Positions 1 to 33,977 of a stretch of DNA of 33,977 nucleotides are shown in pieces. The position numbers and the translations under genes are program-made. The notes under the pieces are model-generated. The model saw only the letters and a program-made list of their open reading frames with translations. It was not told where the DNA came from and made no database searches. The DNA is from a virus, in IMG/VR virus record IMGVR_UViG_3300008120_001356, positions 1-33,977 of that record, one strand, 5' to 3'. How positions within the stretch are numbered: the first letter of the stretch is position 1; each line of letters begins with the position of its first letter.

Positions 1-300
1 CTTTTGAAAGACATCCCCAAAGATAAGTTCAAAGCAGCCGAGGGACTCATGCAACGCGCGGCCTTCATGCGTATCAATCTCGAGGAGCTGGAAAAGGACA
101 TCAACGAGAATGGCACGATGGAAATGTTCTCCCAGACCAAGGATGTCGAATATGAACGCGAGCGACCAGCGACCCGTATCTACAACGCAACGGTGAAAAA
201 CTATCAAGCCATCTGCCGACAGCTGTTTGACATGCTCCCTCAAGAGACTGCCAAGGTTGAAGCCGATGAACTCATGGGCTTTGTCAAAAGGGCCAAATGA
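1..300 (+). CDS. terS: Terminase small subunit, P27 family (partial, N-terminus off the left edge)
   Basis: The frame is open from base 1 and ends at the TGA at 298-300, so this is the C-terminal part of a gene that begins outside the window. The end has the P27-type layout: a helix with RPATRIYNATVKNY, then QLFDMLPQE and an acidic tail. The small subunit recognises the packaging site (cos) and hands DNA to the large subunit. It overlaps terL by four bases (ATGA). The TTG at 4 is not a credible start, because the family has about 50 more residues upstream. The HNH nuclease at the right edge is the usual gene just before it. Confidence 0.8.
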   Translation, partial: LLKDIPKDKFKAAEGLMQRAAFMRINLEELEKDINENGTMEMFSQTKDVEYERERPATRIYNATVKNYQAICRQLFDMLPQETAKVEADELMGFVKRAK

Positions 301-1940
301 ACCATATCATCGAATACTGGCAGAAAATCGAATCAGGCGAGATTCAAGCCTGTCGCAGGCTGAAACAGCAATACCAAAAGATCATAAACGAAATCAACCA
401 TCCACGTGACCCGTGGATTTTTGATATAGACAAGGCCAACCGTCCCATTGAGTTTATTGAGCGATTTTGCAAGCACTCCAAAGGCAAGTGGATTGGCAAG
501 GGAGTCACCTTAGAACTATTTCAAAAGGCCAAGATGCAAGCCGTTTACGGTTTCGTCCATAAGGACACTGGATTTCGTCGGGCTAGGGAAGTGTTCACTC
601 TCGTCGGCCGAAAGAATGGCAAATCGACAGAAAAAGCCGCCACGGGTCTCTACATGATGGTTGGCGACGGCGAGGGTGGAAGCGAGGCCTATGCCATAGC
701 CACGAAAAAAGACCAAGCCAGAATCGTGTTCAGTGAAGCGGTCAACATGGTCAGCCAGTCGCCAGCACTCTCCAAGCACGTCAAGAAGCGAAAGACGGAT
801 ATCTACTTCCCAGTGACCTTTTCAAAGTTTGAACCCTTGGCGAGCGACTCCAATAGCCTCGACGGACTAAATGTCCACAACGGCATCATGGACGAGCTAC
901 ATGCCATCAAGGATAGAAACCTTTACGACGTGGTCAAGCAAGCCATGTCAGCAAGGGAGCAACCTTTACTGGACATGATCACCACGGCGGGCTTTGTTCG
1001 CGAATGCATCTTTGACTCCATTTACGACTACGCCTGCAAAGTCTTAGACGGTGCGATCGAGGATGAACGGTTTATGAGTTTCATCTACGAACTCGATGAA
1101 CGCTCCGAGTGGACTGATTTTCGAATGTGGGAGAAAGCCAACCCGGGACTCGGGACGATTAAGTCATACGAGGAACTTGCGGCCAATGTGGAAAGGGCAA
1201 AGAATGACCCTGACTTTTTGCCCACGGTGCTGACCAAGGACTTCAACGTCCGTGACACCGTCGCAGGGACATGGTTAACCTTCGACGCCATCAACAACGA
1301 GGAGACCTTTGACATAGAGGAGCTACGCAACACCTACGCCATCGGGGGCGTGGACTTGTCGGCGACCACAGATCTGACGTGTGCCAGTCTAATCGTCATG
1401 AAGCCGAACGACGAGAAGAAATATGTCATCCAGCAATATTTCCTTCCCTCCGAACTCTTGGAGCAGAGGGTCATCGAGGATAAAATCCCTTACGACAAAT
1501 GGCGTGACAGGGGTCTCCTGACTCTTTCACAAGGCAACAAGGTCAACTATAGCGATGTGACGGACTGGTTCCTGAGGATGCTCAACGACTACCACATCCA
1601 TCCTCTTTACATCGGTTACGACCCGTGGAACTCGTCGTACTGGGTGGACGAAATGAAGTCGCGGGGATTCAGCATGATGGAGGTCAGGCAAGGGGTCAAG
1701 AGTATGAGCCAACCGATGAAAGAGCTTGGAGCTGACCTGATGGCCAAGAAGATAAACTACAACAACAACCCGATACTCAAATGGAACCTTACGAACGTCT
1801 CCGTCAAACGAGACGAGAATGACAATATCCGCCCAGTCAAGGGACAGAACCAAAGGCAGAGAATCGACGGGGCTGTCTCTTTGACTATCGCCTATGTGGT
1901 GCTGTTTGAAAAAATGGGCGACTATCAAGCTTTGATATAG
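297..1940 (+). CDS. terL: Terminase large subunit
   Basis: ATP-driven packaging motor and nuclease that cuts and pumps phage DNA into the prohead. The 547-residue protein has normal length. A Walker A motif GRKNGKS lies at residues 104-110, a Walker B NGIMDE at 195-200, and the nuclease half begins with GGVDLSATTD around residue 350, where Asp353 is the expected metal ligand. A further conserved Asp lies in RIDGAVSL near the C-terminus. It belongs to the HK97-like Terminase_1 group, which usually makes cohesive ends together with an HNH protein. The start is translationally coupled to terS through ATGA. The gene looks intact. Confidence 0.95.
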   Translation: MNHIIEYWQKIESGEIQACRRLKQQYQKIINEINHPRDPWIFDIDKANRPIEFIERFCKHSKGKWIGKGVTLELFQKAKMQAVYGFVHKDTGFRRAREVFTLVGRKNGKSTEKAATGLYMMVGDGEGGSEAYAIATKKDQARIVFSEAVNMVSQSPALSKHVKKRKTDIYFPVTFSKFEPLASDSNSLDGLNVHNGIMDELHAIKDRNLYDVVKQAMSAREQPLLDMITTAGFVRECIFDSIYDYACKVLDGAIEDERFMSFIYELDERSEWTDFRMWEKANPGLGTIKSYEELAANVERAKNDPDFLPTVLTKDFNVRDTVAGTWLTFDAINNEETFDIEELRNTYAIGGVDLSATTDLTCASLIVMKPNDEKKYVIQQYFLPSELLEQRVIEDKIPYDKWRDRGLLTLSQGNKVNYSDVTDWFLRMLNDYHIHPLYIGYDPWNSSYWVDEMKSRGFSMMEVRQGVKSMSQPMKELGADLMAKKINYNNNPILKWNLTNVSVKRDENDNIRPVKGQNQRQRIDGAVSLTIAYVVLFEKMGDYQALI

Positions 1941-1951
1941 GAGGTGATGAC

Positions 1952-3172
1952 TTGGAGAAAAGGTCCTTATACCAAATCATCTTTGGCCAAAAGCAACAAA
2001 CGCAAAAAAACACATTCACCCAACTCAAAATGCTCCAAGGCTACCAGCCGACCTTCTCCACATGGTCAGGTTCCGCCTACGACTCCGACGTGGTGAGGGC
2101 TTGCGTGGATGCCATCGCGAGGCACGCAGCCAAGCTGAGACCCAAGCACATCAGAAGGATGAACGGGGAGATTCAGGCGGTCAACTCGACGACAGTGAGG
2201 CTCTTGCAGACGTCTCCAAACCCTTATATGAGTGCTTATGACTTTTTTTACAAGTTAGTGAGCCTCCTCATGGTCAAAAATAACGCTTTCGTGTACGTCG
2301 ACTACGACCCGATGGGCAACCCGAAGGCCTTTTATCCCATCGACTACTCACAAGTGGAGTTCCTGGAGCCAAGGACGGGCAAACCCGAGATTATCGCCAA
2401 GTTTCAATTTAACTCGGGTCAAACGTATGTTCTACCCTATACGGAACTCATCCATCTGAGGCGATTCTACTTTGACAATGACCTTTTCGGCTCATCCAAC
2501 GACAAGGCCATCACTCCGACGCTGGAACTCATCCAGACGTCGAATGAGGGCATCATCAACGCGGTCAAGCAGAGTGCGTTTCTAAGGGGCTTACTGAAAT
2601 ACACGAACATCCTGAAGGCTGAAGATATGAAAGCGGCCAAGGATAAGTTCGTCGAGGACTATCTAACAGTCACCAATCAAGGCGGGATCGCGGCGATTGA
2701 CAACAAGGCTGACTATGTGGAACTCAAAAACGAACCGAAAATGGTGGACGCGAAGCAAATGGAGCTTATTGACTCAAAAGTCTACCGATTCTTTGGAGTA
2801 AACGAAAAAATCGTCAAGTCAAATTTCTCGGAGGAGGAATTTGGCTCTTTTTATGAGTCTGTCATCGAGCCTTTAGCCATCCAGATGAGCTTAGCCTTCA
2901 CCAATCAACTTTTCTCAAATCGTGAACAAGGTTTCGGGAACGAAATCATCTTCGAGGGCAACAGATTACAGTACGCAAGCAACCAAACCAAACTTCAATT
3001 CTTAGCCATGGTGGACAGGGGAGCCATGACACCGAATGAATGGCGAGAAATCTTTAATTGGGCGCCCGTGGAAGGTGGAGACCAACCCGTGAGACGCCTA
3101 GACACAGCCACTATAGGAGGTGAGCCAAATGGACAAGGAACGACGCCTAACAATGGAGATCAGGTCACTTGA
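1952..3172 (+). CDS. Portal protein, HK97 family
   Basis: Forms the dodecameric ring at the head vertex through which DNA enters and leaves. The 406 residues match the family length and show its usual order: N-terminal SGSAYDSDVVRACVDAIA, a central DYSQVEFLEP/LIHLRRFYFDND region, and a C-terminal stem with FGVNEKIVKSNFSEEEFGSFYE. The start is TTG at 1952, eight bases after a perfect AGGAGGTGATGA ribosome site. The C-terminal tail is low complexity (GGEPNGQGTTPNNGDQ) and overlaps the start of the protease gene. Confidence 0.93.
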   Translation: MEKRSLYQIIFGQKQQTQKNTFTQLKMLQGYQPTFSTWSGSAYDSDVVRACVDAIARHAAKLRPKHIRRMNGEIQAVNSTTVRLLQTSPNPYMSAYDFFYKLVSLLMVKNNAFVYVDYDPMGNPKAFYPIDYSQVEFLEPRTGKPEIIAKFQFNSGQTYVLPYTELIHLRRFYFDNDLFGSSNDKAITPTLELIQTSNEGIINAVKQSAFLRGLLKYTNILKAEDMKAAKDKFVEDYLTVTNQGGIAAIDNKADYVELKNEPKMVDAKQMELIDSKVYRFFGVNEKIVKSNFSEEEFGSFYESVIEPLAIQMSLAFTNQLFSNREQGFGNEIIFEGNRLQYASNQTKLQFLAMVDRGAMTPNEWREIFNWAPVEGGDQPVRRLDTATIGGEPNGQGTTPNNGDQVT

Positions 3173-3707
3173 CATCGAGGATGAGCAGATGATTGTGGAG
3201 GGGTACGCACTGAAATTCGACTCTCCCACCGTCCTTTATGAGATTGACGGGGTGCAATATTCGGAGGTCATCGAGCGGGGAGCGTTGGACAACGCTGATC
3301 TGACAGACGTGCCGTTTAAATACAATCACTCTGATCACGTCATGATCATGGCGAGGACTAGAAGCAAGACTTTGAGACTCGTGCCAGATGACCAAGGGTT
3401 ATTTATCCAAGCGAATCTAGCCAAAACGACCGCAGGCAAGGACTTATATGAACTTATTAAAAGGGGAGACATCGACAAGATGTCTTTTGCTTTTACTGTG
3501 GCGGAAGACGGGTACGACAAGCAAACCCACACCCGCAAAATCAGGGGAATCAAAAAACTTTGGGATGTCGCGGCGGTTGAAACCCCCGCATACGATACCA
3601 CTTCTATTTCTGCAAGGAGTTTCTTTGAGGTGGAGGCCGAAAAGGAACGCAAAGCATCGGAGGATGCCCAATTGCGACGGAAGTTGCTTTTGAAAACTTA
3701 TTTCTAG
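3129..3707 (+). CDS. Prohead protease, HK97 family (S78/U35)
   Basis: Serine protease that matures the prohead by trimming the capsid scaffold domain. Family landmarks are RGALDNADLTDVPFKYNHS with the catalytic His67, then KMSFAF with nucleophile Ser119, and the ETPAYDTTSISAR strand near the end. The ATG at 3129 is preferred over the upstream in-frame start because GGAGGTGAG lies just before it. The gene overlaps the portal tail by 44 bases, and the capsid gene follows after 10 bases. Length (192 residues) is normal. Confidence 0.92.
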   Translation: MDKERRLTMEIRSLDIEDEQMIVEGYALKFDSPTVLYEIDGVQYSEVIERGALDNADLTDVPFKYNHSDHVMIMARTRSKTLRLVPDDQGLFIQANLAKTTAGKDLYELIKRGDIDKMSFAFTVAEDGYDKQTHTRKIRGIKKLWDVAAVETPAYDTTSISARSFFEVEAEKERKASEDAQLRRKLLLKTYF

Positions 3708-3717
3708 GAGGTACGAC

Positions 3718-4848
3718 ATGACGATCGAGCAAATCAAATCGAGAAAACTAGAAATCCGCTCACTTTTAGAGCAAGACGACGCGGATTTGACTGCACTTGA
3801 AGTGGAGCTTCGCGACCTTGAAGCTCAAGAGGAGAAAATCCAGAAGCGTGCGGCTTTGATTAGCGCGGTGGCTTCGGGAGAAGTGGAAACACGCAAAATT
3901 GACAAACCAGGAGATGACATTATGGACAAAGACATGGAAATTCGCAAAGCTTCTGAGCAACGCGGACGCGAGCTAATCGAAAAGCGTTCGGTGACTCTCT
4001 CGAACAACGTGATTCTGCCACGCTACGACGCACCAGACCTGAAGCCTACTTTCAACGAAGTTTCGACTTTGCTTGACCGTGTAGGCGTGAGAGTGTTACT
4101 TGGTGGCGAAACTTTCCGCCAGCCGTACATCACAGGCTATGGCGAAGGCGGCTACACAGCTGAGGAAGCCAACTACACGACTGCTGAGCCTACGTTCAAT
4201 TATGCGACGATTAATAAAGCCAAAATCACCGCCTACGCAGAGGACACTGAGGAAGTCATCAAGTTACCTCTAGCCAACTACGACGCGGAAGTCGTAAATG
4301 GCATCACAATCGCCCTTAGAAAGAGAATCACTCGCCAGATCTTGATCGGCGCGGGAACAACTAACACATTCACAGGGATTTTCTCGGCCAACGCCACAGC
4401 AATCGACGCGGCAACTGACATCTCCGTCACTGACATCGACGAGACGACTCTTGATGAGATCATCTACTCCTACGGTGGCACTGAGGATGTCGAGGGGACT
4501 GCGGTGCTTATCCTCAACAAGCTCGATCTCAAAAAGTTTGCGACTCTCCGCACAAACGACGGCGAGAAAATCTACAACGTCACCAACAACGGAAACACTG
4601 GCACGATCGACGGGGTACCTTACATCATCAACAGTGAGTGCAAGGCGACTGCGACCGCAACAACTGGTCAATATCTCATGGCTTACGGTTCGCTTTCCAA
4701 CTACACCATGACAGTTTTCTCGCCTATCACAGTCGAGCGCTCCATGGACTATCAATTCAAAAATGGCAACATCGCTCACCGCGGGTCCATCTTCGCAGGC
4801 GGCAACGTGACGGCGAAAAACGGCTTCTTAAGAGTAAAACGAGCTTAA
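3718..4848 (+). CDS. Major capsid protein, HK97 fold
   Basis: Main head shell protein of 376 residues. The first 100 or so residues are highly charged and helical, the expected scaffold (delta) domain that the upstream protease removes. The mature part begins near residue 90-100 and contains E-loop and P-domain sequence such as LLGGETFRQPYITGYGEGGY and AYAEDTEEVIKLPLANYDAEVVNGI, ending in VERSMDYQFKNGNIAHRG. AGGAGG sits just before the ATG. A strong terminator follows directly, as expected for the most highly expressed head gene. Confidence 0.94.
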   Translation: MTIEQIKSRKLEIRSLLEQDDADLTALEVELRDLEAQEEKIQKRAALISAVASGEVETRKIDKPGDDIMDKDMEIRKASEQRGRELIEKRSVTLSNNVILPRYDAPDLKPTFNEVSTLLDRVGVRVLLGGETFRQPYITGYGEGGYTAEEANYTTAEPTFNYATINKAKITAYAEDTEEVIKLPLANYDAEVVNGITIALRKRITRQILIGAGTTNTFTGIFSANATAIDAATDISVTDIDETTLDEIIYSYGGTEDVEGTAVLILNKLDLKKFATLRTNDGEKIYNVTNNGNTGTIDGVPYIINSECKATATATTGQYLMAYGSLSNYTMTVFSPITVERSMDYQFKNGNIAHRGSIFAGGNVTAKNGFLRVKRA

Positions 4849-4852
4849 TTCA

Positions 4853-4876
4853 GGGGAGCTTCGGCTCCCTATTTTT
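4853..4876 (+). terminator. Rho-independent terminator after the capsid gene
   Basis: A six-pair stem GGGAGC/GCTCCC with the very stable loop TTCG is followed by TATTTTT. It lies between the capsid stop and the next ribosome site. It probably makes partial termination, so that capsid message exceeds that of the genes downstream. Confidence 0.85.
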
Positions 4877-4889
4877 ATGGAGGTGGCAT

Positions 4890-5439
4890 ATGGTCAGAAT
4901 CGGCATCAATCCGAAAAATACAAATCTCAAAACTGACGGTCTCTCTGACGTTGATCGCGGCTACATCGCTCACATCGAAGTCCCTGCGGCGGCGGCAGTT
5001 GTCGCCAACACCACGGCAGTCCTTGCGGCCGTCACATCGACAGCTTTGACGCAAGTCATCACCACAGGCATCACAAACCCTGCCTACGCTCGCAACATCA
5101 CCGCCACAGCAGGCGGCACAGCTGCTGACATCAAAGCTGCCAGCGTTCACTGTGGACACCGCGGGGACTGTCGCAGGAACCAAAGCATTCCGCACCGTGA
5201 CTAAAGTGACTATCCCAGCCCATGACGGCACAGGAGCGACGACAGCGATAGGCTTCGGCGAAGTCCTTGGAATCCCTTATAAACTCGCTCACAACAGTGT
5301 TTTGTTGGCTTATCACAACAACGCTCGCGAGGGGACTCTGCCAACAGTGGCAACATCGGCAACCGTACTCGAGAGCAACACGTTTGACCTTAACACAGCT
5401 TTAAATGGGTCGAAGGTAGACGTCTACCTGGTGGTTTAG
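4890..5439 (+). pseudogene. Head fibre/decoration-type structural protein, broken by an out-of-frame internal deletion
   Basis: After AGGTGGC, the ATG at 4890 opens a frame that reads a typical HK97-phage head protein through YARNITATAGGTA..DIKA, up to about 5136. From 5137 the family sequence continues in the +1 frame (LPAFTVDTAGTVAGTKAF and on to NGSKVDVYLVV, stop at 5437). In relatives I recall, about 18-20 residues lie between DIKA and LPAF, so a segment of length 3n+2 seems lost. As written, frame 1 runs into unrelated residues and stops at 5204. The downstream half has no good start of its own. Either the gene is dead or the sequence has an assembly error here. Confidence 0.75.
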
Positions 5440-5940
5440 ATGGCTTTTATCGACGATGTCAAAAAAGTCTTAAGAATCTCCTCCTCGGCCTTTGACACGG
5501 AGATTAACGATCTCATCTCAGCTGCCCAAGAGGACTTGAAAATATTTTCCATCGTACCCGAAAAGGTCGTGGACACTGACCCACTTGTGAGGAACGCCAT
5601 TATTACGTACGTCAAAGCTCAATTTGGCTGGGACAACCCTGACTCCGAGAAACTGATGGCATCCTACGCCTCACAGAAGTCGGCTCTCGCTCTAGTCAGA
5701 AAATACAACGGGTACACCATCACCTTTTCAGTGACGTCATCGGGCGCGCTCGCGGATGCGACAGTGGAGTTTCAGGGGCAAAAGAAAATCACCAACGCTA
5801 GTGGTCAAGCGGTGTTCCTCGGGGTGCAACCTAATCAGAATCAGAAGTATGTCGTCACCAAAGAAAACTACACCACGGTCAACGGTGAGGTTGATGTGTC
5901 TGTGGATGCAACCGTCAACGTGGCGATGGTGGTGAGCTGA
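5440..5940 (+). CDS. Head-tail connector (gp6-like) with a C-terminal Ig/CarboxypepD-like domain
   Basis: Residues 1-90 match the DNA-packaging/gp6-like connector that forms the neck ring under the portal: FIDDVKKVLRISSSAFDTEINDLISAAQEDL, then the helix VRNAIITYVKAQFGW. From about residue 95 a separate beta-rich domain follows (ADATVEFQGQKKITNASGQAVFLGVQ, ending VNVAMVVS), of the regulatory-like beta-sandwich type. The fusion is unusual because connectors are normally about 95-100 residues; the extra domain would stick out from the neck. The start abuts the upstream stop, and the next gene overlaps by one base. Confidence 0.8.
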   Translation: MAFIDDVKKVLRISSSAFDTEINDLISAAQEDLKIFSIVPEKVVDTDPLVRNAIITYVKAQFGWDNPDSEKLMASYASQKSALALVRKYNGYTITFSVTSSGALADATVEFQGQKKITNASGQAVFLGVQPNQNQKYVVTKENYTTVNGEVDVSVDATVNVAMVVS

Positions 5941-6191
5941 TGCTGTGGCGAGACGTTGTAGACCTGATCACCACTGTCCAGACACAGAACTCGTTCGGGG
6001 AATACGTGGATGGCACTCCTGCTAAGAGAACTGTGTTCGCGAACAAAAAATCCATTCGCCAAAGTGAGTTTTACCAAGCTCATGCCCAAGGGATTCGTCC
6101 TGAGGTCATGTTTGTGGTCCGCTCCATTGACTACGCTGACGAAACTAGCTTCAAAGAGCCATCAAAGAGCTGGGCAAGGCTCCTGGTGTGA
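5940..6191 (+). pseudogene. Head-closure/head-tail adaptor protein, C-terminus lost
   Basis: The 83-residue frame starts as a normal head-closure protein (MLWRDVVDLITTV, ANKKSIRQSEFYQA, PEVMFVVRSIDYADETSF). After Phe71 (base 6152) the family sequence stops and out-of-frame residues read from the next gene's N-terminus follow to the TGA at 6189-6191. Relatives have about 30-40 more residues ending in a short beta hairpin. The junction near 6153-6158 therefore joins the middle of this gene to the inside of the gp10-like gene. The last codon plus stop (GTGA) overlaps the GTG that could start the next frame. Confidence 0.65.
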
Positions 6192-6547
6192 CTCCTGCCG
6201 CACGAAAAGGGATGACCATCGCCTATCGCTCAGCGAAAACGAAAGCCCCAGAGGACACAGGAGATCTGAAGAAAGGCATCATCCTCAAAAAAGAGAGAAG
6301 CCGACGAGGCAAAGCGGTCTTTCAGGTCACGATGGACTCCAGCATGAACGACATCTTTGTAAAAATCTCCAAAGACGGCAAACGGAGCTACTACCCCGCG
6401 GCACAGGAATACGGCTACATCACACGCGATGGCGACTACATGCCAGGGGCTTATTTTATGCGGGATTCTTTGCAACAGAATCAATCGAAAATCGAGAAAA
6501 CGATTATTGACTCGATGTTGAAATCCATTGATAAGGCACTGAGGTGA
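6188..6547 (+). CDS. HK97 gp10-like head-tail/tail completion protein, native start missing
   Basis: The family match (VTPAARKGMTIAYRSAKTKAPEDTGDLKKG, then QEYGYITRDGDYMPGAYFMRDSL) extends upstream of GTG 6188 in the same frame as AIKELGKAPG back to about 6158, but no start codon exists there before the TAG at 6146. The first 10-15 family residues and the ribosome site are thus absent, consistent with a deletion that also removed the end of the preceding gene. If anything is made it would begin at GTG 6188 by coupling to the upstream stop (GTGA). Relatives act at the neck-tail joint. Confidence 0.7.
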   Translation: MTPAARKGMTIAYRSAKTKAPEDTGDLKKGIILKKERSRRGKAVFQVTMDSSMNDIFVKISKDGKRSYYPAAQEYGYITRDGDYMPGAYFMRDSLQQNQSKIEKTIIDSMLKSIDKALR

Positions 6548-6551
6548 GTCC

Positions 6552-6944
6552 ATGACATTTGAAGAAGCACTTCGATCAGAGGTGAGTTCAGTATCTGGAC
6601 TCGCCTCTAAAGTTTTTCCCTTACTCGCACGGAGTCAAAATCAATCTCTCCTCGCGGCTCCCTATGTGGCTTACGTCTCAACGGAGGGTCTGCAGGAAAA
6701 GTCCCTGGAGGGCTATGACGCATCAAAGAGAGTCTCGTGCGAAATCCACGTGGTGCAGACGAGTTACACAACGATGAAATCCCTCACCAAGCTCGTGATG
6801 GCGAAGATTCTGACGTTTCAAAGCCGCGTCATCGGCACAGGTGGACCCTACATCCAGAACGTGACTTATCAGGAACCCGTGGAGCTTTACGACGACGAAC
6901 CGAAACTTTATCGGTGCGTCATCCAATACGAATTTTACTTTTAG
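6552..6944 (+). CDS. Tail completion protein (DUF3168/gp8-like)
   Basis: A 130-residue protein in the position where siphoviruses encode the tail-terminator/completion ring that caps the tail tube next to the neck. It has the family arrangement: N-terminal helix TFEEALRSEVSSV, strand APYVAYVSTEG, central helix TMKSLTKLVMAKIL and C-terminal LYRCVIQYEFYF. The start ATG follows GAGGTGAG. The gene seems complete and is closely packed between gp10-like and the tail tube gene. Confidence 0.7.
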   Translation: MTFEEALRSEVSSVSGLASKVFPLLARSQNQSLLAAPYVAYVSTEGLQEKSLEGYDASKRVSCEIHVVQTSYTTMKSLTKLVMAKILTFQSRVIGTGGPYIQNVTYQEPVELYDDEPKLYRCVIQYEFYF

Positions 6945-6955
6945 GAGGTACAAAA

Positions 6956-7666
6956 ATGGCGAAGCACGCATTCGGCACGCGTCTAAAAATCGGTGCCAAT
7001 CACATCGCAGGTCTCACGTCAGTCTCGGGCATTGACCTGACAGCCGACACGATCGACGTCACGACTTTGGAGTCTGCTGACACGTACCGCGAGTTTATTC
7101 AAGGCATGCGAGACGGCGGCGAAGTTTCCGTTTCAGGATTCTTCGAGCCAAGCGACACCAATGGCCAAAATCAAATTTTCACTCTATTCAACTCTGGAGC
7201 GGTTACGGCCTTTTCTATCCTCTTCCCTTCGACTTTGGGAGCGGAGTGGACGTTTAGCGGCATCGTGACGCAAGCCACGACAAACGCAGAAATGGAAGAA
7301 GCGGCAACGTTCGAGGCGACGATCAAAGTCACTGGGAAACCATCCCTTGGCCTCACGGCTTCCGCTGGTCTCTCGGCTCTCTCCCTCACAGGTGCAGGTG
7401 GGTCATTGTCGCCAACGTTCTCAGCATCCGTGTTCTACTACACCTACGGGGGCGTCTCGGCGACATCGGTCACGGTCACCGCAACAGCGGCATCGCACAC
7501 GATTCAACTTTATGTGGACGGGGTGTTTTCGCAGAATCTCACGACAGCGGTCGCATCGAACGCAATCAGCTTGACGCTGAACGTGGGCAAAAAGTTGACC
7601 ATTGTCGCGTTTGAGGCAGGCAAGACGTCAAAAACTACGGAAATCATTGTAGTGAAGACGAGTTAA
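6956..7666 (+). CDS. Major tail (tube) protein with C-terminal cadherin-like/Ig-type domain
   Basis: Residues 1-145 are a typical tube protein: AFGTRLKIGANHIAGLTSVSGIDL, DVTTLESADTYREFIQGMRDGGEVSVSGFF, ending ATFEATIKVTGKPS. From about 150 to 236 a beta-sandwich extension follows, starting LSALSLTGAGGSLSPTFSASVFYYTY, which resembles the cadherin-like beta-sandwich found on the surfaces of Firmicutes phages. Many copies of the tube protein would give a tail studded with this domain. AGGAGG precedes the ATG at 6956. A terminator follows, in keeping with a need for high expression. Confidence 0.88.
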   Translation: MAKHAFGTRLKIGANHIAGLTSVSGIDLTADTIDVTTLESADTYREFIQGMRDGGEVSVSGFFEPSDTNGQNQIFTLFNSGAVTAFSILFPSTLGAEWTFSGIVTQATTNAEMEEAATFEATIKVTGKPSLGLTASAGLSALSLTGAGGSLSPTFSASVFYYTYGGVSATSVTVTATAASHTIQLYVDGVFSQNLTTAVASNAISLTLNVGKKLTIVAFEAGKTSKTTEIIVVKTS

Positions 7667-7671
7667 CACGG

Positions 7672-7700
7672 AGCCAGAGGCAACTCTGGCTTTTATTTTT
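7672..7700 (+). terminator. Rho-independent terminator after the tail tube gene
   Basis: An eight-pair perfect stem AGCCAGAG/CTCTGGCT with loop GCAA is followed by TTTATTTTT. It parallels the terminator after the capsid gene and would lower expression of the tail chaperone and tape measure relative to the tube. Confidence 0.88.
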
Positions 7701-7711
7701 AGGGAGGGACT

Positions 7712-7952
7712 ATGTACACACCAATCGAATTGGACAAAATTAGAAATCTACGCTACGGGATGAAAGCCATCTCGCAGTTTGAGAAAATTTTAGGCAAGAA
7801 CCTCGCCAAAATCGACATGGAGAATCTCACCATGGAGGAGCAAACATTCTGACATCCAGACGGCACTAGAAACCATGGGCAAGGCATTTGAGGCGGCATT
7901 CGGCAAAAAGGAAAAAAACGCACAGAGGGTAGCGAGTTCGGAATCGAAATAG
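7712..7952 (+). pseudogene. Tail assembly chaperone G, broken by an out-of-frame internal deletion
   Basis: The ATG at 7712 follows AGGGAGGG and reads ELDKIRNLRYGMKAISQFEKILGKN...ENLTMEEQTF, then hits TGA at 7850. From 7851, one frame over, the family C-terminal helix continues (DIQTALETMGKAFEAAFGKK) to the slippery site and TAG at 7950-7952. Relatives have about 25-30 residues between these parts, so the gap is a deletion of length 3n+2. As sequenced, ribosomes starting at 7712 never reach the frameshift site, so neither G nor GT could be made. Confidence 0.75.
7913..7919 (+). promoter_or_regulatory. Programmed -1 frameshift site, slippery heptamer A AAA AAC
   Basis: In the frame of the G protein the codons are GAA AAA AAC. 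Slipping back one base re-pairs both tRNAs on AAA AAA, and reading resumes with CGC at 7919. The -1 frame then stays open for 103 codons with family-like sequence. Position (last codons of G) and heptamer are those of the classical G/GT tail chaperone frameshift in long-tailed phages. Confidence 0.85.
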
Positions 7953-8230
7953 CGCTTCGGACTGCTGCCCAAATTGGCTTATCAATATTAGAGTTTTGGA
8001 GCATTACACCGTTTGAGTTTTCTTGTCTAGTTGAGGCATACGTCGAACGAGAGAAAAAGCATCATGACGACTTGGTGACGCAGTCATATTTGACGGCCTA
8101 TTTTCACAGAGTCAAAAAGATGCCCAAGCTCCAGACGATGCTACTCCAAAAACCCAAGGAACAATCTCCAGAGGAGATGCTACAGAAAATCAAAGCCCTC
8201 AATGCCCAAATGGGCGGGGACGTATATTAG
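7919..8230 (+). CDS. Tail assembly chaperone T region (made as G-T fusion by -1 frameshift)
   Basis: The 103 codons after the slip read RTEGSEFGIEIALRTAAQIG, then EFWSITPFEFSCLVEAYVERE and DDLVTQSYLTAYFHRVKK, ending MGGDVY and TAG at 8228-8230. This is the standard second frame of the tail chaperone pair, which coats the tape measure during tail assembly. There is no start codon or ribosome site of its own at the beginning, so it depends on the frameshift. The sequence itself is well preserved, unlike the G half. The tape measure starts 10 bases later. Confidence 0.82.
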   Translation, partial: RTEGSEFGIEIALRTAAQIGLSILEFWSITPFEFSCLVEAYVEREKKHHDDLVTQSYLTAYFHRVKKMPKLQTMLLQKPKEQSPEEMLQKIKALNAQMGGDVY

Positions 8231-8240
8231 GGGGTGAAAC

Positions 8241-10616
8241 ATGGTCACTAAAAACCTTCTCGTCCGTGGTGGTGCGGACTTTTCAAGCCTTACCAAGTCA
8301 CTGAAAAAAGTTAACAAAGACTTAGACGGATTCAAGGCCACCGCCACCAAAGCGATGACGGCCATTGGAGCGGCGATCGCCACGATCGGACTCGGAACCA
8401 TCGTCAAAGACGCAGTCAAAACTGCCATTGGCTTTGAGGCGTCGATGATGCAGATTCAACGGACGATGGGAGAGACTGGCGCGGCGTTTCAGAGTTGGAT
8501 TGACCAGACTTCCGCATCGATGGGCATGGGCAGGGCAGAGGCGACAAAATTCGCTTCAGTCTACTCCAACCTTTTAAGCTCGTTTATGTCCGACACCAAC
8601 GAGATCGCGACGCAGACTCAGGCACTTCTCAAGGCTTCCGCGGTCGTGGCCTCGGCAACGGGTCGAAGCATGGAAGATACCATGGACAGAATCCGCTCAG
8701 GATTGCTCGGAAATACCGAAAGTGTGGAAGATTTGGGAATAAATGTTAATATTGCCATGATTGAGAGTACCGACGCGTTCAAAAAGTTTGCTGGAAGCAG
8801 ATCATGGCAACAACTAGACTTCCAGACACAGTCACAAATCCGACTTTTCGCCATTTTAGAGCAGGCGACGAAAAAATACGGCGACGAAATCGCGGACAAC
8901 ACCGCCTCACGTCAGTCTCAGTTTATCGCTCAGCTGAAAAATATCCAATTATCACTCGGTCAGGCGTTCCTGCCCATCTACAACGCCATCCTTCCCGCGC
9001 TCACGCGCATGGCTCAAGCCTTTGCCAATGTGATGAGTGCAATCGCGGCCTTTTCGCAAGCTCTTTTCGGGGTGCCGAAGGAGACGAAGAAAGGCGTTGA
9101 CAACACTGAAAAGTCGGTTGCTGGCCTCGGGGACGCCTACGAGGAAGCTGGGAAGAAAGCCAAGGGGTCGGTGGCAGGGTTTGATGAGATCAATAGTCTC
9201 GCTCAACCTTCCGCGGGTGCAGGGGCAGGTGCAGGGGCTTCAGCGGCTCCAGAAATGGCCACAGGCGGCATCTTCGCGGGGCTAGGCGACAAGACTGCGG
9301 AAGTCTCTCAGAAGATGCAGGAGATGGCCGACAAAGTCAAAGGGTCATTTAAGTCTATGACTGATTTTATCACTCAAAACAAAGACATCATCCTTGCGGC
9401 ACTCGCTGGACTCGCGGCAGGGATTGCGACTTTCCTGATCATGTCCAACTGGGCATTGATTGTTGCCACTCTTGTCAAAGGTCTAGCGGCGATCAGGACG
9501 GCCATCTTGACTGTTGTAGCATCGCTCGCTCTATTAAATTTACCTTTCGCTCTCATTGCGGCGGCAGTAGCGGCGGCAGTAGCGGCTTTCGTTTATTTTT
9601 ACACCACGAACGAAACCTTCCGCGGGGTCGTGGATGGGATTCTTCGTGCGATCGCGGATGCGGCTGTTTTCCTTTGGAAGCAAGTCCTAGTCCCTTTGGG
9701 CAAGTTTTTGTGGGAAGTTTTGAAGGTAGCTTGGGAAGGCATCGTTACCGTGGCAACTTTTCTTTGGCAAAACGTCCTTGTCCCTCTTGGAAAATTTCTC
9801 GGCGTGCTGTGGAAAGAAATCTTTGTCCCTTTGGGCAAGTCACTTATGGAGATGCTCAAGCCAACAATCGAGGCACTTTCAGCGGTGTTCATGTTCCTTT
9901 GGAAAAACGCTCTTGTCCCATTAGGAAAATTTGTTTTTGATGTGTTCATCAACTACTGGAAAGGGCTTTTCAGTATTCTCACGCTACTTTTTAACAACGT
10001 CATCAAGCCTTTAGCAAAATACGTCTACGAAACCCTTGCTCCCAGTTTCAAAAGTGCTTTTGAAATTATCGAAGATGTTCTCAGCGAACTAAAAACCGCC
10101 TACATCGGGCTAATGAACTTTATTACAGGGGTTTTCACTCAAGACTGGGAAAAGGCTTGGAATGGGGTCAAAGACATCTTTGGCGGCGTGTTTCAATCTC
10201 TTTTCGCGCTTGTCAAAAGCCCACTAAATAGCATCATTGACTTGGTCAACAAACTTATAGAGGGCTTAAACAAAATAAAAATTGACGTACCGTCATGGGT
10301 TCCTGGTCTTGGTGGCAAGTCCATGGGCATCAACATTCCCAAAATCCCACCGTTAGCAGAGGGCGGCATCGTCGGAGCCAACTCTCCCATGCTCGCGATG
10401 GTGGGCGACAACCGCACTCAAAAGGAAGCCATCGCACCAGTGGATGACCTCATGACGATGATCTCCTCTGCCGTCTTAGCGGCGATGAACACGCAAGGGA
10501 ACCGCACAGGGGATATCGTGCTGAACATCGACGGAGTCAGCTTTGCCCGCGTGACCAACCCGTATCAGGCCAAAGAGGCGACACGTATCGGCGCGAACAT
10601 GATCACAGTCAGTTAG
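8241..10616 (+). CDS. Tape measure protein
   Basis: 791 residues that set tail length; at about 1.5 angstrom per residue this predicts a tail near 120 nm. The N-terminal part is helical with GFEASMMQIQRTMGETGAAF and an alpha-helical core. An Ala/Gly-rich stretch lies near residue 325. Hydrophobic segments at about 380-450 could cross the host membrane during DNA entry. From about 475 to 560 an amphipathic motif LVPLGKF occurs four times, near residues 481, 512, 528 and 557. The C-terminus LAEGGIVGANSPMLAMVGDN is the usual tape-measure end. The ATG at 8241 follows GGGGGTGAAAC. Confidence 0.93.
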   Translation: MVTKNLLVRGGADFSSLTKSLKKVNKDLDGFKATATKAMTAIGAAIATIGLGTIVKDAVKTAIGFEASMMQIQRTMGETGAAFQSWIDQTSASMGMGRAEATKFASVYSNLLSSFMSDTNEIATQTQALLKASAVVASATGRSMEDTMDRIRSGLLGNTESVEDLGINVNIAMIESTDAFKKFAGSRSWQQLDFQTQSQIRLFAILEQATKKYGDEIADNTASRQSQFIAQLKNIQLSLGQAFLPIYNAILPALTRMAQAFANVMSAIAAFSQALFGVPKETKKGVDNTEKSVAGLGDAYEEAGKKAKGSVAGFDEINSLAQPSAGAGAGAGASAAPEMATGGIFAGLGDKTAEVSQKMQEMADKVKGSFKSMTDFITQNKDIILAALAGLAAGIATFLIMSNWALIVATLVKGLAAIRTAILTVVASLALLNLPFALIAAAVAAAVAAFVYFYTTNETFRGVVDGILRAIADAAVFLWKQVLVPLGKFLWEVLKVAWEGIVTVATFLWQNVLVPLGKFLGVLWKEIFVPLGKSLMEMLKPTIEALSAVFMFLWKNALVPLGKFVFDVFINYWKGLFSILTLLFNNVIKPLAKYVYETLAPSFKSAFEIIEDVLSELKTAYIGLMNFITGVFTQDWEKAWNGVKDIFGGVFQSLFALVKSPLNSIIDLVNKLIEGLNKIKIDVPSWVPGLGGKSMGINIPKIPPLAEGGIVGANSPMLAMVGDNRTQKEAIAPVDDLMTMISSAVLAAMNTQGNRTGDIVLNIDGVSFARVTNPYQAKEATRIGANMITVS

Positions 10617-10626
10617 GAGGAGTAAT

Positions 10627-10977
10627 ATGGCAATCATCACAATAGGCTCAACACAGCTGCCGTCTCCCTCTGACTGGTCTGTGGGAGTCATGGACATCTC
10701 AAAAGCGGAGCGGAACGCCTCGGGAACGATGATTATCGAGAGAGTCACCACTAAGAGAAAAATAGAGTTGTCGTGGAAGTTTCTCTCTGCGGCCAATCTC
10801 TCAACGGTCTTAAATGCTGTCGCTCCCGTCTCTTTCTCGGTCACCTACCCTGACCCTGTCACCAACTCCAACCTCACTAAGACCTTTTACTGTGGAGACA
10901 GGTCAGTGGGGATGATTGACTATCAAGGCGGGGTTGCTCGCTATAAAGACGTTAAATTTAATTTAGTGGAGTTTTAA
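10627..10977 (+). CDS. Distal tail protein of DUF6711 type
   Basis: A 116-residue beta-rich protein directly after the tape measure: MAIITIGSTQLPSPSDWSVGVMDISKAERNASG, then a central KRKIELSWKFLSA and C-terminal RYKDVKFNLVEF. Small proteins with this opening sit at this place in many Firmicutes siphoviruses and are thought to be tail-tip components; their exact role is unknown to me. AGGAGGAGT precedes the ATG, and the stop overlaps the next start (TAATG). Confidence 0.65.
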   Translation: MAIITIGSTQLPSPSDWSVGVMDISKAERNASGTMIIERVTTKRKIELSWKFLSAANLSTVLNAVAPVSFSVTYPDPVTNSNLTKTFYCGDRSVGMIDYQGGVARYKDVKFNLVEF

Positions 10978-12461
10978 TGTATCCGACTAGCACCCTCTAT
11001 GACAGCGCAGTCTACGCCACAGCACGGACTGTCGCTAGTAAAGTTACATTCGCGATCGTGGACACCACCGCCATCGGAGACATCTCAAGCATCACCGTCA
11101 CGACTCAAGCGGCGATCTCGAGCAAAGACCAAGTCGCCAACGGGGTGCGGGACATCACTTATAACTTAATGACATGGGAGACGGACCGTTTCAGACTCGA
11201 CGGGTCCTTTTCATTTCCTGATTCAACAATCACGATACTGTTCACTGGCAACCACTCGTCCGCGGGACTCTCGATTGAGTTTGACGAGGTCAACAATGAG
11301 TACGCAGAGGACTTTATAATTCGGACTTACAATTCATCCAACGTGATTATCAACACAGTAACCGTCACCGGCAACACCAACGCACTCTACACCTATATCG
11401 GAAACCTCAACGCATATCGCAAAGTAGAGGTGGAGATTCAAAAATGGTCAAAAGTTGACCGTCGGGCTAGGGTACTCGAGATAGACTTCGGTGTCATCCA
11501 AGTCTACACCGATGATTCTCTCATTCGCATGAGCTTGATCGAGGATATGGACTTGATCACAGGGACGCTCCCGTCTCCAGAGTTCAAATTCACCGTCGAC
11601 AACTCTGCCAAACTGTTCAATATTCTAAACCCGACGGGGTTCTACGCCTATTTACAAGAGAGGCAACCCATCACCGCTCAGCTTGGCCTCGACATCGGCG
11701 GGGGTTTCTATGAGTGGATACCCTTGGGGGAGTTTCTCTTGCTCGAATGGGTCTCTGACGAGGGGACGCTGACGGCATCGTTTACGGCTCGCACCAATTT
11801 AGATTTGATGGCCAATTTTGACTATGAGAGATTGACCACAAACAGCCAAAGCCTATATAACCTAGCAGTCTCTCTCTTTACAACTTGCGGCATTACCAAC
11901 TACTCGATTGACACCGCACTCCAAAGCATCACAACCAACAGCATGGCCAAGAAAACGACTTGCCGAAACGCTCTCCAGATGGTAGCGATCGCGGGTTGTG
12001 CGAACATTTTCGTCTCGCGTGACAACACAATTACACTCAAGCAGCTGTCACTCGGGACGGCAGACGACAGGATAGACTTCGACAACACGTATCAGGAGCC
12101 TGAAATCACCCTCGACCCGATTGTAAAACAAGTGGACGTGACCTATTGGAGCGACCTTTCAACGTCTGTGGTGTCAACTGTGACCTCCTCCGCGACTGTA
12201 GGCGAAGTCTTGAAGCTCGACAACAACACTTTTATAAACAACAACACTCGCGGGACTGCGGTCGCCAACTGGATACTTGCTCAAAAGGGGAATCGTGCCA
12301 AGTATCGCATCAACTGGCGCGGGAACCCTGCTCAGGAGCTGGCGGACGTCATCGACATCGAGAACGCCTACACCACCGACAAAAAAGGCTACATCACCAA
12401 AAACGACATAAGGTATGAAGGTTTCCTTTCCTCCGTCACCGAAGCCAAGGGGGCGATATAG
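10977..12461 (+). CDS. Minor tail / baseplate hub-like protein
   Basis: A 494-residue protein with two recognisable parts. Residues 1-175 are beta-rich, with a sandwich-like stretch RFRLDGSFSFPDSTITILFTGNHSS. From about 180 on, the sequence resembles phage tail-tip hub proteins (SLIEDMDLITGTLPSPEFKFTVDN, YLQERQPITAQLGLD, GEFLLLEWVSDEGTLTASFTARTNLDLM), with AWNA-like WRGNPAQELADVIDIEN near the end. It probably forms the tail tip that closes the tube and holds receptor-binding parts. Separate Dit and Tal genes are absent, so it may do both jobs. I cannot name a family more exactly. Confidence 0.65.
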   Translation: MYPTSTLYDSAVYATARTVASKVTFAIVDTTAIGDISSITVTTQAAISSKDQVANGVRDITYNLMTWETDRFRLDGSFSFPDSTITILFTGNHSSAGLSIEFDEVNNEYAEDFIIRTYNSSNVIINTVTVTGNTNALYTYIGNLNAYRKVEVEIQKWSKVDRRARVLEIDFGVIQVYTDDSLIRMSLIEDMDLITGTLPSPEFKFTVDNSAKLFNILNPTGFYAYLQERQPITAQLGLDIGGGFYEWIPLGEFLLLEWVSDEGTLTASFTARTNLDLMANFDYERLTTNSQSLYNLAVSLFTTCGITNYSIDTALQSITTNSMAKKTTCRNALQMVAIAGCANIFVSRDNTITLKQLSLGTADDRIDFDNTYQEPEITLDPIVKQVDVTYWSDLSTSVVSTVTSSATVGEVLKLDNNTFINNNTRGTAVANWILAQKGNRAKYRINWRGNPAQELADVIDIENAYTTDKKGYITKNDIRYEGFLSSVTEAKGAI

Positions 12462-12910
12462 TGGTCACTTACTCCAAAACCGTATCAGGTACGACCTACA
12501 CCATAGACGTCAAGACAAATTGGGTGTCAACCGACAGCATCAACTTTGGAGACTTTAATCGTTTAGAGGACAACATCATCATATTGAGAAACTTTATCAT
12601 CGCCATCACGTACAGCGTCCCGTCAATAACATCAGAGACGGGTAGGACAAAAACATTCTTGGAGTATCTCTCCAGCATCAATCGTATCGAGAGCAACCTG
12701 CAAACCATCCGCAACAACTCATTCACCCCGTCAGGCTACGGGGGAGCGGTCACATGGTCACTCGGCCTAGGATTCGACTTTGCCCAAGCGAACCGCCTCG
12801 AAAACAACGTCTTGAGTCTCTTTCTGGCGGGTGGGAGCGTGTTCGACAGTTTTATTTATGCGGGACAGGTCAACGCTGGCTATTCTCGCGGCGACATCGC
12901 ACTAGTATAG
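12461..12910 (+). CDS. Phage structural protein of unknown role (tail tip region)
   Basis: 149 residues from a GTG start after AAGGGGGCGATATA, overlapping the previous stop by one base. Two similar segments are visible: NFGDFNRLEDNIIILRNFI near residue 28 and SSINRIESNLQTIRNN near 69, with a third, FAQANRLENNVLSL, near 110. The repeated N-R-[IL]-E-x-N motif is typical of small virion proteins between the tail hub and the fibres in Firmicutes phages. These may form helical bundles that attach fibres; this is inference. Confidence 0.55.
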   Translation: MVTYSKTVSGTTYTIDVKTNWVSTDSINFGDFNRLEDNIIILRNFIIAITYSVPSITSETGRTKTFLEYLSSINRIESNLQTIRNNSFTPSGYGGAVTWSLGLGFDFAQANRLENNVLSLFLAGGSVFDSFIYAGQVNAGYSRGDIALV

Positions 12911-12920
12911 GAGGGACAAA

Positions 12921-13151
12921 ATGCCGTACATCAAAACCACATGGGTGGACAGGCTCGTTCAGTTTCCAGGGAGATTCACCAAGTCCAACGAGACCTCGGG
13001 GAGTGTCACATTGGCCGCAGACCCTGGGACAGTGACCAACGCAGGAACGGCACTCTCAGCAACAAACTTAAACAAAATGGAAAATGGCATCGAGGCGGCT
13101 AATGCTTACTCAGTCGTCTATGCTTATCGAAACTATGGAGGTGCTTTATGA
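12921..13151 (+). CDS. Small tail-fibre-region structural protein
   Basis: 76 residues: MPYIKTTWVDRLVQFPGRFT, then GSVTLAADPGTVTNAGTALSATNLNKMENGI. The same pattern (WVDR.VQFP.R, LxPxPGTVTxAGTxLxATNxNKxE) is common in the N-terminal tail-attachment part of Firmicutes phage fibre proteins. Here it stands as a separate short gene. AGGAGGGAC precedes the ATG, and ATGA overlaps the next gene. Confidence 0.6.
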   Translation: MPYIKTTWVDRLVQFPGRFTKSNETSGSVTLAADPGTVTNAGTALSATNLNKMENGIEAANAYSVVYAYRNYGGAL

Positions 13152-13585
13152 CCGCGAACACGCAACCTATTTTTCCCTTAACTCCCAAGGTGTCTTGGGG
13201 AACCGTTACAACCGCCAATACCGCAAAGGATGGCACAGGCACCGTCGTCACTGTATTTACCGCAGGAGCTGACGGGTCAAGGATTGACCAAATCAAGGTT
13301 CGCGCACTGGGAACCAACGTTGCCACTGTCATAAGATTTTTCGTCAACAATGGCTCGACGAACGCAACCGCGGCCAACAACTCTCTGGTACACGATACCA
13401 CGATCGCGGCTACCACGAACACAGAAACCGCGGCATTAGTAGACAACAACATCACCATTAACATTAACACAACTGAAACTGTCCCTCCAATCCCTTATCT
13501 ACCAGCGGGTTACAAGATTAATGTCACTATCGGCACAACCGTCGCGGCTGGTCTCCAGATCACCGTCTGGGGAGCGGACTATTAA
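13148..13585 (+). CDS. Beta-rich virion surface protein, function unknown
   Basis: 145 residues, mostly short beta strands rich in Thr, Val and Asn (TVTTANTAKDGTGTVVTVFTAG, GSRIDQIKVRALGTNVATVIRFFVNN, YLPAGYKINVTIGTTVAAG, ending ITVWGADY). The pattern fits a jelly-roll or beta-sandwich, as in neck or tail appendage proteins. The ATG follows GGAGGTGCTTT within the upstream gene's last codons. Tight coupling with the glycine-rich gene points to a shared appendage. I do not know a tested function for this family. Confidence 0.55.
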   Translation: MTANTQPIFPLTPKVSWGTVTTANTAKDGTGTVVTVFTAGADGSRIDQIKVRALGTNVATVIRFFVNNGSTNATAANNSLVHDTTIAATTNTETAALVDNNITININTTETVPPIPYLPAGYKINVTIGTTVAAGLQITVWGADY

Positions 13586-14439
13586 TGTCTTTTAACGATG
13601 GGCTAATCCAAAAGCCAAACATCCTCGACAAGCAAAAAAAGAAAAAATACGCCAGCTTTAGCCCCTTGTTCCGACCTCGCCAACCCAAGGAAGCTCTCGA
13701 AATCGAAGTCGAGTATCTGGTCATCGCTGGCGGTGGCGGAGGTGGTGGAGCAGGTGGCTCTTCCAACGCATCAGGAGGCGGGGGAGCTGGGGGTTATCGC
13801 TCTTCCGTCACAGGCGAAAACTCTGGAGGCGGCGCGTCTGCCGAGACCAAAGTCAAATGGAAGTTTGCCCAAAGCTTCATCGTCACAGTCGGCGGCGGAG
13901 GACCTGGGGGAACGTCGACCAACCGCGGCACCAACGGAAGCGACTCTGTTTTCACCGTCACCTCAACAGGTGGCGGCGGTGGCTCAAGTCCATTCAACAC
14001 TCAACCTGCTCAAACTGGAGGCTCTGGTGGTGGTGGAGGTTCCTCTACAGGCACCGCGGGAGCTTCGGGAACGACAAATCAAGGTTTCGCTGGAGGCAAC
14101 GGCGGAGCTAATGGAGTCACAGGCGGAGGCGGTGGAGCTTCGGCAGTTGGAGTCAACGGAGACGCAGGAGCGGCGAGAAAAAGCGGAAACGGCGGCGCAG
14201 GGGTCTCGTCATCCATCACAGGCTCAAGCACAGCAAGAGCAGGAGGCGGCGGTGGCGGAAGAGGTTCTCTTGCGTTTGACATCGGCTCAGGCGGCACTGG
14301 TGGCGGAGGCAATGGCGGACTATCAGGCACAGCTGGCGCGGCAGGGACAGGCAACACAGGTAGCGGAGGCGGAGGTTCACCACCACAACAAGCGGCGGTT
14401 GGAGAATTTACACTTTTACCCAAGGAAATGACACGATAA
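13585..14439 (+). CDS. Glycine-rich tail appendage (adhesin-type), C-terminus shifted out of frame
   Basis: 284 residues, with a short head (residues 1-47), then VEYLVIAGGGGGGGAGG and a long poly-glycine part of the kind that forms glycine-rich sandwich adhesion tips on phage fibres. The in-frame end (SPPQQAAVGEFTLLPKEMTR) is not family-like. In the +2 frame from about 14373 to TGA at 14447 the codons read RFTTTTSGGWRIYTFTQGND and end ITV, the usual last strand of this domain. A small indel (3n+1 lost) in the GGAGGC repeats, or phase variation by slippage, would explain this. Confidence 0.7.
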   Translation: MSFNDGLIQKPNILDKQKKKKYASFSPLFRPRQPKEALEIEVEYLVIAGGGGGGGAGGSSNASGGGGAGGYRSSVTGENSGGGASAETKVKWKFAQSFIVTVGGGGPGGTSTNRGTNGSDSVFTVTSTGGGGGSSPFNTQPAQTGGSGGGGGSSTGTAGASGTTNQGFAGGNGGANGVTGGGGGASAVGVNGDAGAARKSGNGGAGVSSSITGSSTARAGGGGGGRGSLAFDIGSGGTGGGGNGGLSGTAGAAGTGNTGSGGGGSPPQQAAVGEFTLLPKEMTR

Positions 14440-14456
14440 CAGTTTGAGGTGGTTAA

Positions 14457-14768
14457 ATGGCACACTATGCTTATCTTGATGAAAATAACATTGTTACCTG
14501 TGTCATCACAGGCAAAGACGAAGGCGAGGATGGCATCGACTGGGAGGCTTACTATGGCGAGTTCCGCGGACAAGTCTGCAAACGGACATCTTACAACACT
14601 CGCGCGGGAGTCCACATCTCAGGAGGCACACCCTACCGCAAAAACTACGCAGGGATAGGGTACACCTACGACCCTGACAGAGATGCCTTCATCCCTCCGC
14701 GACCCGACGGGGATGGATGGGTGCTGGACGAACAATCATGCCTATGGGACTGGGAGGAGTCACAATGA
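14457..14768 (+). CDS. Conserved virion-associated protein with RKNYAGIGYTYD signature
   Basis: 103 residues: MAHYAYLDENNIVTCVITGKDE, then CKRTSYNTRAGVH, RKNYAGIGYTYDPDRDAFIPP and a C-terminal Trp-rich WVLDEQSCLWDWEE. The signature is familiar to me from marine T4-like and other environmental phages, where it lies among structural genes; no function is established. It follows GAGGTGGTTAA after the glycine-rich gene and overlaps the holin start by four bases. It may be an appendage part or chaperone. Confidence 0.6.
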   Translation: MAHYAYLDENNIVTCVITGKDEGEDGIDWEAYYGEFRGQVCKRTSYNTRAGVHISGGTPYRKNYAGIGYTYDPDRDAFIPPRPDGDGWVLDEQSCLWDWEESQ

Positions 14769-15145
14769 AAATTGCAATTAACAGCGTCGGGGGAGCAGTC
14801 GGCGTCATTATCGGTCTTATAGGGGAGTGGACGCCAATGTTATCTCTATTTTTCACTGTTTTAGTCATCGATTATGTTTCTGGCGTGATGGCTGCCGTCA
14901 TTGAGAGGAAACTCTCAAGCTCAGTGGGACTCAGGGGACTTATCAAAAAGTTTGCGATGGTGCTTATTGTTGTCTTAGCGCATCAACTCGACCAATACGC
15001 AGGGACTCATCTCATCCAAAGTGGCGTGATTATGTTTTTCATCGTCAACGAGTTAATATCCATCACCGAAAACTACGGGCGAATCGGTCTCCCATTGCCT
15101 CCACAAATCAAAAATGTCATTGCGATGCTCAAGGAGAAAAAATGA
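14765..15145 (+). CDS. Holin (phage_holin_4 / toxin-secretion holin family)
   Basis: 126 residues with three or four hydrophobic segments: GGAVGVIIGLIGEWTPML, LFFTVLVIDYVSGVMAAVI, FAMVLIVVLAHQLDQY and GVIMFFIVNELISITENYG. The D-Y-x-[ST]-G-x-x-A motif and ENxGRxGLPLPPxIKNxIxxL end are hallmarks of this family. It makes holes in the membrane and releases the amidase. The ATG at 14765 after GGAGGAGTCACA is chosen over the longer in-frame ORF. ATGA overlap links it with the amidase. Confidence 0.9.
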   Translation: MKIAINSVGGAVGVIIGLIGEWTPMLSLFFTVLVIDYVSGVMAAVIERKLSSSVGLRGLIKKFAMVLIVVLAHQLDQYAGTHLIQSGVIMFFIVNELISITENYGRIGLPLPPQIKNVIAMLKEKK

Positions 15146-15771
15146 GCTACATCGTAGACCACATCCCACGCACGACGGCGAACAATCGACGACCAGGGAC
15201 AGCGATGACAGCGGAAACGATAACCATTCACAACACAGGCAACCCTCGCTCCACAGCACGAGCGGAGCGGAACTGGCTCGTCAGTGCGCAGAACTCCCGT
15301 CAAGCGAGTTATCACATCGTCATCGATGACAAGGAGACGATAGAATGTCTCCCACTCAACGAAGTGGCATGGCACGCAGGGGATGGCAGGGGAAACGGCA
15401 ATATGAGAAGCATTGGAATTGAGATCTGTGAGTCTGGGGACTATGCGAAAACTCTGGAAAGAGCTGTGGAACTCGTCGCCAAGATGCTCCGTGAAAGAAG
15501 ATGGGGGACTGATCGGCTTCGCAGACATTTCGATTGGTCAAAGAAAATATGCCCGAGGCTCATGTACGACCAAGGAACGTGGAAAGGGTGGACTGAGTTT
15601 ATGTCAAAAGTGGAAAATGAGCTGAACCCTCTTAGTGATCTCTCACACTGGGCAAAGGATGCGTGGCTCTGGGCGATAAAAGAGGGTCTCATCGACGGAA
15701 AAGACCCCAAGGGGATCATCACAAGGGAGCAACTTGTAACGATATTGTACCGCATGAAAAACCGCCCCTAG
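15142..15771 (+). CDS. Endolysin: N-acetylmuramoyl-L-alanine amidase (Amidase_2) with SLH-like C-terminus
   Basis: Cuts the amide bond between muramic acid and the peptide stem in peptidoglycan. Residues 20-160 form an Amidase_2 (T7 lysozyme-like) domain: TITIHNTG with His30, GIEICESGDY, and zinc ligands expected at His129 (RRHFDWS) and Cys137 (KICPRLM). Residues 165-209 form one SLH-like unit (SHWAKDAWLWAIKEGLIDG, ITREQLVTILYRM) that probably binds the cell wall. The gene ends inside the arm of a terminator, closing the lysis operon. Confidence 0.92.
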   Translation: MSYIVDHIPRTTANNRRPGTAMTAETITIHNTGNPRSTARAERNWLVSAQNSRQASYHIVIDDKETIECLPLNEVAWHAGDGRGNGNMRSIGIEICESGDYAKTLERAVELVAKMLRERRWGTDRLRRHFDWSKKICPRLMYDQGTWKGWTEFMSKVENELNPLSDLSHWAKDAWLWAIKEGLIDGKDPKGIITREQLVTILYRMKNRP

Positions 15772-15787
15772 AGGCGGCTTTTTTTGT
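15762..15787 (+). terminator. Rho-independent terminator of the late operon
   Basis: The stem CCGCC/GGCGG around CCTAGA is extended by A-T pairs and followed by a run of seven T. It overlaps the amidase stop codon and marks the end of the late transcript. Confidence 0.88.
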
Positions 15788-15788
15788 T

Positions 15789-15817
15789 TTGATTATTTTT
15801 TAATTTGTGATTATAAT
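15789..15817 (+). promoter_or_regulatory. Putative promoter upstream of parM
   Basis: TTGATT, 17 bases, TATAAT: a good vegetative (SigA-type) promoter directly after the late terminator. Transcription would start near 15824, just before the hairpin at 15826-15850, so its product may be a short RNA unless termination is overcome. Confidence 0.6.
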
Positions 15818-15825
15818 TAACCTTG

Positions 15826-15857
15826 CCTCGATGGAAAGCATCCGTCGGGGTTTATTT
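15826..15857 (+). terminator. Hairpin with T-rich tail just after the promoter (attenuator-like)
   Basis: CCTCGATGG and CCGTCGGGG form a nine-pair stem with two G-T pairs around AAAGCAT, followed by TTTATTT. It lies only a few bases past the predicted start of the promoter at 15789-15817. It could be a backup terminator for the late operon or an attenuator for the par genes. Confidence 0.6.
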
Positions 15858-15886
15858 GTCATATTAAATTTTTCCCCTCATATACT
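15856..15886 (+). promoter_or_regulatory. Second putative promoter for the par operon
   Basis: TTGTCA, 19 bases, TATACT. The spacing is longer than ideal, so it would be weak or factor-dependent. It lies directly before the TACATCACA repeats, the place where a ParR-type protein usually represses its own operon. Confidence 0.4.
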
Positions 15887-15889
15887 ACC

Positions 15890-15941
15890 TACATCACACC
15901 CAAAGCCCAAAAAGGCTCGGGTACATCACAACTAGGGGTGA
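15890..15941 (+). repeat. TACATCACA direct repeats upstream of parM (candidate centromere/operator)
   Basis: TACATCACA occurs at 15890-15898 and 15922-15930, 32 bases apart (about three helical turns). An inverted relative, GGGGTGAT, follows at 15935-15942. Between the repeats, CCC..GCC and GGC..GGG can pair. Type II partition systems usually have their parC repeats just upstream of parM, bound by ParR. Confidence 0.5.
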
Positions 15942-15945
15942 TCTC

Positions 15946-16731
15946 ATGATCGTAGGCTTAGACATCGGCAGATCAAGTGTCAAAGTGTTCACTGGCGACA
16001 AAATGGAACAGTTTCCCTCATATCTGGGCGAGTGGCGCAAGCGGAAACTCTCCTCTGAACACAAGGACGACATCGAGGTGGAGTTCCAAGGGGAAAAATA
16101 CTTTGCCGGCACGCTCGCACAAAATGAAAGTGAGTTTGCGCGCTCCATGATGACAGAGGAGAAAGCCCACGCTGACACTCTCCTGCTCGCCCTGGTCGCA
16201 CTCCACCGCGTGACCACAGAGGCCAACATCATCACAGGGCTTCCTGTCTACCTGCATGATACGGAAAGGAAAAACGCACTCAAGCAACTCCTGAGAGGCA
16301 ATGGAAAGTGGGACATCACCGTCAACGGAGTCAAGAAAACCATCTCCGTGCCGCGGATTGAAGTGGCGGTAGAAGGTGGCGCGGCGTTCTGGTCATCTCC
16401 ACGGGACGGCCTCGTCAGAGTCATCGACGCAGGTAGCAGGACCGTGAATTATGTCACTCTCAAGGACAAAAGATACGTGGATCGCGACTCTGGCACTCTC
16501 CCTTTTGGCTTTGGCACCACCATCTCAGGCGACCTCCGTCAAATGGCCGCACGTATCGCAGGGGAACTGGGGAGAAAATGGCGAGAGACGGATGCCGTTC
16601 TTGTCGCTGGTGGCAGGGCGGAGGAGCTAGCAAAGGAATTGAAGCAATATTTCCCACAGACTGAGTGCTTCGTGAACCCACTTTTTGCCAACGCCATCGG
16701 CTACTACCGAATAGGACGGAAACTCCTATGA
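15946..16731 (+). CDS. parM: ParM-like actin-family segregation ATPase
   Basis: Actin-like protein that forms filaments to push plasmid copies apart. All three nucleotide-binding motifs are visible: phosphate-1 GLDIGRSSVKV at residues 4-14 (Asp6), phosphate-2 VIDAGSRT at 159-166, and adenosine motif VLVAGGRAEEL at 218-228. IITGLP at 95-100 is also typical of ParM and Alp proteins. At 261 residues it is shorter than R1 ParM (320). AGGGGTGAT precedes the ATG. It overlaps the parR-like gene by ATGA, and repeat arrays lie on both sides, the usual layout of a type II partition system. Confidence 0.85.
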   Translation: MIVGLDIGRSSVKVFTGDKMEQFPSYLGEWRKRKLSSEHKDDIEVEFQGEKYFAGTLAQNESEFARSMMTEEKAHADTLLLALVALHRVTTEANIITGLPVYLHDTERKNALKQLLRGNGKWDITVNGVKKTISVPRIEVAVEGGAAFWSSPRDGLVRVIDAGSRTVNYVTLKDKRYVDRDSGTLPFGFGTTISGDLRQMAARIAGELGRKWRETDAVLVAGGRAEELAKELKQYFPQTECFVNPLFANAIGYYRIGRKLL

Positions 16732-16931
16732 AAAACTTCAAACGGATGCACATCGTGTTCAATTTAGACAATCCGCACCAGAGAGACCTTTACGAATGGT
16801 GCATGAGTCAGTCAACCAACTTCTCAGGCTTCGCTCGCTCGGTTCTCTTCGCCTACAAGGAACGCACTCCCTCCACTCCAGTCATCACTCACTCTTCCGA
16901 CGACTCTTCCGCGATGGCTGACCTGCTCTAA
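16728..16931 (+). CDS. parR: ParR-like centromere-binding adaptor
   Basis: 67 residues: MKNFKRMHIVFNLDNPHQRDLYEWCMSQ, then NFSGFARSVLFAYKE and a polar tail ending in hydrophobic MADLL. The short N-terminal strand plus two helices fit a ribbon-helix-helix DNA-binding fold as in pSK41 ParR, and the C-terminal tail is where ParR proteins touch ParM. The start overlaps the parM stop (ATGA). The assignment rests mainly on position and fold pattern. It would bind the repeats before parM or those at 16895-17018 and probably repress the operon. Confidence 0.65.
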   Translation: MKNFKRMHIVFNLDNPHQRDLYEWCMSQSTNFSGFARSVLFAYKERTPSTPVITHSSDDSSAMADLL

Positions 16932-17018
16932 TCCGACTCATATTCCGACGCGGAATTTCAATCGGACACGAAAAACCCACTTATACCAACACTTTTGACC
17001 ATTTTTCTCCCTTCCGAC
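16895..17018 (+). repeat. TTCCGAC repeats after parR (possible second centromere/operator)
   Basis: TTCCGAC occurs at 16895-16901, 16943-16949 and 17012-17018, with ATCCGAC at 16931-16937 and the inverted form TCGGA at 16962-16966. Most lie in the 130 bases between parR and the FtsK-like gene. Irregular spacing makes this weaker than a classic iteron array. Confidence 0.4.
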
Positions 17019-17028
17019 TTTGCAAAAC

Positions 17029-17042
17029 TATCCTAAAGGATA
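17029..17042. promoter_or_regulatory. 14-base palindrome before the FtsK-like gene (possible operator)
   Basis: TATCCTAAAGGATA is a perfect inverted repeat lying 21 bases before the ATG of the ATPase gene. No clear promoter is seen, but TTTGCAAAAC and TATTTAAT flank it. It may be a regulator's binding site for the ftsK-relaxation-pilin operon. Confidence 0.4.
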
Positions 17043-17063
17043 CCTATTTAATGGAGGTGGCGC

Positions 17064-18341
17064 ATGCTTATAGAAATCATCGGCTCATTAGGAGCGGCTG
17101 GACTCCTCACATACACTCTCGTTGAGCAAAATGCCTCCCTCACCGACGCAGGCAAGATTCAGCGGGTGGCAAACAACTGCGGACTCACGATCACGGAGAA
17201 GGGACGCAAGCAAACCATTCATCTCCTGCGAAAAAGTCGCCATGCGTGGGGGAGCGAGTACGTCTACCGCATCCCGTTGGGACTCTCGTTTGACGATGTC
17301 CAGAGGAAAAAATCCCACATCGAGGATGGACTCAATCACAAGCGCGGAGTCTTGGACTTAACTTTGGACGATTTCCTGTCCCTCGACCTTAAATCTGACA
17401 TCCTGACGCAGATCAGGAAGCTCCTGACGTCTACGAAGCACAAAAAAGAGATAATAATGGAGTATGACGGCACCTTGAAAATCAAAGTTTACCACGACCC
17501 GATGCCCGAGCGAGTCAATTTTCACTCTGGCAAGGACTGGAAAGTGTGCGTCGGCGTCTCTCGGGAGGGTCTCGTGTATCACGACTTTGAAATGATACCT
17601 CACATGGTAGTCGCGGGGATGACTCGATATGGAAAATCGGTGTTCCTGAAGAACATTATCACCAGTCTCATCAGTCAACCCATCACCTTTACCCTTGTCG
17701 ACTTAAAAGGCGGCCTCGCGTTTAATCGGTTTGTCAGCGTCTCCAAAGTGGAAACGGTAGCATCTGACGTATCGGAAACACTGACAGCTCTACGGGGCAT
17801 TTCTGACGCTCTCAAGAGCAAGCAGAAAGAGTTGCTCAAGATGAAAAAAGAGGATGTGAAAGAGTCTAACGACCGCTCCAGACACTTTATCATCATCGAC
17901 GAGGGCGCGGAAATCGCGTCACAAGGCGAAACCAATGCGGAAAGAAAGAAAATGAAAATCGAATGCGAGCAAATCCTTGGAGAGATTGCACGTATCGGCG
18001 GCGCATTAGGTTACAGGCTCATCTTTGCCACTCAATACCCTACGGCCGACACTCTGCCCCGTCAGGTCAAGCAGAATGCCGATGCCAGACTGTGCTTTCG
18101 TCTCCCGACGGAGACGGCCTCTAGGGTGGTGCTAGACGACTCTGGAGCGGAGTCCTTGCCACTTATCAAAGGGAGAGCTATCTACCGAACTGACCGTGTC
18201 ACCATCGTGCAGACGCCATACGTCGAAAACAACTATATAGATGAGGCGATACGTCCCTATATTGTCATCAAGCCTCGGAAGGAGGAGCATGCGAAACCAC
18301 GAGAGAGACGAGAGCATTCTCTTATCATTGAAGAGACTTGA
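17064..18341 (+). CDS. FtsK/SpoIIIE-HerA type DNA-translocase ATPase
   Basis: 425 residues. One hydrophobic segment lies at residues 3-20. The ATPase core has Walker A GMTRYGKS at 185-192, the LVDLKGG strand at 211-217, Walker B HFIIIDE at 274-280, and the IFATQYPTADTLP sensor strand after it. This is the layout of FtsK-like coupling proteins of mobile elements (Tn916 Orf21, ICEBs1 ConQ) and of the FtsK-like genes found after the endolysin in Bacillus phages such as W-beta and Gamma. It probably pumps double-stranded DNA at the membrane or recruits DNA to a partner. GGAGGTGGCGC precedes the ATG. It overlaps the relaxation gene by 53 bases. Confidence 0.85.
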   Translation: MLIEIIGSLGAAGLLTYTLVEQNASLTDAGKIQRVANNCGLTITEKGRKQTIHLLRKSRHAWGSEYVYRIPLGLSFDDVQRKKSHIEDGLNHKRGVLDLTLDDFLSLDLKSDILTQIRKLLTSTKHKKEIIMEYDGTLKIKVYHDPMPERVNFHSGKDWKVCVGVSREGLVYHDFEMIPHMVVAGMTRYGKSVFLKNIITSLISQPITFTLVDLKGGLAFNRFVSVSKVETVASDVSETLTALRGISDALKSKQKELLKMKKEDVKESNDRSRHFIIIDEGAEIASQGETNAERKKMKIECEQILGEIARIGGALGYRLIFATQYPTADTLPRQVKQNADARLCFRLPTETASRVVLDDSGAESLPLIKGRAIYRTDRVTIVQTPYVENNYIDEAIRPYIVIKPRKEEHAKPRERREHSLIIEET

Positions 18342-18882
18342 CTATCTATCACGGAGTCAGCTCCAGAAGCTCCATCAATTAGGAGGCGAGAGGAACGCAC
18401 GCAGGGTCATGGCGTCGCTCTCAGAGTATCTCCACAGCTTCCGCGGCGACAATGGGGAGAGCATCTACTATTTGACCAAGGCTGGCCGTGAGCGAGTGGG
18501 GGCGGATAAAGTGAGGGCTAAGCTAGCGGATGCGAATCACTATCTGATGCGAAGCGATGCGTATCTATTTTTTAAGGCAAGCGACTGGAAAAATGAGATG
18601 AAATTCACGATCCCAGGAACGGTGCAGGTCATCCCAGATGCTTATTTCCTACTCAATATGCGTAGATATTTTCTCGAAATTGACAATCTGCAAAGTTTGT
18701 CCAAAAACAAGGAAAAGCTGGAAAAGTATCGCAAGCTCAAGGCCTCTAATCTCCTACAAGAGCGACTCCGATACTTTCCGACCCTGATATGGGTGACCTT
18801 GACGGAGACCAGAAAAAAACATCTTGAAAATTGGTCAGAAGGCTTAGAATCGAAAATATACTTATGGAAAGAAATTAAATAG
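18289..18882 (+). CDS. Replication-relaxation family protein
   Basis: 197 residues. The N-terminal 60 form a winged-helix unit (ESILLSLKRLDYLSRSQLQKLHQLG, NARRVMASLSEYLHSF) and SIYYLTKAGRERVG. The C-terminal half has IPDAYFLLNMRRYFLEIDNLQSL, whose PDAxFxL...FLEID looks like a restriction-type nuclease strand. Family members are found on plasmids and Bacillus phages next to FtsK-like ATPases; a nicking or regulatory role is assumed, not proven. The start is the ATG after GGAAGGAGGAG at 18280-18288, inside the end of the ATPase gene, showing an operon. Confidence 0.75.
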   Translation: MRNHERDESILLSLKRLDYLSRSQLQKLHQLGGERNARRVMASLSEYLHSFRGDNGESIYYLTKAGRERVGADKVRAKLADANHYLMRSDAYLFFKASDWKNEMKFTIPGTVQVIPDAYFLLNMRRYFLEIDNLQSLSKNKEKLEKYRKLKASNLLQERLRYFPTLIWVTLTETRKKHLENWSEGLESKIYLWKEIK

Positions 18883-18893
18883 GAGGAGATATT

Positions 18894-19313
18894 ATGAATG
18901 TGACAATGGGCGTCAAAGGTGGCGAAAGAGTCTCGTTGACTCAAGTGGAGGCCATCATCATGGAGAAAGTGAAGCTCGACCCGAAGCTAGGCAGAATCGC
19001 GGGACTACTCCCTCTGGGCATACTGGTCACATCTATCCCTCATCATGCTTTCGCGGCTCCAGAGGCGGTGCCAGTGATAGGGGGAGCCATCAAAGACAAA
19101 ATCATCCACTCGTTTGACCCGCTGATCGACCTTATCCAAGCGTTGGCGTTTCCGATCGCTGGCGTCATGATCGCAGGGGGATGTCTGTTTATCATGGTGG
19201 GCAACCGCGAGCGGGGGATGCAGATGCTCCAAAATGCGGCGATAGGTTATATCCTTGTCCAACTGTCACCTTTGATGTTAGACTTGCTGGTAGGCATCGG
19301 CCAATCGGTATAA
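18894..19313 (+). CDS. VirB2/TrbC-like pilin-type small membrane protein
   Basis: 139 residues. A long N-terminal part ends in GLLPLGILVTSIPHHAFAAP, a probable signal or anchor with an AFA-A cleavage site near residue 54. Two further hydrophobic helices follow (LIDLIQALAFPIAGVMIAGGCLFIM, AAIGYILVQLSPLMLDLLVGI), joined by a short basic loop GNRERG. This is the plan of TrbC/VirB2 pilin subunits of type IV secretion systems. No other secretion genes are in the window. AGGAGGAGAT precedes the ATG, 11 bases after the relaxation gene, so it is in the same operon. Confidence 0.6.
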   Translation: MNVTMGVKGGERVSLTQVEAIIMEKVKLDPKLGRIAGLLPLGILVTSIPHHAFAAPEAVPVIGGAIKDKIIHSFDPLIDLIQALAFPIAGVMIAGGCLFIMVGNRERGMQMLQNAAIGYILVQLSPLMLDLLVGIGQSV

Positions 19314-19361
19314 TACAGTCAGCGATGGTTATCCTCCCCGAATCGTCGGTGAGTGTACTCA

Positions 19362-20762
19362 TTAAGCTTTCCAGATGATGGAGATTTCTTTCCCATCCTT
19401 GACCTCGATTCGTTTCACCAGTTGGGCCAATGCTCGCTTGAGTTCCAAGCGATTGTCAGTTTCGACGTATGACTCAAAAACTCGATTCTCGTGAGCGGCG
19501 ATGGAGCGGATCAACTCTTCCCGCTCTTTTTCTAGTCGAGTGCGAGCTTTTTTCAAATCATCTGCGGTGATGAGTTCATTCTCGTAGGCTTCAATCTGCT
19601 TTTGCCATCGCGATTCAATCTTTTCCAGTTTGTTCTTGAGCAGGTCTTTCTCGACGATGTCCACAGGCTCGGCCTTAAAATATTCAATCTCACTTGGGTC
19701 CGCGTCGGAGATTCGTTTCCATTCGGTCAAGACAAGAGGTTCGATTTCCTCTCTGTGGACAAAGTGATGGAAGCAGTTTCCTCGCTTGTTGTAGCCTTCG
19801 CAAAGGTACTTGTGATAGACCTTTCGATTCTGGTTAAGGTTCTTGCGTACAGTTCTGCCCACCATCTTCCCACCACAATGGACGCAGACGACGAGACCTG
19901 ACAAGAGGTAGTTGTCGGATGCAAAATGCTTCCTTGCTCCTGTTTTACGTGCGTAGAGGATCTGGTTGGCTTTCTCGAACATTTCCTTTGAGATAATCGG
20001 CTGGTGATGATCTTCGATGACAATCCACTCCTCTGATGGCCTTTTGACTTGAGACTTTCCCTTGCGATATTTTCTGTTATAAATGAAAGTCCCTGTCAAT
20101 GCTTCCAGTTTCATCAAGTCGCGGATTCTGCCCTCTGTCCACGCTTTTCCACCTTTAGACAGGATGCCAAGCTGATTAAGTTTAGCAGAGATCGCGAGAG
20201 GACCGAGAGACTCATTGAGAAACCAGTCAAAGATTTTCCTCACGATCAGCGACTCCTCGACGTTGATGCGATACTCCCCATCAACGACCTCATACCCGTA
20301 AGCAGCCTTCCCGATCAGGCGATTCTTCCGAGCAAGCGAGCGAAGGTTTTCCTGCACTCTTTCACGGTTCCGCTCCCGCTCAAACTCCGCGACTGCTCCC
20401 AGAACCTGCAAAGTGAGCTTTCCCGCGGCGGTTGACGTGTCGAAGGATTCAGACACAGACGCATAAGCCACAGAGTGCTTCTCGAAAAACTCCACGATGG
20501 ACAAAATATCTGAAAGTTTCCGCGATAGCCTGTCCAATTTAGTCGTGATGATGACGTCAAAGTCTTTCACGCTCTCCAAAAGCCTCTGTAAGTTTTTCCT
20601 GTTCAAGTCCTTTGCAGAATACCCATCATCAATGAAAACCTGCGGTGACTGCCATCCCATCGCTTTACAATAGGCTCTGCCTCTCTCCTCTTGCTCTTCT
20701 AGTGAGTTTCCTTGCTTGGCTTGCTCCTCTGTCGAAACTCGTACATATAGGGCTGTTCTCAT
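19362..20762 (-). CDS. int: Large serine recombinase (phage integrase)
   Basis: 466 residues that integrate and excise the prophage between attP and attB. The catalytic domain starts MRTALYVRVSTEEQAKQG with nucleophile Ser10 and has TTKLDRLSR at 73-81 and FDTSTAAGK around 107-115. The recombinase domain follows (AYGYEVVDG, TGTFIYNRKYRKG). A zinc ribbon has Cys293, Cys296, Cys321 and Cys330, then a coiled coil near 365-425. The start at 20762 has CAGGAGACGAC before it and is preferred over the longer frame. It is transcribed against the pilin gene. attP should flank the gene, but I could not place it. No recombination directionality factor is recognisable. Confidence 0.93.
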   Translation of the reverse strand: MRTALYVRVSTEEQAKQGNSLEEQEERGRAYCKAMGWQSPQVFIDDGYSAKDLNRKNLQRLLESVKDFDVIITTKLDRLSRKLSDILSIVEFFEKHSVAYASVSESFDTSTAAGKLTLQVLGAVAEFERERNRERVQENLRSLARKNRLIGKAAYGYEVVDGEYRINVEESLIVRKIFDWFLNESLGPLAISAKLNQLGILSKGGKAWTEGRIRDLMKLEALTGTFIYNRKYRKGKSQVKRPSEEWIVIEDHHQPIISKEMFEKANQILYARKTGARKHFASDNYLLSGLVVCVHCGGKMVGRTVRKNLNQNRKVYHKYLCEGYNKRGNCFHHFVHREEIEPLVLTEWKRISDADPSEIEYFKAEPVDIVEKDLLKNKLEKIESRWQKQIEAYENELITADDLKKARTRLEKEREELIRSIAAHENRVFESYVETDNRLELKRALAQLVKRIEVKDGKEISIIWKA

Positions 20763-20797
20763 GTCGTCTCCTGTCAGTTTTTGTCGGTAAATGCACA

Positions 20798-20826
20798 TTG
20801 CAAAATAGAACGCACATTCGTATAAT
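20798..20826 (+). promoter_or_regulatory. Strong plus-strand promoter between integrase and repressor
   Basis: TTGCAA, 17 bases, TATAAT. It points towards the small frame at 20858 and against the repressor gene. The perfect inverted repeat TACAACTTGTA at 20832-20842 covers the predicted start of transcription, so the promoter is probably repressed. Confidence 0.7.
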
Positions 20827-20831
20827 TTGAG

Positions 20832-20842
20832 TACAACTTGTA
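20832..20842. promoter_or_regulatory. Candidate repressor operator TACAACTTGTA
   Basis: An 11-base perfect palindrome with central C. The half-site TACAA recurs at 21272-21276, 21314-21318 and 21349-21353 around the repressor and cro starts, which suggests that all four are targets of the phage repressor. Confidence 0.6.
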
Positions 20843-20857
20843 AAGGAAGTGAATCTA

Positions 20858-21034
20858 TTGGAGATTGAAAAGATGATTTTGGAGTTACAAGGCAGTCACA
20901 ATTTGACGAAAGAAAAGCTTATTCAGATTGTTTTTGAGAATTTAAGACAACCTTTATTAAGTCGATCAGAATCTCCTTGTTCCTCGGAATCGTCAGATCA
21001 ACTCCAGTCTGCTGGACGATATCCCTCAAAATAG
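20858..21034 (+). CDS. Small protein convergent with the repressor gene (doubtful)
   Basis: A frame of 58 residues from TTG 20858, or 61 from GTG 20849, after AAAGGAAGTG and a strong promoter. The first 30 residues (EIEKMILELQGSHNLTKEKL) look like real protein. From base 20919 on it is antisense to the repressor gene and looks like a shadow (SRSESPCSSESSDQLQS). It could be a true small regulator, the remains of a longer gene, or just an antisense RNA leader that lowers repressor levels. Confidence 0.35.
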   Translation: MEIEKMILELQGSHNLTKEKLIQIVFENLRQPLLSRSESPCSSESSDQLQSAGRYPSK

Positions 21035-21251
21035 TCTCAGTTATATTCTTATCCTCGTGACCATACATAATCCACTCCACAGAGACTCCGTAGATCTTCG
21101 CCAGCTGAAACAAAGTTTCGCTGTCTGGCTCCGCGGTATCAAGTTCATGCTTGGAGATTGTTGTGGAGTGGACTCCTAGCTTGTCTGCTATCTGCCTTTG
21201 AGTGTACCCCTTTTGACCCCTTGCCTGCTTCAATCTCTGACCTATCGACAT
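20919..21251 (-). CDS. Phage repressor, XRE/cI-like
   Basis: 110 residues. The helix-turn-helix fills residues 1-60: MSIGQRLKQARGQKGYTQRQ, IADKLGVHSTTISKHELDTA and ETLFQLAKIYGVSVEWIMYG. The C-terminal part (residues 65-110) is a short helical region without a peptidase domain, so it is not a LexA-type self-cleaving repressor. ATG at 21251 follows AGGTGATAAT and is preferred over the longer frame. It is divergent from the cro-like gene, with TACAA sites between. No ImmA-type protease is present, so how it is inactivated is unknown. Confidence 0.85.
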   Translation of the reverse strand: MSIGQRLKQARGQKGYTQRQIADKLGVHSTTISKHELDTAEPDSETLFQLAKIYGVSVEWIMYGHEDKNITETILRDIVQQTGVDLTIPRNKEILIDLIKVVLNSQKQSE

Positions 21252-21271
21252 ATTATCACCTGACTCAATTT

Positions 21272-21355
21272 TACAACTTTGAATAGTTTTCTGATAGTAC
21301 ATGAAATAATTTCTACAATAATCACGAATTAAGTAGAAAATTGTTCTTTACAACT
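21272..21355. promoter_or_regulatory. Operator region between repressor and cro (three TACAA sites)
   Basis: TACAACT is found at 21272-21278 and 21349-21355, and TACAA at 21314-21318. The starts are 42 and 35 bases apart. The last overlaps the -35 box of the cro promoter, and the first is just before the repressor's ribosome site. This fits a switch that both represses cro and controls its own gene. Confidence 0.55.
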
Positions 21356-21375
21356 AGAAAAATTATCTATATTAT
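21347..21375 (+). promoter_or_regulatory. Early promoter in front of the cro-like gene
   Basis: TTTACA, 17 bases, TATTAT. The -35 box overlaps an operator-like TACAACT. It would drive the whole early operon from 21420 on. Confidence 0.6.
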
Positions 21376-21419
21376 AGACATATGGAAATATTTTTATACA
21401 TGAATCGAGGTGAAAATTG

Positions 21420-21662
21420 ATGAACGCTGACGTTTTGGTTAAGTATCAGAAAAAGAAAAATTTAACGTCAACTCGTGTTAGTTTAGCTCTTGGCAAGCAT
21501 CCATCGTGGTTTGCCAAGGTTACCAGCGGCAAGACTCAGTTGAGATCGGAGTATATCAAGCCATTATCAGATTTGTTTGGTGTCAGACCTGAAAAGTTGG
21601 TGAAAGAGTATTTTTTAGCTCCCGAAGTAGAAAAAATTTCTACAATTAATGACGAAAACTAG
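21420..21662 (+). CDS. Cro-like XRE-type DNA-binding protein
   Basis: 80 residues with a helix-turn-helix in MNADVLVKYQKKKNLTSTRV, SLALGKHPSWFAKVTSGKTQ and YIKPLSDLFGVRPEKLVKEY. It is the first gene of the rightward early operon and divergent from the repressor, the usual place of cro. GAGGTG precedes the ATG at 21420 by seven bases. The region is AT-rich compared with the structural genes. Confidence 0.75.
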   Translation: MNADVLVKYQKKKNLTSTRVSLALGKHPSWFAKVTSGKTQLRSEYIKPLSDLFGVRPEKLVKEYFLAPEVEKISTINDEN

Positions 21663-21692
21663 CTCATATGTTTTACAAAGGGAGAGGATGCC

Positions 21693-21812
21693 ATGCTCGT
21701 GCTTGTGGGAAATTTCATCGAAAAGGATGGGCAGCTAGTCAAAGTTGATTATGTGCCGAACGCCAAGAAGTTGTGGCTTGAAGCTAACAGGAAGAAGGAG
21801 GAGAAGAAGTGA
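21693..21812 (+). CDS. Small hypothetical protein (39 residues)
   Basis: MLVLVGNFIEKDGQLVKVDY and a helical, Lys/Glu-rich end (KKLWLEANRKKEEKK). GGGAGAGG precedes the ATG, and the stop overlaps the GTG of the next gene (GTGA), which supports translation. A short beta-hairpin then helix is predicted by eye. Function unknown; an excisionase or small regulator would be possible at this place, but nothing specific shows it. Confidence 0.6.
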   Translation: MLVLVGNFIEKDGQLVKVDYVPNAKKLWLEANRKKEEKK

Positions 21813-22051
21813 CGAAAGGGCAACGCAAGATCATCAGAAAGATTGAGAAGCTTGAAGATATGCTGCTCGAAGGCAACCTCAACATCGAAGAAAAAATCAA
21901 CACAGCTCACAGCCTCACCATCAATCTCAACAGTTTCAGCGACGAGTATGACGGCAACACAGCGATTCACTTTCAATTCAAGACGGAGCAGGAACTGAAC
22001 AGCCTCATCATCGCCATCAACGAAGCGTTCGAAAAGGAGGTGAGGAAATGA
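21809..22051 (+). CDS. Hypothetical early protein (80 residues)
   Basis: Starts with GTG at 21809 after GGAGGAGAAGAA. Helical, charged N-terminus (KGQRKIIRKIEKLEDMLLEG), then INTAHSLTINLNSFSDEYDG and a helix at the end. It overlaps genes on both sides by four bases. I do not recognise a family. Confidence 0.6.
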   Translation: MTKGQRKIIRKIEKLEDMLLEGNLNIEEKINTAHSLTINLNSFSDEYDGNTAIHFQFKTEQELNSLIIAINEAFEKEVRK

Positions 22052-22911
22052 TTCACTTACAAATATCTAATGATCTTAACGTGATCTCGGCCGAGATAAA
22101 TAGTTACAAGCAAGTAGCAGGTCAGTCTATATTTGAAATTGGTAGACGCTTGAAATATGTCAGAGACAACGATCTAGCTCATGGCCAGTGGGAGAAATGG
22201 TGCAAAGAGTCTCTAAATTTTACAAGTAGGCATGCTAACAGATTTATAAAAGTTTATGAAACCTTTTCAAATCGGACGTTGACGTACGATTTGGGTGTAG
22301 ACATGCTTTACATTTTGTCCACCATGCCAGAAGAGCAAAGGGAACAACCTCACACTATCCCAAGTACTGGAGAAACCAAAACTGTTGATGAAATGACAGT
22401 CAGGGAGATGAGAGAAGTCAAGCAAGCATTAAAGCAAGCAGAAGAAAGAGCAGAGAAGGCAGAAAAGAATTTGGAAGAACGACCAGAAAAAATCGTGCTG
22501 CGTGAGGATAAGTTTAAGATCACTCAACTGCAAACAGAAATTGACCGTCTCAAGAATGACTCCGAGATACTTAGAAAAAAAGTAGACCTCAACGAAAGGG
22601 AAGCGAACGAGTACAAAAAGTTAAAAGAGCAGATTGAATTTTTGAATAAAGAGAAAAGCGATCTGCACCGTCAAATTGAATCGGCCACAGCTTTATCGTC
22701 CTTGGTCGGCAAGATTGACCACTTTCTCAAAACAGAGCTGGCTCCGATCAGGTACTCACGAGTATTAGAAAGAATGGACAGCGAAGTAGCTCAAAAGAAT
22801 CTTACAGACATTTTAGACAGTGTGGATGCTTGGTCAAACGAAATGAGACAATTTTTACCAAAGAAAAATAGAATCCGTGTGGAGGTTATAGAACATGAGC
22901 GATTTAATTAA
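22048..22911 (+). CDS. DUF3102-type protein with long coiled coil
   Basis: 287 residues. Residues 1-120 match the DUF3102 phage domain (NVISAEINSYKQVAGQSIFE, GRRLKYVRDNDLAHGQWEKW, FTSRHANRFIKVYETF). Residues 125-215 are a continuous coiled coil (KQALKQAEERAEKAEKNLEE and on), followed by a helical end. The first domain looks like a ParB/KorB-like or HTH DNA-binding unit; its role is unknown, though the family is frequent in Bacillus phages and plasmids. AAGGAGGTGAGGAA precedes the ATG. Confidence 0.75.
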   Translation: MIHLQISNDLNVISAEINSYKQVAGQSIFEIGRRLKYVRDNDLAHGQWEKWCKESLNFTSRHANRFIKVYETFSNRTLTYDLGVDMLYILSTMPEEQREQPHTIPSTGETKTVDEMTVREMREVKQALKQAEERAEKAEKNLEERPEKIVLREDKFKITQLQTEIDRLKNDSEILRKKVDLNEREANEYKKLKEQIEFLNKEKSDLHRQIESATALSSLVGKIDHFLKTELAPIRYSRVLERMDSEVAQKNLTDILDSVDAWSNEMRQFLPKKNRIRVEVIEHERFN

Positions 22912-23440
22912 TTTCCCTATTGACGATTTAACTCCTGAGCAAATGCAATTTATCCAAAACAAGCTACTCGCAAAACAAACTTACGATCTTTTCAATAAAC
23001 TTGAAAATATGCAAAACGAATTTAAGTCACTTAAAACAGACTATGAGATCTTAAAGCAAACACAACAAAACACCATTGAAGTTGCCGCAAACAGCTTAAG
23101 AGTCAAGCAAGGGCGATTTGAGTTTATAAACCAAGGAGACTTCGGGAGATTCTTTTCAGTATCTCTTAGCTCAGTCAGTGTTGGAAAATTACTTAAAATA
23201 GTCGGGCTGGCTCAACCAAGCAGGAGAGGTGGCACAGTTCCGTATCGGAGTGTTGTTGGTAAATATGCCCAAGTTACAGCAAATGGGACTTACAGCGTCA
23301 CACAATGGCATTACGAAAACTGCATGGACAAAATAGATAATTGGCTTAAGGATAACGAATATTTTGAACAATTTTACTCCATCCAAGACGAAAAAGAATT
23401 AAAAGAGTTTGTTGACGAATTATACGAATCCATCTTTTGA
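22895..23440 (+). CDS. Hypothetical DNA-binding-like early protein paired with DUF3102
   Basis: 181 residues. N-terminal coiled coil (EQMQFIQNKLLAKQTYDLFN, EFKSLKTDYEILK). The C-terminal part (residues 85-150) reads FFSVSLSSVSVGKLLKIVGL, SRRGGTVPYR and SVTQWHYENCMDKIDNWL, a pattern like a small winged helix often found at the end of phage antirepressor or Roi-like proteins. It overlaps the preceding gene by 17 bases. AT-rich like its neighbours. Could be an antirepressor partner; this is inference. Confidence 0.55.
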   Translation: MSDLINFPIDDLTPEQMQFIQNKLLAKQTYDLFNKLENMQNEFKSLKTDYEILKQTQQNTIEVAANSLRVKQGRFEFINQGDFGRFFSVSLSSVSVGKLLKIVGLAQPSRRGGTVPYRSVVGKYAQVTANGTYSVTQWHYENCMDKIDNWLKDNEYFEQFYSIQDEKELKEFVDELYESIF

Positions 23441-23452
23441 GGAGGTGAGAAA

Positions 23453-23635
23453 ATGAACTGTGCGGATGCAGATTTTGTCTACGGCGTGAAAAGTCACATC
23501 GAAGCTGAGTTGGACAAGCTCACGAAGATGGAGCAGGCACTAGCCATCATATGCAACGGAGACTTGCCTGAGTCAGTCAGACAGGAACACGCGGACTATT
23601 GTGAGTTTTTGAAAAATTTCTACTTGGAGGTGTGA
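23453..23635 (+). CDS. Hypothetical small acidic protein (60 residues)
   Basis: Starts after GAGGAGGTGAGAAA. Almost entirely helical (VYGVKSHIEAELDKLTKMEQ, ALAIICNGDLPESV, EFLKNFYLEV), with three Cys. Function unknown. It lies one base from the next small gene. Confidence 0.55.
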   Translation: MNCADADFVYGVKSHIEAELDKLTKMEQALAIICNGDLPESVRQEHADYCEFLKNFYLEV

Positions 23636-23636
23636 C

Positions 23637-23789
23637 ATGTTATTTGATTCTAAGTTGGACAAGCTCGGCGACGTGTTCGTGACGTTGGGGCTAGCTCAGA
23701 AGCACGGCATCAGCTTCAGCGAGTATGTGGAGATGGTCAGATCTGGACGATGGAAGGAGGTGACAGAAATCGATGCGAGATGTTCTTAA
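23637..23789 (+). CDS. Hypothetical small protein (50 residues)
   Basis: MLFDSKLDKLGDVFVTLGLA followed by QKHGISFSEYVEMVRSGRWK. A helix-turn-helix-like pattern (two helices joined by HGISF) is possible. TTGGAGGTGTGAC precedes the ATG. The C-terminus overlaps the next tiny gene. No family recognised. Confidence 0.55.
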   Translation: MLFDSKLDKLGDVFVTLGLAQKHGISFSEYVEMVRSGRWKEVTEIDARCS

Positions 23790-23853
23790 GTCAATGGCAC
23801 TTGGTGGACTGTTCGCAATTATTCTTAGTCTCGGTTTTCTGTATGGCATGTAA
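23773..23853 (+). CDS. Tiny single-pass membrane protein (26 residues)
   Basis: MRDVLKSMALGGLFAIILSL then GFLYGM: one hydrophobic helix with a positively charged start. AAGGAGGTGAC lies before it within the preceding gene. Short proteins of this kind are often overlooked in phage early operons; function unknown. Confidence 0.45.
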   Translation: MRDVLKSMALGGLFAIILSLGFLYGM

Positions 23854-23856
23854 AAA

Positions 23857-23876
23857 CCACCTGCGGGAACAGGTGG
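23857..23876 (-). terminator. Hairpin that reads as a terminator on the minus strand
   Basis: CCACCTG and CAGGTGG pair around CGGGAA. On the plus strand no T run follows, but on the minus strand the stem is followed by TTTTTA. No minus-strand gene ends here, so it may instead stabilise or process the early transcript. Confidence 0.45.
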
Positions 23877-23923
23877 CGAGGTAAATATTTATCAAATCAA
23901 TTCTACCACAAAGGAGCGAAAGT

Positions 23924-24394
23924 ATGAAGCTGTACGAGCTATCGGAAACTTATGCAAAAGTTTTAGACCTGATCGAAGCTGGCGAGGAGCTAGGCGACAC
24001 TCTTGAGGCGATTGAGGAAGCCATTGAGCTGAAGGTGGAGAACATCGCCAAGGTCATGAAAACCGTCGAAGGCGAGGCGGAAATCATCCGTGAGGAAGAG
24101 AAGCGTCTGGCTGATCGCAGGAGAGCGCTCGAAGCAGAGGTAGGCAGACTCAAGGCATACGTCGAGAGCAACATGAGAGCGGCAGGCATTGACAAGGTCA
24201 AGGGGAGGCTCTTTACCCTTGCGTTCCAGAAGAACCCTCCAAGCGTTGAGGTAATGGATGAGTCACTCATTCCATCGGACTACATCAAGACGGTCACCAG
24301 CGTGGACAAAAAGCTCATCTTGGAGGCACTTAAAAGCGGACATTCCGTGTCTGGTTGCTCGCTGAGTCAGTCAGAAAGTTTGAGGATACGATGA
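23924..24394 (+). CDS. Siphovirus Gp157 family protein
   Basis: 156 residues with the family's order: ELSETYAKVLDLIEAGE, a central helix pair, EEEKRLADRRRALEAEVGRLKAY, then RLFTLAFQKNPPSVEV and the SLRIR end. Associated with phage resistance when carried on plasmids in Streptococcus thermophilus, but its normal job is unknown. It is nearly always next to recombination genes, as here with ERF and SSB. AAGGAGCGAAAGT precedes the ATG, and ATGA overlaps the next gene. Confidence 0.85.
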   Translation: MKLYELSETYAKVLDLIEAGEELGDTLEAIEEAIELKVENIAKVMKTVEGEAEIIREEEKRLADRRRALEAEVGRLKAYVESNMRAAGIDKVKGRLFTLAFQKNPPSVEVMDESLIPSDYIKTVTSVDKKLILEALKSGHSVSGCSLSQSESLRIR

Positions 24395-24948
24395 TGAGAT
24401 CAGAGAGCATAGCAAAAATCACTCAAGCACTGGTTAACTTTCACTCGGAAATAAAAAGCATCTCAAACGATGCCGTCAATCCGCACTTCAAATCAAAGTA
24501 CACCACACTAGATCACATGATTGACCACACCAAACCAATCCTTTCAAAGCATGGTCTCGCTGTCATCCAGTTTCCTGGTGGCGATGGGGAGAGAATCACC
24601 ATCAAGACGCTCATCTCTCATGTATCAGGAGAGTGGATAGAGAGTGAACCATTAACATTGAAACCAGCCAAGACTGACCCACAGGGAGCAGGCTCGGCCA
24701 TCACTTACGGCAGACGCTACAGCTATGCGGCGGCACTCTCCCTCTCCTTGGGAGACGATGACGACGGGAACGCAGCTAGCCAACCGAAAACGACGATGGC
24801 GGTTGTCAAATCAAAGTATCAGCTAGGCAAAGGTAGCTTGGATGGATTCGAAGAGTGGGCTAAAAAGATGACGGCAGAGGGTCAGACTCTGGAGCAGATG
24901 GATGAGATGCTGACCAAGGCACTTATGAAAAAGGAGCGAAAAGAATGA
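24391..24948 (+). CDS. erf: ERF-family single-strand annealing recombinase
   Basis: 185 residues. Binds single-stranded DNA and anneals complementary strands for phage recombination or circularisation. Family signs: AKITQALVNFHSEIKSISND, NPHFKSKYTTLDHMIDHTKPIL, HVSGEWIESEPL and the glycine-loop GAGSAITYGRRYSYAAALSL ending in DDDD. The start is the first of two ATG codons, overlapping the Gp157 stop. It ends four bases inside the SSB gene. No exonuclease partner is seen next to it. Confidence 0.9.
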   Translation: MMRSESIAKITQALVNFHSEIKSISNDAVNPHFKSKYTTLDHMIDHTKPILSKHGLAVIQFPGGDGERITIKTLISHVSGEWIESEPLTLKPAKTDPQGAGSAITYGRRYSYAAALSLSLGDDDDGNAASQPKTTMAVVKSKYQLGKGSLDGFEEWAKKMTAEGQTLEQMDEMLTKALMKKERKE

Positions 24949-25307
24949 ACAAGATCGTGATCACAGGCAGATGGACGAAAGACATCGAGGTTAAGACAGT
25001 CCAGAACACATCCCTCGCCAAGTCTACCATCGCGGTGGATGAGGGATACGGGGACAAAAAGGTTACATATTTCTTCGACGTTGATGTCTGGGGTAAGCAA
25101 GCGGACAACGTGTCAAAGTACTCGGGCAAAGGTCGCAAAGTCCTGATCGAGGGAAGATTGCGTCAGGAGTCGTGGGAAAAAGACGGTCAAAAGCGGACAG
25201 CGGTCAAGATCGTCGCGGAGAATGTTGAGTTTCTCGACGCACCGAAACCCACCGACCACCTCGCTCCACCTGAGGGGACTCCATACGATGGAGACCTACC
25301 CTTCTGA
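24945..25307 (+). CDS. ssb: Single-stranded DNA-binding protein
   Basis: 120 residues with one OB fold: NKIVITGRWTKDIEVKTVQN, KKVTYFFDVDVWGKQADNVS, KGRKVLIEGRLRQESWEKDG and VKIVAENVEFL. The C-terminus ends YDGDLPF, the acidic tip by which SSB recruits partner proteins. Length is short for a cellular SSB but usual in phages. AAGGAGCGAAAAGA precedes the ATG. Works with ERF in recombination and at the replication fork. Confidence 0.93.
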   Translation: MNKIVITGRWTKDIEVKTVQNTSLAKSTIAVDEGYGDKKVTYFFDVDVWGKQADNVSKYSGKGRKVLIEGRLRQESWEKDGQKRTAVKIVAENVEFLDAPKPTDHLAPPEGTPYDGDLPF

Positions 25308-25633
25308 TGGAACTCACGGACATCACGGCAGAGATCTACGAGGTCTCTCAGCGATTGGGACAAGCCTCAAAATCACTTTATAAACTCGGCAAGGAGAAAG
25401 CTGAAACGGAGCGGGTCTATCGTACTAGACTCGCTCAAGAGATATTGATACTTAGGGCGGATGGCATGCCTGTGGCGATGATTGCAGACGTAGCGAGGGG
25501 AAACATAGGGGACATCATGTTCCAGCGGGATGCGGCGGATGCCAAGTTTCGAGCGGCACTTGAGAGTCTCGGTGCGCTCCAGAGTCAGCTATCGGCGTTG
25601 CAGTCGATACTCAAGGTGCAACAGGACATATGA
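25307..25633 (+). CDS. Conserved phage protein of unknown function (coiled coil)
   Basis: 108 residues, nearly all helical: EIYEVSQRLGQASKSLYKLG, RTRLAQEILILRADGMPVAM, IADVARGNIGDIMFQRDAAD and a final coiled coil ending SILKVQQDI. Similar proteins appear between SSB and replication genes of Firmicutes phages, where no function is known to me. It overlaps its neighbours by one and four bases. Confidence 0.6.
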   Translation: MELTDITAEIYEVSQRLGQASKSLYKLGKEKAETERVYRTRLAQEILILRADGMPVAMIADVARGNIGDIMFQRDAADAKFRAALESLGALQSQLSALQSILKVQQDI

Positions 25634-25914
25634 TGCACCCGAAACCCACTCACAAACGATTGAAGAAAACAGCCAAGCAACGCGGAGCCATCTCCACCAA
25701 GGTGCGGAACCAACTGAAAGTTCGCTCCGACGGAATATGTGAGCGGTGCCGATCACGAGTAGCCGTGCATGCGGCTCACATCACCCGAAGATGGAAGCTA
25801 GCGGAGACGACGGTGGATGATTTGCTCCATCTTTGCTTAGAATGCCACATCTGGGCTGATGGGACGGAAGCTGGACGAAAGTATCTGAAGGACAAGGAAA
25901 ACCATGTCACGTGA
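25630..25914 (+). CDS. HNH endonuclease-like protein (early operon)
   Basis: 94 residues. It has an HNH/treble-clef pattern: CERCRSRVAVHAAHI (Cys pair, then His-Ala-Ala-His), followed by LLHLCLECHIWADG with a second Cys pair and His. The N-terminus is basic. Early-operon HNH proteins of this size are common; it may be a nicking enzyme near the origin or a homing-type remnant. Its stop codon lies within the tandem palindromes at 25906-25936. Confidence 0.75.
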   Translation: MMHPKPTHKRLKKTAKQRGAISTKVRNQLKVRSDGICERCRSRVAVHAAHITRRWKLAETTVDDLLHLCLECHIWADGTEAGRKYLKDKENHVT

Positions 25915-25936
25915 CAGTCACGTGACAGTCACGGGA
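25906..25936. repeat. Tandem palindromes GTCACGTGAC with an 11-base period
   Basis: GTCACGTGAC at 25906-25915 and 25917-25926, then a third partial copy GTCACGGGA at 25928-25936. Each complete copy is a 10-base perfect palindrome, and the spacing places them on one face of the helix. They lie just before the replication initiator gene and could be a binding site for it or for a regulator. Confidence 0.6.
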
Positions 25937-25948
25937 GAAGGTGAATGA

Positions 25949-26746
25949 GTGACGATCAAGTGGATCAAGATTACAACCGATATGTTCAATGACGAAAAAA
26001 TCACCCTGATCGAGTCGATGCCAGATGGCGAATCACTCCTCATCATCTGGTTGAAAATTCTAACGTTAGGTGGACGTTGTAATGCAAATGGGGAGATCAT
26101 TCTAGCAGAAAACGTGCCATACACAGACCAAATGTTAGCGACTATATTCAAAAAAAATGTGGCAACTGTGAGGATGGCTTTAGATGTTTTTGAGCAGTTT
26201 GGCATGATTCACTATGACGGGAAAACCATCATAATTACGAACTGGGAAAAGCATCAAAACGTTGATGGGATGCAGAAAATTCGCAATCAGAACAGGGAAA
26301 GATTCAAGAAATTTTATGAAAAAAAGAAAGCTGAAAAGTCTAATGAAATCCTAACAGATTCTAACGTTAGGTCTAACGTTAGACTAACGCAACCTAACGC
26401 AACAGATAAAGAATTAGAATTAGATAATATATATATATTGTCGAGTTGCATTAATCACCTTAATTCAATGGCTGGAACCAACTACAAAACAAACTCAAAA
26501 TCAACTCGGAGACTACTCAATGCTCGCATCTCCGAAGGTCACTCACTCGACGACATCAAAAAGGTCATCGACATCAAGGTGGCTGAGTGGAAAGGCACCA
26601 ACATGGCAACCTATCTCCGACCTGAGACTCTCTTCGGGACAAAGTTCGAAAGTTACCTCAACCAAGCACCCGCCACAAAGTATGACCACAAGGAAGAGCT
26701 AGGGAGGAGGTTTGAAAATGTCGATGAGGAACCTCTTTGGACTTGA
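25949..26746 (+). CDS. Replication initiator / replisome organizer (phage_rep_org_N plus conserved C-terminus)
   Basis: 265 residues. Residues 1-110 form the winged-helix replisome organizer domain: IKWIKITTDMFNDEKITLIE, DGESLLIIWLKILTLGGRCN and MALDVFEQFGMIHYDG. Residues 168-245 are the DnaD-like conserved phage C-terminus (SCINHLNSMAGTNYKTNS, RLLNARISEGHSLDDIKKVI, MATYLRPETLFGTKFESYL). It should bind origin repeats and help load the helicase encoded next. The linker at residues 134-164 is encoded by the iteron array, the usual place of an origin. GTG start after AGAAGGTGAATGA. Confidence 0.88.
   Translation: MTIKWIKITTDMFNDEKITLIESMPDGESLLIIWLKILTLGGRCNANGEIILAENVPYTDQMLATIFKKNVATVRMALDVFEQFGMIHYDGKTIIITNWEKHQNVDGMQKIRNQNRERFKKFYEKKKAEKSNEILTDSNVRSNVRLTQPNATDKELELDNIYILSSCINHLNSMAGTNYKTNSKSTRRLLNARISEGHSLDDIKKVIDIKVAEWKGTNMATYLRPETLFGTKFESYLNQAPATKYDHKEELGRRFENVDEEPLWT
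26351..26440. other. ori: Probable origin of replication: CTAAC iterons and AT-rich unwinding region
   Basis: CTAAC-type repeats begin at 26351, 26361, 26373, 26384 and 26394, with a period of 10-12 bases. Two of them are complete palindromes, CTAACGTTAG (26361-26370 and 26373-26382). An AT-rich stretch follows at 26404-26439, including ATATATATAT. One more copy, TTCTAACGTTAGG, stands alone at 26058-26070 in the same gene. Iterons plus a melting region within the initiator gene is the usual plan in phages with this initiator type. Confidence 0.8.
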
Positions 26747-27998
26747 GGAAAAGGAAAACTTTCTACGAGCGGAGCAATCGGTCATCGGGGCTGTCCTCCT
26801 CGACAACTCCGTGCTTGATGATCTGGAGCTAAATGCGGAGGACTTTTCGACGGAGCGGCATCGCCTACTCTGGAAAGTGATGAGATACCAGCATGAACGA
26901 AACGAACCGATTGACATTGTGACCCTCGCCACAGCTGCCATGCGATACGGCAGGCTCGACGAGATCGGCATAGACTACATCACCCAACTCGCAAGCTCAG
27001 TCTACTCGACCAACGTCAAGCACCATGCCCAGATCATCCAGCAACACACAAGGATAATTAAGGCTCACGACATCTCCGACAAAATCAAGGAAATCTCTTT
27101 GACAACCGAACAGGACGAGTTTTACGACCAAGTGGACAAGCTCATCATGGGCTTAAGACCAAACACAACGGGCAAGCTCAAAGGATTCGCGGAGACGGAG
27201 AGAGAGTTCTTCGAGTTTCTCGACACGCACACATCCACTATCAAAACAGGGCTACCCAGCTTTGACGAATGGAGTGGGGGCATCGGACGCGGATGGCTCT
27301 ATATCCTAGCAGGGCGCCCATCCATCGGAAAGACGGCCAAAGCTCTCCAGATGGCCCAGGGGATGGCGCAAGCGGGGAACATCCTCATCTGGTCACAGGA
27401 GATGACGTTCAACCAGCTTAAAGCAAGGATGCTCTCCAATCTTTCGGGCATCAACTACTCCAAGATCAGGCGAAAGACTCTGGACTTTAACGACAAACTG
27501 AGACTCAAAGAGACTTACGAAAAAGTCAGCAAACTGCCGATCATCGTCGAGGACTCCGGGGGAGTCACCATCGAACACATTAGATCTACTGCACGCCAGA
27601 TTAGACGCACCAAGGGAGAGATTGCAGGGATATTCGTGGATTATCTCACCAAAATGGACATCCGCCAAGAGAAAGGGCAAGTCTGGTCCAGGGCTGTCGG
27701 CGAGGTCTCGAAGAAATCCAAGTGGCTCGCTCAAGAACTTGAATGTCCCTTTATCATGCTGGCCCAGCTCTCAAGAGAGGGAGCCAAGGAGGAACCGCAA
27801 CTCCATCACTTGAGGGACTCGGGAGAAATCGAGCAGGACGCGGATATGGTGGAGTTCCTCTGGGAGGGCGAGGAGAAAAGCACTCAAGGGACGATCGTCA
27901 ACTCCACAATCGCGAAGGGCAGGGAAACGGGGACAAGAAAGTTCAAATATCTCTTTAGGGGGCATATCCAGAGGTATGAAGATTACAAACTACAGTGA
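26718..27998 (+). CDS. dnaB: Replicative DNA helicase, DnaB family
   Basis: 426 residues. The N-terminal helicase-binding domain opens AEQSVIGAVLLDNSVLDDLE. The RecA-like motor has Walker A GRPSIGKT at 199-206, the GIFVDYLTKMD strand of Walker B, and the RDSGEIEQDADMV signature of DnaB. ATG at 26718 with GGAGG seven bases before it is chosen over the upstream TTG. It overlaps the initiator gene by 29 bases. No DnaC-type loader gene is found, so loading must use the initiator or a host protein. Confidence 0.95.
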   Translation: MSMRNLFGLEEKENFLRAEQSVIGAVLLDNSVLDDLELNAEDFSTERHRLLWKVMRYQHERNEPIDIVTLATAAMRYGRLDEIGIDYITQLASSVYSTNVKHHAQIIQQHTRIIKAHDISDKIKEISLTTEQDEFYDQVDKLIMGLRPNTTGKLKGFAETEREFFEFLDTHTSTIKTGLPSFDEWSGGIGRGWLYILAGRPSIGKTAKALQMAQGMAQAGNILIWSQEMTFNQLKARMLSNLSGINYSKIRRKTLDFNDKLRLKETYEKVSKLPIIVEDSGGVTIEHIRSTARQIRRTKGEIAGIFVDYLTKMDIRQEKGQVWSRAVGEVSKKSKWLAQELECPFIMLAQLSREGAKEEPQLHHLRDSGEIEQDADMVEFLWEGEEKSTQGTIVNSTIAKGRETGTRKFKYLFRGHIQRYEDYKLQ

Positions 27999-28155
27999 AT
28001 ACGAGGCTGTCCTGAAGCGAATCGTCAAAGGTGCGGAGTATCTGGAGAACCCCATGATCAAACCAGAGGACTACGAAAAAGGAATCAAGCTCTATGACCA
28101 ATTGGTGGAGCTGGCGATCGAGTACAGGAGGACCCATGCAGATTCTACGGATTGA
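27976..28155 (+). CDS. Small hypothetical protein between helicase and RusA (59 residues)
   Basis: KITNYSEYEAVLKRIVKGAE, then MIKPEDYEKGIKLYDQLVEL and AIEYRRTHADSTD. All helical and acidic-basic mixed. It overlaps the helicase end by 23 bases and the RusA start by 20, which suggests coupled translation. The ribosome site is weak (GAGGT directly before the ATG). Function unknown. Confidence 0.5.
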   Translation: MKITNYSEYEAVLKRIVKGAEYLENPMIKPEDYEKGIKLYDQLVELAIEYRRTHADSTD

Positions 28156-28489
28156 GGGCATCCCACCCACGCAAAATGAGTTCCGACGCATGCACCATTT
28201 TGAAATCGCCAAGCGAAAGAAAGAATGGGAAGCAGCTGTCATGATTGAGGTCAAGCGGCAGTCTATCCAAAAAGTCGACAAAGTCAAAATGAGATACATA
28301 TTCCACTTTGCCAACAACCGACGCAGAGACTCGGACAACTACGCAACCTCATGCAAATTTATCCAAGATGGACTCGTCAAAGCGGGAATCCTTCCAGACG
28401 ACGACTTTGAGCATGTGGTGGAACTCGCGATTGGGCGCGGACGGAACGACAAGAAACCCTACATCGAGATAGAGATGGTGGACATATGA
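28136..28489 (+). CDS. rusA: RusA-like Holliday junction resolvase
   Basis: 117 residues. Cuts four-way DNA junctions made by recombination during replication. Family signs are the N-terminal LRIEGIPPTQNEFRRM, the metal-binding motif RRRDSDNYATSCKFIQDGLV with two Asp, and GILPDDDFEHVVEL with the Asp cluster. ATG at 28136 after AGGAGGACCC is preferred over the upstream start. Together with ERF and SSB it makes up the recombination set. Confidence 0.9.
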   Translation: MQILRIEGIPPTQNEFRRMHHFEIAKRKKEWEAAVMIEVKRQSIQKVDKVKMRYIFHFANNRRRDSDNYATSCKFIQDGLVKAGILPDDDFEHVVELAIGRGRNDKKPYIEIEMVDI

Positions 28490-28719
28490 CCGACGACCAG
28501 AAAAGACGCATCTTCCAGAAAGTCAAATCCATGACGACAGCGCAATACTGGGACTGGCTCGAGAGAGTGAACACCCAAGCCTACCTGATCGGGCAAGACC
28601 ACATGACAGAGGCGATGGGATGTCACTCTCGTATCTCAAAGAAAATGGTGCAGGAAGTAAAGACGAAGGCAGCTCAAATCCGCGAAGAATGGGACGGGAT
28701 AGTGATGGTGAATGAATAG
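28486..28719 (+). CDS. Hypothetical helical early protein (77 residues)
   Basis: TDDQKRRIFQKVKSMTTAQY, WDWLERVNTQAYLIGQDHMT, then KMVQEVKTKAAQIREEWDG. It overlaps RusA by four bases (ATGA) and the next gene by eight. The arrangement of two helix pairs recalls small phage proteins of unknown role; nothing more specific is visible. Confidence 0.55.
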   Translation: MTDDQKRRIFQKVKSMTTAQYWDWLERVNTQAYLIGQDHMTEAMGCHSRISKKMVQEVKTKAAQIREEWDGIVMVNE

Positions 28720-29476
28720 GCTAGCGATACTCAAAGAGATCACCAAGCTAACGGAGACGCATTGCAGACGGTGCGAAGTGACAGAGATGATCAACACGAG
28801 AAAAGGAACGATGAAATTTTGCATCGAGAGTTGTCCTATCGGCAAAGAGTTTCAAAAGCTCGGCGAGATGCTTGCCCCGAGGAAAACTCCTAAATTTAAC
28901 GCAAGGGATAACCCGATAAGCGAAAGGTACAAACACATTACCAAGGAAATCATTGAGAGGGAGCTGGCGACTGAAAAGACTTATGCGGAAATCGAAAATC
29001 ATTTAGGGATACCACGCAACTGCTTGAGGCATCACCTAAAAATGCACGGCATCAAAGGCAGACGGCGAACATGGGAAAGACACACATTAAAACCCGTGAC
29101 GGTGGCCGAAAGATACCCTCACATCACTAAAGAGATGGTCCAGGCAGAGATGGATAGTGATAAAAGCTATCGCGACATCGAAAAAAGTCTAAAAATCCCA
29201 AAAGGCTCACTTAAATATCACCTGAACTTACACGGCATCCAAGGCAGAGGCAGAGGCAAAGGAAAAGGCAAGAAAAAGAAACGATATAAAAAAATCTACA
29301 CTTTGGTGGACAAGTATCCACACGTCACCAAGGAGCTGATTTTGACTCAGCTAAGCACAGGTAAAACGTACAGTGCAATCGAGCAAGAAATCGGCATCGC
29401 CCCGAACACAATGCACCGTCATCTCAAAGCTCACGGCATACCGCAAAGGACGAGGGGGAGGAAGCAAAAAATCTAA
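28712..29476 (+). CDS. Zinc-finger protein with three tandem helix-turn-helix repeats
   Basis: 254 residues. A short zinc finger has Cys18, Cys21, Cys37 and Cys41 (HCRRCEV, FCIESCP). Three about 45-residue repeats follow at 73-117, 135-178 and 202-246, each reading Y-x-H-[IV]-T-K-E, a variable helix, KTYAEIENHLGIP-like turn, then a basic helix ending HGI. A very basic linker (residues 179-195, GKGKGKKKKRYKK) separates repeats two and three. It is probably a sequence-specific DNA-binding regulator reading a long site of three steps. No named family is known to me. Confidence 0.7.
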   Translation: MNRLAILKEITKLTETHCRRCEVTEMINTRKGTMKFCIESCPIGKEFQKLGEMLAPRKTPKFNARDNPISERYKHITKEIIERELATEKTYAEIENHLGIPRNCLRHHLKMHGIKGRRRTWERHTLKPVTVAERYPHITKEMVQAEMDSDKSYRDIEKSLKIPKGSLKYHLNLHGIQGRGRGKGKGKKKKRYKKIYTLVDKYPHVTKELILTQLSTGKTYSAIEQEIGIAPNTMHRHLKAHGIPQRTRGRKQKI

Positions 29477-29934
29477 TGGAACTCACTATCAACCAATCGC
29501 AGGTGCTGGAGTGCATCAAACAAGGGATACATAACCACATCGACATTCGAAATCAGACAGAAATCCGACTCGACCGCGTCCAAGAGGCGATTCATTCACT
29601 CCGACGCAAAAAGGCCATCTATCCCAAGCCTGGCGTCAGAGGACAGTATGAGGTGCTTATTCCAGACTACAGCCTAAGACAAGTCACACGAACACGAAAG
29701 CCATCGCAGAAAAAGTCAATTCAGAACTCTATCACCAATCTGATACGAGACATCCCAGAGGAGATGCGTGAGAGGGTCAAAAGTCTCCACGAGTTACCGC
29801 GTAGTCAGATTGTGAGGGAGACAGGGCTTAGCAAAATGCAAGTCTGCCTCATATTGGACAAGCTCCGCACCGATGGCAAACTCCCAAGGAGGGTTGAAAA
29901 TGATGACGATATTGCTTTTCATTTCGATAATTAA
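29476..29934 (+). CDS. Double winged-helix DNA-binding protein
   Basis: 152 residues. Residues 1-65 look like a winged helix (TINQSQVLECIKQGIHNHID, RVQEAIHSLRRKKAIYPKPG). Residues 100-150 look like a second HTH (LHELPRSQIVRETGLSKMQV, CLILDKLRTDGKLPRRV). Between them is a basic linker. It starts at the last base of the preceding gene, so the two DNA-binding proteins are coupled and may act together in the early-to-late switch. Confidence 0.6.
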   Translation: MELTINQSQVLECIKQGIHNHIDIRNQTEIRLDRVQEAIHSLRRKKAIYPKPGVRGQYEVLIPDYSLRQVTRTRKPSQKKSIQNSITNLIRDIPEEMRERVKSLHELPRSQIVRETGLSKMQVCLILDKLRTDGKLPRRVENDDDIAFHFDN

Positions 29935-30001
29935 CCTGATTGTCAACATCGGTATCCTGACCACCATGGTCATCATTATTTTTAAGGAGGCGGTAGAGTG
30001 A
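29900..30001 (+). CDS. Tiny single-pass membrane protein (33 residues)
   Basis: MMTILLFISIINLIVNIGIL then TTMVIIIFKEAVE: one long hydrophobic helix with an acidic end. A perfect AAGGAGGGTTGAAA precedes the ATG, and the stop overlaps the next GTG (GTGA). It is a real translation candidate despite its size. Function unknown. Confidence 0.6.
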   Translation: MMTILLFISIINLIVNIGILTTMVIIIFKEAVE

Positions 30002-30156
30002 AAAAGGTAACCTGCCCCGACTGCAAAGGTCATGGCTACCATCTCATCGACGGCACAGCGGAACCGTGCCAAGGGTGCCACGCGAATGGGTACCTCATCT
30101 ACGTGGAGGAAAGCGAAGCCTATGGCAACGATTGCAAAGGAGGGACATGCGAGTGA
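29998..30156 (+). CDS. Small zinc-binding protein with two CxxCxGxG-like motifs (52 residues)
   Basis: GTG start after AAGGAGGCGGTAGA. CPDCKGHG at residues 6-13 and CQGCHANG at 24-31 form a DnaJ-type zinc site. The size and double motif also recall anti-TRAP (RtpA) of Bacillus, which binds an RNA-binding protein; homology is not shown. Two more Cys lie in the tail. It overlaps the next gene by ten bases. Confidence 0.6.
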   Translation: MKKVTCPDCKGHGYHLIDGTAEPCQGCHANGYLIYVEESEAYGNDCKGGTCE

Positions 30157-30320
30157 CAGAGCTGAACTGGAAAGAGGCGAAGCTAGGCTACCTTTACGAC
30201 ATCGCCTACCATGACAAGGGGTGCGAGCTTAAGTATAAGCTGGCGGCTCAAGAGGAGCTAAAGAGACGGGCGAAGCTGATCACAGTCAACCACAGGAGGA
30301 AAACAATCAAATGGGGATAG
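30147..30320 (+). CDS. Small hypothetical protein (57 residues)
   Basis: MRVTELNWKEAKLGYLYDIA, then YKLAAQEELKRRAKLITVNH. AAAGGAGGGAC precedes the ATG at 30147, which is chosen over a longer upstream frame that lacks a ribosome site. Mostly helical and basic. It overlaps the DUF3310 gene by ten bases. No function known. Confidence 0.55.
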   Translation: MRVTELNWKEAKLGYLYDIAYHDKGCELKYKLAAQEELKRRAKLITVNHRRKTIKWG

Positions 30321-30544
30321 ACAAAATCAACCCTGACCACTACAAGGTTGGCGGCATCCAAACCATCGACTACATCGCGGCCAAGCTAACGCCAGAACAA
30401 TACGAAGGATATTTGCAGGGGAATATCATCAAGTACATTAGCCGATATAACCAAAAAAACGGCGTCGAGGATTTGAAGAAGGCAGAATGGTATTTGACTC
30501 ATTTAATAGGAGTTCTAGAAGTCAAGGAGGCGTTGGGCAAATAA
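30311..30544 (+). CDS. DUF3310 family protein (T7 gp1.7-like)
   Basis: 77 residues containing the whole family motif: INPDHYKVGGIQTIDYIAAK, QYEGYLQGNIIKYISRYNQK and VEDLKKAEWYLTHLI. T7 gp1.7, its best-known relative, is a nucleotide kinase; other members are untested. AGGAGGAAAACAATCAA precedes the ATG. Confidence 0.85.
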   Translation: MGIDKINPDHYKVGGIQTIDYIAAKLTPEQYEGYLQGNIIKYISRYNQKNGVEDLKKAEWYLTHLIGVLEVKEALGK

Positions 30545-30580
30545 GTGGTATCTCCAGAGGCTCATCATGACGGTTGAAGC

Positions 30581-30608
30581 AGGTCAAAAATAGGTCATAA
30601 ACAGGTCA
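30581..30608. repeat. Three AGGTCA direct repeats with an 11-base period
   Basis: AGGTCA starts at 30581, 30592 and 30603, each separated by five bases. They lie in the only gap of this part of the early operon, just before the ribosome site of the next gene. This could be a binding site for one of the early DNA-binding proteins or, in the RNA, a translational operator. Confidence 0.55.
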
Positions 30609-30621
30609 AAGGAGGATGAGT

Positions 30622-30861
30622 ATGTTATCAATGCATTTCGGATTGGTGCCAGGCTCGCTTGAGGAACAGCTTAACGATCAAGGCTACACTCTTGGGAGCA
30701 AGGCAGAAACGTATGAGAAAATTTATGACAGCATCGTAAGAGTTTACATGTATGACCTCATCACTCGTGAAGATTTTAACATGATTGTCCGAAAGTTTTA
30801 CCAGTACCTTGAGGCAGACGCAAAGAAGGTGAACCGTGAAACTCAAATACAAACTGACTAA
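30622..30861 (+). CDS. Conserved small phage protein of unknown function
   Basis: 79 residues: MLSMHFGLVPGSLEEQLNDQ, then KAETYEKIYDSIVRVYMYDL and a helical end. The opening M-L-[AS]-M-H-F-G is common in early operons of Bacillus and Geobacillus phages. The ATG at 30622 is chosen because AAAGGAGG lies six bases upstream. An upstream in-frame ATG (30616) is too close to that site. Confidence 0.6.
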   Translation: MLSMHFGLVPGSLEEQLNDQGYTLGSKAETYEKIYDSIVRVYMYDLITREDFNMIVRKFYQYLEADAKKVNRETQIQTD

Positions 30862-30889
30862 CGAGACTCTTGAGGGAGAGGGTGAGACG

Positions 30890-31243
30890 ATGCTAAATAA
30901 AATCAAGCTACTCAAATTTTTAAGCGAGTTAAGACACTACGGATTCGACGTTGAAACCCTAGACCAGATCACCAACGAAATCAACGATGGAGACTTTGAC
31001 ATCGACGACGAAATCGAGAGCAGAATGTGGGTGTTCGAGCGCATCGCTGACGAGAGAGAGTTTCAGGAGGAGAGGCACGAGTTTCCCGAGCATCTTAGGC
31101 TTGCGGTGCTGACGGAAGAGGTCGGTGAAGTCGCCAAGGAGCTACTCGAGAGCGATGGCAACAAAGTCAATCTACGGACGGAGCTGATTCAAGTGGCGGC
31201 GGTAGCGATTCGATGGATTGAGTATCTGGAGGCGACGAAATGA
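30890..31243 (+). CDS. MazG-like nucleotide pyrophosphohydrolase
   Basis: 117 residues from ATG 30890 after GGAGAGGGTGAG; a GTG at 30836 in the same frame would add 18 residues. The MazG signature is visible: FERIADEREFQEERHEF, RLAVLTEEVGEVAKELLE with the E-E-x-x-E metal site, and LRTELIQVAAVAIRWIEYL. Such phage enzymes hydrolyse nucleoside triphosphates (or alarmones) and may keep the nucleotide pool favourable. The N-terminal helical part (LLKFLSELRHYGFDVE) is typical of Firmicutes phage versions. Confidence 0.8.
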   Translation: MLNKIKLLKFLSELRHYGFDVETLDQITNEINDGDFDIDDEIESRMWVFERIADEREFQEERHEFPEHLRLAVLTEEVGEVAKELLESDGNKVNLRTELIQVAAVAIRWIEYLEATK

Positions 31244-31353
31244 CCATTGTGACGGCTATCATCTACTTTTGCTTAATTTTCCTCGCTCTCCTTGGCATAT
31301 TGGGCATCATCTTGGTCATCGCACTTTATAAGATGATGGAGGGTGGTCAATGA
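31240..31353 (+). CDS. Tiny single-pass membrane protein (37 residues)
   Basis: MTIVTAIIYFCLIFLALLGI then LGIILVIALYKMMEGGQ. One long hydrophobic helix with a short cytosolic tail. CTGGAGGCGACGAA precedes the ATG, and both ends overlap neighbours by four bases. It is the third such tiny membrane protein of the early operon. Confidence 0.6.
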   Translation: MTIVTAIIYFCLIFLALLGILGIILVIALYKMMEGGQ

Positions 31354-31566
31354 AACTCACGAGGGCATCATTTCATCACGTCGAGGCAGAGCTTTACTTT
31401 TACCACGATACGAAAAAAGAAATCGAGCGCATCAGGCAAGATATCATCCACGCGGGGAAAGTCCAGCAAGAAGGAGGCAGATCGGGCATAAGCAACCCGA
31501 CTACAAGCGATCAACTGGCGAGAGGAGATTATCGAGGCTATCGCAGAGAGAATTGGCTGGCGATAA
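31350..31566 (+). pseudogene. RinA/ArpU-type late transcription activator, broken by an internal deletion
   Basis: The ATG at 31350 reads the family N-terminus (KLTRASFHHVEAELYFYHDT, KEIERIRQDIIHA, GGRSGISNPTT). From about 31507 the family C-terminus (INWREEIIEAIAERIGWR, stop at 31564-31566) continues one frame over. In relatives I recall, about 60-65 residues with the DNA-binding helices lie between, so a segment of length 3n+2 is missing. The frame as sequenced gives 83 residues without HTH. If real, the late genes need another activator; the triple-HTH protein is a candidate. Confidence 0.75.
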
Positions 31567-31570
31567 AAGA

Positions 31571-31614
31571 TTGCACTATGATTGCACTTTCGGCCTCATA
31601 AATCGTGATATTAT
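31571..31614 (+). promoter_or_regulatory. Probable late promoter with activator repeats
   Basis: An extended -10 box TGATATTAT lies at 31606-31614 without a well-spaced -35. Upstream, TTGCACT is repeated at 31571-31577 and 31582-31588, 11 bases apart, the layout of an activator-dependent promoter. It follows the broken activator gene and faces the late genes. Confidence 0.6.
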
Positions 31615-31632
31615 GTTAGTATCGAAAATTTT

Positions 31633-31657
31633 AAGTCCATCACAGATGGGCTTTTTT
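31633..31657 (+). terminator. Rho-independent terminator between early and late genes
   Basis: GTCCATC and GATGGGC pair (one G-T) around ACA, with AA/TT extending the stem, followed by TTTTTT. It lies about 15 bases past the start expected from the late promoter, so it ends the early operon and could also attenuate the late transcript unless antitermination acts. Confidence 0.82.
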
Positions 31658-31733
31658 CATGGACATTTTTGGGTGACGCACTCACATTGGCTCAGGGGTG
31701 GGGAGCAGAGTGCAAAATGAGAGGAGACTACTT

Positions 31734-32108
31734 ATGCCAATAAATAACACTATCACACCAACAGGACGCGGGATACCCACAACCACAACAGTGACCATCG
31801 ACAACGGCGCATCTTTATCGGGTGCCGTCAACTTATCAGGCTTCACACTTATCGGCATCGACATGCCAGCATCATGGACAGCGGCAAACTTGACTCTACA
31901 AGCCAGCATCGACAACTCCACATGGGACAACGTGTTTGACTCTCTCGGGACAGAGGTGACCATCACAGCTGCGGCATCGAGATTCATCTTACTCAACCCT
32001 GCCGACTTTGTTTCCGTCCGCTACCTCAAAGTACGTAGTGGCACATCAGGGACACCTGTCAACCAAGGCGGAGCGAGGACAATCACACTCATCGTGAGGG
32101 CGATATGA
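31734..32108 (+). CDS. Virion surface protein, beta-rich (appendage cassette, first gene)
   Basis: 124 residues: PTGRGIPTTTTVTIDNGASL, FTLIGIDMPASWTAANLTLQ, TEVTITAAASRFILLNPADF and ARTITLIVRAI. It looks like a jelly-roll of the kind seen in phage appendage proteins; the pair with a LamG-type protein recurs in phages. ATG at 31734 follows GAGAGGAGACTACTT. It is the first gene after the late promoter and overlaps the LamG gene by four bases. Confidence 0.55.
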   Translation: MPINNTITPTGRGIPTTTTVTIDNGASLSGAVNLSGFTLIGIDMPASWTAANLTLQASIDNSTWDNVFDSLGTEVTITAAASRFILLNPADFVSVRYLKVRSGTSGTPVNQGGARTITLIVRAI

Positions 32109-33499
32109 GTCTACTCCTACTACGGAAAAGGTTTAACCCTCGGAGCCTACCCAACCTGCAACTATGGCTACCTGCCGACCGTATCGGGGTGCAGGGCTAC
32201 TCGTTAGACTTTGACGGGACAGATGATTATGTACAGGCAGACAACGAGATAACAGCCTACCCGTTTACCCTAGAGTGTTGGGTAAGACCAGAAACAACAG
32301 GAGTAACTCATAGTTTAGTCACAATTAATGATAGTACAACTTCCTCTATTTATTATGGTATTTATTTTACGGGTTCTCGTTTTGGCATACAGGCTAGAAA
32401 TACAACAGTTCGAGGAAATACAACAACTAACACTTTTACAACAAATGTTTGGTATCATGTTGCAGGTGTTTTTAATTCAGCAACAGACCGAAAATTATAT
32501 GTTAATGGAGTAGAACAAGTTACAGGCACAGATTCAGTTAATTTTAGCAATACAGCAAATAATAAAGTTTTACTAGGAGTAGTAAGAATAGTATCTCCGA
32601 CAAGTTATCTGAACGGTCAACTCTCAGACGTCCGCATATGGAACACCGCACGCACCCAGCAACAAATCGCCGACAACTACCAAAAACGACTCATCGGCAA
32701 CGAATCGGGCTTAGTAGGCTACTGGAAACTCGATAAAGGGAGCGGCACAACCGTAGCAGACTCCACGACCAACGCCAACGCAGGAACAATCACGGGTGCC
32801 ATATGGGACAACAGCGAACCTTTCACCGAGCCGATAGACGACGGCACAGCGGTGCGGATATGGAGCGACCAAAGCGGCAACGGCTATGACGCGACACAGT
32901 CCACCACAGCGGCAAGACCGACTTATATCACGAGTGGGCTGAACGGGTTACCTGTGGTGAGGTTTGACGGTACGGATGACCATTTAGGATTTAGCGGCGG
33001 AGCATTGAGTTTGCTAAAAAATGTAGCAGGAGCAACAATTTTTGTAGCGGTCAAATATTCAGCAACCGCAGTAAATGCTCCTTCCTTTTTTGCATCAAGA
33101 AATAGTTCGTCAACTAGTGTAAGAATTTTAATACGTACGTCAACAGCTCCAAAATACAATATGCAAGCGACAAGATTAGACGCAGACACCGCGATAAATA
33201 TGAATTCAGTTCAAGCGACTAACACCAATAGTGTTGTCATCCAGACAGCAAAAGCAGATTATCAAAATCAAACTTTAGAGCAATTTATCAACGGGACACT
33301 TGACGGGTCAACTACTTTCGCGACATCAGGTAATACAGAAAACGCGGATTCATTAGCAATTTTCTTGGGCAGAGTTTCATCAACTTATTTAACAGGCGAC
33401 ATCGCAGAAATCATAGTATACAACCGAGCACTAAACACAAGCGAGCTAAGCCAAGTCCATCGCTACCTTGCGAGAAAGTGGGGGATAGCACTTGCGTAA
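32105..33499 (+). CDS. LamG/concanavalin-like adhesin with nested domains
   Basis: 464 residues with two laminin-G-like domains. The opening LPNLQLWLPADRIG (residues 15-28) is the first strand of a domain that resumes at about 246 with TAVRIWSDQSGNGYDATQST and VVRFDGTDDHLGF and ends AEIIVYNRALNTSEL. A second complete LamG domain lies between, from YSLDFDGTDDYVQADN to GLVGYWKLDKGSG. So one domain seems inserted into a loop of the other. The cores of both domains are AT-rich compared with their edges. It probably binds sugars on the host surface. Confidence 0.75.
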   Translation: MSLLLLRKRFNPRSLPNLQLWLPADRIGVQGYSLDFDGTDDYVQADNEITAYPFTLECWVRPETTGVTHSLVTINDSTTSSIYYGIYFTGSRFGIQARNTTVRGNTTTNTFTTNVWYHVAGVFNSATDRKLYVNGVEQVTGTDSVNFSNTANNKVLLGVVRIVSPTSYLNGQLSDVRIWNTARTQQQIADNYQKRLIGNESGLVGYWKLDKGSGTTVADSTTNANAGTITGAIWDNSEPFTEPIDDGTAVRIWSDQSGNGYDATQSTTAARPTYITSGLNGLPVVRFDGTDDHLGFSGGALSLLKNVAGATIFVAVKYSATAVNAPSFFASRNSSSTSVRILIRTSTAPKYNMQATRLDADTAINMNSVQATNTNSVVIQTAKADYQNQTLEQFINGTLDGSTTFATSGNTENADSLAIFLGRVSSTYLTGDIAEIIVYNRALNTSELSQVHRYLARKWGIALA

Positions 33500-33761
33500 A
33501 GTTATCGTTATACCCAAGGCAGAGTTATCGACAGCGAACACATTCTGCAACAGTATAGGCGCAGAGGGCGAGACGTTTACAGTCAAACTATACAAGTCAA
33601 CCCGTCACACTCACTACATCTGCAACTGGCTCGTGACAGAGGCACAGGCAAGCGAGATAGATGAGTATTTCCAATACGTCTACTCGGACACGGATGAGGC
33701 GTTGACAGCCTTAAACTTAAAATTCGCACAGCCTGACATAGACACGTCTGACCTCCCTTAA
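33492..33761 (+). CDS. Hypothetical protein of the LamG cassette (89 residues)
   Basis: A TTG start at 33492 after GGGGGATAGCAC, overlapping the LamG gene by eight bases. MRKVIVIPKAELSTANTFCN, then FTVKLYKSTRHTHYICNWLV and EIDEYFQYVYSD. A mixed alpha/beta protein that could be an assembly helper or cap of the surface protein. No family recognised. Confidence 0.5.
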   Translation: MRKVIVIPKAELSTANTFCNSIGAEGETFTVKLYKSTRHTHYICNWLVTEAQASEIDEYFQYVYSDTDEALTALNLKFAQPDIDTSDLP

Positions 33762-33763
33762 CC

Positions 33764-33808
33764 AGCCATTTACTCACCTGAGGAGGGGCAAATCCTCAAG
33801 GTGGCTGA
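33764..33808. other. Long imperfect hairpin before the HNH gene (possible cos or structured RNA)
   Basis: CAGCCA..CACCTGAGGA (from 33764 and 33776) pairs with TCCTCAAGGTGGCTG (33794-33808), with a bulge TTTACT and loop GGGGCAAA. A second, shorter hairpin, CGCTGA/TCAGGCG, lies at 33821-33835. The 134-base gap 33762-33895 holds no gene. cos sites of HK97-type phages are often found next to HNH-terS, so this gap is the best place in the window. Confidence 0.4.
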
Positions 33809-33895
33809 CTCCTTTCTGGCGCTGATCTCAGGCGTATAAGGTTAGACTCGAGACGGTTGGCGAGCCGAAGCAAATCGCAATCATAGAGGTGACAC

Positions 33896-33977
33896 ATGAG
33901 AGAGCAAGCGAGACGATTCTACAACGCACGAGAGTGGCACAAGGCGCGTCAATCTTACATTAGCCACGTGCATGGGC
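33896..33977 (+). CDS. HNH endonuclease of the packaging region (partial, C-terminus off the right edge)
   Basis: 27 residues: MREQARRFYNAREWHKARQS then YISHVHG. The R-x-FYNxxEWxKAR start is typical of HNH proteins that sit directly before terS in cos phages and are needed for cos cleavage. ATAGAGGTGACAC precedes the ATG. The catalytic part lies beyond the window. With the cut terS at the left edge it closes the circle. Confidence 0.75.
   Translation, partial: MREQARRFYNAREWHKARQSYISHVHG

Follow-up and report, generated by a model that had tools for sequence, protein, structure and literature searches.

The five genes that lie between the lysis genes and the integrase of this phage form two separable modules, an actin/adaptor partition pair (positions 15946-16931) and a conserved phage operon (17064-19313) that encodes an FtsK-type ATPase, a Replic_Relax protein, and a small pilin-like membrane protein. 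The make-up of the operon resembles the mobilization genes of conjugative elements, so phage genomes may cross a membrane by a route that does not involve virions. Genes that have long been annotated singly in many Bacillus phages, as "FtsK," "replication-relaxation," or "hypothetical," are parts of one conserved operon, and the nearest known parts belong to conjugative mobilization.

Gene content and distribution of the locus

The DNA analyzed is a 33,977-base IMG/VR virus record, here called the window. It comes from a Bacillales phage and carries genes for terminase, portal, capsid, tail, holin, amidase, and serine integrase, together with repressor-type genes, a replisome organizer, and DnaB. 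The original prediction placed five same-direction genes between lysis and integrase, and gene calls and domain matches show that these genes are real; all are on the plus strand, with the lysis genes on one side and the serine integrase on the other (Table 1). The identities proposed for them, ParM/ParR, an FtsK ATPase, a relaxation protein, and a pilin-like protein, were borne out as far as a partition pair, an ATPase, a relaxation protein, and a VirB2/TrbC-like subunit are concerned, with the actin retyped as AlfA, the ATPase placed closest to TcpA, and the relaxation protein predicted to be nuclease-like. The cassette is shared with a close relative (L002) whose integrase differs, being 33% identical to that of the window; in another (L003) the integrase identity is 96%.

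Table 1. Features of the partition pair, the operon, and the flanking genes
Feature	Position	Strand	Evidence and remarks
Holin	14717-15145		Lysis gene; PF05105
Amidase	15142-15771		Lysis gene; PF01510
Leader of the actin gene	15807-15945		Small inverted/direct ATCAC/GTGAT arrangement; conserved in 4 close relatives
Predicted AlfA-type actin-like partition protein, 261 aa	15946-16731	+	PF17989 ALP_N 1e-27; phrog_691 "partition protein" 4e-47
ParR/AlfB-like small adaptor, 67 aa, RHH-type pattern	16728-16931	+	ATG overlaps the parM stop; corrected start
FtsK/HerA-family ATPase, TcpA-like	17064-18341	+	PF01580 6e-14; Walker A GMTRYGKS, Walker B IIIDE
Replic_Relax protein	18289-18882	+	PF13814 3e-15; best start 18289, AGGAGG just upstream; corrected start
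T4SS-pilin/VirB2-like protein	18894-19313	+	PF18895 2e-5, 25.0 bits, just under the cut-off of 26.6
Large serine integrase	19362-20798	-	PF00239, PF07508

The five genes had been proposed to be a single cassette. We drew 80 viral and 80 genomic loci by FtsK similarity, so the counts describe linkage to this FtsK subfamily and not to FtsK at large. parM lies near 10 of the 80 viral FtsK loci and 1 of the 80 genomic ones (where the score, 27 bits, is weak), and the reading of the five genes as one unit was dropped because the actin pair is optional at these loci. The expected co-occurrence elsewhere does hold for the last three genes, and only partly for parM. The order ftsK, relaxation gene, pilin gene on one strand was found in 74 of the 80 viral and 66 of the 80 genomic loci, and in both sets the trio is mostly without the actin pair. 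Among 145 distinct loci, 136 have the relaxation gene and 134 the pilin gene; lysis genes are close by in most, with an amidase cluster in 110, not always upstream, and 100 loci have a gene for a small XRE regulator near ftsK, usually divergent and just before it. Andromedavirus-type and Geobacillus phages have the FtsK-relaxation pair as well, in most cases together with the pilin gene, and the pair is found in B. megaterium phages. The label "plasmid-type," which had been given to the whole set, does not suit the trio, as the Andromedavirus-type phages, which also carry it, can at most have lost a plasmid-prophage state (PMC9658697).

When viral loci were drawn by the actin alone, 29 of 67 contained an FtsK-like gene and 5 had a pilin gene without FtsK. 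In 43 distinct actin loci with at least 3.5 kb of downstream sequence, ftsK lies within 4.5 kb in 21 and the pilin gene in 13. D6E and three others have actin, adaptor, pilin, and a large P-loop protein, and other actin loci have actin, adaptor, M23 peptidase, and a large P-loop protein. The D6E-type large P-loop protein gave no significant PDB match by profile and owes its VirD4-likeness to its RefSeq name; weak TrwB matches were obtained only with the M23-linked type. The trio, too, can have an M23 wall peptidase gene after the pilin gene: this was seen in 17 loci, of which 14 are distinct in sequence, with M23 starts at -60 to +500 nt relative to the stop of the pilin gene and mostly at -3 to +40 nt. 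The window itself has no M23 gene at this place. In actin loci without the pilin gene, other small membrane proteins often fill the slot between adaptor and ftsK. Among them is a SpoIIIAC/AD-like protein (PF06686, 4e-5, at its cut-off), encoded in 11 actin loci, 10 of these with ftsK downstream.

The partition pair

A PDB search with a profile of six relatives gave AlfA as the best match to the actin (6bqw, 1.6e-20; also 6f95). An AF2 model built from 45 sequences (pLDDT 94.7) again had AlfA as its best Foldseek match (6bqw, 1.2e-18, and 6f95). AlfA has no subdomain IIB. The window protein is likewise predicted to be a short actin without this subdomain; in the model, as read from secondary structure, only about 45 residues separate the phosphate-2 strands from the adenosine-motif strand, and the two proteins are collinear. 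As AlfA provides the closest solved structures by both sequence and predicted fold, we assign the actin to the AlfA type and not to ParM in the strict sense. Compared with AlfA/AlfB of the B. subtilis plasmid pLS32/pBS32, the actin is of nearly equal length (261 versus 275 amino acids) and is also followed directly by a small adaptor gene. The identity is about 23%, however, the adaptor is likened by position and pattern, the centromere is putative, and the window pair is carried by an integrase-bearing phage.

A gene for this small, RHH-looking protein stands directly 3' of parM in 62 of 63 relatives, the arrangement of type II (ParMRC-like) systems, in which an RHH adaptor gene lies directly downstream of the actin gene. 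In these relatives the C-terminal tail often ends in -FI, -FV, -FL, or -LI. Profile scans of the adaptor yielded no Pfam match and a weak PHROG match (0.003). The proposal of an RHH-like ParR is upheld by the gene arrangement; the RHH identity of the protein is read from its sequence pattern. The AlfA-type pair probably moves phage DNA inside the cell, and the leader in front of it is possibly an operator or a centromere. Repeat arrays had been reported on both sides of parMR, but neither side, with three copies each, rises above chance: upstream, the top 9-mer family has a p of about 0.25 against shuffles, and downstream TTCCGAC gives a weak signal, with a p of about 0.02 before correction.

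The operon proteins

The Walker motifs of the ATPase are invariant in its relatives, and hydropathy predicts one N-terminal membrane segment (residues 2-20). The best matches in a PDB profile search were 6o1z/6o1x, "DNA translocase coupling protein" (6e-24), of the set 6o1w-z, which we take to be TcpA of pCW3. Among solved structures, the profile match places the ATPase closest to this conjugative coupling protein; a TcpA structure has been described (PMC12857230). The gene order is also alike: in Gram-positive IMEs and ICEs tcpA sits just upstream of the relaxase gene (PMC5357655), and here too an FtsK-type ATPase is encoded just upstream of the relaxation protein. The streptococcal IMEs, which together with the Tn916-ICEBs1 elements carry such TcpA-relaxase modules, are also missing a full T4SS. 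The modules differ in that the window has a PF13814 relaxation protein and theirs is of the RCR/MobT type, and in the single predicted membrane segment, the phage context, and the extra pilin-like gene of the window. Gamma-like phages have been reviewed as carrying FtsK/SpoIIIE (PMC4113786).

The AF2 model of the Replic_Relax protein (pLDDT 96.8) consists of a winged helix and a PD-(D/E)XK nuclease-like domain. Foldseek matched it to Cdn1, the site-specific nickase N.BspD6I, Can2, and MarR-type wHTH proteins, with modest E values (1e-4 to 1e-2). Residues E103, D117, E130, D132, N140, K143, and Y147 are invariant in 62 of 62 relatives. From fold and motif, the protein is predicted to be nuclease-like, with the fold of MOBC relaxases. 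These relaxases have a restriction-endonuclease-type active site (PMC12857230), which fits the predicted fold and the invariant acidic residues. PF13814 has been counted as a MobC relaxase in IMEs (PMC5357655), and the link to MobC goes back to this count. Relaxases such as TraX of pAD1 and MobC of CloDF13 share the PD-(D/E)XK-type fold that is predicted for the window protein. The latter is unlikely to be a replication initiator, a role for which it is not needed, as the phage encodes its own replisome organizer and DnaB.

The pilin-like protein has AFA at residues 52-54 followed by two membrane segments (84-102 and 117-135), as in VirB2-type pilins. In most members of the family an AxA motif precedes the mature part, and the family is similar to PF18895 and PF04956. 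The likeness to TrbC/VirB2 and PF18895 T4SS pilins thus consists of this motif, the two helices, and weak profile matches; on the other side, the PF18895 score stays under the curated cut-off, and VirB4, VirB6, and VirB8 partners were not found among the scanned window proteins and recurrent neighbors. VirB2-type pilins are reported to be absent from Gram-positive T4SSs with one exception (PMC12857230).

Discussion

We consider mobilization-like delivery of phage DNA across a membrane the best single reading of the locus, because of the tcpA-relaxase layout of IMEs and ICEs and the counting of PF13814 as MobC (PMC5357655), and because MOBC relaxases are restriction enzyme-like (PMC12857230). 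We put it forward tentatively, at somewhat less than an even chance. AlfAB would position the DNA: the AlfA-type actin and the RHH adaptor would bind a site near their own promoter and move or space phage genomes, as AlfAB does for pLS32/pBS32. The Replic_Relax protein would recognize a phage site via its winged helix, nick or open the DNA via its PD-(D/E)XK domain, and pass it to the pump, a hexameric, membrane-anchored TcpA/FtsK-like protein. The VirB2-like two-helix protein may line or open a passage across the envelope, and in some relatives the M23 peptidase may assist it. The phage DNA would then cross the membrane as a mobilization module does, alone or via a host conjugation pore, and its destination might be another cell, the forespore, or the septum. 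Movement through the membrane had been tentatively suggested for the prophage as well; the pilin-M23 operon and the TcpA/MOBC-like pair lend it indirect support, and it should still be read conditionally.

Several observations count against mobilization. A complete T4SS, with a VirB4 ATPase and pore proteins, was not seen: no VirB4-, VirB6-, or VirB8-like genes were found among the about 20 window proteins scanned or among the recurrent neighbors, whose clusters were assessed visually through representative members. There is also no identified oriT, the pilin-like protein scores below the Pfam cut-off, and Gram-positive T4SSs rarely have a VirB2-type subunit. The nuclease activity is a prediction from fold and motif, with modest Foldseek E values. 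Some phages that carry the operon are not known to form lysogens.

The other readings each account for part of the evidence. The operon could pump phage DNA across the sporulation septum, with AlfAB bringing the DNA to the pole and the genome carried in spores. SpoIVA is present in all genomes with the relaxation gene (25 of 25 in one order, against a background of 196 of 261, and 14 of 14 in a class sample, against 267 of 400), and the SpoIIIAC/AD-like protein fills the small-membrane slot in actin loci. The forespore role of SpoIIIE has been raised before in connection with these phages (PMC3853051, PMC4599081), spores trap the DNA of CP-51 (PMC4113786), and AlfA acts in growth and development, to go by the title of Becker 2006 as cited in PMC6751061. 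A restriction to spore-formers, with p = 7e-4 at first in one order, shrinks once prophage load is controlled: holins occur in 12 of 65 non-spore-formers versus 88 of 196 spore-formers, which gives 3.3 cassettes expected versus 0 (p = 0.04), and within holin-positive genomes p is 0.21. The spore link is a lead only, because the effect is weak after this control. The hosts also form phylogenetic clusters, the ATPase resembles TcpA more closely than SpoIIIE/FtsK, and the nuclease is left unexplained; we think this reading unlikely. We give no better prospects to plasmid-prophage maintenance only, in which AlfAB would partition a circular prophage and FtsK and Replic_Relax would help to replicate or resolve its DNA. 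Bacillus plasmid prophages commonly have ParM and an RHH protein, some with Replic_Relax (PMC8026635), and the same idea has been published for Novomoskovsk and Bolokhovo (PMC9658697). A sibling phage, pGspE55-2, is recorded as a circular 43-kb plasmid; it holds an entire phage, the trio and a recombinase included. However, it has no parM, and the trio is mostly found apart from the actin gene. The window and most actin carriers also have an integrase or a Xer-type recombinase (of 50, 12 with the serine type and 29 with the tyrosine type, two with both). Circular ends were looked for in the window and in 10 actin carriers, and terminal repeats were seen in none of them. Neither the pilin-like protein nor the M23 peptidase is needed for maintenance. 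The proposal that the prophage is partitioned as a plasmid draws support from the partition pair and from the plasmid record of the sibling.

Pairs of FtsK/HerA and PD-(D/E)XK proteins are a known theme in defense, and a membrane ATPase and a nuclease could degrade or block incoming DNA in superinfection exclusion. The moron-like site between lysis and integrase, the XRE regulator near ftsK, and weak PADLOC matches of the FtsK-like protein (SspH, mad8, HerA) are in keeping with this. PADLOC recognized neither the relaxation protein nor the pilin protein, though, and the link to actin partition genes and the M23 peptidase is left unexplained; we regard defense as decidedly improbable. We give hardly any credence to a second holin/endolysin pair made up of the pilin-like protein and M23, with the other genes incidental. 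In some relatives a small two-helix membrane protein is directly followed by a peptidase without an obvious signal peptide, but the window has a holin and an amidase already just upstream and no M23 gene after its pilin gene, and the pilin-like family has the pilin features described above.

If mobilization-like delivery applies, the boundary between phages and conjugative elements is blurred, and there is a testable reason for the retention of the operon in temperate and apparently virulent Bacillus phages. If the operon works toward the forespore, it would account for the carriage of phages in spores. A broader and rather doubtful idea is that a compact DNA-export device, shared horizontally, is present in phages of spore-forming Bacillota and transfers their genomes from cell to cell or into forespores without making use of virions. 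It would be composed of a TcpA-like pump, a MOBC-like nuclease, a VirB2- or SpoIIIAC-like membrane subunit, and, optionally, an M23 peptidase and AlfAB.

Some of this has been described before. The gene names and the joint presence of TrbC/VirB2, Replic_Relax, FtsK, and RHH genes are already published for two Andromedavirus-type phages, Novomoskovsk and Bolokhovo (PMC9658697). These phages differ from the window in having no actin gene, and the set is read there as a plasmid-prophage relic; a conserved operon, the nuclease fold, and the M23/SpoIIIAC variants are not described in the passages considered here. Within the open PMC literature, what seems new is that the operon is conserved, that Replic_Relax has a predicted nuclease fold and invariant residues, that the actin is assigned to the AlfA type, and that variants with M23 or SpoIIIAC occur. 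The gene pair is also carried by MVC_VPHSA1 and MVC_VPHSA2, which are labeled Staphylococcus phages; they are closest to Bacillus phages, and the host label is doubtful.

In a close relative of the window (L002), the actin and ftsK-relax-pilin genes are very similar to those of the window and the serine integrase is different, indicating that the integrase was swapped independently of the cassette. The circular plasmid record NZ_AP022559.1 from Geobacillus subterraneus is a complete phage carrying the trio. In the related loci L009 and L190, as in others, the pilin gene is followed at once by one encoding an M23 peptidase with no obvious signal peptide.

Large P-loop proteins (760 to 850 aa), without a clear match in Pfam or PDB, adjoin the actin genes of three relatives. 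Eleven phage actin loci (L121 and ten more) encode a SpoIIIAC/AD-like membrane protein of 62 to 74 aa 3' of the adaptor gene, and a diverged ftsK-relax pair lies downstream of it in 10 of the 11. In the window itself, a product with Laminin-G/sialidase-N-like domains is possibly a host-binding or decoration protein.

Features in the window and in related loci (L numbers)
Feature	Position	Context
SpoIIIAC/AD-like membrane protein	L121:11009-11212	3' of adaptor gene; phage locus
Large P-loop protein	L122:11596-14145	adjoins actin gene
Large P-loop protein	L125:12352-14808	adjoins actin gene
Large P-loop protein	L164:12461-14872	adjoins actin gene
M23 peptidase gene	L009:8264-8863	directly 3' of pilin gene
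M23 peptidase gene	L190:12295-12924	directly 3' of pilin gene
Glycine-rich protein, 284 aa	window 13585-14439	between tail and lysis genes
Laminin-G/sialidase-N-like domain protein (PF13385, PF02973)	window 32105-33499	near window end

Follow-up and report, generated by a model that had tools for sequence, protein, structure and literature searches.

Antisense or convergent transcription at the lysogeny switch is known from lambda OOP and from the face-to-face promoters of P2 and 186, whose positions and targets differ from those of the locus analyzed here. OOP is also mentioned in an excerpt of PMC7067206. In the Sa3int phage phi13, orfC lies between int and cI, has a transcription start of its own, and is read opposite to the lysogeny genes, as documented by tagRNA-seq and strand-specific Northern analysis, with both transcripts seen on the blots (PMC9694928). 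In 80alpha, ith-1, which was long annotated as an excisionase gene, has int on one side and the lysogeny genes on the other, lies on the strand opposite to them, and overlaps tha-1. The study of this operon describes the ith-1 promoter as constitutive in reporter assays, with direct RNA sequencing also used, ascribes the rise of ith-1 after induction to lost interference from the cI promoter, and states that the antisense promoter suppresses the overlapping lysogeny transcript only mildly (PMC11087260). In 80alpha, int occupies 32-1417 (-), ith-1 (or 'xis') 1525-1725 (+), and the next lysogeny gene 1662-2567 (-), and the gap between int and ith-1 holds a perfect TATAAT. In the promoter-like match before ith-1 (1474-1502, L030), the region of the -35 and spacer includes an inverted repeat, TTTAGTAC/GTACTAAA.

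The stretch of DNA analyzed here (the window) is the whole virus record IMGVR_UViG_3300008120_001356 of IMG/VR, 33,977 bases of an uncultured tailed phage that encodes terminase, portal, head, and tape-measure proteins. Its gene order at the switch is that of 80alpha, namely int (-), a small frame (+), and an overlapped lysogeny gene (-). However, the gene overlapped in 80alpha is tha-1, which serves in defence, and that in the window is the repressor itself, and the overlap is 64 bases in the former compared to about 115 in the latter. BLASTP gave no alignment between the small frame of the window and 80alpha Ith-1 at E <= 100, and the frame could not be assigned to the Ith (Tha inhibitor) family. 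The likeness to phi13 resides in an opposite gene between int and the repressor; host and phage are different, and the phi13 evidence is experimental, whereas ours is drawn from sequence alone. The window has the gene order of a noncontiguous operon, with the small frame (+), a putative gene, between co-oriented repressor (-) and int (-) genes, and a sequence match, TTGCAA-17-TATAAT, would provide the frame with a promoter of its own, which we call PX. This phage is likely a further case of an int/PX/repressor layout already known from other phages.

The window also resembles Geobacillus phage vB_GthS_PK5.2, in which FtsK, replication-relaxation, serine integrase, repressor, and cro genes follow in the same order, and the integrases of PK5.2 and its relatives NIIg3.2, E2, and D6E are 31-33% identical to that of the window. 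These four Geobacillus-type phages differ, however, in that the repressor gene is longer and int comes 31-70 bp after it. None of the six integrase-near phages (the four Geobacillus-type phages, A118, and A403) had such an opposite promoter in the 250 bp upstream of int. Partition (ParA-like), FtsK/SpoIIIE, and replication-relaxation genes are located between lysis and integrase in the window (15946-18882); this set is plasmid-like, yet the phage also has an integrase, and the FtsK and replication-relaxation pair is common to PK5.2. Among the matches listed for literature on RNA antisense to a phage repressor, there was no relevant paper.

The lysogeny region and its one relative

The integrase gene (19362-20762, -) encodes a large serine recombinase of 466 aa with the Pfam domains Resolvase, Recombinase, and Zn_ribbon_recom, and has the Shine-Dalgarno (SD) sequence AGGAGA before its ATG. 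The repressor gene (20919-21251, -) encodes an HTH_3 protein of 110 aa, which scored 59.1 bits versus the Pfam cut-off of 23 and whose nearest solved structure was the Xre-family regulator of ICEBs1 (7t8i, E 2.4e-13). The bounds used for these two genes start later than the extended starts of the program-made list of open reading frames. No ImmA-type protease gene was found directly beside the repressor, the immediate neighbors of which were int and a cro-like small HTH gene (21420-21662, +; 80 aa, weak HTH_3 match, relative in L029). The latter is the first gene of the early operon, with the early genes downstream of it on the + strand and the early (cro) promoter TTTACA-17-TATTAT at 21347-21375 (+). 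G+C content falls from 0.495 to 0.406 across 19-22 kb.

Viral contigs were scanned with the repressor, small frame, integrase, and cro sequences, and all four scans returned the same single contig, IMGVR_UViG_3300042294_002843, which is 90% identical over 6 kb and was the sole regional relative found; the loci L002, L003, and L004 overlap and all come from it. The integrase scan also returned L005 at 30%, and a genome scan gave distant HTH proteins only (33-45%). A pattern scan for the promoter and palindrome returned the same contig again and three further ones, which were rejected as chance matches, since neither the repressor nor cro, the small frame, or the integrase had a detectable relative in them. 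At four-fold sites, the relative differed at 39 of 180 positions in int (4 of 37 in its first 100 codons), at 5 of 39 in the repressor, and at none of 30 in cro. About 400 bp (21240-21640), comprising the repressor start, the operator region, and most of cro, were near-identical to the relative, silent sites included, which in comparison with the diverged int points to either recent exchange or unusual constraint.

A probable promoter and a small frame facing the repressor

An earlier note on this DNA had claimed a near-consensus promoter between integrase and repressor, and the sequence features on which it rests were borne out. PX is located at 20798-20826 on the + strand of the 156-bp gap with int (-) on one side and the repressor (-) on the other, and consists of a -35-like hexamer TTGCAA (20798-20803, 4/6 match), a spacer of 17, and the -10 hexamer TATAAT (20821-20826, 6/6 match). 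Dinucleotide shuffles of the gap, searched on the + strand for hexamer matches of at least 10/12 at a spacing of 16-18, contained such a site in 115 of 3000 cases; sites whose -10 was perfect occurred in 7 of 3000. On both strands, sites of at least 10/12 were present in 24 of the 1302 156-bp tiles of the phage and numbered 10 in the whole 34-kb window. PX beats chance, though not to an extreme, and is probable rather than certain. The relative retains both hexamers unchanged (L003) with two base differences in the spacer; this conservation is weak evidence, since there is one relative only and the neighborhood is conserved too. A direct repeat, AATGCACATT / AACGCACATT, with copies 19 bp apart at 20790-20818, spans the PX -35, and its second copy is altered in the relative (GC to TT at 20812-20813). 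The predicted fold of the PX leader was no stabler than that of shuffles, 29 of 200 of which were at least as stable, and Rfam gave no match.

The small frame follows at 20858-21034 (+), with 58 codons from TTG or 61 from the alternative start GTG at 20849. The TTG has the better spacing to an SD-like sequence, AAGGAAGTGA, at 20843-20852 (+), the duplex energy of which (-6.4) was equalled or bettered by 395 of the 3597 start codons of the window and is therefore ordinary. Promoter, SD, and start are in the correct order for a gene. Over the last ~38 codons, which are two thirds of its length or about 115 bases, the frame overlaps the 3' part of the repressor in antisense. No family was found for the small frame and, in the searches made, no homologue except in the one relative, where the frame is open. 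In the overlap region the comparison with this relative gave 8 non-synonymous and 1 synonymous codon changes, a pattern that follows the third positions of the repressor and is expected if only the repressor is constrained; outside the overlap there are just 20 codons, with 1 synonymous and 1 non-synonymous change. When the repressor was recoded synonymously, 137, 464, or 1785 of 20000 recodings contained an equally long frame, according to the codon usage assumed, the lowest count coming from whole-phage codon use and the highest from the repressor's own codons. Given the latter, the length of the small frame is unremarkable. Its predicted structure consists of helices at residues 2-13 and 18-30, with pLDDT about 82 over the N-terminal 30 residues, and an unstructured tail of low confidence (pTM 0.31).

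Intrinsic terminators were sought on either strand from int to the early genes, and none was found, versus 2.5 expected in shuffles; a second look gave three weak hairpins, the best at -6.7 kcal/mol, and none of them before a clear T run. The antisense geometry described by the earlier note thus held up, with the promoter, the small frame, and the direction as claimed and no intrinsic terminator detected up to or within the repressor. Since no terminator was detected, a transcript from PX could pass through the repressor and continue into the cro operon if it is not stopped by Rho. Rho commonly trims antisense RNA in Bacillus. On the other strand, the stretch from repressor to int likewise gave no intrinsic terminator, and the gap lacked a minus-strand promoter of at least 9/12 that could serve int, so that int would be best fed by the repressor transcript, which would have to cross PX.

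Candidate operators

A perfect 11-bp palindrome, TACAACTTGTA, was found at 20832-20842, at the expected start of PX (about 20833). It is unique in the window, where TACAANTTGTA occurs once. In the only relative the palindrome is not intact; a one-base deletion removes one T, the site reads TACAACTTGAAAGG, and the symmetry is broken. The earlier note was thus right that a palindrome lies at the PX start of this phage, and this part of the claim does not extend to the relative. The word TACAACT occurs five times in the window, counting both strands, and three of the five are within 321 bp, at 20832, at 21272 (21272-21278, +) in the repressor leader, and at 21349 (21349-21355, +) where it overlaps the -35 of the cro promoter. 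In the stretches of the relative that were compared, TACAACT was present at those three places only, 3 of 3 in each of L002, L003, and L004. Recurrence was defined as three occurrences across both gaps and at most two elsewhere, and when the two gaps were shuffled, some equally recurrent 7-mer arose in 207 of 2000 cases. With the palindrome broken in a 90%-identical relative and such recurrence also seen in shuffles, the further claim that the repressor controls PX via this palindrome is weak. Direct repressor control through TACAACT may be an optional extra to the mechanism proposed below, and is not required by it. Three TACAAC words exactly 18 bases apart at 32401-32442, in the gene at 32105-33499, are probably a six-residue protein repeat.

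Four GTAGAAAATTRTTC-like sites, at 21281-21294 (-), 21303-21316 (-), 21333-21346 (+), and 21354-21367 (+), form a candidate operator array at 21281-21367, across the repressor/cro gap. The top seven matches of the window to the GTAGAAAATTRTTC matrix, four of which are the sites used to build it, were all in this switch array and in a 17-bp palindrome of the same class, GTAGAAAAAATTTCTAC, at 21627-21643. The latter lies at the 3' end of the cro-like gene, has perfect 7-bp arms (GTAGAAA-AAA-TTTCTAC) that are kept in the relative, and looks like a candidate further operator before the next early genes. The array is striking against the whole window, but was matched in 33 of 300 shuffles of its own AT-rich gap, and the GTAGAAAATTRTTC sites are candidate operators only, not beyond what composition gives. 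The int-repressor gap holds no site of this class, its best match ranking 302. When 12 repressor relatives (8 from phage records and 4 from genome contigs) were aligned, none shared the recognition helix by eye, and so no operator could be transferred to the window repressor.

A proposed mutual interference and its alternatives

We propose, with moderate confidence, that the lysogeny operon contains a small antisense unit, and that the PX and repressor-int transcripts would exclude each other by transcriptional interference. A sigma-A-type PX would drive a ~58-codon gene that runs opposite to the repressor over the latter's 3' end, and the repressor promoter would read the other way, through PX into int. 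In a lysogen, transcription from the repressor promoter would pass over PX and hold it low. During lytic growth the repressor promoter would be off and PX would go up, with the small protein being made and residual transcription of the repressor and int going down. From the DNA elements, their gene order, the lack of a detectable terminator, and the retention of both promoter and frame in one relative, we infer PX activity, co-transcription of repressor and int, translation of the small frame, and interference between the two transcripts. Mutual interference is likely the most economical mechanism, and the small protein its likely product.

The small protein could instead be the point of the locus, for instance as a recombination directionality factor for the serine integrase or as an inhibitor of a lysogeny function, with the antisense overlap being incidental. 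The frame adjoins int and is divergent from it, its N-terminal 30 residues are modelled as two helices, and 80alpha 'xis' in the same place proved to be a protein inhibitor, with transcription from its promoter having a minor effect (PMC11087260). Against this, the searches gave neither homologue nor family, the pTM was low, and the tail of the frame is unconstrained, and we hold this explanation as a tentative one that is somewhat unlikely. We consider it unlikely that the PX match is fortuitous or too weak and that the gap is a spacer by which phage recombination joined an integrase cassette to an AT-rich switch module. The drop in G+C across the region would fit such a junction, as would the -35 of just 4/6, the equal site held by about 4% of gap shuffles, and the small frame free of protein-level constraint, whereas the rarity in shuffles of a -35 match joined to a perfect -10, the retention of both hexamers in the relative, and the correct placement of SD and frame argue for a real promoter. 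Attachment sites of serine integrases are often beside int, and the gap might be all or part of the phage attachment site, with the AATGCACATT / AACGCACATT repeat and TACAACTTGTA as recombinase sites. This is highly improbable in our view, as the repeat is direct and not inverted, its second copy differs in the relative, and several related prophage records end at the 3' end of int, which suggests a site at the other end of that gene. No integrated copy of the phage was found.

The reading of the earlier note was that repressor bound to the palindrome at the PX start would, on falling, free antisense RNA that cuts the repressor further, a positive feedback sharpening induction. The strongest argument for it is the placement of TACAACT at all three control points, the start of PX, the leader of the repressor, and the -35 of cro, and in a published model convergent interference together with antisense RNA was switch-like and, with protein feedback, bistable (PMC4519249). 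The broken palindrome of the relative, the equal recurrence of 7-mers in shuffles, the lack of GTAGAAAATTRTTC-like candidates in the gap, and the constitutive behavior of the equivalent 80alpha promoter (PMC11087260) all count against such feedback, and we regard it as doubtful. Its extended form, in which a repressor-controlled antisense transcript from PX would span the whole repressor into the cro operon so that one release would both silence the repressor and feed the lytic operon, is very unlikely.

The published cases that we found of an opposite gene in a lysogeny operon all come from staphylococcal phages. This phage would provide a case in which the integrase is nearest to the Geobacillus type and antisense transcription enters the repressor itself, which would suggest that the layout is a recurrent design. 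The locus would also allow a simple test of the extent to which a lysogeny switch can be tuned by antisense transcription alone.
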